Assembly (NCBI RefSeq): GCF_028368855.1 | Contig: NZ_JAQNCY010000005.1 | Coordinates: 62,001 to 126,000 of the forward strand | Source: Leisingera sp. SS27 | Lineage (GTDB): Bacteria; Pseudomonadota; Alphaproteobacteria; Rhodobacterales; Rhodobacteraceae | Direction: 5' to 3' | DNA: 64,000 nucleotides | Shown here: positions 1-64,000 of the stretch, piece after piece | Numbering within the stretch: position 1 is the stretch's first letter | How the letters are laid out: every line of letters begins with the position of its first letter | Program-made: the position numbers and the translations under genes | The notes under the pieces: model-generated | Told to the model about the DNA's origin: nothing | What the model saw: only the letters and a program-made list of their open reading frames with translations | Database searches by the model: none

Positions 1-1361
1 CGCGCCTCCAGCCCCTGCAGCAGAACCGGCTGGGCGGGCAGATCAGTGATGTAGTCGATGCTTTTGGCGCGGGCGTCCTCGCCCAGGTACTGATTGAGGT
101 TGCCGAGCATGGACAGAAGGTCGAATTCTTCCTCTTCTTCCTTGACCAGTTCGGCATCCAGCCGCGAGGCGTTGGAGATGTCGCTCACCAGCCGGTCGAG
201 ACGGCGCACGTCGTGTTCAATCACCTCCAGCAGCTTTTGCCGCTGGTCGTCCCGTTTGACCATGCGCAGGGTGCCAACCGCGGATTGCAGGCTGGCGAGC
301 GGGTTCTTGATCTCATGCGCCACATCCGCGGCGAACTGCTCGTTGCTGTCGATGCGGGAGTAGAGCGCCTTGACCATGCCGCGCAGGGCCCGGCTGAGGC
401 GGCCGATCTCATCGGGGCGGGCGGAGAGGTCCGGGATCCGGATCCGGCCCGGGTTGGATTTACGGCTGCCACGGTCGCGGCCCAGTTCAGCCGCCTCCGC
501 CAGGTCAGCCAGCGGATTGGCGATGGTCGAGGCCAGCACCAGGCTGAGACCGACAGAGACCAGGAGCGCCACGATGAACATCTGCAGCACCCGCTCCTGT
601 TCGCTGCGCACCAGCGCGTCCACTTCGCCGGTGGGCGACGCCAGGGCGATCACACCTACGGCGGTGCCGTTGTGCATGATCGGGGTCGCGGCGGAGATCA
701 CCCGGCTGCCGCTGGTGTCCACCACTGTTTCAACGCCGGTGCCGCCGTTCATCGCCCGGTCCACCAGCCCGCCAAGACGGTCCTCCAACGAGGGGCCGGA
801 GACAGGCGCCTGCTGCTCAGCCCCGCCGGCCAGCCCCCAAAGCCTGGAAAGCGCATCGCTGATCAGGGTGCGGCGTTCACCGCTGTCGTTCAGGACGTTC
901 AGCGCATCGCTCCGGTTGACACCCTTGATGCTGGAAATGAGGTTTCCGGTGGTGTCGAAGACAAAGGCCTCCACCCCGCCGCGCAGGCTGAGGCCTGCCA
1001 GCGTGTCTTCCACCTGGATGCCGTCACCGGCGGCAAAACTGACAGCGCCGGCGGCAGGCATCTCTGCCTCGAACACGTCGGCGGCCAGCATCGCCTCGGA
1101 CACCAGGGCGCCGGCGCGCTGCTGCACCAGGCTGTGACGCGTGGAGTTCAGGTACAGGATACCCGCAACCATGATGGTCAGCGCGATCAGGTTGAAGGTG
1201 ATGATCCTGCGGGTCAGCGGCGAACCCTTAAGCGGCAGGAAGCCGCGGCGGGCACGCTTGACCTGCATCTCCCGCGTGACCGACTGGTCCGGGGTGACCC
1301 AGTCCTCGCCCAAGACCACATCGCCATCCTGTTGGCGTTGCATAACACTGGTATCGCGCAT
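1..1361 (-). CDS. chvG: Sensor histidine kinase ChvG (partial, C-terminus off the window)
   Basis: Membrane histidine kinase partner of ChvI, which lies immediately upstream on the same strand. A cytoplasmic N-terminus precedes TM1 (about residues 53-71), then a periplasmic stimulus-sensing domain, TM2 (about 257-278), a HAMP segment and the H-box AADVAHEIKNPLASL with the phospho-accepting His at about residue 349. The ATPase domain continues past base 1. The ATG at 1361 follows AGGGGAG; an in-frame GTG at 1370 lies too close to that Shine-Dalgarno sequence. In related alphaproteobacteria ChvG responds to acid or cell-envelope stress, and hprK and PTS genes normally follow, so those are expected outside the window. 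Family assignment is firm from the H-box, architecture and the chvI-pckA context. Confidence 0.93.
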   Translation of the reverse strand, partial: MRDTSVMQRQQDGDVVLGEDWVTPDQSVTREMQVKRARRGFLPLKGSPLTRRIITFNLIALTIMVAGILYLNSTRHSLVQQRAGALVSEAMLAADVFEAEMPAAGAVSFAAGDGIQVEDTLAGLSLRGGVEAFVFDTTGNLISSIKGVNRSDALNVLNDSGERRTLISDALSRLWGLAGGAEQQAPVSGPSLEDRLGGLVDRAMNGGTGVETVVDTSGSRVISAATPIMHNGTAVGVIALASPTGEVDALVRSEQERVLQMFIVALLVSVGLSLVLASTIANPLADLAEAAELGRDRGSRKSNPGRIRIPDLSARPDEIGRLSRALRGMVKALYSRIDSNEQFAADVAHEIKNPLASLQSAVGTLRMVKRDDQRQKLLEVIEHDVRRLDRLVSDISNASRLDAELVKEEEEEFDLLSMLGNLNQYLGEDARAKSIDYITDLPAQPVLLQGLEA

Positions 1362-1413
1362 CCGCGCCACTCCCCTGGCCCCGGGGGCACAAGGCCCCGC
1401 TTGGATAGGCCGC

Positions 1414-2118
1414 TTACTCTTCGTTGTACCGGTAACCGATGCCATAGAGGGTTTCGATTGCCGCGAAATCCGAATCCGCGCTGCGCATCTTCTTGCGCAG
1501 GCGCTTGATGTGGCTGTCGATGGTGCGGTCGTCCACATAGACCTGATCATCATAGGCGACATCCATCAGCTGGTCGCGGCTTTTGACAAAGCCGGGCCGC
1601 TGGGCCAGCGCCTGCAGCAGCAGGAATTCGGTCACCGTCAGCGACACGTCCTTGCCCTTCCAGCTGACCGCGTGGCGCAGCGGATCCATCCGCAGGTTGC
1701 CGCGTTCCATCACCTTGGCCTCAGGCGACGCGGTGCCCTCGGCGTCGCTGCTGATGGCCTCCTGCCGGCGCAACAGCGCCCGGATGCGTTCCACCAGCAG
1801 GCGCTGCGAAAACGGTTTTTTGACGTAGTCGTCGGCGCCCATGCGCAGGCCCAGCACCTCGTCGATCTCATCATCCTTGGAGGTGAGGAAGATCACCGGC
1901 ATCTGGGATTTCTGGCGCAGCCGCTGCAGCAGGTCCATGCCATCCATGCGCGGCATCTTGATGTCCAGCACCGCCATATCCGGCAGTTTCTTGTTGAAGG
2001 CATCCAATGCGGCCTGCCCGTCATTATATGTTTCGACCTCGAAGCCCTCGGCCTCGAGCGTCATGGAAACGGATGTCAGGATGTTCCTGTCATCGTCAAC
2101 CAAAGCAATCTTCGACAT
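1414..2118 (-). CDS. chvI: Response regulator ChvI (OmpR family)
   Basis: DNA-binding response regulator of 234 residues, the usual size. The receiver domain has acidic residues D8-D10, phospho-acceptor D52 in [11 protein letters not shown]79 and K101 in VKKPFS. An OmpR-type winged helix fills about residues 140-232, with a typical [15 protein letters not shown] recognition region. It is transcribed ahead of chvG with a 52-nt gap and divergently from pckA, the arrangement found in many Rhodobacteraceae and rhizobia, where ChvI influences envelope and carbon metabolism genes. Phosphorylation by ChvG is inferred from the pairing. Confidence 0.96.
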
Positions 2119-2460
2119 CGGAATTGCCCCTAATCTGCTCTGTTATGTTTTGTTTTTACCATGTTCATCGCCGTTCTGGTGCGCCGAATCAATCCCATTT
2201 GAAGAATCGGGGCCATCTTTGGACACAATTGGGGCAAAAATACCTTAGCGTTCGCTGAACAGACGGGCACTTGCCGCGGCGCAGAACAATGGTTGCGCTA
2301 AACATCGCCTTGATGGCGCTAACTGGTTGAAACCGGCCTGTTCACCGCCCGAAACGCCATGTTAAGACCGCGCCACCGGCAGCGATGCCGTTTCTATTGC
2401 CCCACTGGCGCAGCCGCGCAGCCTGCGTGCCGCCCGCGCCGCCACAGGAGAAAAAACGCA
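2119..2460. promoter_or_regulatory. Divergent chvI/pckA intergenic region with GCGCTAA repeats
   Basis: This 342-nt spacer holds no convincing gene. It is AT-richer near 2140-2245 and contains three related elements: TTAGCGTTCGCTGAA at 2245-2259 (imperfect inverted repeat) and two direct GCGCTAA copies at 2295-2301 and 2316-2322, spaced 21 bp, about two helical turns. The second sits inside TGGCGCTAAC. These resemble the TTAGCGCTAA-like operators I recall for LacI-family carbon regulators (CceR/PckR) controlling pckA in alphaproteobacteria. That link is from memory and is inference. Confidence 0.4.
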
Positions 2461-4058
2461 TGACATCTGGACGGGTTAACCCGCAATTCCGCCTCGAGGA
2501 TCAGGGCATCGAGGGTCTGGGCAATGTCTATTACAACTTCATGGAGCCGGCGCTGATCGAAGCCGCGCTGAAGCGCGGCGAAGGCACGCTGGGCAATGGC
2601 GGCGCCTTCCTGGTCACCACCGGCAAATTCACCGGCCGGTCGCCCAAGGATAAACATGTCGTGAAATCCGACAGCGTGCGCGACACCATCTGGTGGGACA
2701 ACAACGCGGCGATGAGCGCCGAGGGTTTTGATGCGCTCTATGCCGACATGCTGGAGCACATGAAGGGCAAGGACTACTACGTCCAGGATCTGGTCGGCGG
2801 TGCCGACCCGGCGCATGCGATCAACGTCCGCATGGTAACTGAGCTGGCCTGGCACAACCTGTTCATCCGCACCATGCTGCGCCGTCCCGACCGCGAAGAC
2901 CTGGATGATTTCATCGCCGACTTCACCGTCATCAACTGCCCGAGCTTCCAGGCCGACCCCAAGAAGCACGACTGCCGCAGCGAGACCATCATCGCGATGA
3001 ACTTCGACCGCAAGATGATCCTGATCGGCGGCACCGAATATGCAGGCGAAAACAAGAAATCGGTATTCACCCTGCTGAACTACCTGCTGCCGGAAAAAGG
3101 CATCATGCCGATGCATTGCTCCGCCAACCACGCCAAGGGCAACCCGGTCGATACCGCCGTGTTCTTTGGCCTCTCGGGCACCGGCAAGACCACCCTCTCT
3201 GCTGACCCGGACCGGGTTCTGATCGGCGATGACGAGCACGGCTGGGCCGACAACGGCACCTTCAACTTTGAAGGCGGCTGCTATGCCAAGACCATCAACC
3301 TGAATGCCGAGGCAGAGCCGGAAATCTACGCCACCACCTCCAAGTTCGGCACCGTGATCGAGAACATGGTGTTCGATCCGGAAACCAAGGAACTGGATTT
3401 CAACGACGACAGCCTGACCGCCAACATGCGCTGCGCCTATCCGCTGCATTACATCTCCAATGCATCGGCCAGCGCCCGCGGCGGCCACCCGAAGAACATC
3501 ATCATGCTGACCTGCGATGCCTTCGGCGTGCTGCCTCCGATCGCGCGGCTGACCCCGGCGCAGGCGATGTACCACTTCCTGTCCGGGTTCACCTCCAAGG
3601 TGGCAGGGACCGAGCGCGGCGTGACCGAGCCGGAACCGACCTTCTCCACCTGCTTTGGCGCGCCCTTCATGCCGCGCCGCCCGGAGGTTTACGGCAACCT
3701 CCTGCGCGAGAAAATCGCCCAGCACGGCGCGACCTGCTGGCTGGTGAACACCGGCTGGACCGGCGGCGCCTATGGCACCGGCTCGCGCATGCCGATCAAG
3801 GCAACCCGCGCGCTGCTGACAGCGGCGCTGGACGGCTCGCTGGCGGATGCGGAATTCCGCAAGGACGTGAACTTCGGCTTTGACGTGCCGGTCAACGTGC
3901 CGGGCGTGCCGGAACTGCTGCTGGATCCGCGCCGCACCTGGGACGACAAGGACGCCTATGACACCCAGGCGGCCAAGCTGGTGCAGATGTTCTCTGACAA
4001 CTTCGAGCAGTACCTGCCGTTCATCGACGAGGACGTGAAAGCCGCCGCCATCGGCTGA
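2461..4058 (+). CDS. pckA: Phosphoenolpyruvate carboxykinase (ATP)
   Basis: Cytosolic enzyme converting oxaloacetate plus ATP to phosphoenolpyruvate, CO2 and ADP, the entry into gluconeogenesis. It has 532 residues, typical for the ATP-dependent family. The kinase P-loop [11 protein letters not shown] is at about residues 236-246, with the metal-site stretch [14 protein letters not shown] just after it; [11 protein letters not shown] and [10 protein letters not shown] are family signatures. The start is ATG 2461, preceded by AGGAG at 2446-2450; an upstream in-frame ATG at 2385 lacks a ribosome binding site and would add a non-homologous leader. A terminator follows directly. Control by carbon regulators acting on the shared spacer is likely. 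Confidence 0.98.
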
Positions 4059-4080
4059 CGCTTTCCGCTTTCGAAACAGA

Positions 4081-4107
4081 AAACCCGGCCAATGGCCGGG
4101 TTTTTTT
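4081..4107 (+). terminator. Rho-independent terminator of pckA
   Basis: AACCCGGCC-AAT-GGCCGGGTT is a nine-base-pair stem followed by a run of seven T, starting 22 nt after the pckA stop codon. It also separates pckA from the converging dgt gene. Confidence 0.93.
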
Positions 4108-4127
4108 GTTTGGGGTGCTGATACCGG

Positions 4128-5489
4128 TCAGACAGTCAGGCTTCCAGTCACCATGTCCCGCACCTTGACCGCGTAGCGGTCCGTCATGCCAGAGACGAAA
4201 TCCGCCAGCGAATGCATGGCGGTATAGGCATCCTCCACTCCGCGCAGGTCGAGGTCCACTGCGCGGATCAGCTGCGCCCAGTGAGAATGCTGCTTGGCCA
4301 GCACTGCCTGATCCCAGCCGCAGGCGGCAAGATCGGTGTAAAGCTCATGAAAGTGGCCGAGGATGCAGTGCAGCACCTGGCGGCCCGCAACCTCCAGTTC
4401 TGTCTTGCGGCGCGCGGCAAAGATGCGTTCCACCGACAGGCGCTGCAGTTCGGCAAAGGCGTCCGCCTTGGATGAAGCGCCGATCAGGTCGCCGTCGAAC
4501 TCGCCGCTCATGATGGCGTCGTAATTGTCGAGGAATGCCTGCACCGCGGCGCTGGTGGCGGCACCGATGGAGAGCGCGCGCAGCAGGGCGACACGCTCAC
4601 CCAGCGGCATCGCGGCGTCTTCCTCGCGGTTGCGCTTGCCGGTGATGTCTTCCAGCACCGCAGCCACATCGGCGCGGTCCAGATCGCCCACTGCACCTGC
4701 GTCCTCGATATCCATGATCCGGTAGCAGATGTCATCGGCGGCCTCGACCAGGAAGGCGAGCGGGTGGCGGCGGTACCAGCCTGCGCTTTCGCGGATCATG
4801 CCGGTGGCGCTGCAGATTTCATCGAGCAGCGCCGTGTCGGAAGCAAAGACGCCGAATTTCTTGAGGCCTGCATATGGCGCCGGGCCGTCGCCGCAAACGG
4901 CATCGCGCACCTGGCGAGTGCAGGGGTATTTCAGGAAGGCACCCAGCGTCGCATAGCTGAGCCGCATGCCGCCCTCGCGCCGGGCCATTTCCAGCCGCCC
5001 GGCGATGCGCAAACCTTGCGCGTTGCCCTCGAAATGCGCGAACTCGGCCTGGCGGTCTGCCGGGATCCGGGCGGCCAGCCCTGCGCCTGCCTTGAACTGC
5101 GCGGCGAACCAGCCGCCGATGCTGTCCTCGCCGGAATGGCCAAATGGCGGGTTGCCGATGTCGTGGAGCAGGCAAGCGGATTGCACATGGCCGGCAATGC
5201 GCAAGACCTGATCCGGGTTGATGCGTCCTTCCTTCAGCAAAGCCTGGCCGACACTAGAGCCCAGCGAGCGCCCGACGCTGCAAGTCTCCATGCTGTGGAT
5301 CATCCGGTGATGCACATGGTCGTGGCTGTAGAGCGGATGCACCTGGGTTTTCTGTGCCAGCCGCCGGAACGGCTCAGAGAACAGGATGCGGTCATAGTCC
5401 TGCAAATAGGCCTCGCGCCCCGGGGCCTCGGGATACTCCGGCCGGCACAGCCGCCCCGGGTTCAGCAGCCTGTTCCACTCCATCGCCAT
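4128..5489 (-). CDS. Deoxyguanosinetriphosphate triphosphohydrolase-like protein (HD domain)
   Basis: Predicted dNTP triphosphohydrolase of 453 residues that would cleave dNTPs to deoxynucleoside and triphosphate. The metal-binding HD-superfamily residues are visible: H61-R62 in HVHHRMIHSMET and H109-D110 in LLHDIGNPPFGHSGE, with the family stretch RLAQKTQVHPL at about 43-53. The length and motifs match the shorter dGTPase-like proteins common in alphaproteobacteria rather than Escherichia coli Dgt (about 505 residues), so true substrate preference is uncertain. It stands alone on the minus strand and converges on pckA. Confidence 0.93.
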   Translation of the reverse strand: MAMEWNRLLNPGRLCRPEYPEAPGREAYLQDYDRILFSEPFRRLAQKTQVHPLYSHDHVHHRMIHSMETCSVGRSLGSSVGQALLKEGRINPDQVLRIAGHVQSACLLHDIGNPPFGHSGEDSIGGWFAAQFKAGAGLAARIPADRQAEFAHFEGNAQGLRIAGRLEMARREGGMRLSYATLGAFLKYPCTRQVRDAVCGDGPAPYAGLKKFGVFASDTALLDEICSATGMIRESAGWYRRHPLAFLVEAADDICYRIMDIEDAGAVGDLDRADVAAVLEDITGKRNREEDAAMPLGERVALLRALSIGAATSAAVQAFLDNYDAIMSGEFDGDLIGASSKADAFAELQRLSVERIFAARRKTELEVAGRQVLHCILGHFHELYTDLAACGWDQAVLAKQHSHWAQLIRAVDLDLRGVEDAYTAMHSLADFVSGMTDRYAVKVRDMVTGSLTV

Positions 5490-5552
5490 GTGCCTGCTCC
5501 TTTGCCTGTCTGAAGGCGGTTAAACGGGAGGCGGCAGGGAATTGCAAACGCT

Positions 5553-6467
5553 TCAGTGCGGTTTGATCCCCGCAGGCTCCAGCTTGTGCTCCGGCTCCAC
5601 GTGAATCACCACTTGCGCCTCCGGCAAGGCGTCCCGGAGGGCAATCTCGATCAGGTCGCAGATGCCATGCGAGGCCCGCACCGTCATGGCTCCATCCACC
5701 ACCAAATGAAACTCGATAAACAGCGCGCGGCCTGCCCGGCGGGTCTTGAGGCCATGCACCTGCAGCGCGCCTGCCGCCATGCGTTGGATTACCGCCTCGA
5801 TTTTCCGGCGCTCCTCTTCCGGTGCGGCGGTGTCCATCAGTCCGTTCACGGATGCGGCGATCACCAGCCAGCCTTCGCGCAGGATGTTGACGCCGACCAG
5901 CAGCGCCAAGAGCGGGTCAAGCACCGCCCAGCCGGTGGCAAGCGCCAGCACCAGCCCGGCCAGCACACCGGCAGAGGTCCAGACGTCGCTCATCAGGTGG
6001 CGTCCGCCGGCCGACAGCGCCGGTGATTTCAACCGCCCGCCTGCGCGCAGCAGCACCCGCGCCCAGGCCAGGTTCACCAGCATCGCCAAACCGTTGACCA
6101 CCATGCCGGCAGCCCCCCAGCCAGGATCGCCTGCGCGGGCCAGCGCGCTGAAAGCCTCATGCAGGATCACCAGGGCCGCAATCACGATCAGGATGCCCTC
6201 GATCACGGCTGAGAAGTATTCGGCCTTGTGGTGGCCGTAGGGGTGGCCTGCGTCCGGAGGCCGCTGGGCATAGCGCACCGCAAACCAGGCCATCACCGCG
6301 CCGCCGATGTTCACCAGCGATTCCAGCGCATCCGACAGAAGCGCCACGGAGCCGGTCATTTGCCAGGCGGCCACCTTCAGCGCCATCACTGCCAAAGCGA
6401 TAAGGATGGAGCCGGTTGCCAGCTGTTCTGCACTGAGCCGTTGCTGCATGCTGCCCTGCCCGCCCAT
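5553..6467 (-). CDS. Cation diffusion facilitator family metal transporter
   Basis: Inner-membrane divalent cation/proton antiporter of 304 residues with six predicted membrane helices and a C-terminal cytoplasmic domain. Family marks include SDALESLVN in TM2, the charged loop HPYGHHKAEYFSAVIEG, and HLMSDVWTSAG in TM5, where H and D are expected metal ligands. The start ATG overlaps the TAA of the upstream TauE-like gene (TAATG), so the two are translationally coupled. The metal (Zn, Fe, Mn or Co) cannot be decided from sequence. Confidence 0.93.
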   Translation of the reverse strand: MGGQGSMQQRLSAEQLATGSILIALAVMALKVAAWQMTGSVALLSDALESLVNIGGAVMAWFAVRYAQRPPDAGHPYGHHKAEYFSAVIEGILIVIAALVILHEAFSALARAGDPGWGAAGMVVNGLAMLVNLAWARVLLRAGGRLKSPALSAGGRHLMSDVWTSAGVLAGLVLALATGWAVLDPLLALLVGVNILREGWLVIAASVNGLMDTAAPEEERRKIEAVIQRMAAGALQVHGLKTRRAGRALFIEFHLVVDGAMTVRASHGICDLIEIALRDALPEAQVVIHVEPEHKLEPAGIKPH

Positions 6468-7234
6468 TACATCAGAACGCCGCGGCGCAGCAGGTTCAAA
6501 CCGGCGATCAGCAGAACCACCAGAGTTGCGCGGCGGAACAGCACCTGATCGATCCGGTCATGCAACTGCCCGCCGATCCACATGCCCGCCACCGCCGGCA
6601 CGATCAGCGCCAGCGAAAAGGGCGCGGTCTCAGCCCGGATTACGCCGGACCCGATGTGCGCCACCAGCAGCGCCACCGCGCCAAGGCCGTAGATCACCCC
6701 CTGCACCCGGATCTGTTCGGTTTTCTCAGTGTTCAGAGCGGTCAGGTAAGCCACGGTTGGCGGTCCCCAGACACCGGACACACCGCCGATCAAGCCCGCA
6801 ATGCCCCCCACCATCGCCTCGCTGCGGCGGGAGGGATTGGCGTTGGTGAATGTCTTGCCCATCAGCTGGATGCAGGCAAAGACAGTGACCGGCAGGCCAA
6901 TCACCAGCAGCAGCGCCTGCTGCGGAAGCAGCCGCACCATCTGGGCGCTGAGCAGCAGGCAGACCAGGCCGATCAGCAGAAACACGTGGAACTTGCGGAT
7001 CGATGCCATGGCCGCCGCAGGCCCCTGCCGCAGGGCTTGCATGCCGTTTGTCACCAAGGTGGGCAGAACCAGCCCGGCCAGCGCCAAGTCCGGCGCCAGA
7101 AACATGCTGAGGCCGGAAATGAAGATCATCGGCATGGCAAAGCCCACCAGGCCTTTGACGGTGCCCGCCAGCAGCGCGATGCCAAAGGCCGCTGCCAGCT
7201 CTGCCGGGGAAAGAAGCGAAAACAATGCGGTCAT
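6467..7234 (-). CDS. TauE/SafE family sulfite/organosulfonate-type permease
   Basis: Polytopic membrane protein of 255 residues with about eight hydrophobic segments. The paired family signatures are seen: GTVKGLVGFAMPMI near the N-terminus and GGIAGLIGGVSGVWGPPTVAYL at mid-protein. The family moves sulfite, sulfoacetate or related anions across the inner membrane, but many members have unknown cargo. It is the first gene of a two-gene unit with the CDF transporter (one-base overlap). Confidence 0.88.
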   Translation of the reverse strand: MTALFSLLSPAELAAAFGIALLAGTVKGLVGFAMPMIFISGLSMFLAPDLALAGLVLPTLVTNGMQALRQGPAAAMASIRKFHVFLLIGLVCLLLSAQMVRLLPQQALLLVIGLPVTVFACIQLMGKTFTNANPSRRSEAMVGGIAGLIGGVSGVWGPPTVAYLTALNTEKTEQIRVQGVIYGLGAVALLVAHIGSGVIRAETAPFSLALIVPAVAGMWIGGQLHDRIDQVLFRRATLVVLLIAGLNLLRRGVLM

Positions 7235-7379
7235 CCTTCCGCTCTACCACATCCGCAGCGTGCTGCACGGGCAAAATCAACACGCAAGATTTGATCCAAA
7301 CGACGCACCCGTGAGTATTTTTGTTGCGCTGCACCTGCAAAATGATTTACCACCGGGCGACCGAAGAAGGATCTGATTC

Positions 7380-9065
7380 ATGGCCCACGACGGACAGGAC
7401 TTGCATATGAAACCGACTCTCATTCCCGACCTGCTGGCGCTGACCGGCGCCGCGCTGGAACCGCTGGACCAGCTGCTTGAGGCCGCGCGCGCCTCTGTCA
7501 AGGATATGGTGAGCAGCGACGGCCGTGTGTCCGGAAAGCTGATCGAGGAAAACCAGGTGGCAGCGCATGGTCTGTCCTGGCTTGCCACTTACGTTTACTC
7601 GCTGCGCCAGATGCAGAAATGGGCTGAAAAGCTGCAGGCTGAGGGCAAGTTCGGCGAGATGGAGCAGCTGCTGCACCAGATCGGTTTTGGCGAATACCTG
7701 TGGCAGGTCTACGGCGGCATCCAGATGAACCAGGGCGAGATCATCCGCCTGCAGGATCTGGGCCTTTCTCAGGATGCCCAGCGTGCGCTGATGGTGCCTG
7801 CGGTGATGACGCTCTGCGAGCAGGGCAACAGCCAGACCGCCCGCTCCCGTCTGGTGGAGCTGATGGAGGAACAGGCCGGTTCCACCATGTTCGGCGCCTC
7901 CGGCCTGGAGGAAGAGCTGGAAATGATCCGCGACCAGTTCCGCCGCTATGCGGTGGAGAAGGTCGAGCCGAATGCCCATGACTGGCACCTGAAGGATGAG
8001 CTGATCCCGATGGAAGTCATAGAGGAACTGGCGGAGATGGGCGTCTTCGGGCTGACCATCCCGGAGGAATACGGCGGGTTCGGCCTGTCCAAGGCCTCCA
8101 TGGTGGTGGTCTCCGAAGAACTGTCGCGCGGCTATATCGGCGTCGGCTCGCTGGGCACCCGCTCTGAGATTGCGGCGGAGCTGATCCTCTGCGGCGGCAC
8201 CGAGGAGCAGAAAGCCAACTGGCTGCCGAAACTGGCCAGCGCCGAGATCCTGCCCACTGCAGTTTTCACCGAGCCAAACACCGGCTCCGACCTCGGCTCC
8301 CTGCGGACCCGCGCGGTCAAGGACGAGAACGGCGATTACAAGATCACTGGCAACAAGACCTGGATCACCCACGCCGCCCGCACTCATGTGATGACCTTGC
8401 TGGCGCGTACCGATCCGAACACCACCGACCACCGCGGGCTGTCGATGTTCCTGGCGGAAAAGACCCCGGGCACCGACGAGGCCCCCTTCCCCACCCCTGG
8501 TATGACCGGCGGTGAGATCGAGGTGCTGGGCTACCGTGGCATGAAGGAATACGAGCTGGGCTTCGACAATTTCCACGTGAAGCAGGAAAACCTGCTGGGC
8601 GGCGCGGAGAACAAGGGCTTCAAGCAGCTGATGGAGACCTTTGAATCGGCCCGCATCCAGACCGCGGCCCGCGCCATCGGTGTGGCCCAATCGGCGCTGG
8701 ACATCGCCATGCAATACGCGCAGGAGCGCAAGCAATTCGGCAAATCGCTGATCAACTTCCCGCGCGTTTCCGGCAAGCTGGCGATGATGGCGGTGGAGAT
8801 CATGATCGCCCGGCAGCTGACGTATTTCTCGGCCTGGGAAAAAGACCACGGCCACCGCTGCGATCTCGAGGCCGGCATGGCCAAGCTCTTGGGCGCACGG
8901 GTTGCCTGGGCGGCGGCCGACAATGGCTTGCAGATCCACGGCGGCAACGGTTTTGCGATGGAATACAAGATCTCCCGCGTGCTGTGCGATGCCCGCATTC
9001 TGAACATTTTCGAGGGCGCCGCCGAGATCCAGGCCCAGGTCATCGCCCGCCGCCTGCTGGGCTGA
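7380..9065 (+). CDS. mcd: (2S)-methylsuccinyl-CoA dehydrogenase
   Basis: FAD-dependent acyl-CoA dehydrogenase of 561 residues. The roughly 150-residue N-terminal extension before the acyl-CoA dehydrogenase core is characteristic of Mcd, which oxidises methylsuccinyl-CoA to mesaconyl-CoA in the ethylmalonyl-CoA pathway used by Rhodobacteraceae to grow on C2 units. The core shows TEPNTGSD, WITHAARTHVM, the ERKQFGK motif and the catalytic Glu E545 in NIFEGAAEIQ. AAGGA precedes ATG 7380; a second in-frame ATG at 7408 is possible. A strong terminator follows. Assignment rests on length and overall similarity to Mcd; an ordinary acyl-CoA dehydrogenase would be about 380 residues. Confidence 0.92.
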   Translation: MAHDGQDLHMKPTLIPDLLALTGAALEPLDQLLEAARASVKDMVSSDGRVSGKLIEENQVAAHGLSWLATYVYSLRQMQKWAEKLQAEGKFGEMEQLLHQIGFGEYLWQVYGGIQMNQGEIIRLQDLGLSQDAQRALMVPAVMTLCEQGNSQTARSRLVELMEEQAGSTMFGASGLEEELEMIRDQFRRYAVEKVEPNAHDWHLKDELIPMEVIEELAEMGVFGLTIPEEYGGFGLSKASMVVVSEELSRGYIGVGSLGTRSEIAAELILCGGTEEQKANWLPKLASAEILPTAVFTEPNTGSDLGSLRTRAVKDENGDYKITGNKTWITHAARTHVMTLLARTDPNTTDHRGLSMFLAEKTPGTDEAPFPTPGMTGGEIEVLGYRGMKEYELGFDNFHVKQENLLGGAENKGFKQLMETFESARIQTAARAIGVAQSALDIAMQYAQERKQFGKSLINFPRVSGKLAMMAVEIMIARQLTYFSAWEKDHGHRCDLEAGMAKLLGARVAWAAADNGLQIHGGNGFAMEYKISRVLCDARILNIFEGAAEIQAQVIARRLLG

Positions 9066-9105
9066 CCGCTGACAGAGACCACCGCAGGGGAGCAATCCCT
9101 TCCTT

Positions 9106-9131
9106 GCCCGGCGTTCGCGCCGGGCATTTTT
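9106..9131 (+). terminator. Rho-independent terminator of mcd
   Basis: A perfect eight-base-pair stem (9106-9113 with 9118-9125) is closed by a stable TTCG tetraloop and followed by ATTTTT. It lies 40 nt after the mcd stop. Confidence 0.92.
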
Positions 9132-9237
9132 GTCCGGATCCTCGTTTTCTGCGTCCGGTCCGCAACCTTTGCGCAAAATAAATCTGTTTCCGATTCAGGT
9201 TATTCGCAGCCGGGCAAAACCCGTTTAACAAGGGTGT

Positions 9238-9921
9238 ATGACTTTCCTTCGCTGCCTGCTTCTGCCCATTCTGTTTCTGCTGTCCGCTTGCGGCGATGCT
9301 GTGCCGGAAGGCCAGTCCGCACGTATCCTTGCGATGGGGGATTCCCTTCTGGCCTGGCACAGCCTTGCAGGCAAATCCATTTCGGACACGGTGTCGCGGG
9401 AATTGCAGGAACCGGTGGTGGACCGCTCGGTCTCAGCCGCGCGGATCCTCTACAAGCTGCCGGTTTCCGGTGCTGCGGGCATGAACATCGGCAAGCAGTA
9501 CACCCCCGGCGAATGGGACTGGGTGATCGTGAACGGCGGCGGCAACGACCTGTGGCTCGGCTGCGGCTGCTTTGCCTGCGACCGCAAGATGAACCGGCTG
9601 ATTTCCTCCGACGGGCGCACGGGCGCAATTCCGGCGATGCTGATCGGACTGCGCGAAACGGGAGCCAAGGTGATCTACGTAGGCTATCTGCGCAGCCCCG
9701 GAGTAGGATCACTGATCGAGCATTGCCGGGACGAAGGCAACGAGCTGGAAGCCCGCATCACCCGGCTGGCATCGCAAGAGGAGGGTATCTTCTTCCTGTC
9801 GAACAAGGACCTGGTGCCCTATGGCGACCGCTCCTACCACGCAGCCGACATGATCCACCCGTCGGTCAAGGCAAGCCACGAAATCGGCCGCAAGGTCGCG
9901 CAGATCATCCAGGAAAACTGA
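9238..9921 (+). CDS. SGNH/GDSL-family hydrolase lipoprotein
   Basis: Predicted lipoprotein of 227 residues. A hydrophobic signal ends in lipobox LLSAC, so C18 would be lipidated. SGNH blocks are present: block I GDSLL (S36), block III GGGND (N103) and block V DMIHPS (D204 and H207), giving a complete Ser-Asp-His triad and an intact oxyanion Asn. Members hydrolyse ester or acyl bonds in lipids, polysaccharides or thioesters; the substrate here is unknown. The extra GCGCFACDRK stretch (about 108-117) holds three cysteines and may be metal- or disulfide-bound in the periplasm. It stands alone, in the same direction as mcd but after its terminator. Confidence 0.85.
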   Translation: MTFLRCLLLPILFLLSACGDAVPEGQSARILAMGDSLLAWHSLAGKSISDTVSRELQEPVVDRSVSAARILYKLPVSGAAGMNIGKQYTPGEWDWVIVNGGGNDLWLGCGCFACDRKMNRLISSDGRTGAIPAMLIGLRETGAKVIYVGYLRSPGVGSLIEHCRDEGNELEARITRLASQEEGIFFLSNKDLVPYGDRSYHAADMIHPSVKASHEIGRKVAQIIQEN

Positions 9922-10005
9922 AACGGCAAGCTCCCGCCCCCTTGGCTGCGCATTCACAGAATGCGCGCACGGCGTTGGAGCTGGCGCCGTTGCTAGAGTG
10001 CGGCA

Positions 10006-10120
10006 GGCGCCGCGCCTTGGCGCGGCGCCGGGCCCAACGGACGCAAGGCATCTTCGATGCCGCTGCTGCGGCGGGCGGGAGCCTCCGCTGGCGCCTGCGG
10101 CCTTGCTCGGCCTCCCGCCC
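10006..10120. repeat. Two adjacent GC-rich inverted repeats
   Basis: The 238-nt gap 9922-10159 contains a perfect 11-bp inverted repeat with a 2-nt loop (10006-10016 and 10019-10029) and a second 9-bp inverted repeat GGGCGGGAG/CTCCCGCCC (10073-10081 and 10112-10120). Neither is followed by a T-run, so they look more like REP-type palindromes or RNA-stabilising hairpins than intrinsic terminators. Confidence 0.6.
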
Positions 10121-10159
10121 CGTTCCAAACTGCATGCAAACATCCTTTCGGAGGTCTCT

Positions 10160-10552
10160 ATGCTGCGCGCCGTTCTGATTGCTTCCCTGCTGCTGCCAAG
10201 CGCCTGCACAAGTGATGAAACCCTGTCGGCCTATGGCGCCGCAGGCAACAAATGGCGGTTGCAAAGCATTGACGGCACCGCCTTTACCGCTGATGCCATC
10301 CTGACCTTTCCGGAACCGGGCGAGATCGCTGGTCAGGCGCCTTGCAACAGGTTTCTGGGCAGTCAGAACGCGCCCTATCCCTGGTTTGAAACCGGGCCGC
10401 TGGCGGTGACGCGCATGGCCTGCCCGGAGCTGGAGGCGGAGGCGGTTTTCCTGAAAGCGCTGCAGGAGATGACGCTGGCAGAGGTTGCCGGCGACGTGCT
10501 GATCCTCAGCAATGAGGCAGGGCGTGAAATGCTGTTCAAAGCCGGCGGCTGA
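10160..10552 (+). CDS. META/HslJ-domain lipoprotein
   Basis: Small predicted lipoprotein of 130 residues. The signal peptide ends in lipobox LPSAC (C16). The mature part begins with the META-domain pattern [13 protein letters not shown], followed by the conserved small-residue and Cys region [10 protein letters not shown] and a second half with [18 protein letters not shown]. Such proteins are linked to heat or novobiocin resistance (HslJ) in enterobacteria, but their biochemical role is unknown. ATG 10160 is chosen because GGAGG lies 6 nt upstream and the lipoprotein signal starts there. Confidence 0.82.
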
Positions 10553-11261
10553 GCAAATTCAGCAGCCGGGCCCGCGCCTCTGGCGGCGGGTGATTGCCCA
10601 GCGACGGGGCCAGATGCGTCTCCAGGAAATGCCCGGTCGTGCGCAGGGCCTGAACAATTTCCGCGTCTTCCGCATTGCCCAGGCCCAGCATCACTGGCGG
10701 CAGCGGCAGCAGACGGTCTGCCCAATCCCCGGCGCCGTCACGTGAAACAGCCCGGCCCGTTTTCGGTGAGACATAGGCCAGGCCGAAGCGGCTGCCGGTC
10801 ACAGCACAGGCCGACAGGTCGAGGCCGAAGCCCATCTCCTCCAAGAGCGCCAGTTCCCAGCGCAAGTAGGCGAGCGGCCACAGATCTTCGTTGCCCAAAA
10901 GGTCCAGCAGCTGTTCGCTTCGGGTATAAAGACCGGCGTGCGGTTCGCGCTCCGGCAGGCAGAAGGACAACAGTGCCGTCACGGTATTGAGCCCGGCCAG
11001 AGCCAGCCGGCCGGAGAGGGCAGCGGCAGCACGGCTGCGCAGGGGTTCGGCCTGGTAGCTGCCCAGGTGATCTTCCAGCCGCGCCCGCCAGGTCACATCC
11101 AGCTGTGCGCCGGGCTGCAGGATTGGAGCCATCCGGCGGCCGGCGCCGCCGCGCACCACACCTGCGTGGCGCCCGTGTTCTTCGGTGAAGACGTCAATGA
11201 TGGCCGAGCTTTCGCCATGGCGGCGCACCGAAAGCAATATGCCGTGATCACGCCATTCCAA
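10536..11261 (-). CDS. recO: DNA repair protein RecO
   Basis: Recombination mediator of the RecFOR pathway that loads RecA on SSB-coated DNA. An N-terminal OB-fold starts at [16 protein letters not shown], followed by an all-helical C-terminal region. Length is about 241 residues from the TTG at 11261, which I prefer because GGGAGG is 7-8 nt upstream and translation gives MEWRDHG as in relatives; GTG 11264 is the alternative. The 3' end overlaps the converging META lipoprotein by 17 nt. It is the last gene of the rnc-era-recO cluster. Confidence 0.93.
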
Positions 11262-11330
11262 CACCTGACCTCCCTGTCCTGCGGCCCGCCCTACCAGAGC
11301 GCATTGCCGGATGGGCTGCAAGCGGGCGGA

Positions 11331-11660
11331 TCATTCCAGACCGGGTTCGTCCAGCAGATGACGGCCCTGGCGGTCCTCCACCTCGATCACCCAGAGGTCA
11401 GGGTCGAAGTCGCGCTGGCGGCGGATGGAAGCGTCGACGTCCGTCTCTGCGCCTGCGGCCAGCTCATCCCATTTGCGGTTGCCGCTCATCAGGTCATAGG
11501 TGCGGTGAAATGCGCAGGCCTGGCCGTCCAGCGTGTTGAGCTTGACCAGCACCGCACCGGCGGTGTCGTCGCCATGGGAGGTTACAAAGGCCGGGATATC
11601 CTGGAACCGGAGACGGGCCAGGTAGGCATCAACCCAGAAGCGGGCAGTGAGGCGGGTCAT
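11331..11660 (-). CDS. DUF1491 family protein
   Basis: Conserved protein of 109 residues found beside era/recO in Rhodobacteraceae. Recognisable family strings are RLTARFWVDAYLARL, AGAVLVKLNTLDGQA and FDPDLWVIEVEDRQGRHLL. No signal peptide or membrane segment is present. Function is unknown; conserved position between era and recO suggests a housekeeping role, possibly in DNA or ribosome metabolism, but that is only context. Confidence 0.88.
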   Translation of the reverse strand: MTRLTARFWVDAYLARLRFQDIPAFVTSHGDDTAGAVLVKLNTLDGQACAFHRTYDLMSGNRKWDELAAGAETDVDASIRRQRDFDPDLWVIEVEDRQGRHLLDEPGLE

Positions 11661-11696
11661 GCCGCACCCTCGCCAGCGCCCGCGCTCAAGGCGAGT

Positions 11697-11730
11697 GCCT
11701 CCGGCGGGAGTATTTCTGCAAAGGTGAAAA
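11697..11730. repeat. Intergenic GCCTCCGGCGGGAGTATTT-type element
   Basis: In the gap between era and the DUF1491 gene lies GCCTCCGGCGGGAGTATTTC followed by TGCAAAGGTGAAAA. I recall very similar short strings in many Rhodobacteraceae intergenic regions, where they look like a dispersed element. The CCTCC/GGGAG half can pair as a small hairpin. No other close copy was noticed in this window. Confidence 0.35.
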
Positions 11731-11742
11731 GCATGGGCGGCG

Positions 11743-12648
11743 TCAATTGCCGTCTTTGAAGTCGAGGCCCATTTCGGAATAGCGCTCGGCCTCTTCCAGC
11801 CAGTTCGGGCGCACCTTCACCTGCAGGAACAGGTGCACCTTGCGGCCGAGAAACTCCTCCAGCTCAACGCGGGCGGCCTGGGACACGGATTTAATGGTCT
11901 CGCCGCGTTTGCCCAGCACGATGCCTTTGTGGCCGTCGCGGACCACATAGATGATCTGATCAACCCGGGCAGAGCCGTCCTTGCGCTCCTCCCATTTCTC
12001 GGTCTCGACAGTCAGCTGGTAGGGCAGCTCCTGGTGCAGGCGCAGGGTCAGCTTCTCGCGGGTCATCTCCGCCGCGATCATCCGCATCGGCAGATCGGCG
12101 ATCTGGTCCTCAGGGTAGAGCCAGGGGCTCTCCGGCAGCTTGCCCGCCAGCCACTGGCGCAGATCGTCGACGCCATGACCGCGTTCAGCCGAGATCATGA
12201 AGGTTTCGGCAAATGTGTAGCGGCTGTTCAGATCCTGCGTAAGGCTCAGCAGTTTTTCAGCCGGCACCTTGTCGATCTTGTTGATTGCCAGCGCCACTGT
12301 GCGGCCCTCGCCGATCTCGGCAAGACCTTCGAGGATGGTTTCGACCCCTTCGGTGATGCCCCGGTGGGCCTCCACCATCAGCACAACAACATCAGCATCC
12401 GCAGCGCCGCCCCAAGCGGCGGCGACCATCGCGCGGTCCAGTCGGCGGCGGGGTTTGAACAGGCCCGGCGTGTCGACAAACACCAGCTGCGCGTCGCCCT
12501 CCATCGCCACACCGCGGATGCGGGCGCGGGTGGTTTGCACCTTGTGGGTCACGATCGAGACCTTGGCCCCGACCATGCGGTTCAGAAGGGTGGATTTGCC
12601 CGCGTTGGGCTCTCCGATCAGGGCAACGAATCCGGCGCGTGTGGTCAT
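11743..12648 (-). CDS. era: GTPase Era
   Basis: Essential GTPase for 16S rRNA maturation and 30S assembly. It has 301 residues. GTPase motifs are G1 GEPNAGKST (12-20), G3 DTPG and G4 NKID, and the C-terminal KH domain contains VLGKRGETIKSVSQAAR. Normally era directly follows rnc in alphaproteobacteria; here a LysR-yciI pair lies between them, so era probably has its own promoter in the 298-nt gap upstream. Confidence 0.98.
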   Translation of the reverse strand: MTTRAGFVALIGEPNAGKSTLLNRMVGAKVSIVTHKVQTTRARIRGVAMEGDAQLVFVDTPGLFKPRRRLDRAMVAAAWGGAADADVVVLMVEAHRGITEGVETILEGLAEIGEGRTVALAINKIDKVPAEKLLSLTQDLNSRYTFAETFMISAERGHGVDDLRQWLAGKLPESPWLYPEDQIADLPMRMIAAEMTREKLTLRLHQELPYQLTVETEKWEERKDGSARVDQIIYVVRDGHKGIVLGKRGETIKSVSQAARVELEEFLGRKVHLFLQVKVRPNWLEEAERYSEMGLDFKDGN

Positions 12649-12726
12649 CTGTACTGGTCCTGTTTGCAGATCAGTGCCTCTACAGGAATTTACCCACAGG
12701 GGCCAGAGGCGTTTTCGGCGGGTTTA

Positions 12727-12824
12727 GAGCGTGTTCAGTTTCATTGGTTTCATCAGGCAACGAAAACGCGTTCGAGCGAAGGCGGGAAACAGCTTTTTCG
12801 TTTCCGATTGAACTGAACACGCTC
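12727..12824. repeat. 98-bp imperfect palindrome with 14-bp perfect terminal inverted repeats
   Basis: GAGCGTGTTCAGTT (12727-12740) is exactly complementary to AACTGAACACGCTC (12811-12824). Inside, further pairing is possible between CGAAAA (12761-12766) and TTTTCG (12795-12800). The element fills the gap between era and the LysR gene. Structure suggests a MITE-like or REP-like unit; no transposase is present and no second copy was seen. Confidence 0.7.
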
Positions 12825-12946
12825 TCGCCAGCGTTGAGGACTGTTCCAGCACAGGCTGGGTGCCAGCGCGGCTGGAGTTTTCAGTTTCCTGCCAAGACCT
12901 GTTGGACCTTTCTGCAGCTGCGCGCCCGCCTGCAAGCCCGTGTCAG

Positions 12947-13822
12947 TCAACGAAACAAATCTGCCTCAAGCAACCAGGTGATGATGGCCTCGATCCGGTC
13001 CACGCCTCGCATGTCAGAGTGACGAAGAAGCCAGACATCACGCGCCATGCCGGGCATGGCCGATGCGGGCTGAAGCTCGATCAAGCGCGATTCCCGGCGA
13101 GCGGCCGCTACAGGTAACACAGCGCGCAACGGTGCCGCCAAGCAAGCTTCAAAGGCGGTTTCCAGATCGTGCACCTGAATCTGAGAGCGCGGCCCATTGG
13201 TCTGACGCGCCAGTGTTTCCGTCCAGGCGGCTTGGGGGAGATGTGCCGCAACCGGGTCATAGACAAGCCAAGGGCGGTCTTCGGGGGCGATTTCCAGAGC
13301 GTCTCTGGCTGTGAAGGCAGAGAACGTCACACATCCCATCTTCTGCGCCAGAACCGCATTACCGCCTTCGCGTGGCTCGCCGAAACGCAGGGCCAGATCC
13401 ACCTCGCGTCTGGTCAGGCTGAGGTTTTGGCTGTCTGGAATCAAGCTGATGTTCAGGCCGGGGTGACGAGTGGAATATTCTGCCAGACATGGCGCAAGCA
13501 GGCGGTTCAATAGAAACGGCACCGCAGTCAGGCGGACGGTACCGCGGAGTTGCGTATCCTTGCCAAGCAACGCCTGTGCCGCATGAACGTGCTGCTCCAT
13601 TTGCTCGGCGTGCTCTGCAAGGTGCTGGCCGGTTTGCGTAAGCTGGCTGAGACCGGATTGGCTCCGATTTATCAAATGGGCTCCTGCCCGTTTTTCCAGT
13701 CCCTTGATCCGGCGTGACACCGTGGTGGCATCAAGACCCATAATATCAGCTGCACCGGCGAGGCTTTCGGCCCGCGCAATTGCGAGCAAAAAACGTAAAT
13801 CGTCCCAATTCATCTGCTGCAT
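12947..13822 (-). CDS. LysR-family transcriptional regulator
   Basis: Regulator of 291 residues. The N-terminal winged helix is at about 5-62 (WDDLRFLLAIARAESLAGAA followed by TTVSRRIKGLEKR), and the rest is a periplasmic-binding-like effector domain. It is divergent from a YciI-like gene across an 84-nt gap, the usual layout for a LysR regulator and its target. Both genes interrupt the expected rnc-era neighbourhood, and the region looks less GC-rich by eye than its neighbours, suggesting later insertion. Effector unknown. Confidence 0.92.
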   Translation of the reverse strand: MQQMNWDDLRFLLAIARAESLAGAADIMGLDATTVSRRIKGLEKRAGAHLINRSQSGLSQLTQTGQHLAEHAEQMEQHVHAAQALLGKDTQLRGTVRLTAVPFLLNRLLAPCLAEYSTRHPGLNISLIPDSQNLSLTRREVDLALRFGEPREGGNAVLAQKMGCVTFSAFTARDALEIAPEDRPWLVYDPVAAHLPQAAWTETLARQTNGPRSQIQVHDLETAFEACLAAPLRAVLPVAAARRESRLIELQPASAMPGMARDVWLLRHSDMRGVDRIEAIITWLLEADLFR

Positions 13823-13906
13823 AGATGCAGTTTATACCGGCAAATTTGAGCGTTGAGAATGCATTTTTGCTGCAGCAAACTCGACCTGTTCAAAACGGAG
13901 GCAAGT

Positions 13907-14203
13907 ATGCTCTACGCAATCCACTTTCATGACAACATTGATGCAGACCCTGGCATTCGCCCGTTTTTCATGCAGCAACACCTCGCATTTCTAAGCGAGA
14001 ACAAGAGCTTCGTTCGTGCCGCCGGGCCACTGAAGGAGGATGATGGCTCAGTGAAAAGCGGCCTCTGGCTGGTCGATGCCGAGACACTTGATCAGGCTTG
14101 GGCGTTGGTAAAAGCCGATCCTTTCTGGCCGACTGGTCTGCGTGACAAAGTAGAGATCAAGCACTGGGCGCAGGTCTTTGCAGGCGGGCATGCGCTTGTC
14201 TGA
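13907..14203 (+). CDS. YciI-like family protein
   Basis: Small ferredoxin-fold protein of 98 residues related to YciI. The conserved pattern has a N-terminal strand MLYAIHFHDN, HLAFLSENKSFVRAAGPLKEDDG and the C-terminal DPFWPTGLRDKVEI segment. YciI proteins often act as small hydrolase or dehydratase-like domains in catabolic clusters, but most are uncharacterised. ATG 13907 has an ideal ACGGAGG 6 nt upstream; an earlier ATG at 13853 adds a non-homologous leader. Likely controlled by the divergent LysR regulator. Confidence 0.85.
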   Translation: MLYAIHFHDNIDADPGIRPFFMQQHLAFLSENKSFVRAAGPLKEDDGSVKSGLWLVDAETLDQAWALVKADPFWPTGLRDKVEIKHWAQVFAGGHALV

Positions 14204-14324
14204 CCTTGCCCTGTTCGCGGCACTGCCAGGCTGAGGATGGGCATTCTGCAGCCGCATCCTGTTTACGGCGGCTGCCGTTGCTCGTGCCGGGCAAATTGCC
14301 GTTGCGTCAGGCGGATGAGACCTG

Positions 14325-14360
14325 GTTTCCGACAACCCCGGCGACTGGGCCTTCCATTGC
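14325..14360 (+). pseudogene. Possible multicopper oxidase remnant
   Basis: One frame of the gap 14204-14417 reads VSDNPGDWAFHC, which closely matches the DNPGxWxFHCH copper-ligand region near the C-terminus of multicopper oxidases. A stop codon lies three codons upstream, the residue after FHC is Asn rather than His, and no further oxidase similarity is seen. It is either a gene scar left by an insertion or deletion event, or chance. Confidence 0.3.
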
Positions 14361-14417
14361 AATGTGAATGGTACAAAAGAACCGGACTGGCCGGCTGCAT
14401 CCGAGTGGTCCGATGGA

Positions 14418-15095
14418 TCAGCCGAGCTGTTCCAGCAGGGCCTTGGCAGCGGCCTGTTCAGCCTGCCGCTTGGAGCCTGCGGTGGCCTGCGCTTCGGTGC
14501 CGTCCTGCAGACGGGCAGCGATGGTGAAGACCGGCGCGTGGTCGGGGCCGCTGCGCGAAACCTCCACATAGGTGGGAACCTTCTGGCCGCGGGCCTGCGC
14601 CCATTCCTGCAGCGAGGTTTTGGCATCGCGCGCGTCGGTTTCAACGTGATGAATGCGGCTGCCCCAAAGGCGCAGGATCACCTCCGCCGCGGCATCAAAG
14701 CCCGCGTCCTTGTAGACCGCGGCAATCACCGCCTCCATCGCGTCGCCCAAGAGCGCCTGCTTGCGGCGGCCGCCGGACATCATCTCGGAGCGGCCCAGTT
14801 TCAGCACCGCGCCGAGGTCGATTTCCTTGGCGACGTCGGCGCAGGCTTCCTTGCGCACCAGCGCGTTGAAGCGCGGCGCCAGCTGGCCCTCGGTTGCGGT
14901 CTTGTCGTGCTCCAAAAGCGCGGTGGCCATCACAAGCCCCAGCACCCGGTCGCCCAGAAACTCCAGCCGCTGGTTGTCTTTGCGGGTCGAGGAAGACACC
15001 GACGCATGGGTCACAGCGCGCTGCAGCAGGTCGGGGCGGGCGAACTTGTGTCCGATCCGGTCTTCAAACGCGCGCAGTTCCTTGGACAGTTTCAC
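14418..15095 (-). CDS. rnc: Ribonuclease III
   Basis: Double-strand-specific endoribonuclease of 225 residues that processes rRNA precursors and structured mRNAs. The catalytic signature [14 protein letters not shown] (41-54, with E45 and D49) and [12 protein letters not shown] supply the metal ligands, and a double-stranded-RNA-binding domain occupies about 155-225. The start codon is GTG, overlapping the lepB stop as GTGA, so translation is coupled. The usual downstream partner era is separated by the LysR/yciI module. Confidence 0.98.
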
Positions 15096-15928
15096 TGGAT
15101 CCCCTTGAAGAAGCGGTCGCTGCGCCAGGTCCAGAAGTAGAGCATCGAGCGCCCGGCGGAGGAGAACATGATCCGGTCGGCACGGCCGATCAGGTTTTCA
15201 TACGGCACGAATCCAACCCCGCCCGCAGACTGCGGCAGCCGGCTGTCCGAGGAGTTGTCGCGGTTGTCGCCCATAAAGAAGTAATGGCCTTCGGGCACCT
15301 GGTAGACACTGGTGTGGTCAACGCCCTGGTTGGTGATGTTGAGCACGGTATGCTCATTGCCGCCGGGCAGGGTTTCGATCTGGCGCGACTTTTTGCAGAT
15401 GGCGCCCTGGCCGACCGGCGCGTTCTCGCAGCGCGGCATCGAGCCTTGCGGGCCCTGGCGCTCCATCACTTCCTCAAAATCGCCTGCGTCCTGCAGCTTG
15501 ACTGCTTCACCGTTGATGAAAAGCACACCGTTCTTCATCTGAATCTTGTCACCCGGCAGGCCGATCAGACGCTTGATGAAGTCGTTGCCATTGACAGGAT
15601 GGCGGAACACCACCACGTCGCCGCGCTCCGGCTCGCCGCCGATCAGGCGGGTGTTGTCGCCGTCCAGGAAGCCGCAGATGTTTTTGGCATCAATGTTCAC
15701 TCCGATCGCGGGCATGCGGATGCTGGGGCAGGAGGCGTAGGAATAGCCATAGGCCATCTTGTTCACGAACAGGAAATCCCCGATCAGCAGGGTTTCCTTC
15801 ATCGATCCCGACGGAATCCAGAAAGGCTGAAAGAACAGGGTGCGGAAAACACCGGCGATCAGCAGTGCGTAGACAATGGTCTTGATCGTCTCGATGATCG
15901 AACTGCTGGTCTTTGCTTTGGCCGTCAT
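15092..15928 (-). CDS. lepB: Signal peptidase I
   Basis: Inner-membrane protease that removes signal peptides from exported proteins. From ATG 15928 (after GGAGAG) it has 278 residues, with a transmembrane anchor at about 13-30, nucleophile S42 in IPSGSM and general base K119 in [12 protein letters not shown]; the [11 protein letters not shown] box is also present. An upstream ATG at 15985 would add an unlikely 19-residue leader. It is co-transcribed with acpS upstream (58-nt gap) and rnc downstream (4-nt overlap). Confidence 0.97.
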
Positions 15929-15986
15929 CAGGCTCTCCGGTTTGGAAACAGGGTCCGGGGCTACATGCGGGCCTGAGGGGGGCAAG

Positions 15987-16418
15987 TCAAGTTCCGGCGG
16001 GCGATTCCGCAGGGTGCGCGGGGATTGGGCGTGCCTCGATCAGCACAAAGGCCTGCGCCCAGGGGTGATCATCGGTCAAAGTCACGTGAATCACGGCCTC
16101 ATGGCCGGACGGGGTCATCTGCTCCAGACGTTCGGCGGCCCAGCCGGTCACATGCATCACCGGCTGTCCGGTGCGCAGATTAGTGACCGCCATATCCTTC
16201 CAGGCGATTCCCATGCGCAGGCCGGTCCCCAGCGCCTTGGAGCAGGCTTCCTTGGCGGCCCAGCGCTTGGCATAGGTGCCTGCCACGTCGCGGCGGCGCT
16301 CCGCCTTCCGCTGCTCTGTTTCCGTAAACACCCGGTTGCGGAACCGGTCGCCAAAGCGGTCCAGCGTACGTTGGATACGCTCAATATTGGCAAGGTCGGT
16401 TCCGATACCCAGGATCAT
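15987..16418 (-). CDS. acpS: Holo-[acyl-carrier-protein] synthase
   Basis: Transfers 4'-phosphopantetheine from CoA to acyl carrier protein. It has 143 residues, with the Mg-binding [10 protein letters not shown] motif (D8) and [15 protein letters not shown] typical of AcpS. ATG 16418 overlaps the stop of the upstream membrane-protein gene (ATGA). Part of the pdxJ-acpS-lepB-rnc operon. Confidence 0.97.
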
Positions 16419-16837
16419 TCTTCCAGCCGCTTCAGGCCCAATTTGATGCCATGGCCAAGGAACAGCCGGTTGACCATCAGGATGACTGCCAGCAGGAGCA
16501 GGAAGATCCCGGCAAGGTAGACGAAGGGAATTGTCTGCCGTGCCTCTGCCACCATCGGGCTGTTCCAGTAAAGCGGCAACTGGATGATGGTCAGCACCGC
16601 CACCACCCCGGTCATTGCCGCCGCACAAGCCCAAGCATCCCTGCCTGGCAGCGGTGCGCGGGTAGTCTGGGCAATGCGCATGCCTTCGACAACCGACGCT
16701 GCCATCGGCGGCAGCACCGTCGCCAGCCCGGCTGGCATTCCGATGCCGAACTGCGCCAGCAAAAACCCGGCCAGAAGCATCGCAACAGAGGCGCCCATCC
16801 ACCAAAGCCCGTAACGGATCAGATTGACCTGCATCAT
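16415..16837 (-). CDS. Small four-helix membrane protein (ABZJ_00895-like)
   Basis: Inner-membrane protein of 140 residues with about four hydrophobic segments (near 8-28, 33-52, 70-90 and 103-125). The pattern resembles the ABZJ_00895 family of small membrane proteins, which has no known function; that assignment is tentative. It is coupled by ATGA overlaps on both sides, to pdxJ upstream and acpS downstream. Confidence 0.72.
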
Positions 16838-17586
16838 CCCTGCTCCCGTGCGGCATCCATCAGACGGCGCATTTCCTGAACTGCAGGGGTCAGGCCGCGG
16901 AAGATTGCCTCGCCAATCAGGAAGTGGCCGATATTCAGCTCGCGCACCTCCGGGAAAGCAGCAACCGGCTGCACGCAGTCATAGGTAAGACCGTGGCCCG
17001 CGTGCACCTCCAGCCCCAGCGAGTGGGCATAGGCGGACATGTCCCGCAATGCCTCCAGTTCGCGGTCGCGGTCCCCGAACCGGCCTTCGGCGTGATAGTC
17101 GCAATAGGCGCCGGTGTGCAGTTCGATCACTTCGGCGCCAATGCGGTGGGCGGCGTCGATCTGTTTCCGGTCAGCGGCGATGAAGATCGACACACGGCAG
17201 CCGGCATCCCGCAACGGAGCGATGAAATGTGCAAGGCGATTTTCCTCGCGCGCCACTTCCAGCCCGCCTTCGGTGGTGCGCTCCTCACGCTTCTCCGGGA
17301 CGATGCAGACCGCGTGCGGCTTGTGGCGCAGGGCGATCTTCTGCATTTCATCCGTCGCCGCCATCTCGAAATTCAACGGCACTGTCAGCGCCTCCATCAG
17401 CGCATCGATGTCCGTGTCCGTGATATGGCGGCGGTCCTCGCGCAGGTGCGCTGTGATCCCGTCAGCGCCCGCTTCCTCGGCCAGTTTGGCGGCGCGGACC
17501 GGGTCCGGATAGGCACCGCCGCGGGCGTTGCGCACGGTGGCCACATGGTCGATGTTCACGCCCAGGCGCAGCTGATGATCTGTCAT
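16834..17586 (-). CDS. pdxJ: Pyridoxine 5'-phosphate synthase
   Basis: Condenses 1-deoxyxylulose 5-phosphate with 3-amino-2-oxopropyl phosphate to make pyridoxine 5'-phosphate, the last assembly step of DXP-dependent vitamin B6 synthesis. It has 250 residues in a TIM barrel, with [17 protein letters not shown] at the N-terminus, [22 protein letters not shown] and [10 protein letters not shown]. First gene of the pdxJ-acpS-lepB-rnc operon. Confidence 0.98.
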
Positions 17587-17692
17587 GAGAGGTTACTCAT
17601 CCGTCTGAAGTCAAAGCCTTGGCCCCGAGACTAGACGGACAGCCGGCAAGAGCAACCCTGCAGGCGATATTGGTACAATCCGGCGGCCCCGT

Positions 17693-18334
17693 TCACGTGC
17701 CGGTGTCGACCTCGGCGCGTTTCTTGATCGCCTCAAACTTGGCCTTGATCTTGGCCCGGCGGCGCTGCTGGTAAACCCTGATCACCGGCAGGCTGAGCAA
17801 GTAGCAGACCGTGGCAGCAACAACACCCGGGATGACGCCGCCAATCATGTAGGGATAGAACACCTCGTTGTAGAACAAGTGCAGGCCCTGCCAGTCGGCG
17901 GGTCGGTCCATGAACAAGGCGATCAGGTTGTCCTTCAAATCGCCGCCTGCGGCCAGAAACTTACCCACCAGGGATTTGTCGACTTCCTGGTCGAACTCGG
18001 TCCCCAACAGCCAGTGCCCGGTCTGCAGTGAGGCGACCCCGATTGGCACATAGGTCAGCGGGTTGCCGAAGAAGGTGGCGCTGAGCGACGCCAGGATATT
18101 GCCGTTCATCAGCCGTGCAATGAATGCGGCAACAAAGAAATGCAGCCCGTAGAAGGGTGTGAAGGTCGTGAACACCCCCGCCCAGATGCCGCGGGCGATG
18201 CGCTCAGGCGAATCGGGCAGGCGCCGGACACGGTGCTTTACATACAAGAACGCCCTGCCCCAGCCGCCGCGCGGCCAGAGGAAATCCGCCAGCGCCCGGA
18301 GGGGCGGACGTCTGTCCCGGCGCCTGAATACCAA
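17693..18334 (-). CDS. DUF2062 domain membrane protein
   Basis: Protein of 213 residues with the DUF2062 pattern: SPERIARGIWAGVFTTFTPFYGLHF, then FFGNPLTYVPIG, followed by a second hydrophobic pair ending in a basic tail (RRRAKIKAKFEAIKKR). About three to four membrane helices are predicted. Function unknown. It follows rsh after a 43-nt gap and precedes pdxJ, an order conserved in Rhodobacteraceae. Confidence 0.88.
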   Translation of the reverse strand: MVFRRRDRRPPLRALADFLWPRGGWGRAFLYVKHRVRRLPDSPERIARGIWAGVFTTFTPFYGLHFFVAAFIARLMNGNILASLSATFFGNPLTYVPIGVASLQTGHWLLGTEFDQEVDKSLVGKFLAAGGDLKDNLIALFMDRPADWQGLHLFYNEVFYPYMIGGVIPGVVAATVCYLLSLPVIRVYQQRRRAKIKAKFEAIKKRAEVDTGT

Positions 18335-18377
18335 AGCTGTGCGTCCTTCCCAGTTCCCGGCTCAGAGTTTCAGCGGC

Positions 18378-20513
18378 TTACCCCGGAAAATGGCGCTCTT
18401 CCGGCTTTTCCCGGAACCGCGCCACCGCGGCAACATCGCTTTCCGCCTCAAGCGTCAGCATCAGCGAGTGCAGCTGCTCCACATCCCGCAGCTCCACATT
18501 GATCATGAGCCGGTAAAAGTCTGGTTTCCTGTCTACAAATTCCAGGTCCGAAATATTGGCCTTTTTCTCACCGATCAATGTGCAAATACGCCCCAGCACG
18601 CCGGCGTCATTGCCAATGGTCAGCTCCAGCGTGGTGCCATAGGCAGCCGGGTGGGTACCGCTGTGCCACTGCACGTCCATCCAGCGTTCCGGCTGGTCCT
18701 CGAACTCGCCCAGCTTGTCGCAATCGGCAGCATGCACCACCACCCCGCGGCCGCGGTAGGTGATGCCGATGATGCGCTCGCCCGGAAGCGGCTGGCAGCA
18801 GGCCGCGCGCTCAAAGCTTTGGCCCGGTTCCAGGCCGATCACCGCACGGCGCGGGGAGATCTCGTCGCCGTCGCCGGTGGAGGTCAGCTCCGGATAGACC
18901 GACTGCACCACGTCATGGGCAGTAATCTCCGCTGCGCCCAGCCGCGCCAGCAACTCGTCCACGCCGCTGGCGCGCAAGGCGCGGGCCGCGGTTTCCAGCG
19001 CCTTGTCGGTGGCCTTCTTGCCAACGTGCTCAAACGCTGAGCGCGCCAGCTCATGGCCCAGCTTGACGAACCGCGCCCGGTCCGCTTCGCGCAAGCTCCG
19101 GCGGATGGCGGTGCGCGCCTTACCGGTGGTGGCGATTTCCAGCCAGCTGACCTGCGGGGTTTGCCCTTCGGCGGTGATCACATCGACCGACTGGCCGTTG
19201 CGCAAACGTGTCCACAAGGGCACGCGGATGCCGTCAACCTTGGCACCAACACAGGAGCCGCCGATACGGGTGTGGATGGCGTAGGCGAAATCAATTGGTG
19301 TCGCGCCCTTGGGCAACTTGATCACGTCCCCCTTGGGCGTAAAGCAGAACACCTGGTCCGAATACATCTCGAGCTTAACGGCCTCGAGGAATTCGTCGTG
19401 GTCATCCTCTGCGTCGAACTGCTCTGTCAGTGAGGCGATCCATTTTGCCGGGTCAACGGCAAAGGGGTTCTCGGTGCGCACCCCGTCCCGGTAGGACCAA
19501 TGCGCCGCCACGCCCGTTTCGGCAACATCGTGCATCTGGCGGGTGCGGATCTGCACCTCCACCCGTTTGCCGTCGCGGCCCGACACCGTGGTGTGGATGG
19601 AACGGTAACCGTTCGATTTCGGCTGGCTGATGTAATCCTTGAACCGGCCCGGCACCGCCCGCCAGCGCTGGTGGATGGCGCCCAGCGCGCGGTAGGCGTC
19701 CTCTTCCGACAGGGTGATAACCCGGAAGCCGTAAATGTCAGACAGCCGCGAAAAGCCCTGATCCTTGGCCTGCATCTTGCGCCAGATCGAATAGGGTTTC
19801 TTGGCGCGGCCAAAAACCTCCGCCTCAATCCCGGCCTTTTCCAGTTCCAGCCGCATGTCGCCGGTGATCCGGTGGATCACGTCGCCGGTTTCGCGCTGCA
19901 GGGTCACAAAACGGCGGATGATCGACTGGCGGCCTTCCGGATTCAGCACGCGGAAAGCCAGATCCTCCAGCTCCTCGCGCATCCATTGCATACCCATGCG
20001 GCCCGCCAGCGGCGCGTAGATATCCATCGTCTCGCGCGCCTTCTGGGCCTGCTTTTCCGGGCGCATCGCCTTGATGGTACGCATGTTGTGCAGGCGGTCG
20101 GCGAGCTTGACCAGGATCACCCGCAGGTCCTTGGACATCGCCATGAACAGCTTGCGGAAGTTCTCCGCCTGTTTGGTCTCCCGGCTGGAGAGCTGCAGGT
20201 TGGTCAGCTTGGTGACGCCATCGACCAGCATCGCCACCTCTTCGCCGAAACGGCGGGAGACTTCCTCGTAGTTGGCCTTGGTGTCTTCGATGGTGTCGTG
20301 CAGCAGCGCGGTGATGATGGTCGCATCATCCAGCCGCTGTTCGGTCAGAATGGCGGCCACCGCCACCGGATGCGTGAAATAGGGCTCGCCTGAATGGCGG
20401 AACTGCCCTTCATGCATCTGCTCGCCAAACGCAAAGGCGTCCGCGATCCTGTCCGCATTTGTCTTGGGATTGTAGTTGCGGACCAGAGCAATCAGGTCGT
20501 CAGGGGAAATCAT
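18378..20513 (-). CDS. rsh: Bifunctional (p)ppGpp synthetase/hydrolase (RelA/SpoT homolog)
   Basis: Stringent-response enzyme of 711 residues. The HD hydrolase domain is intact (FTHPVAVAAI at 46-55 and LLHDTIED with H72-D73). The synthetase domain contains YRSIHTTVSG and the RFKD signature that marks bifunctional enzymes. A TGS domain (GATPIDFAYAIHTRIG) and a C-terminal ACT domain follow. Only one such gene is expected in alphaproteobacteria. It lies downstream of rpoZ with a 36-nt gap, a conserved pairing that joins the ppGpp enzyme to the RNA polymerase subunit that helps bind it. Confidence 0.97.
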   Translation of the reverse strand: MISPDDLIALVRNYNPKTNADRIADAFAFGEQMHEGQFRHSGEPYFTHPVAVAAILTEQRLDDATIITALLHDTIEDTKANYEEVSRRFGEEVAMLVDGVTKLTNLQLSSRETKQAENFRKLFMAMSKDLRVILVKLADRLHNMRTIKAMRPEKQAQKARETMDIYAPLAGRMGMQWMREELEDLAFRVLNPEGRQSIIRRFVTLQRETGDVIHRITGDMRLELEKAGIEAEVFGRAKKPYSIWRKMQAKDQGFSRLSDIYGFRVITLSEEDAYRALGAIHQRWRAVPGRFKDYISQPKSNGYRSIHTTVSGRDGKRVEVQIRTRQMHDVAETGVAAHWSYRDGVRTENPFAVDPAKWIASLTEQFDAEDDHDEFLEAVKLEMYSDQVFCFTPKGDVIKLPKGATPIDFAYAIHTRIGGSCVGAKVDGIRVPLWTRLRNGQSVDVITAEGQTPQVSWLEIATTGKARTAIRRSLREADRARFVKLGHELARSAFEHVGKKATDKALETAARALRASGVDELLARLGAAEITAHDVVQSVYPELTSTGDGDEISPRRAVIGLEPGQSFERAACCQPLPGERIIGITYRGRGVVVHAADCDKLGEFEDQPERWMDVQWHSGTHPAAYGTTLELTIGNDAGVLGRICTLIGEKKANISDLEFVDRKPDFYRLMINVELRDVEQLHSLMLTLEAESDVAAVARFREKPEERHFPG

Positions 20514-20549
20514 GTCCGGTCCGCAGCCTCAAATAGTCAGACGCGCGCC

Positions 20550-20903
20550 TCAGCCCTGGCCCTGGGCCTCCATCAGCGCACGCAGCAGTTTCTCTTCCGA
20601 CATGTCGTCGTCAGCCGGCTTGTCGTTGTCCGCACCCATCAGCAGAGCCATGGAATCCTCTTCCGGCTCATCAACTTCGATCTGGGTCTGGTTGCTTTCG
20701 ATCAGGCGCTCGCGCAGTTCGTCGGCGCTTTGGGTCTCGTCAGCGATTTCACGCAGGGACACAACCGGGTTCTTGTCGTTGTCGCGCTCGACAGTGATCG
20801 GGGCACCCGCCGAGATTTCGCGGGCACGGTGCGCAGCCAGCATCACCAGCTCAAAGCGGTTGGGCACTTTATCGACGCAATCTTCAACCGTCACGCGGGC
20901 CAT
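20550..20903 (-). CDS. rpoZ: RNA polymerase omega subunit
   Basis: Omega assists RNA polymerase assembly and forms part of a ppGpp site. The protein has 117 residues; [20 protein letters not shown] and AAHRAREI are diagnostic. The acidic C-terminal extension is usual in alphaproteobacteria. Between folK (upstream, 93-nt gap) and rsh. Confidence 0.97.
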
Positions 20904-20996
20904 CAGCGACTCTCCATATCATTCCTGGTCCAGAAGGCAGACATCTACGCCCATATCTTTCTCTTGACAAGGGCGGAAAACACCGCATTGCGCGGC

Positions 20997-21566
20997 TCAG
21001 AGCGGGGTTACCTCAGCCACGTCCTGATCCGGCAGCTCCGCCAGCATTTCAGACACTGTTTTCTGCAGGACCGGGTGGCGCCAGCGGGGCGCGATGTCGG
21101 CCAGCGGCACCAGCACAAAGGCGCGGTCCTGAATGCGCGGATGCGGCAGGATCAGCTGACCCGGCGCCTCCTGCATCTGGCTCTCCAAGGGCAGTCCCTG
21201 CCAGCGGGCATATCCCGCCGCGTCCGGCAGCACCGCGCCGTCAAAGTCCACCAGATCCAGATCCAGCGTCCGCATCCCCCAGCGCTGTTCCCGCACCCGG
21301 GCAAATTGCGCCTCCACCTGATGAAGCCGCTCCAGAAGACCGCCGGCGGACAGCGTGGTGTCCACCGCCACCGCCGCATTCACATAGTCCGGCCCGGCAC
21401 CTGCCGGGAAACAGGGTGTCTGAAAGAACCGGGAGACGCTGCGCAGGGAAACCTCCTGCGACTGCAGCGCACGGATGGCCTTTGCCAGGGTGATCTGAGG
21501 CGCATCAGCGTCAGCGGGCAGGTTGCCGCCCAACGCAATCAGCGCCGTTTTACGGTTTTCGGCCAT
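20997..21566 (-). CDS. folK: 2-amino-4-hydroxy-6-hydroxymethyldihydropteridine diphosphokinase
   Basis: Pyrophosphorylates 6-hydroxymethyl-7,8-dihydropterin in folate synthesis. It has 189 residues with the pterin-binding IALGGNLP near the start, FVNAAV-like DYVNAAVAV, WGMRTLDLDLVDF (the HPPK RxxRxxDLDLL signature) and LPHPRIQDRAFVL. Divergent from the NYN-domain gene across an AT-rich 137-nt region that probably contains both promoters. Confidence 0.96.
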   Translation of the reverse strand: MAENRKTALIALGGNLPADADAPQITLAKAIRALQSQEVSLRSVSRFFQTPCFPAGAGPDYVNAAVAVDTTLSAGGLLERLHQVEAQFARVREQRWGMRTLDLDLVDFDGAVLPDAAGYARWQGLPLESQMQEAPGQLILPHPRIQDRAFVLVPLADIAPRWRHPVLQKTVSEMLAELPDQDVAEVTPL

Positions 21567-21703
21567 CTTTGACCCTATTCAAACGGACAGTATACTTGCG
21601 GCAAATGACAAATAACTTACATTAAGTCTACCCGTTTCGCCGATTTCAAAATCACACTCACGGAACCCCCGGCCGAGACGGTTATACCGGAAGGAAAATT
21701 TTG

Positions 21704-22273
21704 ATGTTTTACAAGGACGAACGGCTCGCGCTGTTCATAGACGGTTCAAACCTGTACGCCGCTGCCAAGGCGCTCGGGTTTGATATCGACTACAAGCTCC
21801 TGCGGCAGGAATTCATGCGCCGCGGCAAGCTTCTGCGGGCCTTTTATTACACCGCCCTGCTGGAAAATGACGAGTATTCGCCGATCCGGCCGCTTGTCGA
21901 CTGGCTGCACTACAACGGTTTCACCATGGTCACCAAACCGGCCAAGGAATACACCGACAGCATGGGCCGCCGTAAAGTCAAAGGAAACATGGACATCGAA
22001 TTGACTGTCGATGCCATGGAGCTGGCGCCGCGTGTCGACCATATCGTGCTGTTCTCGGGTGATGGAGACTTCCGCCCGCTGATTGCCAGCCTGCAGCGCC
22101 AGGGCGTGCGGGTTTCGGTGGTCTCGACCATCCGCAGCCAGCCGCCGATGATCTCTGACGACCTGCGCCGCCAGGCCGACAATTTCATCGAGCTGGAAGA
22201 GCTGCGCGACGTGATCGGCCGCCCGCCGCGCGAGCAGAGCGAACCGCGTTCCGCGACAGCCGCACACGGCTGA
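21704..22273 (+). CDS. NYN-domain (LabA/DUF88-like) PIN-fold protein
   Basis: Protein of 189 residues with an NYN nuclease-like fold: LALFIDGSNLYAAAKALG (D13 is a likely metal ligand), KGNMDIELTVDAME, then LFSGDGDFRPLIASLQRQG. These acidic positions match the predicted RNase active site of NYN proteins. Biological role unknown; related proteins act in RNA turnover or regulation. The ATG at 21704 follows GGAAGG; TTG at 21701 is an unlikely alternative. Confidence 0.87.
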   Translation: MFYKDERLALFIDGSNLYAAAKALGFDIDYKLLRQEFMRRGKLLRAFYYTALLENDEYSPIRPLVDWLHYNGFTMVTKPAKEYTDSMGRRKVKGNMDIELTVDAMELAPRVDHIVLFSGDGDFRPLIASLQRQGVRVSVVSTIRSQPPMISDDLRRQADNFIELEELRDVIGRPPREQSEPRSATAAHG

Positions 22274-22295
22274 GCCGGAACCGCCGGAAAACACA

Positions 22296-22332
22296 CCGGA
22301 ACAGGCGCCAGATGGGGTGGCGCCTGTTCCGG
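22296..22332. terminator. Long perfect hairpin between convergent genes
   Basis: A perfect 15-bp stem (22296-22310 with 22318-22332) with a 7-nt loop sits between the converging NYN-domain and cytochrome c genes. On the minus strand it is followed by TGTGTTTT, so it probably terminates transcription of the cytochrome gene, and may stop both directions. Confidence 0.7.
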
Positions 22333-22338
22333 CCCCGG

Positions 22339-22797
22339 CTACTCGGCGTCCTGATTGTTGATCTGGTTGTGGCGGGCAATGATATCCGCAGGCCAGCGGC
22401 TTTTGATGAAGGCGAGAACCTCCAGCATCTCCTGTTCGCTCAATACCCCGGCGTAGCCCTGCATCCGGCTGCGGTAGCCGTTCCCGACAAGCTGCTCCAT
22501 GCCATGCCGGGTGATTTCCAGCAGTTGCGCGTCGGGATGGTGCCAGGTATGGCCGCTTGCGTCTTGCGGCGGCGCCGGCATGTAGCCCTCGCTGTCCCGC
22601 GTCTGCCAGTCCGGCTCGCCCCGCAGGTCTGCGCCGTGGCAGCTGGCGCAATGATCCTGATAGATCCGCTGCCCGGCGGCAACTGCCTGCGGATCCTGAT
22701 AGGGCAGGATACCGGCTGTCCGGGTATCCGCGCCCGTCAGCCAAAGATATCCCGCGCCCGCCAGCCCTGCGGCAACGGCGGCAATCACCCGTTTCAT
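22339..22797 (-). CDS. Membrane-anchored or periplasmic class I c-type cytochrome
   Basis: Single-haem cytochrome c of 152 residues. An uncleaved or cleavable N-terminal hydrophobic segment (about 3-20) is followed by the haem motif CASCH (C50, C53, H54); the axial Met is probably in GYRSRMQGYAGVLSEQE. It resembles small cytochromes accompanying copper or respiratory proteins, but no oxidase gene is adjacent, so its electron partner is unknown. ATG 22797 was chosen because the signal segment begins there. Divergent from ispH. Confidence 0.87.
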   Translation of the reverse strand: MKRVIAAVAAGLAGAGYLWLTGADTRTAGILPYQDPQAVAAGQRIYQDHCASCHGADLRGEPDWQTRDSEGYMPAPPQDASGHTWHHPDAQLLEITRHGMEQLVGNGYRSRMQGYAGVLSEQEMLEVLAFIKSRWPADIIARHNQINNQDAE

Positions 22798-22939
22798 TCT
22801 GTCCTCGCTTCTGATGCCAACCGGCCTTTTCCTTTGCCGCCTTCCGGCGCTGGAAGGACCAGTCACATCTGTGTGAGGTCTCCGCGGCACTGGACCTTGC
22901 CGCCCGAAGCGCTTACCTCTGGCGCGCAAGGAGACGCCC

Positions 22940-23890
22940 ATGACCAAGCCAGCCCTGACCCTCTACCTCGCCGCGCCGCGCGGCTTTTGCGCCGGTGTCG
23001 ACCGCGCCATCAAAATTGTTGAAATGGCGATCACCAAATGGGGCGCCCCGGTCTATGTGCGCCATGAGATCGTGCACAACAAATTCGTGGTCGACAGCTT
23101 GCGTGAGAAAGGCGCGGTGTTTGTCGAGGAGCTGGACGAATGCCCCGACGACCGGCCGGTGATCTTCTCTGCCCACGGGGTGCCGAAATCGGTGCCTGCC
23201 GCAGCTGAGGCCCGCGAGATGATCTATGTGGACGCCACCTGCCCGCTGGTTTCCAAGGTGCATATCGAGGCCCAGCGCCACGCGGAGGCCGGGCTGCAGA
23301 TGATCATGATCGGCCACAAGGGCCATCCGGAGACCATCGGCACCATGGGCCAGCTGCCTGAGGGCGAGGTACTGCTGGTTGAGACTGCCGCAGATGTGGC
23401 AACAGTTGATGTGCGTGATCCGGACCGGCTGGCCTATGTCACTCAGACCACCCTGTCGGTGGATGACACCAAGGGCATCGTTGCAGCGCTGGTAGAGCGC
23501 TTTCCCAACATCATCGGCCCGCACAAGGAAGACATCTGCTATGCCACCACCAACCGTCAGGAGGCGGTAAAGTCGGTGGCGCCCAAGGCGGACGCGCTCT
23601 TGGTGGTCGGCGCGCCAAACTCCTCCAATTCCCGCCGCCTGGTCGAAGTCGGGGCCAAGAACGGCTGCGCGTATGCCCAGCTGGTGCAGCGCGCCGGCAA
23701 CATCGACTGGCGCGCGCTGGAAGGTATCCGTTCGGTTGCCATTACCGCCGGCGCCTCTGCCCCCGAACTGCTGGTCAACGAGGTGATTGACGCTTTCCGG
23801 GAGCGGTACGAAGTCACTGTCGAAGTGGTGGAAACGGCTGTTGAAACGGTGGAGTTCAAAGTACCTCGCGTGCTGCGGCAGCCTGCGTGA
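22940..23890 (+). CDS. ispH: 4-hydroxy-3-methylbut-2-enyl diphosphate reductase
   Basis: Iron-sulfur enzyme for the last step of the MEP isoprenoid pathway, making IPP and DMAPP from HMBPP. It has 316 residues with the three cluster cysteines C17 (PRGFCAGV), C101 (DATCPLVSK) and C200 ([11 protein letters not shown]), and the HKGHPE and SNSRRLVEV substrate motifs. It follows AAGGAG and stands alone on the plus strand. Confidence 0.98.
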
Positions 23891-23991
23891 GCGCACAGGC
23901 CCGCGTGCAAACCAAGTGACAGAAATTACACACGTTTCAGGCGAACCGTGTTACGCATGAAGTCCCGGGCATTATTACTGGAGCCGCTTTC

Positions 23992-24606
23992 ATGATCACG
24001 CTGCACTTTCTGATCACCGCCTTTGTTGTAGTCCTCGCCCCCGGCACGGGTGTCATCTACACGCTGGCGCTAGGCCTTGGCCAAGGCTGGCGCGCCTCGA
24101 TCTGGGCCGCGGTTGGCTGCACCTTCGGCATCCTCCCGCATCTGGCCGCGGCGACACTGGGTCTTGCCGCCGTCCTGCACAGCTCTGCCCTGCTGTTTCA
24201 GATCGTCAAGGCGGCGGGCGTTGCCTATCTCCTGTACCTCGCATGGCAGGCGCTGCGCAGCGGCGGCGTGCTGGCAGTCTCTTCAAAACGCACCAGCCAG
24301 CCCGGCTGGAAAGTCGTCTGGCGCGGCGCGCTGATCAACATCCTGAACCCCAAGCTGTCGGTGTTCTTCCTGGCGCTGCTGCCGCCGTTTTTGAGCGGCA
24401 ACCCCTCCAGCGCCACGCTGGAGATGTCGGTTCTGGGGCTGGTGTTCATGGCGATGACCTTTGCCGTCTTCGTGCTGTACGGGCTGTTCGCTGCCCAGGC
24501 GCGCACGTACCTGTTGAACAGCGAACGGGTGCTGAAGTGGATGAGCCGCGGCTTTGCTGCCGTTTTTGCGGGGCTTGCGGCCCGTCTGGCCATGGAGCGC
24601 GCCTGA
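23992..24606 (+). CDS. LysE/RhtB family amino-acid exporter
   Basis: Inner-membrane exporter of 204 residues with about six hydrophobic segments. The family signature PGTGVIYTLALGLGQGWRA follows the first helix, and ALINILNPKLSVFFLALLP is the second conserved block. Substrate unknown (amino acids or homoserine-lactone-like molecules in relatives). It precedes a methyltransferase gene by 22 nt. Confidence 0.9.
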   Translation: MITLHFLITAFVVVLAPGTGVIYTLALGLGQGWRASIWAAVGCTFGILPHLAAATLGLAAVLHSSALLFQIVKAAGVAYLLYLAWQALRSGGVLAVSSKRTSQPGWKVVWRGALINILNPKLSVFFLALLPPFLSGNPSSATLEMSVLGLVFMAMTFAVFVLYGLFAAQARTYLLNSERVLKWMSRGFAAVFAGLAARLAMERA

Positions 24607-24628
24607 CAGCTGAACGGGGAGATAGCAG

Positions 24629-25228
24629 ATGAGCGACCGGCAAACACTGGAGGTCTATGCCAAGGCAGCGCAGGCATACGCGGATGGTTTTGCGCGGTCC
24701 GATGACAGGTTTCACGATCCGGATTTTGAAGCCTTCACATCTCTATTGCCGACCGCCGCCCATGTTCTGGATCTGGGCTGCGGTCCAGGCCATTGGGCGG
24801 CACGCTTCAAGGCGCAGGGCTTTGAGGTTTCGGCCCTGGATGCCTCCGTTGAGATGGCCGAACTGGCGAAATCTGATTTTGGAATTGAGGTGGAAGTTGC
24901 GCCCTTCGAAACGCTGGAGAGCAAAAGCGGATATGATGGCATCTGGGCCAACTTCAGCTTGCTGCATGCGCCGCGGGCTGATCTCCCCGGTCATCTGTCC
25001 TGCATCCATCGTGCCTTGAACCCCGGCGGCATCTTTCATATTGGCATGAAGCTCGGGAACGGCGAAGGGCGGGACAAGCTGGGACGTTTCTATGCCTACT
25101 ACAGCGAGGATGAATTGAAAAATCTGCTTCTAGACGCGGGCTTCACCGTAACCCGGAGCCGCCGCGGCAACGGCCAGGGCCTGGCTGGCGGTGTCGAAAC
25201 CTATGTAATCCTGACCGCTCATGCCTGA
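24629..25228 (+). CDS. Class I SAM-dependent methyltransferase
   Basis: Rossmann-fold methyltransferase of 199 residues. Motif I is [12 protein letters not shown] (46-57), followed by [12 protein letters not shown] and the post-motif [22 protein letters not shown] precedes the ATG. The substrate cannot be predicted. The 3' end overlaps rnhA by 8 nt, indicating co-transcription. Confidence 0.9.
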
Positions 25229-25685
25229 ATTATTTGCTTATACCGACGGCGCCTGTTCCGGAAACCCCGGCCCCGGCGGCTGGGGCGTACTGCTGCGCGC
25301 CATGGACGGTGACACCATCGTCAAAGAAAAAGAACTGAGCGGCGGCGAAGCGGAGACCACCAACAACCGGATGGAGCTCCTGGCCGCAATCAACGCGCTG
25401 GAAAGCCTGGCACGGCCCTCCACGATCACCGTGGTGACCGACTCGGCCTATGTGAAAAACGGCGTTACCGGCTGGATCTTCGGCTGGAAGAAAAACGGCT
25501 GGAAGACGTCGAACAAGAAGCCTGTAAAGAACGTTGAGCTGTGGCAGCGGCTGGACGAGGCGCAAGCCCGCCACAAGGTGACCTGGGAATGGGTCAAGGG
25601 CCACGCAGGCCACCCGGAAAACGAGCGCGCGGATGAGCTGGCACGCGCGGGCATGGCCCCCTTCAAGAAGAAGAAAAGCGCCTGA
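25221..25685 (+). CDS. rnhA: Ribonuclease HI
   Basis: Cleaves the RNA strand of RNA-DNA hybrids. It has 154 residues with the full DEDD active site: D9 in [11 protein letters not shown], the Glu in [12 protein letters not shown], the Asp in [12 protein letters not shown], and the Asp in NERADELAR, plus the basic handle [15 protein letters not shown]. It overlaps the upstream methyltransferase gene. Confidence 0.98.
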
Positions 25686-25701
25686 TGCGCGAGGACATCG
25701 C

Positions 25702-26325
25702 ATGACCTTTCTGGCGCTGCTGGACTATGCCTCAGTGCTGGTCTTTGCGCTCTCTGGCGCCCTGGTCGCCAGCCGGGCGCAGCTGGACATTGTCGGTTTT
25801 GCCTTTGTCGCTTGCCTGACCGCGCTTGGCGGCGGCACCCTGCGCGACCTGCTGCTGGACCGCAATCCGGTGTTCTGGATCGGCAACCCCAATTATATCC
25901 TGCTGGCGGCCCTTGCGGCGGTGGCGGTTTTCTTTAGCGCGCATCTCCTGGAAAGCCGCCTGCGCTGGATCGTATGGCTGGACAGTTTTGCATTGGCGGT
26001 TGCGGTCTCTGCCGGCACCGGCGCTGCGATCTCGCTGGACAGCCCGCCGGTGATCATCGTGCTGATGGGCATGGCCACCGGCACCATGGGCGGGCTGATG
26101 CGCGACGTGGTCTGCAACGAGGTGCCGCTGGTGCTGAAACAGGGCGAGCTCTACATCACCTGCGCCATGGCGGGCGCCATCACTGCCGTTGCCGCCATCT
26201 GGCTGGAGTTTGAACTGAAGTTCGCGCTGCTGGCCTGCGCCGGGATCTGCTGGGTGCTGCGGGCAGGCTCCATCCTGTTCGGCTGGCACCTGCCGGTTTA
26301 TAAAAGCCGCCCGCCGCGCAGCTAG
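25702..26325 (+). CDS. Trimeric intracellular cation channel (TRIC/UPF0126) family protein
   Basis: Membrane protein of 207 residues built from two similar halves with about seven helices. Each half carries the glycine-rich signature: ALGGGTLRDLLLDRNPVFW and TMGGLMRDVVCNEVPLVL. Bacterial members form trimeric, monovalent-cation-permeable channels; the physiological role is unclear. ATG 25702 follows GAGGA; it begins 16 nt after rnhA. Confidence 0.9.
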   Translation: MTFLALLDYASVLVFALSGALVASRAQLDIVGFAFVACLTALGGGTLRDLLLDRNPVFWIGNPNYILLAALAAVAVFFSAHLLESRLRWIVWLDSFALAVAVSAGTGAAISLDSPPVIIVLMGMATGTMGGLMRDVVCNEVPLVLKQGELYITCAMAGAITAVAAIWLEFELKFALLACAGICWVLRAGSILFGWHLPVYKSRPPRS

Positions 26326-26334
26326 GCGGGGCTG

Positions 26335-26571
26335 CTAACGCTGGACGTATTTCTGCCAGAGCCAGATCAGCACCAGGGCGCCCAGCACCGCACCCACGAA
26401 ACCGGCCATGAAGCCCATCACCGCCAGCAGCGCGCGCAACACCAGGCCGCCCACCAGCGCCCCGGCCATGCCGATGCAGACCGTGGTGATGATATCGGTT
26501 TCCAACTTCATCAGCCGGGTCGCCAGAAAGCCTGCCGCGGCGCCGATGATGATCAGAGCTATGATGGGCAT
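26335..26571 (-). CDS. GlsB/YeaQ/YmgE family small membrane protein
   Basis: Glycine-rich hydrophobic protein of 78 residues with three membrane segments, matching transglycosylase-associated/YeaQ proteins (GAAAGFLATRLM, GMAGALVGGLVLR, GAVLGALVLIWLW). Usually linked to stress response or acid tolerance; function unproven. It follows fmt by 12 nt and converges on the TRIC gene. Confidence 0.87.
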   Translation of the reverse strand: MPIIALIIIGAAAGFLATRLMKLETDIITTVCIGMAGALVGGLVLRALLAVMGFMAGFVGAVLGALVLIWLWQKYVQR

Positions 26572-26583
26572 CAGACCCTCCGG

Positions 26584-27489
26584 TTACAGGCGGCTGCCCT
26601 TCGGAACCGGGAAGCCGCGCAGGAATACATCGGGATCCTGCGCGCTTTTGCCCGCACGTTGCAAGCGCAACAGCTGCACCGCACCGGCCCCGCAGGCAAC
26701 GGTCAGACTGTCATCCAGCACCTCGCCGGGCGCGCCCTGCCCCTCCGCCAGCCGTGAGGCCAGCAGCTTGATGCGCTGGCCTTCCACTTCGCACCAGGCG
26801 CCGGGAAACGGCGACAAGCCGCGGATCTTGCGGTCCACTTCCGCTGCCGGGCGCGACCAGTCGACCTGCGCCTCTGCCTTGTCGATCTTCTCGGCATAGG
26901 TGACGCCCTCATCGGGCTGCACTTCCGGTGTCAGCTCCGGCAGGCGGCTCAAGGCTTCAACGATCAGTGCCGCGCCCACCCCCGACAACCTGTCATGCAG
27001 CTGGGCGGTGGTTTCTTCCGTGCCGATGTCAGTGGCCTCGCGCAAGAGCACCGGACCGGTGTCGAGCCCCGCCTCCATCTGCATGATGCAGACGCCGGTT
27101 TCAGCGTCACCCGCCATGATTGCCCGATGGATCGGCGCCGCGCCGCGCCAGCGCGGCAAAAGGCTCGCGTGGATGTTGAGGCAGCCCTGCCGGGGCGCAT
27201 CCAGAATGGCCTGCGGCAGGATCAGCCCATAGGCCACGACCACCGCCACATCGGCATTCAAAGCGGCAAAGCTCTCTTGCTCCTCCGCGCCCTTCAGCGA
27301 GACCGGATGGCGCACCTCCAGCCCCAGAGCCGCGGCGCGGGCGTGGACGGGTGTCGGCCTGTCCTTCTTGCCGCGGCCCGCAGGCCGGGGCGGCTGGCAA
27401 TAGACGGCGATAATCTCGTGCCCGGCCTCCACCAGCGCGTCCAGCACCGGCACTGAAAAGTCAGGCGTTCCCATGAAGATGATGCGCAT
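26584..27489 (-). CDS. fmt: Methionyl-tRNA formyltransferase
   Basis: Formylates initiator Met-tRNA using 10-formyl-tetrahydrofolate. It has 301 residues: [19 protein letters not shown] at the start, the [16 protein letters not shown] active-site loop with nearby NIH, and a C-terminal OB-like domain. ATG 27489 is the true start; upstream residues are non-homologous. It lies downstream of two deformylase-family genes, the functional counterpart that removes the formyl group. Confidence 0.98.
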
Positions 27490-27539
27490 CTGCGTCCCCG
27501 TCCTGCCCCGCTGCCATGCCGCACATCCGGAGGGACCGG

Positions 27540-27615
27540 CCTGCGTCAACGCAGGTTGTCGCCCGGTTCCGGGGTAGGCGTTTCGCGCCCGCCCTGGGGG
27601 CGGGCCGGGCGCGAA
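27540..27615. repeat. Two hairpins between the deformylase-like gene and fmt
   Basis: The 163-nt gap 27490-27652 contains CCTGCGT-CA-ACGCAGG (27540-27555, seven pairs) and TTCGCGCCC (27582-27590) paired with GGGCGCGAA (27607-27615). Neither has a T-run. They may attenuate or stabilise the message between the def pair and fmt. Confidence 0.5.
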
Positions 27616-27652
27616 CCGGACCGCAAGCGGCCCGGGAGTTCAGTTTCTGGCC

Positions 27653-28150
27653 TCAGCCGTTCAGCTTCTTCGCCTTGCGGATCAGCATGTCGCGCTTCAC
27701 CTTGCTCAGATGGTCGAAATACATCCTGCCGTTCAGGTGGTCGATCTGGTGCTGCACCGAGGTCGCCTCGATGCCGACGAAATCCTTGCGGTCAACCGTG
27801 CCCTGCTCGTTGATAAAGCGGACAGTGACGGCGCGCGGGCGTTTGATCTTGGCAGAGACGCCGGGCAGGTTCGGGCTGGCCTCGTCATGCTCGCGCAGTT
27901 CGACCGAGGAATGCAGGATCTCCGGGTTCGCCAGCTTCACCGCGCGGCCGCGTTCGGCAGAGCCGTCCACCACCGCCAGCCGCAGCATCACGCCGATCTG
28001 GTTGGCGGCCAGGCCCACACCCGGCATCGCCTCCATGGTGTCGACCATGTCATTCCAGATTTCGCGGATCTCGCCGGTGATCTCTGTCACCTCTTCAGCC
28101 TTGGTGCGCAGGCGCTTGTCGGGCCAGGGCAGGCAGGTGCGGACGGTCAT
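27653..28150 (-). CDS. Peptide deformylase-like protein lacking catalytic residues
   Basis: Deformylase-fold protein of 165 residues with motif 1 preserved (PGVGLAANQIGV, 43-54). The canonical EGCLS zinc-Cys motif is replaced by EASPN, putting Ser92 where the metal-binding Cys belongs, and HEIDH is HQIDH, so the catalytic Glu is Gln135. The histidine ligands H134 and H138 remain. It is thus unlikely to be an ordinary active deformylase. It lies 13 nt downstream of the canonical def gene, suggesting duplication and divergence. It may bind nascent chains or regulate the active enzyme, but no function is known to me. Confidence 0.88.
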   Translation of the reverse strand: MTVRTCLPWPDKRLRTKAEEVTEITGEIREIWNDMVDTMEAMPGVGLAANQIGVMLRLAVVDGSAERGRAVKLANPEILHSSVELREHDEASPNLPGVSAKIKRPRAVTVRFINEQGTVDRKDFVGIEATSVQHQIDHLNGRMYFDHLSKVKRDMLIRKAKKLNG

Positions 28151-28163
28151 GTCAGTCTATCCC

Positions 28164-28682
28164 TCAGGCGCGGGCGCGTTCGCGCTTCAGCTTCTGCATC
28201 TTGCGGGTGATCATCTGGCGCTTCAGCGGCTTCAGGTAATCGATGAACAGCTTGCCGTTCAGGTGGTCGATCTCATGCTGCACGCAGGTCGCCCACAGCC
28301 CGTCAAAGGTTTCGGCTCTTGCATTGCCGTCGCGGTCCATCCATTCGACCTCCACCACCTTGGGGCGGGTCACCTCAGCGTATTGATCCGGGATCGACAG
28401 GCAGCCTTCCTCGTAGACATTGGTCTCGTCCGAGGAGGAAATGATCTGGGGATTGAACATCACCAGCGGACGCGGCTCGCCATCCTCTTCCTTGACGCAA
28501 TCGAGCACGATAAGCCGCTGCAGGATGCCGATTTGCGGCGCCGCCAGGCCGATGCCCGGGGCTGCGTACATGGTTTCCAGCATATCATCCGCCAGCACGC
28601 GCAAGTCATCGCTCAGGTCCGGCACAGGCGCGCAGACCTTTTTCAGGCGGGGATCGGGATGGATCAGGATCGGTCGTTTCAT
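28164..28682 (-). CDS. def: Peptide deformylase
   Basis: Removes the N-formyl group from nascent proteins. It has 172 residues with the three canonical motifs: GIGLAAPQIG (43-52), EGCLS (C94) and QHEIDHLNG (H136, E137, H140). The start at ATG 28682 is inferred from homology; an in-frame ATG at 28691 is also possible, and neither has a strong Shine-Dalgarno sequence. First of a def, def-like, fmt series on the minus strand, divergent from an aminotransferase gene. Confidence 0.97.
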   Translation of the reverse strand: MKRPILIHPDPRLKKVCAPVPDLSDDLRVLADDMLETMYAAPGIGLAAPQIGILQRLIVLDCVKEEDGEPRPLVMFNPQIISSSDETNVYEEGCLSIPDQYAEVTRPKVVEVEWMDRDGNARAETFDGLWATCVQHEIDHLNGKLFIDYLKPLKRQMITRKMQKLKRERARA

Positions 28683-28781
28683 GCGCCTCATGTATGCGAT
28701 CAGCCGCCCCATCGCAACGCCCCCCTTGCGCGCGCCGCCGCAACGGTTAGCTTCGCTTCCAATCATACGGGAGTTCACCAC

Positions 28782-29954
28782 ATGAATTTTGACAAACCCA
28801 CCGACCGGCGCGGCACCCACAGCTCGAAATGGGACAAGATGGAGCGTTTGTTCGGCGTCTCCCCCGAGGACGGTCTGGCGATGTGGACGGCGGACTCTGA
28901 CTATGAAACCGCGCCTTGCGTGATCGAGGCCGTCAAAAACGCCGCGGAGCATGGCGTGTTCGGCTATTCCTGGCAGCACCCCGAGTATCTGAAAGCGGTG
29001 CAGTGGTGGATGAAGAACCGGCACAGCTGGGCGATTGAGACCGATTGGATCCTGACATCGCAAGGCCTGGGCAACGCCATCGCGCTATGCCTCGACGTCT
29101 GGAGCGAGCCCGGCGACGGGGTGGTGATCTTCTCGCCTGTCTATCACGAGTTCGCCCACAAGGTGAACAAATCAGGCCGCAAGGTGACCGAATGCCCGCT
29201 GGCACGGGACGGCGACACCTACAATCTGGACCTGGATGATGCGCAATCGCGCCTGAACGGGACGGAGAAGCTGCTGCTATGGTGCTCGCCGCAGAACCCC
29301 TCGGGCCGGGTCTGGACGCCGGAGGAACTGCGCGCGGTGGCCGAATTTGCCAAGCGCAACGGGCTGATCCTGGTCTCGGATGAGATCCACCACGATCTGG
29401 TCTACCCGGGCAGCACCTTTGTGCCGATGGACGTTGCCGCGCCCGAGGCGCGCGCCTGGACTGTGACCCTGACCGCGCCCTCCAAGACCTTTAACATCGC
29501 AGGCCAGCGCACCGGAAACATGATCATCCCGGACCCGGACCTGCGGGCGGCAATGCGGCACAAACAGAACACGCTGGACTATGACCCCAGCGCCCTTGGC
29601 GTGGCGATGATCACCGCCGCCTATTCGCCCGAAGGTGCCGAGTGGGTCGATGCCCAGATCGCGCATCTGGAGGGCAACCGGAAACTGTTTGACGAGACTG
29701 TGAACGCGCTGCCCGGCCTGAAGTCTCTGCCGCTGGCCTCCACCTACCTGGCCTGGGTCGATTTCTCCGGCACCGGCATGAGCCGCGAAGAATTCATCAA
29801 GCGCCTGCGCGAAGACGCCAAAATCGCCACATCGCCCGGTGACGGCTTCGGCACCGGCGGCGAACTCATGGAACGCTTCAACCTGGCGACCCAGCGGTCG
29901 CGGGTGGAGGAAGCCTGCCGCCGCCTGACCTCAGCCTTCTCGGACCTGCAATAA
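28782..29954 (+). CDS. MalY/PatB-type PLP-dependent aminotransferase or C-S lyase
   Basis: Fold-type I PLP enzyme of 390 residues. PLP-site residues are visible: N172 in SPQNPSGRVW, D200 in VSDEIHHDL, and the Schiff-base lysine K235 in APSKTFNIAGQR. The YSWQHPEYLKAVQWWMKNRH region and SDEIHHDL pattern are typical of MalY/PatB cystathionine beta-lyases. Substrate (cystathionine, other S-conjugates or an amino acid) is not determined by sequence. Three nucleotides separate it from the L,D-transpeptidase gene. Confidence 0.9.
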   Translation: MNFDKPTDRRGTHSSKWDKMERLFGVSPEDGLAMWTADSDYETAPCVIEAVKNAAEHGVFGYSWQHPEYLKAVQWWMKNRHSWAIETDWILTSQGLGNAIALCLDVWSEPGDGVVIFSPVYHEFAHKVNKSGRKVTECPLARDGDTYNLDLDDAQSRLNGTEKLLLWCSPQNPSGRVWTPEELRAVAEFAKRNGLILVSDEIHHDLVYPGSTFVPMDVAAPEARAWTVTLTAPSKTFNIAGQRTGNMIIPDPDLRAAMRHKQNTLDYDPSALGVAMITAAYSPEGAEWVDAQIAHLEGNRKLFDETVNALPGLKSLPLASTYLAWVDFSGTGMSREEFIKRLREDAKIATSPGDGFGTGGELMERFNLATQRSRVEEACRRLTSAFSDLQ

Positions 29955-29956
29955 GC

Positions 29957-30487
29957 ATGAAGCGCCTGCTGCGCCTCTTGGCGCTGGTCCTCCTGACCGG
30001 CGCCGCCTGGATGGCCTGGCAGGCCTTTGCCCCGCGTCCCGCGCCGCCGCCGCAATCCGCGGCGGTGGATAGGATCGATCGTATCCTGATCGAAAAATCC
30101 GCCCGCCGCCTGACCGCCAGCCGGGATGGAGAGACCGTGCTGGAATTCTCTATCGCGCTTGGCTTTACCCCCGAGGGCGACAAACAGCAGGAAGGTGACG
30201 GCAAGACGCCCGAGGGTGTCTTCCGCATCGACCGGCGCAACCCGAACAGCGCCTATCACTTGTCATTGGGAATAGATTATCCGCAGTCTGAGGACCGCGC
30301 CCGCGCGCAGGCCGCGGGGGTCAGCCCGGGCGGCGATATCTTCATCCACGGGCAGCCGAATGCGGTGGGCAATCTGGTCACCCTGCCGGGCGACTGGACC
30401 GCCGGATGCATCGCTGTCAGCAATGAACAGATGGAAACGCTCTGGCGCCTGGCTGGGATCGGGACGGAAGTGGAAATCCGCCCCTGA
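29957..30487 (+). CDS. L,D-transpeptidase family protein (YkuD domain)
   Basis: Predicted periplasmic or membrane-anchored enzyme of 176 residues. An N-terminal hydrophobic segment (about 3-24) is followed by a proline-rich linker and a YkuD domain with catalytic H131 in IFIHGQP and C151 in WTAGCIAVSN. The usual Arg after GC is replaced by alanine or valine (GCIAV), a common variant. Such enzymes form 3-3 peptidoglycan crosslinks or attach proteins to the wall. Translated immediately after the aminotransferase gene. Confidence 0.88.
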   Translation: MKRLLRLLALVLLTGAAWMAWQAFAPRPAPPPQSAAVDRIDRILIEKSARRLTASRDGETVLEFSIALGFTPEGDKQQEGDGKTPEGVFRIDRRNPNSAYHLSLGIDYPQSEDRARAQAAGVSPGGDIFIHGQPNAVGNLVTLPGDWTAGCIAVSNEQMETLWRLAGIGTEVEIRP

Positions 30488-30496
30488 CTTCGCGGC

Positions 30497-30865
30497 TCAG
30501 ATCTTGCCCTGGGATTGGTCAAAGGGGATGAGACCGGCAGGCGCATCCGGTGATTTGTAGAAATCCACCGGCGCCTTGTCCGCAGCCGGGGTGGAGCGCT
30601 TGAATTCATAGCGCATCTCGCCGCCCTCCTCCTCGCCAGCCACGATCAGGCATTGCGACACATGGCGGGCGCCATCGTAAATGTCTACCAGTCCGCGCAG
30701 CATCGGCGCGGTTTCCGCTTCAACCGAAAAACCGGTCTTCCACAGCCGCAGCACCGGATACAGCTCATTATCCGCCATCACCCGCAAACGGCTCTTACGC
30801 CGCATCCCCTGCAGGCGGGCGGTGTCCAGCGCTTCCTGCACGGCTTTGGGTACGTAGGTATTCAT
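30497..30865 (-). CDS. Conserved hypothetical protein
   Basis: Cytosolic protein of 122 residues, pI probably near neutral, with no signal, membrane segment or motif I recognise. It contains basic KAVQEALDTARLQGMRRKSRLRV at the N-terminus, a central WKTGFSVEAETAPMLRGLVDIYDG and a C-terminal lysine/proline-rich tail. It resembles conserved roseobacter hypotheticals of unknown function. Converges with the L,D-transpeptidase. Confidence 0.72.
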   Translation of the reverse strand: MNTYVPKAVQEALDTARLQGMRRKSRLRVMADNELYPVLRLWKTGFSVEAETAPMLRGLVDIYDGARHVSQCLIVAGEEEGGEMRYEFKRSTPAADKAPVDFYKSPDAPAGLIPFDQSQGKI

Positions 30866-31079
30866 GGCAGCGGCCTTCCAGATGCTTCGGTTTACACGGG
30901 TCCTTCTTTCAACGGTGCGTCACAAATATATAAAATCAAGTGAACATTTTCGAAAATTTGACGGCCGCGCAATTTTGTTGCTCCTGTGCAGGGTTGCAGA
31001 CGGCCTGCGCGCTGGCTTGCATAGGCGCAGGCGCCTTGCCCGCATATGTTTGCCCTGCACAGCAGCAGGAGCAGACGCG

Positions 31080-32054
31080 ATGGGTCTTTTGATCGACGGG
31101 AAATGGCACGACCAGTGGTATGATACCAAATCCACCGGCGGCGCCTTCAAGCGCAGCGAATCGCAGTTCCGCAACTGGATCACCGCCGACGGCAGCGCCG
31201 GCCCCTCGGGCAAGGGCGGCTTCCCGGCCGAAAGCGGGCACTACCACCTTTACGTCTCGCTTGCCTGTCCCTGGGCGCATCGCACGCTGATCTTCCGCCA
31301 GCTGAAAGGCCTGGCAGAGCATATCTCTGTCTCCGTTGTGCACCCCGACATGCTGGGCGAAGGCTGGACCTTTGAAACAGACGATCACGGCGCCACCGGC
31401 GACGGCTTGTTCGGCAGCTCGCATATGCATCAGATCTACACCCGCGCCAATGCGGAATACACCGGCCGGGTGACGGTACCGGTGCTGTGGGACAAGGCGC
31501 AGAACACCATCGTCTCCAACGAAAGCGCCGAGATCATCCGCATGTTCAATTCGGCCTTTGACGGGATCACCGGCAACAGCGATGACTATTGGCCGGAAGA
31601 GCTGCGCGAGCCGATTGAAGCCGTAAACGCCCGCGTCTACAGCACCATCAACAACGGCGTTTACAAATGCGGCTTTGCCACCTCGCAGGAAGCCTATGAT
31701 GAGGCAGTAGAACCGCTGTTCGAAAGCCTGGACTGGCTGGAGGACCTGCTGTCGCAGCACCGCTACCTGCTGGGTGAGCGCATCACCGAGGCCGACTGGC
31801 GGCTGTTCACAACCCTTGTGCGTTTCGATCCTGTCTATCACACCCATTTCAAGTGCAACCGCAAGCGGCTGATGGATTACCCGAACCTCTGGGCCTACAC
31901 CCGCGAACTCTACCAGTGGCCGGGAGTGGCTGAAACCGTGGGTATGCAGCATATCGTGCGCCACTATTACTACAGCCATGACACCATCAATCCGCATCGG
32001 ATCATCCCCGCCAACCCGGAGATCAACTGGCAGGAACCGCATGGGCGCGGATGA
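31080..32054 (+). CDS. Glutathionyl-hydroquinone reductase (xi-class glutathione transferase)
   Basis: ECM4/YqjG/PcpF-like enzyme of 324 residues. The thioredoxin-like N-terminal half holds the catalytic Cys C63 in SLACPWAHRTL, followed by NESAEIIRMFN and an alpha-helical C-terminal half with ITEADWRLFTTLVRFDPVYHTHFKCN. It would reduce glutathionyl-hydroquinones to hydroquinones using glutathione. ATG 31080 follows CAGGAGCAG. The 214-nt AT-rich region upstream carries a 12-bp perfect palindrome ATTTTCGAAAAT at 30946-30957, a possible operator. Confidence 0.93.
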   Translation: MGLLIDGKWHDQWYDTKSTGGAFKRSESQFRNWITADGSAGPSGKGGFPAESGHYHLYVSLACPWAHRTLIFRQLKGLAEHISVSVVHPDMLGEGWTFETDDHGATGDGLFGSSHMHQIYTRANAEYTGRVTVPVLWDKAQNTIVSNESAEIIRMFNSAFDGITGNSDDYWPEELREPIEAVNARVYSTINNGVYKCGFATSQEAYDEAVEPLFESLDWLEDLLSQHRYLLGERITEADWRLFTTLVRFDPVYHTHFKCNRKRLMDYPNLWAYTRELYQWPGVAETVGMQHIVRHYYYSHDTINPHRIIPANPEINWQEPHGRG

Positions 32055-32093
32055 CACACGCGTTTGCGGCTACCCCGCCGTAAATAGGGAGTT

Positions 32094-32182
32094 CACGCCC
32101 CGCGCAGCATAGGTTAATACGCGCAGTGCCTCAGATGGCAGCCGGCAGTGGCCGGTGTGAACTCTCACCGGTGGCGACCGCG
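32094..32182 (+). promoter_or_regulatory. cobC 5' leader with hairpin
   Basis: The leader ahead of cobC contains CCGGTG-TGAACTCT-CACCGG near 32154-32173, a stable stem-loop just before the start codon, and a second potential stem around 32132-32155. I see no B12-box or other conserved cobalamin-riboswitch core here, so a known riboswitch is not claimed. Confidence 0.35.
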
Positions 32183-33145
32183 ATGCATGACCTCTCACAC
32201 GACCCCGCAAACCAGCCCCGCGACCATGGCGGCAACCTCAGCGCTGCCATAGCCGAATTCGGCGGCAGCCGCGGCGGCTGGATCGACCTCTCTAGCGGCA
32301 TCAACCCGCACCCCTACCCGCTGCCGCAATTCAGCGCGGGCGACTGGGGCGCCTTGCCGGATGCGGATGCGGTGGCAGACCTGGAACAGGCTGCCCGCAG
32401 CTTCTGGAACATCCCGGAAGAGGCCGCTGTCCTCGCGGCCCCCGGCGCGTCTGCGCTGATTGCCGCCTTGCCCGCGCTGGCCGAGCCGCGCTGGGTGCAG
32501 ATCTCCAAGCCCACCTACAACGAGCACGCCGCCGCCTTTGAGGCCCGCGGCTGGATTGTAAGGGTGCACGGCCCTGCCGAGGCCAAGGTAGCGGTGCATC
32601 CCAACAACCCGGATGGCCGCCTGTGGCGCGAGGACGAGCTTTCTGCGCCGCTCACGATCATCGACGAGAGCTTTTGCGACGTCTGCCCGGGTGAAAGCCT
32701 GATCCGTATGGCTGCCCGCCCCGGCGTTATCGTGCTGAAGAGCTTTGGCAAATTCTGGGGCCTCGCCGGGATGCGGCTGGGCTTTGCCATTGGCGATCCC
32801 AAGCTGATTGCGCAGCTGTCCGGCTGGCAGGGGCCCTGGGCGGTCTCCGGCCCGGCCCTGCGCACCGGTGCCGCGGCCTTGCAGGACCATGCTTGGGCCG
32901 AAGCCACCCGTACCCGGCTGCAACAGGATGCCGCCCGGCTGGACGAACTGGTGCTCGCAAGAGGCGCCAGCCTGGCAGGCGGCACCGATCTGTTCCGGCT
33001 CTACAATGTGGATGATGCCGCTGCTTGGCAGCGGAAACTGGCCCGCGCCCATATCTGGAGCCGCATCTTCCCCTATTCCAAAACCTTCCTGCGCCTTGGC
33101 CTGCCGCCTGCGGATGGCTGGGACCGGCTGGAGGCTGCGCTTTGA
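32183..33145 (+). CDS. cobC: Threonine-phosphate decarboxylase-like aminotransferase (cobalamin synthesis)
   Basis: PLP enzyme of 320 residues of the CobC/CobD-type aminotransferase group, which makes (R)-1-amino-2-propanol phosphate for the nucleotide loop of cobalamin. The [15 protein letters not shown] start, [24 protein letters not shown]161 in IIDESF and the PLP Lys K190 in [17 protein letters not shown] all fit. It is directly followed by cobD, confirming the pathway. ATG 32183 is preferred; GTG 32126 gives a non-homologous extension and the Shine-Dalgarno is weak for both. Confidence 0.92.
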
Positions 33146-34053
33146 CCACCGCCGGAATGCTTGCCGCTGCCCTGCTGCTGGACGCCGTGTTCGGCGAGCC
33201 GAAATGGCTGTGGTCGCGCGTGACCCACCCGGCGGTACTGATGGGCAGGCTGGTAGGCTTCCTTGACCGAAAGCTCAACACCGGCCCCAGCCGCCGCGCC
33301 AAAGGCGTATTGGCAGCAGCGGCCCTGGTTCTGGCTGGCTTCATTGCGGGCAAACTGCTGGCCCTGCCCGGTACACTGGTCGAAATTCTGGTGGCGGCAA
33401 TCCTGATCGCGCAGCGGTCCCTGACCGAACATGTTGCCGCAGTTGCCAACGGCCTGCGCCGCAGCCTGAAGGAAGGCCGCCGGGCTGTTGCCATGATCGT
33501 CAGCCGCGACACAGAAGCCATGACCGCACCGCAGGCCGCGCGCTCTGCCATCGAAAGCGGCGCCGAGAACCTGTCGGACGGCGTCATTGCGCCTGCCTTC
33601 TGGTTCCTGATTGCCGGGCTGCCCGGGCTGATCATCTACAAGATGGTCAACACCGCCGACAGCATGATCGGCTACCGCAACAAACGGTACGAAGACTTCG
33701 GCTGGGCCTCTGCCAGGCTGGACGATTTGCTGAACCTGATCCCGGCCCGACTGACCGGTTTGCTGATCGCCGCCGCCGGCGGCCAGTTGCGCCATTGGCG
33801 CGCTATCGCAGAGGATGCGCGCAAGCACCGCTCCCCCAATGCCGGCTGGCCGGAGGCAGCTATGGCACGGGCGCTGGACGCCTCGCTGGCCGGCCCCCGC
33901 TCCTACGACGGTGAGATGCGCGATTTCGCCTGGGTCCACGCCAGAGGCGCAAAAAGCGCCAGCGCCGAAACCATCACCCGTTCCGTTGCGCTCCTTTGGC
34001 AGACCTGGGCGCTTGCGATGGCCCTGACGGTTGCCATTGCCGCGGTTTTCTAG
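33142..34053 (+). CDS. cobD: Adenosylcobinamide-phosphate synthase
   Basis: Inner-membrane enzyme (CobD/CbiB) of 303 residues that attaches the aminopropanol arm to adenosylcobyric acid. The start is probably TTG 33142, overlapping the cobC stop as TTGA and giving MTTAGML; ATG 33157 is the fallback. Diagnostic strings are [28 protein letters not shown] and [31 protein letters not shown], plus several hydrophobic helices. Coupled translation with cobC is inferred from the overlap. Confidence 0.95.
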
Positions 34054-34099
34054 CACATAAGACCCTGTGGGAGCGGTAAGACCAAGGAGCGCCAGAACC

Positions 34100-35269
34100 A
34101 TGCGCCTATTGCCCTTTGTCCTCGCAGCAACCCTGCTGCCAGCGGCAGCAACAGCCCAATGCGGCGGCGGCTTTCAGAATTTCGTGAAGCTGATGAAGGA
34201 AGAGGCGGTTCAGGCCGGTTATGATACCGCCACGGTCAATACCTTCTTTGCCGGCACCCGTCAGGACACCCGCGTGCTCAAGGCAGACCGCGGCCAGGGC
34301 GTGTTCCAGAAACCCTTCATCGATTTCTCACGCCGCCTGATTTCGCAGAACCGGCTCAAAACCGGCCGCCAGATGGCGCAGAAGCACGATGCCACCTTCC
34401 AGAGGATCGAAAGCACCTATGGCATCGACCGCGGCGTGCTGCTGGCCTTCTGGGCGTTTGAGACCGACTATGGCGGCTATCAGGGCGATTTCAACACCCG
34501 CGACGCGCTGGTCACGCTGGCACATGACTGCCGCCGCCCGGAGCTGTTCCGGCCGCAGGTCTTTGCCGCGCTGGAGCTGTTCAAACAGGGCAACTTCGAC
34601 CCCAAGCGCACCACCGGCGCCTGGGCAGGCGAGATCGGTATGGTGCAGATGCTGCCGGGTGACATTCTGCAGCATGGTGTCGATGCCGATGGCGACGGCA
34701 AGGTCAGCCTGAAAACCTCCGCTCCGGACGCGCTGATGTCCGGCGCGCGGATGCTGTCGCACTTGGGCTGGCAGCCGGGTCAGCCGTGGCTGCAGGAAGT
34801 CACCATCCCCGAAGATCTGGACTTTTCCCTCAGCGGCACCGCTCAGAAGAAATCTGTGGCGCAGTGGCGCAAACTTGGTGTCTCCGCCCGGGACGGCAAG
34901 CTGCCTGAGCCTTCGATGCGCGCCTCGCTGCTGCTGCCGCAGGGGCACAAGGGGCCTGCGTTCCTGGCCTATCCGAACTTCGACGTCTATTTCGAATGGA
35001 ACCAGAGCTTTACCTATGTGCTGACCGCCGCCTATTTCGCCAACCGGCTGCAGGGCGCGGACATCTATGAAGCTGGCAGGCCCGATGGCGGGCTGACAAG
35101 CGCTCAGATGAAGCAGCTGCAGCAGAAACTGCAGGCCCTTGGCCACAATGTGGGTGACATCGACGGCATTCTTGGCGCCCGCACCCGGGTTGCGGTCCAG
35201 AAGGAGCAGAAGCGCCTTGGCCTGCCCGCCGACGCCTGGCCCACGCCTGCACTGCTCAAGAAACTCTAA
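34100..35269 (+). CDS. Lytic murein transglycosylase (MltB family)
   Basis: Secreted peptidoglycan-cleaving enzyme of 389 residues. A signal peptide (about 1-20, ending AAATAQ) is followed by the SLT-related MltB domain with catalytic Glu E121 in AFWAFETDYGGYQG, FGEIGMVQ-like WAGEIGMVQMLP, and a C-terminal peptidoglycan-binding domain (LQQKLQALGHNVGDIDGILGARTR). ATG 34100 was chosen because the signal peptide begins there, with GGAGCG just upstream. Tail-to-tail overlap of 4 nt with the next gene. Confidence 0.93.
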   Translation: MRLLPFVLAATLLPAAATAQCGGGFQNFVKLMKEEAVQAGYDTATVNTFFAGTRQDTRVLKADRGQGVFQKPFIDFSRRLISQNRLKTGRQMAQKHDATFQRIESTYGIDRGVLLAFWAFETDYGGYQGDFNTRDALVTLAHDCRRPELFRPQVFAALELFKQGNFDPKRTTGAWAGEIGMVQMLPGDILQHGVDADGDGKVSLKTSAPDALMSGARMLSHLGWQPGQPWLQEVTIPEDLDFSLSGTAQKKSVAQWRKLGVSARDGKLPEPSMRASLLLPQGHKGPAFLAYPNFDVYFEWNQSFTYVLTAAYFANRLQGADIYEAGRPDGGLTSAQMKQLQQKLQALGHNVGDIDGILGARTRVAVQKEQKRLGLPADAWPTPALLKKL

Positions 35270-35622
35270 CGCACCGGGAATCGTTCGCCCTGGCGGGTAA
35301 TAAGAATTATCCGGCTACCGTTGCGGACAAACAGATCACAGCGGCTGAAGCCATTTGTGAAGTCAACGCAGATGCTGCCATCGCCGGCGATCCGGTAGGT
35401 GCCCCAGGCGGTGCCGCCGCCATTCTCAGCGGAATAGGTATAGGCATAGGCCCCGCCACCGCCGTATTGCGACTCTCCACCGTCAAAAAAGCGGAAGGAC
35501 TGGCCCGGCAGTGCTTCCAGCTCCGCCTGCGCGAAAGGTGTGTCGCCTGGGCGCAGCTGCCAGCTGTCAGCCGCCGCGCTGCCTGCGAGCAGGCAAAGGA
35601 AAAGGGGCATGATCCGTTTCAT
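35266..35622 (-). CDS. Secreted hypothetical protein
   Basis: Predicted exported protein of 118 residues: signal peptide MKRIMPLFLCLLAGSAAA, then a small domain with a glycine/tyrosine-rich stretch (SQYGGGGAYAYTYS) and two cysteines in ICVDFTNGFSRCDLF that could form a disulfide. No known family recognised. Converges on the lytic transglycosylase gene. Confidence 0.75.
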   Translation of the reverse strand: MKRIMPLFLCLLAGSAAADSWQLRPGDTPFAQAELEALPGQSFRFFDGGESQYGGGGAYAYTYSAENGGGTAWGTYRIAGDGSICVDFTNGFSRCDLFVRNGSRIILITRQGERFPVR

Positions 35623-35681
35623 GCCCCCACCCTAACGATTGATCTTTCAGCCTGCTGTCACGATCCGGTGACAAGCAGACG

Positions 35682-36152
35682 TCAGTTCCAGTCGATGAAC
35701 TCTTCAAAATCCTGCATCGCGCGGTTCCAGAGACCAACCGCATCGGCAAAGTCATCCGGCGTCATGCCGTCATCACCCAGCAGCACGTCCATCTCGATCC
35801 GGGCAGAGCCTTCTTCAGAAACATAGGCACGGGCAAAGCGGTTGTTGGTGTTCCATTCGTTGATCTTGGACAGGCGCACGCTGCCATCGGTCTGGTAGCC
35901 GGAGAAGAACTGGATCGCCTCGCAGTCAGTGTTGTCGCTGCAGCCGTAATAGTAGACCGAGAAGTCGTTGCCGTAATACTCGACTTTGAGGTTCGGGTCA
36001 CCGACGCTGTCAGTGGTTACTTCGACCTTGGCACCTTCGTCCTTGAAGAAATTGGCGACGCTTTCGCCGGTCTTGGCCACCACATTGCCAGCCATCGCGG
36101 CAGCCGGGGTCATCAGCACCGCAGCAGCGGCAATTGCTTTCAGCATATTCAT
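35682..36152 (-). CDS. Secreted YbjN-domain protein
   Basis: Exported protein of 156 residues. Signal peptide (1-21, ending AAAMA) is followed by a YbjN-like sensor fold with the typical pattern YYGCSDNTDCEAIQFFSGY, KINEWNTNNRFARAYV and MDVLLGDDGMTPDDFADAVGLW. Two cysteines could form a disulfide in the periplasm. YbjN proteins are linked to stress and motility regulation in enterobacteria, but the role here is unknown. It lies upstream-adjacent to smc on the same strand (65 nt from the smc stop). Confidence 0.85.
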   Translation of the reverse strand: MNMLKAIAAAAVLMTPAAAMAGNVVAKTGESVANFFKDEGAKVEVTTDSVGDPNLKVEYYGNDFSVYYYGCSDNTDCEAIQFFSGYQTDGSVRLSKINEWNTNNRFARAYVSEEGSARIEMDVLLGDDGMTPDDFADAVGLWNRAMQDFEEFIDWN

Positions 36153-36217
36153 TTGTCACTCCACAAAACTTTGTCTTTGCAAACAGGCACCGGCACAGAT
36201 CCCCTCTGCGCCAGTAC

Positions 36218-39200
36218 TCAGGCCACCATCGCCTCTGCTTTCTTGAGGTCAACCGAAACGAGCTGGCTGACACCCTTTTCCTGCATGGTGACGCCAAAAA
36301 GCCGGTCCATCCGCGCCATCGTCACCGCATGGTGGGTGATGATCAGGAAGCGGGTGTCGGTCTGGCGGCACATCTCATCCAGCAGATCGCAGAAACGGGT
36401 GACGTTGGCGTCATCCAGCGGGGCGTCGACCTCGTCCAGCACACAGATCGGTGCCGGGTTCGACAGGAACACAGCAAAAATCAACGCCATCGCGGTCAGC
36501 GTCTGCTCACCGCCGGAGAGCAGCGACAGGGTGGACAGTTTCTTGCCCGGCGGCTGGCACATGATCTCAAGGCCCGCATCCAGCGGGTCGTCGCTTTCGA
36601 CCATCACCAGATTGGCCTCGCCGCCGCCGAACAAATGGGTGAACAGCATGGCAAAGCTGCTGTTCACCTGCTCAAACGCCGTCAGCAGCCGCTCGCGGCC
36701 CTCGCGGTTGAGGCTGGCAATACCGTCGCGCAGGGTCTTCACCGCGCCTTCCAGGTCCAGCTTTTCCGCCACCAAGGTGTCATGCTCGTTCTGCACGCCG
36801 CGGGCGTCTTCCTCGGCACGCAGGTTCACCGCCCCCAAGGCATCGCGCTGGCGCTTGTAGCGGTCGACGTCGTGCTCCAGATCATCCGAGGCCGGCATTT
36901 CATCCGGCGACACGCCCAGCTTCTCCAGCAGCGCCTGCGGGGTGATCTGCTGCGCCTCAATGATCCGGCCCGCCGCCTGCGTCACGGCATCCTTGGCCGC
37001 ATCGCTGCGTGCCTCGGACCGTGCCCGCGCCTCGCGCGCCTCGGAGGCCAGCCGTTCGCATTCGCGTTCCTTGTGCACCGCCTCGCGCAGCTCGGCCTCC
37101 GCCGCAATCAGCGCCTCGGTTGCAGCCGACTTGCGCGCTTCAGCCTCGGCAATCGCCTCGTTCAGCTCTTCTCGCTTTTCGGCAATCTCCGTCGGAACCG
37201 CGTTGGCTTCCTCCAGCTCCTCCTGCGAGGCCTCGCGGCGCTCCGCCAGTTCCTCGATCCGCGCCTCGGCGCTTTCCAGGCGGTGGCGCCAGCCGGACAG
37301 CTCCTTGGTCACTTCCTGCCCGCGCTTGGTGCGGGCCTCGCCCTCGCGGCGCAGCTCGTCATGGCTGGACCGGTGGGTCAGCATTGTGATCCGCGCCGCC
37401 TCCACCGATTGCTTGATATCCTCAACCGCGGTCCGGGCCTGGTCCAGATCGCCAAGTTCCCCCAGCACCTTTTCCGCCTCTTTCAGCTGCAGACTGGCGT
37501 TCAGCGCGTCTTCTTCATGGCGCGACACCGCAATGCCGAGGGTTTCCAGCTTGCCCTCGGCCAGGTTGCGGTCGGCCTCGGCGCGGCTGAGGGCACGGGC
37601 CGCATCGGCAACCCGCTGATCCGCCACCCGGCGCGCCTGGCGGGCATTCTGGTCGGCCAGCGTCACCTCTTCCAGTTTTTGCAGCAGCATCTCATGCGCG
37701 GCGCGGGCGCCATCAGCTGTGGCACTGACGCGCTCCATCTCCTGCTTCAGCGCTTCCAGCTTGTTCAGCTGCTCCAGCCGCAGGGCTGCTGCACTGGGCG
37801 CGTCCTCGGCCCAGGCGCGGTAGCCGTCCCAGCGCCACAGATCGCCTTCCAGCGTGACCAGCCGCTGACCCGGCAACAGCTGCGCCTGCAATCCTGCCGC
37901 CGCATCGCCATCGACCAGACCGATCTGCGCCACCCGGCGCGACAAGGCCTCAGGACCGGAGACAAACAGTGCCAGGGGCTGCACGCCCTCCGGCAGCGCC
38001 GCGTCGCGGTCATAACCCGGCAGAGACAGCCAGCCGGTCGGCCCGTCCGCATCCGCCACCGGTGCGCGCAGATCATCGGCCAGCGCCGCGCCCAGCGCCT
38101 TCTCGTACCCCGGTGCCACGTTCAGCTCATCCAGAACCTGGCCGCCCTCGGCGGTGTCGCGTTCCACCAGTTTGGCCAGCGCAGTCACTTCGGCACGCAG
38201 CGCTCCCAGCTCACCCTCAGCCTCAGAGCGCTGAGAGCGCGCCTCCGCCTCACGGGCTTGGGTCTCAGTACGCGCCTCATCCGCCGCTTCCAGCGCCTCT
38301 TCGGCCATTTCAGAGGCCTCACGCGCCTCTTCCTCAGCCGACACCGCTGCCTCGAATTTCTCTGCCGCTAGTTCCAACGCGTCCTGCGCCTCGCCCTGGG
38401 CGGCGCGGGCTTTCTCCGCCTCACCCTCTGAGCGCCCCAGCGCACGCTGGCAATCCTCAACCGCGCGCCGCGCCGACTGGTGACGGGCGGCCAGACGGGC
38501 CACATCCTCTGTCACCTGCGCCAGGTGATCTTCACGCGCCTGCAGGATGGAGCCCGCATCGCGTGCCAGCTCCGCAGCCTCCACCAGCTTGCCGTCATGG
38601 CCGTCGCCGGCCTTGGACAGCTCCCGCTGTTCCCATTCCAGCCGCTCGATGGTTTCGCCCGCGTCCTTGTTCAGGCCGGTCTCGCGCTCGATATCGTTGC
38701 CCAGCTGCACAATCCGGCTGCTGAGCCGCTCGATGGTCTGGCGCGCCTGCGCCTCCTGATCGCCCAGCGAGTCGCGCTGCACCACCAGCCGCTGCAGGAT
38801 GGCGGCCGCGATGGCCTCTTCCTCACGCAGGGGCGGCAATTTTTCCTCAAACGTGCCACGCTGCGTGGCAGCCGCACGCACCAGCGCCTCCGCCTTGGCG
38901 GCCTGCTCAACCCGCACCCGCAGCTCATCCTCAGACGCCAGCCGCGCCTCATCCGCCTCGCGCCAGCGGCGGTAGAGCAGCATGCCCTCGGCCAGCCGCA
39001 GCTTCTCGCCGATCTCGCGGTAGCGCTGCGCCTGCCGCGCCTGCTTGGCCAGCTGCGCCAGCTGCGCCGCCAGCTGCTCGATCACGTCATCGACGCGCAG
39101 CAGGTTGGCCTCGGTATTCTTCAGCTTCAGCTCTGCCTCGTGGCGGCGCTGGTAGAGACCGGAAATCCCCGCAGCCTCTTCCAGAATGCGGCGGCGCGCC

Positions 39201-39673
39201 TTGGGCTTGGCGTTGATCAGCTCTGCAATCTGACCCTGCCGCACCAGCGCCGGCGAATGCGCGCCGGTGGAGGCATCGGCAAACAGCATCTGCACGTCAC
39301 GCGCCCGCACGTCCTTGCCGTTGGATTTATAGGCGCTGCCCACATCACGGGTGATGCGCCGCACGATCTCCAGACCGTCGGCATCATTGAAGCCCGAAGG
39401 CGCCAGCCGCTCCGAATTGTCGATGTTGAGGCTCACCTCGGCAAAGTTGCGCGCAGGCCGCGAGGAGGTGCCGGCAAAGATCACATCCTCCATGCCGCCG
39501 CCGCGCATCGCCTTGGCGCGGGTTTCCCCCATCACCCAGCGCAATGCCTCCAGAAGATTGGATTTGCCGCAACCGTTTGGACCCACAACCCCTGTCAGCC
39601 CATCGGCAATGACCAGTTCGGTAGGATCAACAAAGCTTTTGAAGCCGTTCAGCCTGAGCTTGGAAAACCGCAA
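36218..39673 (-). CDS. smc: Chromosome segregation protein SMC
   Basis: ATPase of bacterial condensin with 1151 residues, the expected size. Walker A GPNGCGKSNLLEALRWVMGE starts at residue 31; a long coiled coil runs from about 170 to 500, a globular hinge near 515-640, and a second coiled coil to about 1000. The C-terminal head has the ABC signature LSLLSGGEQTLTAMAL and Walker B PICVLDEVDAPLDDANV. It would function with ScpA/ScpB (not in this window). The coiled-coil part is alanine/glutamate-rich. Confidence 0.98.
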   Translation of the reverse strand: MRFSKLRLNGFKSFVDPTELVIADGLTGVVGPNGCGKSNLLEALRWVMGETRAKAMRGGGMEDVIFAGTSSRPARNFAEVSLNIDNSERLAPSGFNDADGLEIVRRITRDVGSAYKSNGKDVRARDVQMLFADASTGAHSPALVRQGQIAELINAKPKARRRILEEAAGISGLYQRRHEAELKLKNTEANLLRVDDVIEQLAAQLAQLAKQARQAQRYREIGEKLRLAEGMLLYRRWREADEARLASEDELRVRVEQAAKAEALVRAAATQRGTFEEKLPPLREEEAIAAAILQRLVVQRDSLGDQEAQARQTIERLSSRIVQLGNDIERETGLNKDAGETIERLEWEQRELSKAGDGHDGKLVEAAELARDAGSILQAREDHLAQVTEDVARLAARHQSARRAVEDCQRALGRSEGEAEKARAAQGEAQDALELAAEKFEAAVSAEEEAREASEMAEEALEAADEARTETQAREAEARSQRSEAEGELGALRAEVTALAKLVERDTAEGGQVLDELNVAPGYEKALGAALADDLRAPVADADGPTGWLSLPGYDRDAALPEGVQPLALFVSGPEALSRRVAQIGLVDGDAAAGLQAQLLPGQRLVTLEGDLWRWDGYRAWAEDAPSAAALRLEQLNKLEALKQEMERVSATADGARAAHEMLLQKLEEVTLADQNARQARRVADQRVADAARALSRAEADRNLAEGKLETLGIAVSRHEEDALNASLQLKEAEKVLGELGDLDQARTAVEDIKQSVEAARITMLTHRSSHDELRREGEARTKRGQEVTKELSGWRHRLESAEARIEELAERREASQEELEEANAVPTEIAEKREELNEAIAEAEARKSAATEALIAAEAELREAVHKERECERLASEAREARARSEARSDAAKDAVTQAAGRIIEAQQITPQALLEKLGVSPDEMPASDDLEHDVDRYKRQRDALGAVNLRAEEDARGVQNEHDTLVAEKLDLEGAVKTLRDGIASLNREGRERLLTAFEQVNSSFAMLFTHLFGGGEANLVMVESDDPLDAGLEIMCQPPGKKLSTLSLLSGGEQTLTAMALIFAVFLSNPAPICVLDEVDAPLDDANVTRFCDLLDEMCRQTDTRFLIITHHAVTMARMDRLFGVTMQEKGVSQLVSVDLKKAEAMVA

Positions 39674-39838
39674 AGCTGCCCCTTCGTGATTCCGTATCGA
39701 GAAAGTTCAGCGGTTCCTACCCGTTGAGTCAACGCTCCGCACCCCCAAATCGGGGCGAATTCTGTTCAAACCACACCATATCTTGTGGATAACCCGAACC
39801 AAACGGCGGTGTTTTGCCAAGCAGGAGCTTGTCTGGCC

Positions 39839-41047
39839 TCAGACGGACCGCAACAGCCGCCCCAGCCGGGCAATGCCTTCCTCGATGGCCGCGTGGTTGG
39901 AATTGGAGAAGCTCAGCCGGATTGTGTTCTGGCCGCTGCCATCGGCAAAAAACGCCTGACCGGGCACAAAGGCCACCCGCTCCGTCTCAAGCGAGCGCGC
40001 CAGGAGCTGCGCACCGTCCATCCCCTCCGGCAGGGTAATCCAGACGAACATGCCGCCCTCAGGCCGGGTCCACTCGGCCCCCTCGGGCATGTACTCATCC
40101 AAGGCCGCCAGCATCACGTCGCGGCGGCGCTGATAGACCGCGTGCAATTGCTCAACATGTGCGTCGAAGCAGGCTTCTGCAACGCCGTGCACAGCCATCT
40201 GGTTGATGGTCGAGGTGTGCAGATCCGCCGCTTGTTTCAGCAGCACCATCTGCGCAATCACTGGCTTGGCCGCCACTGCCCAGCCGATCCGCAGACCCGG
40301 CGACAGGGTCTTGCTGAACGATCCGCAATAGACAGTGCGGCAGTCGTCGATTGAGCCCTTCTGTTCAATCTCCAGCGCCAGCACCGGCGGCACCGGCTCC
40401 CCGTCATAACGCAGCGACTGATAGGCTGCGTCTTCGATGATGGCACACTCCAGCGCGTCCGCGATGTCCAGCAGCCGCAACCGCCCGGCGCGATCCAGCG
40501 TCTCACCGGTCGGGTTGGCAAAGTCTGGCGACAGATAGGCAAATTTCACCGCGCTGCCTGCTTCTGCCGCACCCTCGGCATAACTCTGTGCGGTACGGTT
40601 TCCCTTCAGTGACAGCCGGTCGTAGCGCGGCTCATAGGCGTTGAACGCCGCCAGCGCCCCCAGATAGGTCGGCCAGCCGACCAGCGCGGTGTCGCCCGGC
40701 GACAGGAACAGCTTGCCCAGGTAATCCAGCGCCTGCTGAGAACCGGAGGTGATCAGCACGTTCTCAGCCTCGCAGGCAATGCCGATCCTTGCCATCTCCG
40801 CCACGATCCACTGGCGCAGCGGCAGATAGCCCTCGCTGACGGAGTACTGCAGCGCCTGCGCCTGCCGCTCCGGCGTCAGCGCGGTCTTGAACGCCTCTGC
40901 AAATTCGTCCGCCGGGAACAGCGCCGGATCGGGAATGCCGCCGGCAAAGGAGATGATGTCCGGCTGGTCCAGCAGCTTCAGAAGCTCGCGGATTTCCGAC
41001 GCTTTCATCCGGCTGTTGCGGGTGGCAAATATCTGGTCCAGCTGCAT
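39839..41047 (-). CDS. PLP-dependent aminotransferase (aminoadipate/valine-type class I)
   Basis: Fold-type I aminotransferase of 402 residues. Marks: SFAGGIPDPALFP, SGSQQALDYLGKLFLSPGD, SPDFANPTGETL, D206-region IIEDAAYQSLRYDG and the PLP Lys K246 in CGSFSKTLSPGLRIGW. The pattern fits the 2-aminoadipate/MocR-like aminotransferase group without a regulatory domain. ATG 41047 follows GAGGAGGAA; an upstream ATG at 41068 reads through that ribosome site. Divergent from a FadR-type regulator, which probably controls it. Confidence 0.9.
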   Translation of the reverse strand: MQLDQIFATRNSRMKASEIRELLKLLDQPDIISFAGGIPDPALFPADEFAEAFKTALTPERQAQALQYSVSEGYLPLRQWIVAEMARIGIACEAENVLITSGSQQALDYLGKLFLSPGDTALVGWPTYLGALAAFNAYEPRYDRLSLKGNRTAQSYAEGAAEAGSAVKFAYLSPDFANPTGETLDRAGRLRLLDIADALECAIIEDAAYQSLRYDGEPVPPVLALEIEQKGSIDDCRTVYCGSFSKTLSPGLRIGWAVAAKPVIAQMVLLKQAADLHTSTINQMAVHGVAEACFDAHVEQLHAVYQRRRDVMLAALDEYMPEGAEWTRPEGGMFVWITLPEGMDGAQLLARSLETERVAFVPGQAFFADGSGQNTIRLSFSNSNHAAIEEGIARLGRLLRSV

Positions 41048-41167
41048 GGCTTCCTCCTCGCTCAACAACTAGGGCCACGGTAGGAGGCTCCAAATTAAAG
41101 TCAATAATGCTGACCTATTGTTACAATCTTCGTGATGCGCTCCGCTCTTGCAGCTGTCCGCCCCGCG

Positions 41168-41186
41168 TGGTCATATAAATTGACCA
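41168..41186. promoter_or_regulatory. Operator-like perfect inverted repeat upstream of FadR/GntR gene
   Basis: TGGTCA-TATAAAT-TGACCA has two perfect 6-bp arms with a 7-bp spacer, 19 nt before the start codon of the FadR/GntR regulator and in the divergent promoter region of the aminotransferase. FadR-subfamily regulators typically bind TGGTnnnACCA-like sites, so autoregulation is likely. The AT-rich spacer could also be the -10 region. Confidence 0.7.
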
Positions 41187-41204
41187 ATCCGCCAGAGCGA
41201 CCAG

Positions 41205-41975
41205 ATGCCTTTCCAAAAAGTCCAGACCGAAAAACTCTCCGCCTCCGTCGTCAAACAGATCGAGCAGCTGATCCTGCGCGGCATCCTGTCGCCCGGTGAA
41301 CGGCTGCCTGCCGAACGGGAACTGGCGGAACGGCTCGGCGTCTCGCGCCCGTCGTTGCGCGATGCCATCGGTGAGTTGCAGGCCCGCGGCCTGCTGGCGT
41401 CCAAGGCCGGCTCCGGCGTCTTTGTGGCTGATGTTCTGGGCTCCGCCTTCTCGCCGGCCCTGATCCAGCTGTTCGCCACCCATGACGAGGCGGTGTTCGA
41501 CTACCTCTCCTTCCGCCGCGACATGGAGGGGCTCGCTGCCGAGCGCGCCGCCCGGTTCGGCTCGGACTATGACCTGCAGGTGATCCAGGCGATCTTTGAC
41601 AAGATGGAGGCGGCCGGCAATCCCGCCGTCTCTGAGGAAGCCGCCAGGCTCGATGCCCAGTTCCACTCTGCCATCATGGACGCCAGCCACAACGTGATCA
41701 TGCTGCACATGATGCGCTCGATGTTCGACCTGCTGCGCGAGGGCGTGTTCTACAACCGCCGCATCATGTTCCAGCAGCACACCACCTATGAGGCGCTTCT
41801 GGAGCAGCACCGCGCCATCAACGCCGCCCTGCAGGCCCGCGACCCGCAAGCCGCCCGCACCGCTGTGGAGGCGCATCTGGACTATGTGAAACAGGCCCTC
41901 ACCGACCACCAGCGGGCTGAGCGCAACGCAGAGGTGGCCCGGCAGCGGCTGGAGCATGAGACCGGGAAGGGGTGA
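41205..41975 (+). CDS. FadR-subfamily GntR transcriptional regulator
   Basis: Regulator of 256 residues: N-terminal winged helix (about 10-75) with LPAERELAERLGVSRPSLRDAIGEL as the helix-turn-helix, then an all-helical FCD ligand-binding domain in which H-rich DAQFHSAIMDAS and HRAINAAL carry likely metal ligands. The pattern resembles PdhR/LldR-type regulators of organic acid use. A perfect inverted repeat ahead of the gene suggests autoregulation. Confidence 0.93.
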   Translation: MPFQKVQTEKLSASVVKQIEQLILRGILSPGERLPAERELAERLGVSRPSLRDAIGELQARGLLASKAGSGVFVADVLGSAFSPALIQLFATHDEAVFDYLSFRRDMEGLAAERAARFGSDYDLQVIQAIFDKMEAAGNPAVSEEAARLDAQFHSAIMDASHNVIMLHMMRSMFDLLREGVFYNRRIMFQQHTTYEALLEQHRAINAALQARDPQAARTAVEAHLDYVKQALTDHQRAERNAEVARQRLEHETGKG

Positions 41976-41978
41976 CGC

Positions 41979-43046
41979 TCAGCGCTGCAGTTGCCGGATC
42001 GCATCTTCTATGGACTGAATACGAACCGCTGAGTTCGGATGCGATGACATCCACTCCGGCGGCTCGGCCATTTCGGACTGCACGGTTTCAAAGAAGGTTA
42101 TCAGCCCTTCGGGCGCATACCCTGCACGCGCGGCCAGCTGAACGCCGAATGCGTCCGCCAAAGCCTCCTGCTCCCGGCCGTACTGCAACGACAGCAGTAC
42201 ATTGCCTTCAAGCAGAATGTCCTCAAGCAAGGGCCCTGTGTCCCCAGCTACAAATGCTACAACCGCATACAGGCCAAGAGAGCGGTAAACTTGGCGAAGA
42301 CCGTGCTGCTCTACCACATGGCCGATTTCGTGCCCAAGGACCCCTGCCAAAACGTCCTCGCCAGGGAAACGGTCCATGAATGCGTCGGACACCATAACAG
42401 TGCCGCCAGGCAAGGCCACAGCATTGGGTCCCATTCCAGGCATCTCGCGGAACAGCAGCTGAAAAGTGACACCATTCGGGGTGTCCTGCAGATGGTCCAG
42501 AAGCGTCTGGAAAACCTTTCTGGCCCGTTCCTTTTCCTCTGCCCCAAGTTCCGAGGGCTCCATCAGTGCAAAATCCAAAGCTTCGATGGTGCCCCGGTCC
42601 ATCTGCTGCAGAACAACAGGAGGGGTCATCGCCGCAGCTGCCGACGCCAGCACGTCCAGGCCGTATTTCCAGACGAGAAATGCGGACAGGACCGCTATGG
42701 CGGCAAATGCGGCCAGACGCGGGCGGACTTGCTCAAGCGCATGCAGCCAGGCCCCGCCGGAACCGCCGGTCAGCGTCAGGACAGCATCGTGATCATCCGT
42801 TTCGAACATCGTGCCATCCGGCAGCCTCAGCCGGCGCGGCTGGCGACCCAGCGGCGGGTCCAGCGTGACCTCCGCCCAGGCGGAACTGCCAAGCGTCTCA
42901 CCATCACGGGTGACGATTTCCACCTGCCTCAAGGCCGTGCCTTGGGGCTCGCGGTGCAACAGCAAATCTGCCTGCTGCAAGCGGGACGAAAGGCGCGCGT
43001 AGGCGCGCCCTTCGATCTTTAACGGCAAAGGAAAGTTTGTTCCCAT
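41979..43046 (-). CDS. M48-family membrane metalloprotease
   Basis: Protein of 355 residues. N-terminal cytoplasmic part of about 105 residues, a transmembrane segment (about 110-125), and a peptidase M48 domain with the zinc motif HEIGH (H239, E240, H243) and the third ligand Glu in GREQEALADAFG. The first ATG follows the stop of the DUF898 gene directly (TAA ATG), so both proteins are probably made together. Known relatives: HtpX/Oma1/BepA-type quality-control proteases. Substrate unknown. Confidence 0.9.
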   Translation of the reverse strand: MGTNFPLPLKIEGRAYARLSSRLQQADLLLHREPQGTALRQVEIVTRDGETLGSSAWAEVTLDPPLGRQPRRLRLPDGTMFETDDHDAVLTLTGGSGGAWLHALEQVRPRLAAFAAIAVLSAFLVWKYGLDVLASAAAAMTPPVVLQQMDRGTIEALDFALMEPSELGAEEKERARKVFQTLLDHLQDTPNGVTFQLLFREMPGMGPNAVALPGGTVMVSDAFMDRFPGEDVLAGVLGHEIGHVVEQHGLRQVYRSLGLYAVVAFVAGDTGPLLEDILLEGNVLLSLQYGREQEALADAFGVQLAARAGYAPEGLITFFETVQSEMAEPPEWMSSHPNSAVRIQSIEDAIRQLQR

Positions 43047-44102
43047 TTAGACCGGGAGCCCCACGTCAATGCCTTCGAAATCGGTATAGGCATCACCCAC
43101 AGCAGAGGTCCTCCGGCCTTGCACGTCAACGAAGCTGTCCAGAGACGATCCCAAAACCACCCCGGTATGGGCGGTCAGATACCGGACCATGCGGACCTGA
43201 GCCCACGGCAAAAGCAAACCCAGGCTGCAGACCACGGCAACCAGATTGGTCACTGCGAGCCATAACAGGGCGCCAGCGGAGATATCGGACCTGAACTGAT
43301 GCCCCCCTTCTAACACGGTGTTGTTGTACACGGCGTTCCGGGTCATCGCGTGATACAGCAGGACAGCCGGCAGGAACGCGAGGAAAAAGATCCCGTAGAA
43401 GCCGGCCATGAAGAGCAGAACCGCGCTTGGGTCCGGGTTCGGCGATGCAAAGGAGTCCTGGAAGGAAGTCATGACCGTTGCGCCCATCAGTGCAAAAACC
43501 GCGGCCCCGACGATCACCACCCATGCCAAAGCGGCAAAGAAGGCTTTGTAGAACGGCCCCAAAGGCGCCTCGAAATGAAACGCTGCGGTGCCCAGGCGGT
43601 GGTTGTCAATGCTGAACCGCTTGACTGCCCGGTCCAGCAGCGGGAAGGTCAGATAGGCGGTGAGCGCAGTCAGGATGGGATAGATCAAGTAGACGAGAAA
43701 AGCCTTTCCGTACCCTGCCGAGAATCCGAAGCGGACGTTGGAAAAGCTTGTCATCCGCGCATTGAACATCATTGCCCGAATGATCAGCCAGGGTAAGATG
43801 AGAACCAATGCCAGCAGCAGAACCGGAGCCAGCATGGGCACCATTGTCAGAATAAGGTTGTAGATGACAAAGGCCCCGAAAACGATCAGCCGCCCGACAA
43901 AGATCTGGCCTCCGGTCGCGTGATAGTCGAAGTTGCGGCCTTCGACATAGGTGTTGTTGTAGAAATACTTGTGGCGGCGGACTTTCGCCCAGGCCGAATA
44001 GATGCCCAGCGTCAGGATGCTGAGCAGAAGATTTACGATCCAGATCCCGAACCATTCTTTCGCATTGCCGCGAAACTCAAATTCGCTGATGTTTGCGCTC
44101 AT
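43047..44102 (-). CDS. DUF898 (YjgN-like) polytopic membrane protein
   Basis: Integral membrane protein of 351 residues with about eight to nine hydrophobic segments. DUF898 marks are FEFRGNAKEWFGIWIVNLLLS at the start and TLGIYSAWAKVRRHKYFYNNT, with a partially repeated second half (LPAVLLYHAMTRNAVYNNT). Function unknown. Zero-spacing with the downstream M48 protease gene suggests that the two form a membrane protein-quality or transport module. Confidence 0.9.
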   Translation of the reverse strand: MSANISEFEFRGNAKEWFGIWIVNLLLSILTLGIYSAWAKVRRHKYFYNNTYVEGRNFDYHATGGQIFVGRLIVFGAFVIYNLILTMVPMLAPVLLLALVLILPWLIIRAMMFNARMTSFSNVRFGFSAGYGKAFLVYLIYPILTALTAYLTFPLLDRAVKRFSIDNHRLGTAAFHFEAPLGPFYKAFFAALAWVVIVGAAVFALMGATVMTSFQDSFASPNPDPSAVLLFMAGFYGIFFLAFLPAVLLYHAMTRNAVYNNTVLEGGHQFRSDISAGALLWLAVTNLVAVVCSLGLLLPWAQVRMVRYLTAHTGVVLGSSLDSFVDVQGRRTSAVGDAYTDFEGIDVGLPV

Positions 44103-44302
44103 TTGTCAATGTCTCCAAAATACCGCAGGCCGCTTTTCCTTAATCCGGCCATGACCAAAAAACATTCGGCGCCCCTACCTGCATAGAGAGAACATTTCCA
44201 GACTGAACAACTTTGAATGCAGTTCTGTTGCCCAAAAGCGCGCCTTATGCCGGGAAAGGCTGCACTTGCAGGTCAAAGCGCCAGCGTTGCCTGCTGGACA
44301 AC

Positions 44303-44334
44303 AAAAAACCCGGCCGCTCGGACCGGGTTCTTTT
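44303..44334 (-). terminator. Rho-independent terminator after atpF
   Basis: On the minus strand a 7-bp stem AACCCGG/CCGGGTT is followed by six T. It lies just past the atpF stop at 44358 and closes the atpI-B-E-F'-F operon. The rest of the 255-nt gap 44103-44357 shows nothing further. Confidence 0.88.
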
Positions 44335-44357
44335 AGCTTGTCAGGATCAGCCAAAGC

Positions 44358-44915
44358 TTAGTGCAGCTTGGCGTCCACATCCGCGATGGCGGCGTCAATC
44401 AGCTTGTTGGCCTCAGCGGCGGTCATCTGCTTGGAGATCACCTGATCCGCAGCGGCAACAGCGATGGAAATCGCCTGGTCGCGCACTTCCTTCACAGCCG
44501 AAGCTTCTGCCGAGGCGATCTGGTCCTCAGCAGCCGCCAGGCGGCGGGCGATGGAGGTTTCCAGGTCCGCTTTGGCCTGTTCAGCCGCACGGCCAGCTTC
44601 GTCACGGGCAGCTGCCACGATCTGGTCAGCCTGGGCCTGAACTTCCTGCTGCTTGCGCTCATAAGACGCCAGAACGGTCTGGGCCTCTTCACGCAGGGCA
44701 CGGGCTTCGTCCAGTTCCTTCTGGATGCCTTCGGCGCGGTTGTCGAGCTGGCCAGCCAGCAGTGACGGCACCTTGGCAAACAGCAGAATGCCGATGAACA
44801 GGACGAACGCCAGCGCAACAACCAGGTTGGTGTTGGACAGGTCCATGCCGCCGCCGGCCGCAAATGCAGGCGAAGCAGCGCCAAGGGTCAGGGCAAGAGC
44901 GAGAATGTTGCGCAT
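44358..44915 (-). CDS. atpF: ATP synthase F0 subunit b
   Basis: Peripheral-stalk subunit of 185 residues that links F0 to F1. A hydrophobic N-terminus (signal-like AAGGGMD region then the membrane helix VVALAFVLFIGILLFA, about 30-46) is followed by a long charged helix (about 50-160). ATG 44915 lies 4 nt after the b' gene stop at 44920. Last gene of the F0 operon, ended by a terminator. Confidence 0.96.
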   Translation of the reverse strand: MRNILALALTLGAASPAFAAGGGMDLSNTNLVVALAFVLFIGILLFAKVPSLLAGQLDNRAEGIQKELDEARALREEAQTVLASYERKQQEVQAQADQIVAAARDEAGRAAEQAKADLETSIARRLAAAEDQIASAEASAVKEVRDQAISIAVAAADQVISKQMTAAEANKLIDAAIADVDAKLH

Positions 44916-44919
44916 GTCC

Positions 44920-45447
44920 TTATCCTTTCGTCCGCTCGGCAACTGCCTTGGCAATTGCGTCTTTGTCTGCCGAACCGCCCAGAGCAGCGACCAGCGCTTC
45001 TGCGGTATCGTTTGCAACTGCTTTCACGCTTTCCAGCGCGCCAGCCTTGATTTCGGCGATTGCCTTTTCAGACTCGGCAGCCTTGGCAGCGATCTGTTCG
45101 TCCGCTTTGGCAATTGCCTCGTCCAGCCCGGCCTGGATTTCTGCGCGGGTTTCAGCAGCGATGCGCTGAGCCTCGGCACGGGCATCCGCCAGAGCTTTGT
45201 TATATGCGTTTTCGGCCTCGACAGCCTTGGCTTTCAGGTCTTCAGCCGCGGCGAGGTCGTTGGTGATGGTCCCCTGACGCTCGGCCAGCACCGCAGCGAT
45301 GCGGGGCAGCGCGACGCGCGACAGGATGAGGTAGATCACGACCAGGGCGACCACGAGCCAGAAGATCTGGTTCCCGAAGGTCGAGAAGTCCAGCTGCGGC
45401 ATTGCGGAACCGCCGCCGTGTGCTGCCTCTTGCGTATTTGATGCCAT
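44920..45447 (-). CDS. atpF': ATP synthase F0 subunit b'
   Basis: Second peripheral-stalk subunit of 175 residues. N-terminal [33 protein letters not shown] is the membrane anchor and b' signature, followed by an alanine/glutamate-rich coiled coil. Having separate b and b' genes is typical of photosynthetic-lineage alphaproteobacteria and their relatives. Between atpE and atpF. Confidence 0.96.
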
Positions 45448-45530
45448 GTCGTCCTCCCAGGAACTTGCCGTTACACCGGGCAGCGCAGGATCTGCACTGC
45501 CCGGCCGTAAGGAAATAGGTTCCTAAGGTC

Positions 45531-45767
45531 TTAGACGGCGAACATCAGCAGCAGAGCGACCAGGAACGAGAAGATGCCCAGTGCTTCTGCAAACGCGATG
45601 CCGATGAACAGGGTTGCGGTCTGGCCGGCAGCTGCCGACGGGTTGCGCAGAGCGCCTGCCAGGAAGTTGCCAGCCACGTGGCCCACACCGATTGCGGCTG
45701 CGCCGGAACCGATTGCTGCCAGGCCTGCGCCGACGAACTGACCGAGTTGTGCGATATCGCCTTCCAT
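45531..45767 (-). CDS. atpE: ATP synthase F0 subunit c
   Basis: Proteolipid of 78 residues forming the c-ring. It has two membrane helices with [21 protein letters not shown], a conserved polar loop [10 protein letters not shown] and the proton-carrying Glu E61 in [13 protein letters not shown]. The usual GxGxGxG helix motif is present in a glycine/alanine-rich form. No special coupling-ion signature for sodium is seen. Confidence 0.98.
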
Positions 45768-45855
45768 GATTTCTCTCCTTACGATGGAATGTGGTGATTT
45801 CTAGGTTGGGCGGGGCCGCTCTGGGCGCCGCCCGGTAAGCTTTCAGATCCTGGCC

Positions 45856-46656
45856 TTAGTGGCTCGGGTGCAGTGCATCCTTCAGGTACACGCAGGTCAG
45901 GATGGTGAACACGTAGGCCTGAATGAAGGCCACCAGAACTTCGAGTGCGTAAACCGCGGTGATGGCAAAGATCGGCAGGAAGCTGAACATGCCCAGTGCT
46001 GCGGCGAAGCCTGCGAACACTTTCAGAACCGCGTGGCCCGCCATCACGTTACCGGCAAGACGGATGGAGTGGCTGACGGGGCGCACGAAGTAGGAAATCA
46101 GTTCGATGATGGCCAGGATCGGGCGGAGCGCCAGCGGCGCGCTCGACACCCAGAACAGCCCCAGGAAGCCAACGCCGTTCTTGACGAAGCCGACCACGGT
46201 CACGGTCACGAACACCAGCGCCGCCAGAACTGCAGTGACTGCGATATGCGAAGTGGTGGTGAAGGAGCCGGGGATCAGGCCCAGGAAGTTGGCCATCACG
46301 ATGAACATGAACAGGGTCATGATGTAGGGGAAGAACTTGACGCCGTCCTTGCCGGCAACATCCTCAACCATCTTGTAGATGAAGCCATAGGCCAGTTCCG
46401 CAACCGACTGGGCGCGGCCCGGCACGATGGCGCGGCGCGAGGAGCCCAGAACCAGCAGCGCGAACACGGCGGCTACAGCAGCGGCCATCCATGCGGTCAC
46501 GTTGGTCGGAGTGTACCAGGAAATGTCACCGCCGAACAGCGCGCTCACCTGGAACTGGTCCATCGGGTGGATCGCAAGCTTGGCTTCTTCCGGCGCCAAG
46601 ATCAGGCCGGATACCAGCACCAGTGCCAGAGCTGCGTAAAAGAAAATTTTGCCCAT
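45856..46656 (-). CDS. atpB: ATP synthase F0 subunit a
   Basis: Proton-channel subunit of 266 residues with five to six helices. The essential Arg is in [15 protein letters not shown], and the Gln region [18 protein letters not shown] is present. The N-terminus [17 protein letters not shown] at ATG 46656 is longer than in some relatives but follows AGGAG at about 12 nt; the mature part begins at HPMDQFQVS. Downstream of atpI and upstream of atpE. Confidence 0.95.
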
Positions 46657-46696
46657 CGGTCCGCTTCTCCTGTCGCCGGTCGCCGATCCCGTCGGA

Positions 46697-47041
46697 TCAG
46701 TCCCGGTCTTGCGCATTTTTGTCGGCCTCTTCGGCCAGTTTCTCTTTCTGGATCTCTTGCGCGGTGCGAAGCATCGTCTTCACCCCAGCCGCCAGGCCCA
46801 GCATTATGAACAGCACCATGAAGATGGGCAGGGTTCCAAACAGATGGTCCAGCCCGTATCCGATGCCAAAGCCGATCGCGAGACCGGCCACCAATTCGAT
46901 CACCATCCGCCAGGCCTGGTTGGCCAGGGAATAATGCTCATCCGCGCGCGGCTTGGGCTCCTGGGCCTTACGCGCCGCCGCCAATTTCTCCTCCAGCTGC
47001 GCCATGCGCTGCTTTTGGTCGTCATCGGTCACGGGCGCCAT
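46697..47041 (-). CDS. atpI: ATP synthase-associated protein AtpI/AtpZ-like
   Basis: Small membrane protein of about 114 residues with two helices (about 44-66 and 72-90) and [29 protein letters not shown]. AtpI helps assemble the c-ring or supplies Mg in some bacteria. ATG 47041 is preferred from homology; GTG 47047 and an upstream ATG at 47077 are possible. First gene of the F0 operon. Confidence 0.88.
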
Positions 47042-47189
47042 CCTCACGCGAATTTCTAGAGAGGGTGCTAAGGCCAAGGGGCCGAGGAGTCAATTACAAG
47101 GATTGAAGATTCAAAACCGGATTACTTGATTGTTTTCGCTTATTATTTTTACCATCGCCACATGCCGCGCCGCTCTGCCGCAGCCGCTG

Positions 47190-47199
47190 TTAGCGCCAA
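47190..47199. promoter_or_regulatory. TTAGCGCCAA element upstream of the F0 operon
   Basis: TTAGCGCCAA lies in the 195-nt gap before atpI, about 150 nt upstream of its start. Read on the minus strand it is TTGGCGCTAA and shares TGGCGCTAAC with the element upstream of pckA. A common carbon/energy regulator is possible; this is inference. Confidence 0.3.
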
Positions 47200-47236
47200 A
47201 CCATCCCGAAAACCATATTCAACCAAAAGGTTGATT

Positions 47237-48133
47237 TTAGCCCGCGGGCGGTTTCGGCAGCCGCCAGCGCACAATCCGCCCGTCGATCAGCAGCAGCCCC
47301 AGCAGGATCGCCGCCATGCCCCACAGGTGCTCTGCCAGCAGTGTCTCGCCCAGAATGTAAGTGCCCAGAAACAGCGCCGAAACCGGCGCAATCAGCGTCG
47401 GCATGGTGATGTTGGTCGGCCCCACCTTGGGCAGCACCCAGTAAAAGGCGATGAAGGCCGCCGAGGTCAGCACAAAGCCGATCACCAGCAGCGACGCCCA
47501 GGTTTCCATGCGCGTGATCACCGGCACCCCCTCGCTCCACAGCGCCAGCGGCGCAATCGCGGCGGTTGACCCGGTCAGCGCAATCGCGACCAGCACCACC
47601 GGTTCCATGTCGCGGAAGCTGCGGGCGATATTGACGGAGAAGGCATAGCACAGCGGCGCGCACAGTGTGATCAGCACCGCCCAGGCTTCCGAGGACTGGC
47701 CGCCCTCCAGGATCGGCAGCGACAGCAGCACAATGCCCAGGAACCCGCAGATCACCCCCAGCGACTTCAGCACCGTCGCCCGCTCGCCGCCGGGCCAGAA
47801 ATGCGACACCACAACCGCCAGCGCAGGCGTGGTGGCATTGACGATCCCGGCCACGCCGCTGGCGATGTGCTGCTGGCCCAGCGCGTAGAAGGCAAAAGGC
47901 CCGGCATAGCTCAGCACGCCGAACCCGAACAGCGCCAGCCAGCGCCGCGCATCAGCCGGCACTTTCTTCCGCGCCGCCAGCACGTAGATCCAGCAGCCCA
48001 GCGCGCCAAAGCCCACACGGCCCATGGAGACCGACAGCGGCCCCAGCTCGCGCAGCAGAATGGCATTGAACATGAATGACATGCCCCAGCCGATGCCGAG
48101 AATGAAAATCACCGCCCAATAGCGCAACGCCAT
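47237..48133 (-). CDS. EamA/DMT-family membrane transporter
   Basis: Ten-helix permease of 298 residues made of two EamA repeats. First half: NAILLRELGPLSVSMGRVGFGALG; second half: GPTNITMPTLIAPVSALFLGTYILGE, the usual DMT signature. Substrate unknown. It is divergent from an ArsR regulator (90-nt gap) and lies upstream of, but probably separate from, the F0 operon. Confidence 0.9.
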   Translation of the reverse strand: MALRYWAVIFILGIGWGMSFMFNAILLRELGPLSVSMGRVGFGALGCWIYVLAARKKVPADARRWLALFGFGVLSYAGPFAFYALGQQHIASGVAGIVNATTPALAVVVSHFWPGGERATVLKSLGVICGFLGIVLLSLPILEGGQSSEAWAVLITLCAPLCYAFSVNIARSFRDMEPVVLVAIALTGSTAAIAPLALWSEGVPVITRMETWASLLVIGFVLTSAAFIAFYWVLPKVGPTNITMPTLIAPVSALFLGTYILGETLLAEHLWGMAAILLGLLLIDGRIVRWRLPKPPAG

Positions 48134-48223
48134 GCCAACTGCTCCCTCGAAATGCTTTGCACCGATCCATCGCAGTTTTTGCAGGATTGTCGACCCGCTT
48201 CTTGCCCTTTAGGAGTATCAGGC

Positions 48224-48568
48224 ATGAGCGACACCCTCGACACCGTCTTTGCGGCCCTCGCCGACCCGACCCGCCGGGCGATCCTGACCATGCTGCTGGA
48301 GGACGACATGGCGGTCACTGACGTGGCAGAGCCGTTCGAGATGTCGCTGGCGGCGATTTCCAAGCACCTGACCATCCTCACCCGCGCCGGCCTCATCGCG
48401 CAGGAAAAGCGCGGCCGGGTCAAATGGTGCAAGCTGCAGCCCGACGCAATGCGGGCCGCAAGCGTATGGATGCAGGGCTTCGGCCAGTTCGAGCCGGTGA
48501 ACCTGGACGCCTTCGAGCGTTTTCTGGAGGCGGAGCACCTGTCTGAGGATGCCCCATCCGAAACCTAG
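48224..48568 (+). CDS. ArsR-family transcriptional regulator
   Basis: Winged-helix regulator of 114 residues; LADPTRRAILTMLLEDDMAVTDVAE and MSLAAISKHLTILTRAGLIAQEKRGRVKW form the DNA-binding core. It lacks an obvious metal-Cys motif (no ELCVCDL), so it is more like the SdpR/ABC-type non-metal group. ATG 48224 follows AGGAG at 48211. Divergent from the EamA gene, a likely target. Confidence 0.92.
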   Translation: MSDTLDTVFAALADPTRRAILTMLLEDDMAVTDVAEPFEMSLAAISKHLTILTRAGLIAQEKRGRVKWCKLQPDAMRAASVWMQGFGQFEPVNLDAFERFLEAEHLSEDAPSET

Positions 48569-48578
48569 GGGCCGAAAC

Positions 48579-48989
48579 CTAGCGGACGACGAACACCGAA
48601 ATCTCGGAATGCAGCACCAGGTGGCTGGCGTGGGACGAGAACACATAGTCCAGAATGCCGGGCATATGGGTTGCGATCACGATCAGGTCCACCTCCAGCT
48701 CCTTGGCGGTCCGGGCCAGGATGGAGTCCATCTCCGACCCCACATCAACGGAATGAACCGGCAGCCCCTCGACTCTTGCACCGCTGCTTTCGGCCATCTT
48801 GCTGGCCAGTGCAGCCAGTTCATCACCTGACGATCCCAGGGTGTGTGCGCCTTCGATCTGCTCACCTGTCACATGGACCAGCGTCACCCGCGATCCATGG
48901 TTGGCAGCGAAATCCGCGGCCACGTTCAGGGCTTTCTTGACCGCCGGGGGCATGTGCAGGTCAACGGGCACCATGATATGTTTGAACAT
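48579..48989 (-). CDS. Universal stress protein (UspA family)
   Basis: Protein of 136 residues with the USP fold: MFKHIMVPVDLHMPPAVKKAL at the start and DLIVIATHMPGILDYVFSSHASHLVLHSEISVFVV at the end. The ATP-binding motif G-x2-G-x9-G-S/T is not evident, so it may be a non-nucleotide-binding USP. GGAGGGAAAG lies directly upstream. Role in stress survival is inferred from family. Confidence 0.92.
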   Translation of the reverse strand: MFKHIMVPVDLHMPPAVKKALNVAADFAANHGSRVTLVHVTGEQIEGAHTLGSSGDELAALASKMAESSGARVEGLPVHSVDVGSEMDSILARTAKELEVDLIVIATHMPGILDYVFSSHASHLVLHSEISVFVVR

Positions 48990-49084
48990 CTTTCCCTCCT
49001 TCTCCTGACGCGTCCCTCTGGACCAGCATACAGGAAAACAAGAGGCTTGCGTTGACCTGCCGCAAGCGGCACCAGGGGCCAACT

Positions 49085-49981
49085 TCAGGCGCGCACCGGC
49101 TTGGCGTCGCCCTCCAGCAGCATCACCAGGGCAATAACCGACATCACCACCCCGATCAGCACCATGCCCGGCGGCGCACCGCGGCCCAGCGCGATCTCCC
49201 ACAGGATCACCCAGCTGGGCGTCAGATAGGTATAGGCCATCACCTTGGCCGACGGCAGGCGCAGGGTGGCGTATTGCAGCAGCACGAACGTCGCAGAGCT
49301 GGCAAAGACCGCAAGGTAGAATAGGCCGATCCAGACAATGCCCGGCAGCTGCATCCAATCGGTTGCCAGAATGTCCTGCCAGCCGAACGCCGCCAGCAGC
49401 GCACCCCCGGCCAGCAGCATCCCGAAGGTAAAGACCACCGCGGGCTCGCCCCGGTTCAGCTTGCGCACCATCGGCGTGTAAATCGCGTGCAGCACGCAGC
49501 CCCAGAAATAGATGATCTCCCCCTGGCCGATCTGAAACGCCGCCAGTGCCTGCATGTCGCCGCGCACAATCACCCAGACCGCACCAGCGGCACCTATCGA
49601 CAGCGCCAGCGCCATCCAGCGGGTGGTCACCTGCCGCAACAGCAGCCAGCCAAAGCCCGCGCTCATCACCGGCACCAGCGTGAAAACCGCCGCTGCGCTG
49701 ACCGGTGCCGCAGACTGCAGCCCGTAGAACATCAGCACGAAATAACCGCCGAACAGCCCGCCCAGCACCGCAAACCGCCAGGGGGCCTGGAAATGCACCC
49801 GCCGCATCCCGGTGGTGGCCATCGCGGCAACGCCAATCACCACCGCAGCAATGCCGAACCGCGCCGCATTCAGCGCCGCCGGTGCAATCTCATTTGCCAC
49901 CATCACGCCCAGCGAGAACGACCCCGCCACCAGCGCTGAAAACAGCAGCATCGCCAGATGCCCGCGCAGCGCCTCGTTCAC
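49085..49981 (-). CDS. EamA/DMT-family membrane transporter
   Basis: Ten-helix permease of 298 residues with two EamA repeats (MLLFSALVAGSFSLGVMVANEIAP, TYLTPSWVILWEIALGRGAPPG). The start is GTG 49981, overlapping the TGA stop of the upstream LysR gene as GTGA, so the two are translationally coupled. Substrate unknown; the LysR regulator may respond to or control it. Confidence 0.9.
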   Translation of the reverse strand: MNEALRGHLAMLLFSALVAGSFSLGVMVANEIAPAALNAARFGIAAVVIGVAAMATTGMRRVHFQAPWRFAVLGGLFGGYFVLMFYGLQSAAPVSAAAVFTLVPVMSAGFGWLLLRQVTTRWMALALSIGAAGAVWVIVRGDMQALAAFQIGQGEIIYFWGCVLHAIYTPMVRKLNRGEPAVVFTFGMLLAGGALLAAFGWQDILATDWMQLPGIVWIGLFYLAVFASSATFVLLQYATLRLPSAKVMAYTYLTPSWVILWEIALGRGAPPGMVLIGVVMSVIALVMLLEGDAKPVRA

Positions 49982-50856
49982 AGCTGCCACTCTTTGGCCT
50001 GTTCCTTGAGGAACTTCAGGAAGGTCTGCACTTTGGTGGTGCGGTGCAGGTCCACATGGGTCACCAGCCACAGGGTGCCTTCCCACTCTTCCTTCGGCGC
50101 CATCATCTCCACCAGGTTCGGGTTCTGGCGCGCCTCCCAGGCCGCCATAAAGCCGATGCCGGCGCCGCTGTGCACCGCGTTCTGCATGGTGAACCCGTTG
50201 GAGCAGCGGAACGAGATCGCCTCAGCCGGCGCATTGGCCCGCAGCCAGCGCGAAAACGGAGCGCGGCTGTTTTCATCGTCATTGCCGATGAAACGGTGAT
50301 TGGGCATGTCTTCGACACCCTGCAGCACGCCGTATTTCTCGGCATAGGCCTTGGAGGCATATAGACCCACCTGCTGCTTGATGAAGGGCTGCACCACGTT
50401 GTCCGGCTGATCCGGCGCATTGCCGGCCCGCACCGCCACATGCGCCTCGCCGTATTCCAGCCGGAACAGGCGGTCGCCGGTCAGATAGCGGATGATCAGC
50501 CCCGGATGCATGTCCTGGAACTCCTTCAGCGCCGGCACCAGCATCGGCGCAAAGGACGCCAGCGACGTCACCACCAGCTCTCCGGAGACGTCGTCGCCCT
50601 GCCCCTTCAGGCGGCCGACCAGCTGGCTGAACTGGTCATCGGTTGCCTGCGCCACACGCAACAGATCCTGCCCGGCCTCGGTCGGCGTGTAGCCGCGGGC
50701 GTGGCGCTGGAACAGCTTCACCCCAAGCCGGGCCTCGATGGCGTCGATATGGCGGATCACCGTGGCATGGTGCACGCCCAGCACTTCAGCCGCGCCGCTG
50801 ACCGTGCCCATGCGGGCCACCTGATAGGCGGTGCGGACTTCATCCCAGTTTTCCAT
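49978..50856 (-). CDS. LysR-family transcriptional regulator
   Basis: Regulator of 292 residues: HTH at about 3-62 (WDEVRTAYQVARMGTVSGAAEVLGVHHATVIRHIDAIEARLG), then a substrate-binding domain. ATG 50856 follows AAGGAGA. Divergent from the azoreductase gene across a 115-nt gap that holds two TGCGCA copies, and coupled to a downstream EamA gene (GTGA overlap), so it may regulate both. Confidence 0.92.
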   Translation of the reverse strand: MENWDEVRTAYQVARMGTVSGAAEVLGVHHATVIRHIDAIEARLGVKLFQRHARGYTPTEAGQDLLRVAQATDDQFSQLVGRLKGQGDDVSGELVVTSLASFAPMLVPALKEFQDMHPGLIIRYLTGDRLFRLEYGEAHVAVRAGNAPDQPDNVVQPFIKQQVGLYASKAYAEKYGVLQGVEDMPNHRFIGNDDENSRAPFSRWLRANAPAEAISFRCSNGFTMQNAVHSGAGIGFMAAWEARQNPNLVEMMAPKEEWEGTLWLVTHVDLHRTTKVQTFLKFLKEQAKEWQL

Positions 50857-50875
50857 GCCGGTCTCCTTGCCAACA

Positions 50876-50889
50876 TGCGCACATGCGCA
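50876..50889. promoter_or_regulatory. Paired TGCGCA sites in a LysR/azoreductase intergenic region
   Basis: TGCGCA-CA-TGCGCA; each TGCGCA is self-palindromic. It sits 20-33 nt upstream of the LysR start, where an autoregulatory operator would be expected. Functional role is inference. Confidence 0.35.
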
Positions 50890-50971
50890 CAATCAGTGTT
50901 ACTTTTGCGGCGTTGCGTTCGAAAATGCAATAACCCAAATTCCTGTCAGCAACAAGCACAGGAATACCAAA

Positions 50972-51553
50972 ATGACCCGCACCGTTCTGCACCTCGACTC
51001 CTCTGCCCGCACCGAAGGCTCGGTGACCCGGGACCTCTCCGCACAGATCGTCAGCCGCCTGGGCGCTGACACCGTGGTCCGCCGCGACCTGGCCGCGCCG
51101 CTGCCGCTGCTGGACGGCGCCTGGATCGGGGCCAACTTCACCCCCGCCGACCAGCGCAGCGAGGACGACAAACAGCTGCTCACCCTCTCCGATGCGCTGG
51201 TGGAGGAACTGAAACAGGCCGACACCATCGTGATCGGCGCGCCGATCTACAACTTTTCGGTGCCTTCCACGCTCAAGGCCTGGATCGACTTGGTGGCCCG
51301 CGTCGGCGTCACCTTCCGCTACGAGGAAACCGGCCCCATCGGCCTCCTGCACGGCAAGCGCGCCATTATCGCGGTGGCCTCCGGCGGCACCCAGGCCGGG
51401 TCCGACATCGACTTTGCCACTACCTACCTGCGCCATGTGCTGGGTTTCATCGGCATCACCGAGGTTGAGATCGTGGCCGCCGACGCCATGTCCATCGACG
51501 CCGAGGGCGCCCTGGCCAAGGCCCAGACCCAGATCGAAGCGCTGGCGGCCTGA
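50972..51553 (+). CDS. FMN-dependent NADH-azoreductase
   Basis: Flavodoxin-like oxidoreductase of 193 residues of the AzoR type. It begins TVLHLDSSARTEGSVTR (FMN-phosphate loop), has APIYNFSVPSTLKAWIDLVARVGVTF (FMN and dimer-interface region) and ASGGTQAGSDIDFATTYLRHVLGFIG. It would reduce azo dyes and quinones by two electrons with NADH. Divergent from the LysR regulator. Confidence 0.92.
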   Translation: MTRTVLHLDSSARTEGSVTRDLSAQIVSRLGADTVVRRDLAAPLPLLDGAWIGANFTPADQRSEDDKQLLTLSDALVEELKQADTIVIGAPIYNFSVPSTLKAWIDLVARVGVTFRYEETGPIGLLHGKRAIIAVASGGTQAGSDIDFATTYLRHVLGFIGITEVEIVAADAMSIDAEGALAKAQTQIEALAA

Positions 51554-51577
51554 TCCCCTGCACCGCCCCGCGCACCT

Positions 51578-51602
51578 GCCGTCAGCCCCCCCGGCTGACG
51601 GC
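51578..51602 (+). terminator. Hairpin between azoreductase and racemase genes
   Basis: GCCGTCAGCC (51578-51587) pairs perfectly with GGCTGACGGC (51593-51602) around a loop of five C. Only ATATTTA follows, so it is a weak or non-canonical terminator. It lies 25 nt after the azoreductase stop. Confidence 0.5.
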
Positions 51603-51676
51603 ATATTTACGTTTGGCAGCGCGGCGAAGCCTGTGCCACTCTGCCTGCACCGGTATTTCAAAACACAGGCATTCCC

Positions 51677-52429
51677 ATGAAGAAGATCGGCATTCTCGGC
51701 GGCGTCGGCTGGGCCTCCACTCTCGATTACTACCGCGCCATTTGCGAAGGCGCCGGGCGGTTCTTTGCAGAGCGCGGCGCGGGCTCACCGCTGCCGGTGC
51801 CGCCGATCACCATCGAATCCGTGGTGCAGGCGCAAACCCGCGCCTTGCGCGGCCGCCCGGGGGATGAGGCAAGCTGGGCCGCTTTTGATGCCGTCTTCCG
51901 CGAGGCGATGCTGACGCTTGAACGCGCCGGCTGCGATTTCGCCCTGATCGCCTCCAACACCCCGCACGCCCGCCTGCATGCGATCCGCGAGGGCGTGGTG
52001 ATGCCGATCCTCAGCATCTTCGACGCCACCGCGGAAGCCACCGCTGCAACCGGTGCCGCCCGCGCACTGGTGCTGGGCACAACAGTCACCATGCAGGCCC
52101 GCAACTATTCCAGCGTGCTCGCCGCACATGGGGTCACAGCAAATGAGACCCTGCCGCAGGACGAGATCGCTGAAATGCAGATGATGATCGACGAAGATTT
52201 CTACGGCGGCGCATCGGCCACCGCACAGGACCGCCTGCTGCGGTTCTGCGCGAAACACGCCCAGCCTGGCACCGCCATCCTGCTGGCCTGCACCGAACTG
52301 CCTCTGGCCTTCCCCGGTCACATCGACGACGTCAGTTTCGAGGCCGGCGGCTTCCTGTTCGTGAACCCTTCGGCCGCCCATGTCACCGCAGCGCTGGATC
52401 TGGCGCTGGCGGACGAAAAGGCCGGTTAG
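51677..52429 (+). CDS. Aspartate/glutamate racemase family protein with Ser in the first catalytic position
   Basis: Protein of 250 residues with the racemase core GILGGVGWASTLDYYR, IASNTPHARL and ILLACTELPLAF. In typical aspartate or glutamate racemases both catalytic residues are Cys; here the first is S93 while the second, C205, is kept. A Thr/Cys pair is known in the E. coli L-specific broad-spectrum racemase YgeA, so this may be a similar one-sided enzyme. Converges with the YbaK gene by 4 nt. Confidence 0.9.
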   Translation: MKKIGILGGVGWASTLDYYRAICEGAGRFFAERGAGSPLPVPPITIESVVQAQTRALRGRPGDEASWAAFDAVFREAMLTLERAGCDFALIASNTPHARLHAIREGVVMPILSIFDATAEATAATGAARALVLGTTVTMQARNYSSVLAAHGVTANETLPQDEIAEMQMMIDEDFYGGASATAQDRLLRFCAKHAQPGTAILLACTELPLAFPGHIDDVSFEAGGFLFVNPSAAHVTAALDLALADEKAG

Positions 52430-52953
52430 ACCCAGCGCACCTCAACGCCGATGCGCTCAAAGAACGCCATCACGTCATCGCGCTTCATCGCCACCGTGCG
52501 GTCATTGACCAGCGGGTGCATATAGATCACGTCCGCCTCCTGCGCCTGCGCATCCATATAGAAGGTGACGCCCTTCCCAGCGCCAGTGATCATCGCCAGC
52601 GGGCTGACCGCGCCGGGACGGATGCCGAGATTCTCCAGCAGCCGGTCGGCAGAGCCAAAGGACAGGTTGCCGATGTCCAGTTCTGCGCCCAGCGCCTTCA
52701 GGTCGATCTCCCGGTCCTGCTGCAGCGTCACCAGGTAGTTCCGCTTCTTCTTGTCCCGCAGGTACAGGTTCTTCAGCCGCAGCGCGTTTTCGCCCGGCAC
52801 CATGAACTGCGCCTCGACACCCTTGGCATCCACCACCGTGCGCAGCGGCACATGGGTATGCAGCTGATAGGCAATGCCCCAATCATCCAGCTGCTTCAGC
52901 AGCGCATCCGAGGAGATGGGCAGGCTGTCCTGATAGGCCGATGACGCATCCAT
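52426..52953 (-). CDS. YbaK/ProX-type prolyl-tRNA deacylase domain protein
   Basis: Free-standing editing-domain protein of 175 residues that hydrolyses mischarged aminoacyl-tRNA (e.g. Ala-tRNA(Pro)). The pattern YQLHTHVPLRTVVDAKGVE, KNLYLRDKKKRNYLVTLQ, GNLSFGSADRLLENLGIRPGAVSPLAMI is typical of the ProX/PrdX group; K86 in the RDKKKR region is a probable catalytic/binding Lys. ATG 52953 is chosen; the residues before it are non-homologous. Confidence 0.9.
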   Translation of the reverse strand: MDASSAYQDSLPISSDALLKQLDDWGIAYQLHTHVPLRTVVDAKGVEAQFMVPGENALRLKNLYLRDKKKRNYLVTLQQDREIDLKALGAELDIGNLSFGSADRLLENLGIRPGAVSPLAMITGAGKGVTFYMDAQAQEADVIYMHPLVNDRTVAMKRDDVMAFFERIGVEVRWV

Positions 52954-53008
52954 GATCTTACTCCGCAAGCCGTTCCGGTTTGCCGCGCAGATCACAAAAA
53001 ACAGTGCC

Positions 53009-53041
53009 GGGGCGCAAGAGCTGTTCCGCCCTTCGCGCCCC
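53009..53041 (-). terminator. Possible terminator of the EF-G-like gene
   Basis: GGGGCGC (53009-53015) pairs with GCGCCCC (53035-53041). On the minus strand a T-run (TTTTTT) follows about 7 nt downstream. It sits just after the EF-G-like stop and before the YbaK gene. The spacing to the T-run is longer than normal, so efficiency is uncertain. Confidence 0.5.
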
Positions 53042-53093
53042 GTTTTGCGCCATCGCACCACAGGGCGGGTGCTCAGACCCGCCCCCTGCCATA

Positions 53094-55001
53094 TCACGCC
53101 TCAGCGAAATCCGCCCGCCGTGCCTCCTCGTAGTGGTCGAAGTCGGTGCTGAACCAGCCGGTGCCGCGGGTGGCGCTGGCCAGGGTGCTGCACAGATCAT
53201 CCTGCGCCGACATCGGCAAGAGCGTCTCGAACACGTCCCAGCCCGCGACGCCGTCCTCGGCCTCGAACCCCAGGATTTGCCCCTTCATGCCGCTCACCAC
53301 CGGCACCAGCCCGCCGGTGAACACCGACGGCACATGGATATGCACCCGCATGATCGGCTGCAGCAGCACCGCACCGGCTTCTGCCAGCGCCTCCTTCACC
53401 GCGTTCTTGCCAGCGGTCCGGAACGCATAGTCGGAACTGTCCACCGAATGGTGCTTGCCATCCTTCAGGGTCACGCAGATATCCACCACCGGATGGCCAT
53501 TGAGGCCCAGCGCCAGCGCCTCGCGCGCGCCCGCCTCGACCGAGGGGATGTAGTTCTTAGGCACCGCGCCGCCCTTCACGGTTTCCTCGAACACGAAACC
53601 GCTGCCGCGGGGCAAGGGCTTCACCTCGATCACCACATCGGCGAACTGGCCGGCGCCGCCCGACTGCTTGCGGTGCCGGTGATGCACCTGCACCGCTTTC
53701 TTGATGGTCTCGCGCAGAGCCGGCGGCACCGGCGCCTCCTCCACTTCGACGCCGAACTCATCCTTCAGCGCTTGCTTGATCCGCCGCATATGCAGCGGCC
53801 CCTGCAGGTTCAGCAGCACATGGCCGCTGGCTTCATCCTGGCCCAGCACCAGCGCCGGGTCGATTTCCGCCAGCCGCTCCAGCGCCGTGGACAGCCGGGC
53901 GTCATCACGCTCGTTCACCGGCGTGATCACCCGCCGGAAGGTTGAGGGCCGCGGCTGCGCCCACTCCGGCAGCGGTGCCGCGCCATCCGGCCCGTAGGCA
54001 AAGCCGAGGTTCAGGTGGTCGGATTTCACCGCCTGCCCCATATCGCCTGGCGTCAGGCTTGTATTGGCGGCCGAACCGACGCCAGTCAGCGATCCCAGCG
54101 CCGCACCGCCAACCGGCACGCCGTTGCCGACACTGCCGTCCAGCGCGCGCACCATCACTGTCTTGCCCAGATGCTTGACCAGATCCGCCATACAGCCGAC
54201 CGCCGTAACGCTGCCGTCCTGCGACAGCCGTTCCAGAGCCGCCCCCACATCCGGCGCTTCATGGCGCAGCGACTTCATCAGCCGCAGGATCCCGTTCTTG
54301 TGCTCCGCCGATCCCATCAGCGCCGGGATCAGGTCGTTGTGCTGCAGCACCTTGGTGGCCACCTCATAGGCTTCCTCGGCCATCACCTGCTGATCCTCGA
54401 TCAGCTCCTCCAGCAGCGTGTCGTCAAAATCCGCCAGCGCCTCCAGCAGTTCGGTTCGGGCTTCCTGTTCGCGCGCGTACATGGCAACCGGCAGCTCGAT
54501 CAGCGCCGAAGGCTTGCCTTCCTGATACTGCCAGGCGCGCTCGGAAATCAGATCCACAGCACCCACAACCTGTCCATCCTCGCGGATCGGCACCTGCCGC
54601 AGGATGATGTTGTGGCTGCAATAGGCCTGAAGCGCAGCAACGATCTCCGCCACCCGGTCCGCCGCCTGGTCCATGCGGTTGACAAAAATAAAGGCGGGGA
54701 CCCCCGCCTCCTCCAGCTTGCGCAGGTACGGCGCGCTCAGCACCGCAGCGCCGGCGTCAGCCGGAACGCAGAGGACGGCAGCATCACTGGCCGCCAGCGC
54801 CGGACCCGCCTGCGCCAGATTGTCAGCACCGCCCGCGATGTCGATCGCAGCCCAGTCCTCGCCCATAAATGAAAAAGGCTGCAAAGCGGCGACGCCTGCA
54901 ACCTCCTGCCGCTTGCCTGCAGCGCTGTCCAGATTGGCCAGCGCCGAGGCCAGCGTTGATTTGCCGGACTGCGACGGTCCCAGAATAGTGAAAACGCGCA
55001 T
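53094..55001 (-). CDS. Divergent elongation factor G-like protein with altered GTPase motifs
   Basis: EF-G paralog of 635 residues, shorter than true EF-G (about 700). The P-loop GPSQSGKST (8-16) and a G4 NRMD (108-111) are kept, but the G3 motif expected as DTPGH reads DIAGG (54-58), so the catalytic His is lost, and the switch-I RGIT motif is not found. Domains II to V are recognisable (domain IV with GGAGQFADVVIEVKPLP and FVEE-like FVFEETVKGGAVPKNYIPSVEAG; domain V with GLVPVVSGMKGQILGFEAE). It may bind GTP without hydrolysing it well, or act in recycling, tetracycline-like protection or another ribosomal task. No neighbouring ribosomal gene suggests a specific role. Confidence 0.9.
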   Translation of the reverse strand: MRVFTILGPSQSGKSTLASALANLDSAAGKRQEVAGVAALQPFSFMGEDWAAIDIAGGADNLAQAGPALAASDAAVLCVPADAGAAVLSAPYLRKLEEAGVPAFIFVNRMDQAADRVAEIVAALQAYCSHNIILRQVPIREDGQVVGAVDLISERAWQYQEGKPSALIELPVAMYAREQEARTELLEALADFDDTLLEELIEDQQVMAEEAYEVATKVLQHNDLIPALMGSAEHKNGILRLMKSLRHEAPDVGAALERLSQDGSVTAVGCMADLVKHLGKTVMVRALDGSVGNGVPVGGAALGSLTGVGSAANTSLTPGDMGQAVKSDHLNLGFAYGPDGAAPLPEWAQPRPSTFRRVITPVNERDDARLSTALERLAEIDPALVLGQDEASGHVLLNLQGPLHMRRIKQALKDEFGVEVEEAPVPPALRETIKKAVQVHHRHRKQSGGAGQFADVVIEVKPLPRGSGFVFEETVKGGAVPKNYIPSVEAGAREALALGLNGHPVVDICVTLKDGKHHSVDSSDYAFRTAGKNAVKEALAEAGAVLLQPIMRVHIHVPSVFTGGLVPVVSGMKGQILGFEAEDGVAGWDVFETLLPMSAQDDLCSTLASATRGTGWFSTDFDHYEEARRADFAEA

Positions 55002-55278
55002 GTTCTCAGATCCTCCCTTAGCTGATGCGGCTGCCCGCCAAGGTGCGCGAACCCTTCGGTTCGCGTGAACTGCCTGCGCTGAAGATCTGCCTCACGGCTC
55101 TTTCGAGCCGGCCCATCCGCTGAGTGATTGGCGTTGGGCCACCGTTTGATGTTGGCCAGCCACCCGCGCCCGTGTCAAGCGCGCAGAGGGTGTAGCGGCG
55201 GGCCCCCGCGCACGATTTTTGACGCAACCCGTGCCGATTTCCCCTCCCTCCCGCCTTTCCCTGGGGTAAGCTTGAATT

Positions 55279-55797
55279 ATGAAAATCACCCGCAACACGC
55301 CTGAGCAGCTGATCCTGGCCGACAACCCCTGGTTCATCGGCATCTCCCTCATTCTGTTTATCCTCGTCTTTGCCGGGGCAGGCCTGGGGGCGGCCAGTAC
55401 CGGCGGTGAAAATCTCTGGTTCGGCCTCTTCTTTGCCCTCGCGGGCGGCGGGATGGGCTTTGCCGCTTTCTGCCTGTTCGTGCGCCGGGTGCAGGTGATC
55501 CTCGACCGGCCCGGCGGCAGCGTCGTGATCCGGCGCCAGTCGGTGTTCGGCTACAGCCAGGTGGAGCACCGCCTCGCCGACCTCTCCCATGCCGAAGTGG
55601 AAAGCACCACCAGCCGCCGCGAGGGCCGCACCCGCACGCTCTACCGCCCGGTGCTTGTGCTCGACAGCGGCATGAGCGCCGGCCGCCACCCGGTGGTCGA
55701 AGCCTACACCAATGGCAGCGGCCCGCAGCGGCTGGCGGAGGCGATAAATGCCTGGCTACCCGCCTCAGAGACGGACGGGCAGCAGGAAAGCCGCTAG
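55279..55797 (+). CDS. Hypothetical membrane protein
   Basis: Protein of 172 residues with two adjacent membrane helices (about 18-37 and 46-68), then a cytosolic or periplasmic beta-rich part with RRVQVILDRPGGSVVIRRQSVFG, resembling membrane proteins of unknown function that carry a PH-like domain. No signal peptide. The preceding 277-nt gap 55002-55278 holds a GCGAACC-CTTC-GGTTCGC hairpin at 55049-55066 and nothing else I could name. Confidence 0.72.
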   Translation: MKITRNTPEQLILADNPWFIGISLILFILVFAGAGLGAASTGGENLWFGLFFALAGGGMGFAAFCLFVRRVQVILDRPGGSVVIRRQSVFGYSQVEHRLADLSHAEVESTTSRREGRTRTLYRPVLVLDSGMSAGRHPVVEAYTNGSGPQRLAEAINAWLPASETDGQQESR

Positions 55798-55799
55798 GC

Positions 55800-56348
55800 T
55801 CAGCCCGTGAAGGTGCAGTATTCCCGGACATAGCGGAGATAGCCTTTGGTGAACATCTCAGCCTTGGCCTGCACATCTTGGCCTTCATGTAGGATGAAGC
55901 CGCTGTTTTTTCTTTCAATGTAATGTGTTGTACCGTCACCCCGGGGGGATCTTTCAAACTCTCCCTTTGGCGTCCGTTCAAACGGTTTCTCGTGGGTAAA
56001 CTCGGTTCCAGACTTGGCCTTCAGAACTATCAGCGTCAAAGGCGGGCTTGCTTCCAAATAACTATAGCGCAAAACCTCACCTGACTTGGAGAAATCACCC
56101 AAATCCACCGACGCCATTGGCAGAGTAAAGGACGTCCATAAGACCCAGCCCTCATCTTCAACGTTTTTCCAGCGAAAGGTCGTCAAAGTGCAGCCGTCAA
56201 CTTCGACTTCATGGCGCTCCTCGCTGGTCTCATTCCTTCCGCCTGCTTCAATCTGCGCAATCAGATCCTCCCGGGTCACCTCATCCGCCAGCAGCGGCGA
56301 TGCCAGCACCGCACAGCACAGGGCAATAACGTTCAGAATATTCCTCAT
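55800..56348 (-). CDS. Secreted hypothetical protein
   Basis: Exported protein of 182 residues. Signal peptide about 1-19 (MRNILNVIALCCAVLASPLLA), then a region with acidic DEVTREDLIAQIEAGG, CTLTTFRWKNVEDEGWVLWTSFTLPMASVDL and a C-terminal KGYLRYVREYCTFTG; the two cysteines of the mature part may pair. No family recognised. It converges on the upstream hypothetical gene and lies ahead of ffh; the 260-nt gap 56349-56608 before ffh shows no recognisable 4.5S RNA. Confidence 0.75.
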   Translation of the reverse strand: MRNILNVIALCCAVLASPLLADEVTREDLIAQIEAGGRNETSEERHEVEVDGCTLTTFRWKNVEDEGWVLWTSFTLPMASVDLGDFSKSGEVLRYSYLEASPPLTLIVLKAKSGTEFTHEKPFERTPKGEFERSPRGDGTTHYIERKNSGFILHEGQDVQAKAEMFTKGYLRYVREYCTFTG

Positions 56349-56608
56349 CAAAAGCCTGCTTTTAACAACATCACTTTTGCAGCTAGCCACTGCCCCGCCA
56401 GCGTTCAAGCCACAAAGGTTGACTCCGGCCCCCAATCCGCGTAACCCCCGCCCCAACATCCGGGAGATTTGAGTCTTCCGGTCCCTGCCCGTGCCAGGGA
56501 TCGCCCCCCACCAGCGTGTTACGCCCGTGGGGGCATTTGCGCATGGTTCGCTTGTCCCCTACATACGGGGGCGCCACACCTTGAAACCGGCATTAGGAGG
56601 CCGCAGGC

Positions 56609-58129
56609 ATGTTTGAAAATCTATCCGAACGCCTTTCCGGCGTCTTTGACCGGCTGACCAAACAGGGCGCCCTGAACGAGGAAGACGTCAAATCCGCCCT
56701 GCGCGAAGTCCGCGTGGCGCTCTTGGAAGCCGACGTCTCGCTGCCGGTTGCCCGCGACTTCGTCAAGAAGGTGCAGGAACAGGCCACCGGCCAGGCGGTC
56801 ACCAAATCGGTGACCCCGGGCCAGCAGGTCGTGAAGATCGTGCACGACGCGCTGGTCGACGTGCTGCGCGGCGACGAGGACCCCGGCAAGCTCAAGGTCG
56901 ACAACCCGCCCGCCCCCGTCCTGATGGTCGGCCTGCAGGGGTCCGGTAAAACCACCACCACCGGCAAGCTGGCGAAACGGCTGAAGGAGAAAGAGGGCAA
57001 GAAGGTCCTGATGGCCTCGCTCGACGTCTACCGCCCGGCGGCGATGGACCAGCTGGCCGTCCTCGGCACCCAGATCGGCGTCGACACCCTGCCCATCGTG
57101 CCCGGCCAGAAACCCGTCGACATCGCCAAACGCGCCAAGCAGCAGGCGACCTTGGGCGGCTATGATGTCTACATGCTGGATACCGCCGGCCGCCTGCACA
57201 TCGACGAGACCCTGATGCAGGAGGTCGAGGACGTCCGCAATGTGGTCTCCCCGCGCGAGACCCTGCTTGTGGTCGATGGCCTGACCGGCCAGGTCGCCGT
57301 CGAGGTGGCCGAGGAATTCGACGCCAAGATCGGCATCAGCGGCGTGGTGCTCACCCGGATGGACGGCGACGGCCGCGGCGGTGCGGCGCTGTCGATGCGC
57401 GCTGTCACCGGCAAGCCGATCCGCTTTGTCGGCCTGGGCGAGAAGATGGACGCGCTCGAAACCTTCGAGGCCGACCGGATCGCCGGCCGCATCCTCGGCA
57501 TGGGCGACATCGTGGCGCTGGTCGAAAAGGCCCAGGAAACCATCGAGGCCGAACAGGCCGAGAAGATGATGAAGCGCATGATGAAAGGTCAGTTCAACAT
57601 GAACGACCTGAAGATGCAGCTTGAACAGATGCTCCAGATGGGCGGCATGGAGGGCATGATGCAAATGATGCCCGGCATGGGCAAAATGGCCAAGCAGGTG
57701 CAGGACTCCGGCATGGACGACAAGGTGCTGAAGCGCCAGATCGCCATGATCCAGTCGATGACCAAGAAGGAACGCGCCAACCCCGCCCTGCTGCAGGCCT
57801 CCCGCAAGAAACGCATCGCGGCCGGTTCCGGCATGGAGGTCTCCGACCTCAACAAGCTTCTGAAGATGCACCGGCAGATGGCCGATGTGATGAAGAAGAT
57901 GGGCAAGATGGGCAAAGGCAAGATGCTGAAACAGGCCATGAAGGGCATGTTCGGCAAGGGCGGCATGCCGGATATGGGCGGCATGGACCCCAGCCAGATG
58001 GACCCCAAGGCGCTGGAAGCGGCAGCCAAGGCAATGGGCGGCAAAGGCGGCCTGCCCGGCGGCCTTCCGGGTCTTGGCGGCGGCATGGGCCTGCCCGCAG
58101 GCCTCAGCGGATTTGGCAAGAAGAAGTAA
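56609..58129 (+). CDS. ffh: Signal recognition particle protein Ffh
   Basis: SRP54 GTPase of 506 residues that recognises signal sequences on nascent chains with 4.5S RNA. The N-domain is followed by the G-domain with GLQGSGKTTTTGKLA, DTAGRLHIDETLM and LTRMDGDGRGGAALS, then a methionine-rich M-domain from about residue 310 (MMKRMMKGQFNMNDLK, MGGMEGMMQMMPGMG) that holds the signal-sequence groove, ending in a glycine/methionine-rich tail. ATG 56609 follows TAGGAGG. Confidence 0.98.
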   Translation: MFENLSERLSGVFDRLTKQGALNEEDVKSALREVRVALLEADVSLPVARDFVKKVQEQATGQAVTKSVTPGQQVVKIVHDALVDVLRGDEDPGKLKVDNPPAPVLMVGLQGSGKTTTTGKLAKRLKEKEGKKVLMASLDVYRPAAMDQLAVLGTQIGVDTLPIVPGQKPVDIAKRAKQQATLGGYDVYMLDTAGRLHIDETLMQEVEDVRNVVSPRETLLVVDGLTGQVAVEVAEEFDAKIGISGVVLTRMDGDGRGGAALSMRAVTGKPIRFVGLGEKMDALETFEADRIAGRILGMGDIVALVEKAQETIEAEQAEKMMKRMMKGQFNMNDLKMQLEQMLQMGGMEGMMQMMPGMGKMAKQVQDSGMDDKVLKRQIAMIQSMTKKERANPALLQASRKKRIAAGSGMEVSDLNKLLKMHRQMADVMKKMGKMGKGKMLKQAMKGMFGKGGMPDMGGMDPSQMDPKALEAAAKAMGGKGGLPGGLPGLGGGMGLPAGLSGFGKKK

Positions 58130-58132
58130 GCC

Positions 58133-58684
58133 ATGCAGCTCCCCGCCATCCCTCAGCTCGAAACCGAACGCCTGGTCCTGCGCGGACCGGAGGCGGCGGA
58201 CTTCGGGCCGGTGGCAGCGTTCTTCGCGGACGAAGCACGCTCCTGGGGGTTCGGCGGGCCGCTCGACCGCAACGAGGCCTGGCGCTGGTTCACCATGTCG
58301 GTGGGCCACTGGGCGATGCGCGGCTTCGGCTTCTGGACCATCACCTGCAAGCAGACCGGCGAGGCGCTTGGCATCACCGGCGTCTGGCAGCCCGAAGGCT
58401 GGCCCGAACCTGAACTGGGCTGGGTTGCCTTCCCTGCAGGCGAAGGCCGCGGCATCATGGCAGAGGCCGCACTGGCCGCTCGCACCCACGCCTATGAGGT
58501 GATGGGCCTGCCTGCACTTTGCTCCAACATCTTCCCGGGCAATACCCGCTCGGTGGCGCTGGCCGAACGGCTGGGCGCAGTGTTCGAGGCAGAGTTCGAC
58601 AACCCCAAACACGGGCGCGAACTGGTCTACCGCCACCCCGCGCCCGTAACGCCTTGCGACGGCGGAATGGAGGCCTACGCATGA
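58133..58684 (+). CDS. GNAT-family N-acetyltransferase (first of three tandem paralogs)
   Basis: Acetyl-CoA-dependent acyltransferase of 183 residues of the RimJ/RimL type. N-terminal IPQLETERLVLRGPEAADF, central VGHWAMRGFGFWTI and the acetyl-CoA loop region FPAGEGRGIMAEA, with NIFPGNTRSVALAERLGA near the C-terminus. Three nucleotides follow ffh before this start, and its stop overlaps the next GNAT gene (ATGA). Substrate unknown; related proteins acetylate ribosomal protein N-termini. Confidence 0.92.
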   Translation: MQLPAIPQLETERLVLRGPEAADFGPVAAFFADEARSWGFGGPLDRNEAWRWFTMSVGHWAMRGFGFWTITCKQTGEALGITGVWQPEGWPEPELGWVAFPAGEGRGIMAEAALAARTHAYEVMGLPALCSNIFPGNTRSVALAERLGAVFEAEFDNPKHGRELVYRHPAPVTPCDGGMEAYA

Positions 58685-59370
58685 CCTCCCGTCAGTTCAC
58701 CGTGCCCGGCTTAACGAAAAATTACGCAGTCTCCCCGATACTCCTTCACCGGATGGGTGAAATTGACACCGGGCGGCCTGCCGCCCGGGCAATGGGGTAT
58801 GACATGAAAGACGCGCAAAGGCAGTATCCTAGGCTGGCCTCCAAGCGGCTAATGCTGATTTCTCCGGCGGACCCGGAGTTTGACGCCCAGGCGGCCTTCC
58901 TGGCGCCGGACGCGCCGCGTTTCATCAATGTTGCAGATGATGCCGATTCGCTGTGGTGGTCGATTGCTACCATCATCGGCCACTGGCACCTGCACGGCTA
59001 CGGCCTGTTTGCTGTGCTGGAGCGCAGCACCGGCCAGACTGTCGGCCTGGTTGGCCCCTGGTTCCCCAAGGGCTGGCCGGAACCGGAATTGTCCTGGCAC
59101 CTGATGGAAACCGGCGAGGGCAAAGGCTATGCCAGCGAAGCTGCGCAATGCGTGCTGGACTGGCTGTTCACGGTGGCTGGCTGGGACTCGATCGTTTCCT
59201 ACGTGCCAGAGGAAAACAAAGCCTCCATCGCACTGGCCCGCCGGGTTGGCGCACAGCCGGAAAGGACCGTCTCCTTCCGCCTGCAGCCTGCCCCGAACAT
59301 CCGCGCCTGGCGTCACCTGCCGTCTGCCCGCGGCGGGCATACCCGGGATGCACGGGGGTTGCTGCACTGA
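58681..59370 (+). CDS. GNAT-family N-acetyltransferase (second paralog, atypical N-terminus)
   Basis: Acetyltransferase-like protein of 229 residues. It shares with its neighbours WHLHGYGLFAVLERSTGQ and FPKGWPEPELSWHLMETGEGKGYASEA, then SYVPEENKASIALARRVGA. The first 40 residues lack similarity to the others and are encoded across a stable hairpin (58769-58789); ATG 58792 or 58804 are alternative starts. The ATGA overlap with the first paralog supports 58681. The core acetyl-CoA loop GEGKGYA is intact. Confidence 0.82.
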   Translation: MTSRQFTVPGLTKNYAVSPILLHRMGEIDTGRPAARAMGYDMKDAQRQYPRLASKRLMLISPADPEFDAQAAFLAPDAPRFINVADDADSLWWSIATIIGHWHLHGYGLFAVLERSTGQTVGLVGPWFPKGWPEPELSWHLMETGEGKGYASEAAQCVLDWLFTVAGWDSIVSYVPEENKASIALARRVGAQPERTVSFRLQPAPNIRAWRHLPSARGGHTRDARGLLH

Positions 59371-59431
59371 TGCGCCCGGCATCCGTCATATCCCAGCGCC
59401 ACCGCGCCCTTCCGCAGGAAGGAGCGCGCTG

Positions 59432-60034
59432 ATGCCGTTTGACATCCCGGTGATCGAAACCCGCCGCCTGGAACTGCGCGGCCCCGAAGCGCAGGACTAC
59501 CCTGACTTCAAGGCCACCTTCAGTTCCTACCGCTCGCGTTTCATGGGCGGGCCTCTGAACACATATGAGGCCTGGATGCTTTACGCCGCAGAGATCGGCC
59601 ACTGGCAGGTCCGCGGTTTTGGCATGTGGATGATCCACGACAAGGCAAGCGGCGAGACCTACGGCATGGCCGGCGGCTGGCAGCCCGCGGGCTGGCCGGA
59701 GCGCGAGATCGCCTGGATCATCTGGCCCGGCGCGGCCGGCAAGGGCTACGCGCTGGAGGCAGCACATGCCGCCCGCCGCCACTTTTATTCGGAACTGGGC
59801 TGGGAGACGGCGGTCAGCTATATCGACCCGAAGAATCTCGACTCGATCCGGCTCGCGGAACGGCTCGGCGCCACCAAGGACCATGGTGCCGCCACCATCG
59901 ACGGCAACGATGCCGTCTACCGCCACCCCGCGCCGGACGCCCTGAAGGACAGCCAGATTGCCCATGGCATCGACATGGAAATCAGCCATTACGCCGATCC
60001 GCTCTTCAAACCGGAGGGCTGGGCCATTGACTGA
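59432..60034 (+). CDS. GNAT-family N-acetyltransferase (third paralog)
   Basis: Acetyltransferase of 200 residues, closest in architecture to the first one: IPVIETRRLELRGPEAQDY, IGHWQVRGFGMWMIHDKASG, IIWPGAAGKGYALEAAH, SYIDPKNLDSIRLAERLGA. ATG 59432 has a strong GGAAGGAG. The C-terminal tail of about 35 residues is additional. The three genes probably arose by tandem duplication between ffh and the rpsP operon. Confidence 0.9.
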   Translation: MPFDIPVIETRRLELRGPEAQDYPDFKATFSSYRSRFMGGPLNTYEAWMLYAAEIGHWQVRGFGMWMIHDKASGETYGMAGGWQPAGWPEREIAWIIWPGAAGKGYALEAAHAARRHFYSELGWETAVSYIDPKNLDSIRLAERLGATKDHGAATIDGNDAVYRHPAPDALKDSQIAHGIDMEISHYADPLFKPEGWAID

Positions 60035-60068
60035 CCTGCGCGCGAATTTGCGGATGCTGCGCTGCGGC

Positions 60069-60097
60069 GGTGCACAGGTGGTGCACAGCCGGTGCAC
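60069..60097. repeat. Three GGTGCAC repeats at 11-bp spacing
   Basis: GGTGCACAG at 60069, GGTGCACAG at 60080 and GGTGCAC at 60091; the spacing is exactly 11 bp (about one helical turn), and each core GTGCAC is palindromic. It ends 51 nt before the chorismate mutase start. A DNA-binding protein with cooperative sites, or an RNA-binding element in a leader, could be involved. Confidence 0.6.
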
Positions 60098-60148
60098 CCC
60101 AGGCACCCCCCTGATGACACCCCGGCCTGCTGCATTGCGGAGAACCCG

Positions 60149-60457
60149 ATGACAACAGATACCCAAGATCCCGTCGCCCGCGCAGCCCAGCTGCTGAAGG
60201 GCCACCGCGAAAGCATCGACCGTCTGGATGCAATCCTCGTCTATACTCTGGGCGAGCGGTTCAAGCACACCCAGGCGGTGGGCCATCTTAAGGCCGAACA
60301 CGACCTTCCCCCGTCCGATCCCACCCGCGAAGCGGCCCAGATCGCGCGGCTCGAAGACCTGGCGGAACAGGCCGATCTGGATCCTGAATTCGCCAAGGCA
60401 TTCTTGAACTTCATCATCGATGAAGTCATCCGCCACCACAAAAAACACCAAGAATAA
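60149..60457 (+). CDS. Chorismate mutase (AroQ class)
   Basis: Converts chorismate to prephenate, the branch-point of Phe/Tyr synthesis. It is an all-helical protein of 102 residues with the AroQ pattern: R20, D24 and D27 in HRESIDRLDAILVYTLGERF, and K48 in TQAVGHLKAEH. ATG 60149 follows CGGAGAA. It lies 60 nt upstream of rpsP. A free-standing AroQ beside rpsP is common in Rhodobacteraceae. Confidence 0.92.
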   Translation: MTTDTQDPVARAAQLLKGHRESIDRLDAILVYTLGERFKHTQAVGHLKAEHDLPPSDPTREAAQIARLEDLAEQADLDPEFAKAFLNFIIDEVIRHHKKHQE

Positions 60458-60475
60458 CAAAGACAACAGGAACAA

Positions 60476-60491
60476 CCGGGGCATACCCCGG
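60476..60491 (+). promoter_or_regulatory. Hairpin in the rpsP leader
   Basis: CCGGGG-CATA-CCCCGG forms a six-base-pair stem in the 60-nt gap between chorismate mutase and rpsP, 26 nt before the rpsP start. Without a T-run it is not a terminator. It may separate or protect the two messages. Confidence 0.45.
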
Positions 60492-60517
60492 ATAACGCCA
60501 TCAAAGGAGATGTACCC

Positions 60518-60886
60518 ATGGCAATGAAAATCCGTTTGGCCCGCGGCGGCTCCAAAAAACGCCCCTTCTACCGCATCGTGGCTGCTGACAGCCGCATGCC
60601 GCGCGACGGCCGCTTCATCGAGAAGCTGGGCACCTACAACCCGCTGCTGCCGAAAGATTCGGAAGAGCGCGTGAAAATGGACATGGAGCGCGTGCAGCAC
60701 TGGCTGGACCAGGGCGCGCAGCCGACCGACCGTATCGCCCGCATGCTGGAAGCCGCAGGCGTCCGTGCCAAGACCGAGCGCAACAACCCGAAAAAAGGCA
60801 CCCCGGGCAAGAAGGCCCAGGAGCGCGCTGAAGAAAAAGCTGCAAAGGCTGCTGAAGCCGCCGAAGCAGCTGCTGACGCGGAATAA
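60518..60886 (+). CDS. rpsP: Small-subunit ribosomal protein bS16
   Basis: Ribosomal protein of 122 residues: [36 protein letters not shown] is diagnostic. The C-terminal lysine/alanine/glutamate tail (about 88-122) is longer than in enterobacteria but usual in alphaproteobacteria. Strong AAAGGAG precedes the ATG. It starts the rpsP-rimM-trmD group, which here is interrupted by bluB and a small ORF. Confidence 0.98.
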
Positions 60887-60890
60887 TTCC

Positions 60891-61529
60891 GTGGAGCTGC
60901 GGGGCGCTTTTCCCGAAGAGTTCCGCAGCCAGCTTGATCTGCTGATGCGGCTCCGGCGCGACGTGCGCCGGTTCCGCAGCGATCCGGTGGAGGAGGCAGT
61001 GCTGATGCGCTGCCTCTCTGCCATTCAGCTCGCCCCCTCCGTGGGCCTGAGCGAACCCTGGCGCATCCTGCGGGTGGAGAGCGATACCGCCCGCGCCGCG
61101 GCGCTGAAGAATTTCGAAGCCGCCAATGCCCAGGCGCTGACCGGGTACTCCGGTGAAAAGGCTGAACGCTATGCGGAACTGAAACTGTCCGGCATGCGCG
61201 AAGCTCCGGTGCAGCTGGCGGTCTATTGCGACGACGAGACCCTCCAGGGCCACGGGCTGGGTGCGTCCACCATGCCGGAAATGCGCCGCTATTCGGTAGT
61301 CACCGCCATCACCCTGTTCTGGCTGGCGCTGCGCGCCGAGGGCCTGGGGCTCGGCTGGGTTTCGGTCCTGGACCCCCAGCAGCTGAACCGTGACCTGAAT
61401 GCACCCGAAGGCTGGAAGCTGATCGGTTATTTCTGCATCGGTTACCCGGAACGGCTGTCGGATACGCCGGAACTGGAAGAAACCGGCTGGGAAAGCCGGA
61501 TGGCGGATCTGCCGCTCGAAACCCGCTGA
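60891..61529 (+). CDS. bluB: 5,6-dimethylbenzimidazole synthase
   Basis: Flavin-destroying enzyme that converts reduced FMN to the lower ligand of cobalamin. It has 212 residues of the nitroreductase fold with BluB marks: RRDVRRFRSDPVEEAVL, IQLAPSVGLSEPWRIL, YAELKLSGMREAPVQLAVYCD, ASTMPEMRRYSVVTAI and GLGLGWVSVLDP. The start is probably GTG 60891, 4 nt after the rpsP stop; no later ATG fits. It fits with cobC-cobD elsewhere in the window and with the B12-dependent ethylmalonyl-CoA pathway. Confidence 0.92.
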   Translation: MELRGAFPEEFRSQLDLLMRLRRDVRRFRSDPVEEAVLMRCLSAIQLAPSVGLSEPWRILRVESDTARAAALKNFEAANAQALTGYSGEKAERYAELKLSGMREAPVQLAVYCDDETLQGHGLGASTMPEMRRYSVVTAITLFWLALRAEGLGLGWVSVLDPQQLNRDLNAPEGWKLIGYFCIGYPERLSDTPELEETGWESRMADLPLETR

Positions 61530-61536
61530 GACCGTC

Positions 61537-61677
61537 ATGGGACGGTTGATAAGGCTTGTGTTTTTTGTTGCAGTGGCCTTTACCGCGGGCATCTTCTTTG
61601 AACGCAACCACCAAGTGGAACTCTGCGAACAATCCGGCGGCCAATGGCTGCGCGCGGGGTTCTGTGCAAAGGACTGA
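61537..61677 (+). CDS. 46-residue small membrane protein
   Basis: Small ORF with 46 residues: basic start MGRLIRL, a hydrophobic helix [14 protein letters not shown] and a short C-terminal part containing two cysteines (VELCEQSGG and GFCAKD). It lies between bluB (7-nt gap) and rimM (4-nt gap), in frame with no stop, so it is probably translated. A single-pass protein with the Cys pair outside the cytosol is plausible. No family recognised. Confidence 0.6.
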
Positions 61678-61681
61678 CACC

Positions 61682-62185
61682 ATGAGCGATCTGATCTGCG
61701 TAGGCGCAATTGCCGGCTCCTTCGGGGTGCGCGGCGAGGTGCGGCTCAAGAGCTTCTGTGCGGTCCCGGAAGAGATCGAGGACTACTCGCCGCTCAGCAA
61801 CGAAGACGGCAGCCAAAGCTATTCCCTGACCATCACCCGTCCGATCAAGAACGGCTTTGCAGCGCTGCTGGGTGGTGTGGAGACCAAAGAAGACGCCGAC
61901 GCAATCAAAGGCCTGCGCCTGTTTGCCCGCCGCGATCAGCTGCCGCAACTCCCGGACGACGAATTCTACCACGCGGATCTGATCGGTCTGGAGGTTTATG
62001 ACACCGGTGGCACCCTGCTGGGCACCGTGAAGTCGGTGCAGAACCACGGCGCCGCCGACCTGCTGGAAATCCACGGCCCTGGCCTTAAGGCCACGGTGCT
62101 TCTGCCCTTCACCCTGGAAGCTGTGCCAACCGTGGATCTGACCCAACGGCGCATCATCGCTGACCCGCCTGAAGGGCTGTTCTGA
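61682..62185 (+). CDS. rimM: 16S rRNA processing protein RimM
   Basis: 30S maturation factor of 167 residues that binds uS19. N-terminal half: [23 protein letters not shown]-terminal PRC-barrel: [40 protein letters not shown] 61682 is the start. Next in the operon order should be trmD, which lies beyond a gene on the other strand. Confidence 0.97.
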
Positions 62186-62194
62186 GACGGCAGG

Positions 62195-63235
62195 TCAGTC
62201 TGCCTCATCCGCCAGAAGGGCATCCAGAACCCGCACCGACCAGACGGCTACCATTTGGGTCTTCACACGCTCCTCAGGTGGTTTGGCCCCCAGGCTGAGC
62301 CAAAGCCGGAACAATCGCCAGGCAAAGAAGAAACGGAAAACCGGATCCCCTGTCAGCCCGGCGCCATAACCTTCTTCAAAAGCCGCCCAATCCGCTTGTG
62401 CCACCAGCCCGAACCCGGGGACACTGTCTTCTGCAGCTAAGTGCTCCAGGCAGTTTGCCAGCCAGATATCGGCCAGATCGCGCTGCGGGAAAACAGCCTT
62501 ATGGTTCAGGAAATCAATGAACGAGACCTCCTGATCCGACAGGATAATATTGCGCAGGTGCAAGTCGCCATGCGCCACTGCGCTGCGGAACTCGCATCCC
62601 CGCGCGCGCCTTGCAGCCCGGTGCAGATGTGCGCACAGCCCCAAAAATCTATTGGGTTTCGGCAGTTGAAGCTGCCCCTCGCGCACCGCCTGCGCACGGT
62701 CTGAAACCGACTTCAAAAAAGGTTTCGGCCAGAACTGCTTCTGCCCGGCGTCGGATACTCTGTGCAATTCGGCCACTGCACCACCAATGCGGCGCAGAAC
62801 ATCAGCCCTGGCACCAAAGCCGTAGTCGGTCAGGGCCAGCGCCCGGTAGGCTGTTTCCCCGGGGACAAATTCCATCAGCACATAAGGATGTTCCGGATCC
62901 TGCCACAAGACTTCCGGAACCGACACACCAGGGACAGACTTCAGCTGCCGGGCAACTTGCCCATGACGCTCCAGGTCCCTTACCCGCCTTAGCGGATTGT
63001 CGGATTGGAAATCGGCCCGCAGCACAAACCGTTGCCCCGCAGCTGTCGCAATCTCCAGCACGCAGCGGCTTTGCTGCAGGCGCCGGTTGGACTGCATCCT
63101 GCGGAACTTCGCGCCAGCTTCAGGCAGACCGGCGGCCGCTGCCGCCTGAGGCCACAGCGCCTGGGTGCGGGCCTGCACCTCGTCCGAGGCAGCAAACCCG
63201 TCTCCGGCAACCGTTGGCGGCCTTTCTGAATTCAT
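62195..63235 (-). CDS. Aminoglycoside phosphotransferase-like kinase (APH family)
   Basis: Kinase-like protein of 346 residues. Brenner motif HGDLHLRN (H222, D224, N229) and FIDFLNHKAVFPQRDLADIWLANCLEH with the metal-binding Asp give a choline/aminoglycoside/homoserine-kinase fold. An FVLRADF motif holds the likely ATP-binding Lys/Arg position. The substrate is unknown. It is on the opposite strand, between rimM and trmD, which are usually adjacent. ATG 63235 is preferred; TTG 63247 is possible. Confidence 0.88.
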   Translation of the reverse strand: MNSERPPTVAGDGFAASDEVQARTQALWPQAAAAAGLPEAGAKFRRMQSNRRLQQSRCVLEIATAAGQRFVLRADFQSDNPLRRVRDLERHGQVARQLKSVPGVSVPEVLWQDPEHPYVLMEFVPGETAYRALALTDYGFGARADVLRRIGGAVAELHRVSDAGQKQFWPKPFLKSVSDRAQAVREGQLQLPKPNRFLGLCAHLHRAARRARGCEFRSAVAHGDLHLRNIILSDQEVSFIDFLNHKAVFPQRDLADIWLANCLEHLAAEDSVPGFGLVAQADWAAFEEGYGAGLTGDPVFRFFFAWRLFRLWLSLGAKPPEERVKTQMVAVWSVRVLDALLADEAD

Positions 63236-63291
63236 CAAAACACCCAAGCTTTGTATTGCGTGAAAATCTGACTGAACTAAACAGCATCATT

Positions 63292-64000
63292 ATGACAGCA
63301 CCAAGCAAATCCCATGGCCGCAAAGCCATCCGCCCGACCCTGAAGCCGCGTGAGCTGATGACCCCGACGCCGGATCTGGCCGGCGTGTGGAAGGCCAAGA
63401 TCATCACGCTGTTCCCGGAGGCCTTTCCCGGTGTGCTGGGCGAAAGCCTGACAGGCAAGGCGCTGCAGGAGGGGCTTTGGCAGCTGGAAACCACCGATTT
63501 GCGCGAATTTGGCATCGGCAAGCACCGCAACGTGGATGACACGCCTGCAGGCGGCGGGGCCGGCATGGTGCTGCGCGCTGATGTGCTGGGCGAGGCGATC
63601 GAACACACAATGGCGGACACCCGCGGCAACTGGCCTCTGGTCTACCTGACCCCGCGCGGCCGACCGATGAACCAGCAGATGATGCATAATTTTGCCCAAT
63701 GCGACGGCATCACCCTGCTCTGCGGGCGGTTCGAGGGCGTCGATGAGCGGGTGCTGGAGCATTACGGCATCCAGGAGGTCTCGCTGGGAGATTTCGTGAT
63801 GACCGGCGGCGAGTTAGCCGCGCAGGCACTGATCGACGCCACCGTGCGGCTGATCCCGGGGGTGCTGGGCAATCACGCCTCAACCGAGGAGGAGAGCTTC
63901 TCCTCCGGTCTCTTGGAGCACCCGCAATACACCCGCCCCGCCGAATGGAAGGGCCGGGAAATCCCGGATGTGCTGATGTCAGGCCATCACGGCAAGATCG
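63292..64000 (+). CDS. trmD: tRNA (guanine-N1)-methyltransferase TrmD (partial, 3' end off window)
   Basis: Methylates G37 of tRNAs to prevent frameshifting. The first 236 codons are present. The N-terminal extension of about 30 residues (SKSHGRKAIRPTLKPRELM) before the VWKAKIITLFPEAFPG family start is usual in roseobacters. Then come PAGGGAGMVLRADVLG, LVYLTPRGRPMNQQM, LLCGRFEGVDERVLEHY and SLGDFVMTGGELAAQALIDA, all trefoil-knot SAM-site motifs. Ribosomal L19 is expected beyond base 64000. Confidence 0.96.
   Translation, partial: MTAPSKSHGRKAIRPTLKPRELMTPTPDLAGVWKAKIITLFPEAFPGVLGESLTGKALQEGLWQLETTDLREFGIGKHRNVDDTPAGGGAGMVLRADVLGEAIEHTMADTRGNWPLVYLTPRGRPMNQQMMHNFAQCDGITLLCGRFEGVDERVLEHYGIQEVSLGDFVMTGGELAAQALIDATVRLIPGVLGNHASTEEESFSSGLLEHPQYTRPAEWKGREIPDVLMSGHHGKI

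Follow-up and report, generated by a model that had tools for sequence, protein, structure and literature searches.

The question raised by this locus is what an EF-G-like protein can do on the ribosome when its G domain has no switch-I segment of the usual kind. The gene lies on the minus strand of the window (the whole 64,000-nucleotide stretch of Leisingera sp. SS27 DNA that was analysed), exactly at 53094-55001 as first annotated, with an ATG at 55001, a stop at 53094 and 635 codons. A Shine-Dalgarno-like AGGGAGGA can be read from the sequence at 55011..55018 (minus strand), ending nine bases upstream of the ATG, and is a plausible ribosome-binding site. The open reading frame is a genuine gene, and Leisingera sp. 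ANG1 carries a protein that is 98% identical to its product.

Pfam reports GTP_EFTU (from residue 51 only), EFG_III, EFG_IV and EFG_C on the 635-aa protein, and no Pfam model is reported for domain II. The nucleotide-binding motifs, all on the minus strand, begin with the G1 motif or P-loop, GPSQSGKS (residues 8-15; 54957..54980). It is followed by the remnant of the switch-I loop (residues 24-37; 54891..54932), from which, in the alignment, RGIT and about 18 residues are gone. The G3 motif is DIAGG (D54-I-A-G-G58; 54828..54842), which is compatible with the generic GTPase pattern DxxG, the G4 motif is NRMD (residues 108-111; 54669..54680), and GSA was read in the alignment as G5 (residues 230-232; 54306..54314). 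Domain IV (EFG_IV, 3.2e-37) covers residues 429-542 (53376..53717) and contains the tip residues Gln446 and His518. A structure prediction built on 14 sequences was of low confidence (pLDDT 57.7, pTM 0.34); its G-domain part, in which the P-loop is succeeded by a helix, a short loop and then strands, agrees weakly with the alignment.

The same genome encodes a canonical EF-G of 705 aa with AHIDAGKTT, RGITI and DTPGH, located in the str operon beside rpsL, rpsG and tuf (neighbours recognised by eye). The 635-aa gene lies outside that operon and is indeed a second EF-G, as the original prediction had proposed. The two proteins are 39% identical over residues 357-626, and the spacing from G1 to G3 is 38 residues in the 635-aa protein but 67 in the canonical one.

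Profile scores place the protein within a defined family. NF009379 (PRK12740.1-3, named 'elongation factor G') matches residues 1-628 with 736.9 bits, above its curated cut-off of 513. The canonical EF-G model TIGR00484 (289.4 bits, cut-off 659.4), the Bacteroides EF-G2 model NF058620 (228.2 bits, cut-off 1000) and the EF-G2 model NF009377 (278 bits, cut-off 890), which we take to cover the actinobacterial type of EF-G2, all score below their cut-offs. A tetracycline ribosomal protection protein is ruled out by a score of 178.4 bits against the cut-off of 775 for NF012153. In the class sample, 226 of 385 genomes have a match above the NF009379 cut-off; the number of true relatives is smaller, because this cut-off is also passed by second, lower matches that are presumably ordinary EF-G (547 bits in genome G233). 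Together with the match in G331, the 635-aa protein is the lowest-scoring full-length NF009379 match in that sample.

This family assignment points to EFG II, described by Margus and colleagues as a fast-evolving subfamily with a sub-subgroup of alpha-proteobacteria and Cyanobacteria (PMC3150367). According to that account, EFG II genes lie outside the str operon in genomes that also have EFG I, and some alphaproteobacteria received theirs by transfer from Cyanobacteria. The P-loop of EFG II is reported to have Gly where EFG I has Ala and to be closed by Leu; RGITI is relaxed, while a G2 Ser/Thr (exceptionally Gly), G1, a G3 of the form DxPG, G4 and G5 are conserved (PMC3150367). The 635-aa protein resembles this description in its locus, in the presence of a normal EF-G, in the absence of RGITI and in its P-loop, where Gly8 and Leu17 stand against A and C in the genome's EF-G (Leu is found in 46 of 47 close relatives of the same short form); it also groups with EFG II and not with EFG I. 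However, its switch I is deleted rather than only relaxed, the G2 Ser/Thr is not kept in the short forms, and DIAGG stands where DxPG is expected. By its motifs the protein is a derived EFG II variant and not a typical member, since two of the features of the subfamily (G2 Ser/Thr and DxPG) fail.

The short form was followed through the family, the order and the class. A search of 295 family genomes at E <= 1e-100 gave a match in 58, of which 47 gave alignments starting at residue 1 or 2 with 45-100% identity, nine carried a longer type at 37-40% identity and two had fragments only. None of the 58 had both the short and the longer type at this threshold. In the order sample, a profile of 14 close relatives had matches at E <= 1e-170 in 45 of 292 genomes, every one of which belongs to the same family. 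The benefit of the short-form gene must be conditional, because 237 of the 295 family genomes had no match at E <= 1e-100.

The alignment used for all comparisons holds 97 proteins: 47 short forms, 45 long forms, four intermediate forms and the genome's EF-G. Family rows came from 56 of the 58 matching genomes, G564 (two fragments) and G529 (one fragment) being left out. The 40 homologues from outside the family are the 30 best-scoring and 10 low-scoring full-length proteins, a biased choice from about 140 matches above 600 bits (hand count). All 47 short rows come from the family search, so that restriction of the clade to one family means that none of the 40 aligned outsiders fell within it.

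The loss of switch I is common to the entire clade. The G1-G3 spacing is 67 residues in the EF-G, compared with 55-57 for the long forms, 44 for the intermediate forms and 37-38 for the short forms. Eighteen switch-I columns with residues in the EF-G and the long forms have none in any of the 47 short rows, which bears out the original observation that the switch-I RGIT is missing. An artefact or a frameshift was rejected as the cause of the gap, and chance or a sequencing error is unlikely, since the gap is common to 47 genomes and lies in a protein with low dN/dS. The G2 Thr position is Ser/Thr in 38 of the 45 long rows and Gly in the other seven.

The other part of the nucleotide pocket on which the original prediction had drawn was G3, and DIAGG does replace the DTPGH of the genome's own EF-G. 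All 49 long and intermediate rows keep the G3 Pro, as opposed to 11 of the 47 short rows (six early branches included); the remaining 36 are without it. The last letter of G3 is G in 40 short rows, S in six and A in one. The G3 His is found in none of the 96 aligned homologues (47 short, 45 long, 4 intermediate), and the His position of the 49 long and intermediate rows is occupied by S (42), A (5), N (1) or L (1). RGIT occurs in the printed alignment only in the genome's own EF-G. Close relatives with a clear DTPGH and RGIT were thus looked for and not found, and for this reason a changed GTP cycle in the 635-aa protein is likely on the alignment.

A quick tree was made from domains II-V only, with the switch region excluded. 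The short forms occupy one side of a branch with an SH-aLRT of 100 in this tree, in which 31 of 94 inner branches have values under 80 and the outgroup, one EFG I protein, is a single long branch. The nearest rows to the short forms are long alphaproteobacterial forms, and the genome's EF-G is a long branch away; the EFG II rows are all from within the class, with zero cyanobacterial rows. When rooted on the genome's EF-G, the short forms are sister to all long and intermediate forms and are not nested among them. One change explains the distribution of short and long forms on the tree, and the alignment and tree indicate that the loss of the 18 switch-I residues is a single event in the lineage of the short clade.

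The order of the two losses can also be read from this tree. The first-branching short rows (six, L075-L080) keep DxPG, as DCPGS or, in L075, DCPGA, and the other 41 form a group with an SH-aLRT of 100, although the branching order among the six is poorly supported. This places the switch-I deletion first and the change of G3 to DxxGG later, as judged from the rows available. The G3 Pro needs two changes on the tree, best read as one loss and one return, the latter in a group of five. Four proteins from outside the family (L095, L096, L098 and L099) have a switch-I gap of about 12 residues and keep the G3 Pro. Since the gap of these intermediate rows is smaller and they branch in another part of the tree, where support is weak, switch I was probably eroded more than once.

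The changes in the G domain are accompanied by continued constraint. A comparison with 11 named relatives gave dN/dS values of 0.03-0.17 overall and 0.006-0.26 in two G-domain segments, with dS near saturation in the more distant pairs. These 11 were drawn from a set of 22 loci, of which L122 (partial) was left out and L119 (frameshifted) was aligned with X at stops and unscored, so that values were obtained for 11 of the other 20. Domain II had the highest dN in 10 of the 11 pairs. The dN/dS of 0.03-0.17 shows that the short-form protein is, by this sequence measure, under constraint, and a pseudogene is ruled out by the same values. That the gene is a decaying remnant of a duplicated EF-G is therefore very improbable. 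Its patchy distribution and eroded motifs would suit such a relic, as would a frameshifted copy in Pseudophaeobacter leonis, but the protein aligns over nearly its full length in 47 genomes, a plausible ribosome-binding site is present, and the G-domain segments are mostly as constrained as the whole, the exception being the G1-G3 segment, which is looser against L104 and L113. The frameshift in P. leonis (L119, match 5001-6931) falls early in the G domain and is an apparent recent loss or assembly error.

Constraint is distributed unevenly among the domains. Conservation was counted over the 83 columns in which the 45 long forms are at least 95% invariant and agree with the genome's EF-G, a column being scored as kept when at least 90% of the short rows retain it. 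The short rows retain 28 of 30 such columns in domain IV. For the G domain the counts are 5 of 10 between G1 and G3, where one further column falls in the gap, and 15 of 21 outside that stretch; domains II, III and V retain 3 of 5, 1 of 5 and 7 of 11, respectively. Among the 24 columns scored as lost, some show conservative substitutions (Thr to Ser, or Leu or Val to Ile) and some are barely below 90%. In EF-G, domain III lies against the switch regions. Both tip residues, Gln446 and His518, are present in all 47 short rows and presumably correspond to E. coli Q507 and H583, which we take to be critical for translocation. In the long forms, too, domain IV shows the greatest similarity of all the domains, and it is reported to be conserved in EFG II generally (PMC3150367), so its retention is not specific to the short clade.

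These data bear on whether the protein translocates at all. In mitochondria and Borrelia, duplicated EF-Gs are described as having divided into a translocase and a recycling factor (PMC3832671), and the 635-aa protein could likewise be a recycling, rescue or hibernation factor, as the original prediction suggested. It would then bind 70S ribosomes that are empty or stalled and split them, clear them or cap them, but would not translocate. The patchiness of the gene, which makes it inessential to most of the family, and the change of most domain III columns common to the long forms and EF-G are in keeping with such a factor. The retention of both translocation residues of the tip in every short form speaks against it, as do the flanks, which gave no widely shared neighbour of any kind (clusters were named by eye and not by family search), and we regard this role as rather unlikely. 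The full conservation of the domain IV tip would fit a translocation-like role at least as well as recycling, rescue or hibernation.

Whether GTP is still hydrolysed is a separate matter. About 39 residues from P-loop to G3 are enough for a working Ras-like GTPase, so the 38-residue spacing leaves room for a minimal switch loop. The 635-aa protein might then be a working but weak GTPase in which the shortened loop serves as a minimal Ras-like switch I and in which DxxG and the P-loop suffice for slow turnover. Such an enzyme is favoured by the retention of the P-loop Lys (Lys14; 46 of 47 clade members), the DxxG Gly (all 47) and the G4 Asp (all 47); the G4 Asn is present in 46 of 47. The loop itself is less accommodating, since Ser/Thr occurs at any one position of residues 24-37 in at most 14 of the 47 short rows and 12 of 47 have none there at all. 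The DxxG Asp, present in 45 of 47 aligned members, is Glu in the other two and in five of 21 further named relatives (L113, L114 and L116-L118; one of the 21 is unreadable), and one member has no P-loop Lys. A weak but working GTPase is accordingly an unlikely reading, more so than a recycling role. The member without the Lys, L043, has Asn in its place and NGTD as G4, and from these motifs may have lost nucleotide binding itself.

The absence of the catalytic His decides less than was first supposed. The original prediction had argued from it, together with the missing RGIT, that GTP hydrolysis is probably weak or changed; a changed GTP cycle stands as likely, with the switch-I deletion as the stronger evidence, but the argument from the missing His is unsettled. 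Thermus thermophilus EF-G-2 (1WDT) has DAPGY, with Tyr for His, and ribosome-dependent GTPase activity has been reported for Thermus EF-G-2 (PMC3832671). In one study of E. coli EF-G, H91A slowed ribosome-stimulated hydrolysis only about sevenfold and affected Pi release more severely, whereas in earlier work described there H91A was completely inactive and H91E about 100-fold slower (PMC4532990). The view that a missing His proves an absence of hydrolysis was rejected on these grounds, which also lend the weak-GTPase reading some of its appeal. The missing His alone is weak evidence because its loss is shared by the long relatives (0 of 49 have it) and by Thermus EF-G-2, which is reported to be active. 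The Thermus protein is, like the 635-aa protein, an EFG II member without the G3 His, but in the alignment it retains the switch-I segment, and it has reported GTPase activity.

The preferred reading, to which we give a probability of roughly 0.45, is that the 635-aa protein is a nucleotide-binding relative of EF-G without a normal GTP switch, which would use domain IV to act on ribosomes and would show little ribosome-stimulated hydrolysis or none. The genome's second EF-G would then belong to a lineage that is sister to the long alphaproteobacterial EFG II forms and that appears to have lost switch I in one deletion, after which the G3 loop would have drifted. The sequence largely preserves the P-loop, the DxxG Gly, the NKxD-like motif and G5, and the domain IV tip completely; the aligned switch-I segment is gone together with a conserved Mg-binding Thr/Ser. 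Guanine nucleotide would thus probably still be bound, but GTP binding could not order a normal switch I on the ribosome, and for that reason ribosome-stimulated hydrolysis would be absent or very slow. The protein would enter the A-site side of the ribosome as EF-G does and either promote movement of the tRNA-mRNA or hold a post-translocation-like state, driven by binding and not by hydrolysis. The essential job is covered because the canonical EF-G is encoded in the str operon of the same genome, and the short form may assist, without being essential, when canonical EF-G or GTP runs short, probably by translocating or by stabilising a translocation-like state under slow growth.

A more far-reaching version of this reading, which we hold only tentatively, is that the clade represents a naturally constitutively 'on' or nucleotide-insensitive translocation factor, in which the GTP switch was dismantled and the translocation tip of domain IV was kept. 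If so, EF-G relatives of this kind could be used to separate the work done by EF-G binding from GTP hydrolysis. Whether GTP hydrolysis by EF-G is needed for tRNA/mRNA movement or only for exit from the ribosome is described as debated (PMC12775393), and a natural EF-G that is without switch I across a clade but has the domain IV tip would be a direct test object in that debate. A graded series is available for comparison: the long form, the 12-residue gap found elsewhere on the tree, the 18-residue gap with DCPGS, and DxxGG.

Precedents for EF-G paralogues of unusual GTP cycle exist in other lineages. The GTPase-less EF-G2 of Bacteroides is cited as enabling GTP-independent translation and as being induced by carbon limitation (PMC10294740, PMC12775393 and PMC6989115). 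This paralogue (fusA2; NF058620) accompanies a normal EF-G and has an impaired GTP cycle, as is proposed for the 635-aa protein, but it belongs to another family model (228 bits against a cut-off of 1000), and the precedent, taken from descriptions in citing papers, is by analogy only. Mycobacterium smegmatis EF-G2 is also a second EF-G, for which no ribosome-dependent GTPase activity was seen according to a later account (PMC3832671), but it too is of a different type, as the NF009377 score indicates. Among pseudo-GTPases, the resemblance of the 635-aa protein would be in a reduced GTP cycle, and these proteins are unrelated or distantly related to it and have other partners. Ski7 keeps a GTPase fold while its GTP cycle is reduced or lost. 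The same has been reported for CENP-M (PMC4080450). A switch-I-deleted EF-G clade was not found described in the literature searched, the coverage of which leaves out many subscription papers.

The surroundings of the gene vary with lineage. The downstream neighbour (52426..52953, minus strand, with an inner ATG assumed as the start) encodes a YbaK/ProX-type aminoacyl-tRNA editing protein (Pfam tRNA_edit). It lies beside the gene in Leisingera-like loci only (L001, L035-L037, L101-L119 and L122), and the 43 other short loci L038-L080, as well as L120 and L121, gave no match to it at E <= 1e-10 within flanks of roughly 1.5-5 kb, or less where a contig ends. One locus with the Leisingera-like gene order, L111 (JAHVJD010000009.1), carries a gene for a protein with 86% identity. 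Among the 25 largest clusters of flanking ORFs, those found were lineage-level and none was widely shared; the best by locus count were an opposite-strand cluster of doubtful reality (15 of 49 non-short loci) and an MsrP-like cluster (named by eye; 13 of 49). At the class level, some long-form EFG II genes are flanked by ORFs that resemble, by eye, aspartate aminotransferase, MsrP and Dps (10-13 of 49 loci), and a stress context for these long genes is possible. Elsewhere in the window, at 58133-60034, three GNAT-like acetyltransferase ORFs lie in a row after ffh, the first recognised by Pfam and the others by eye.
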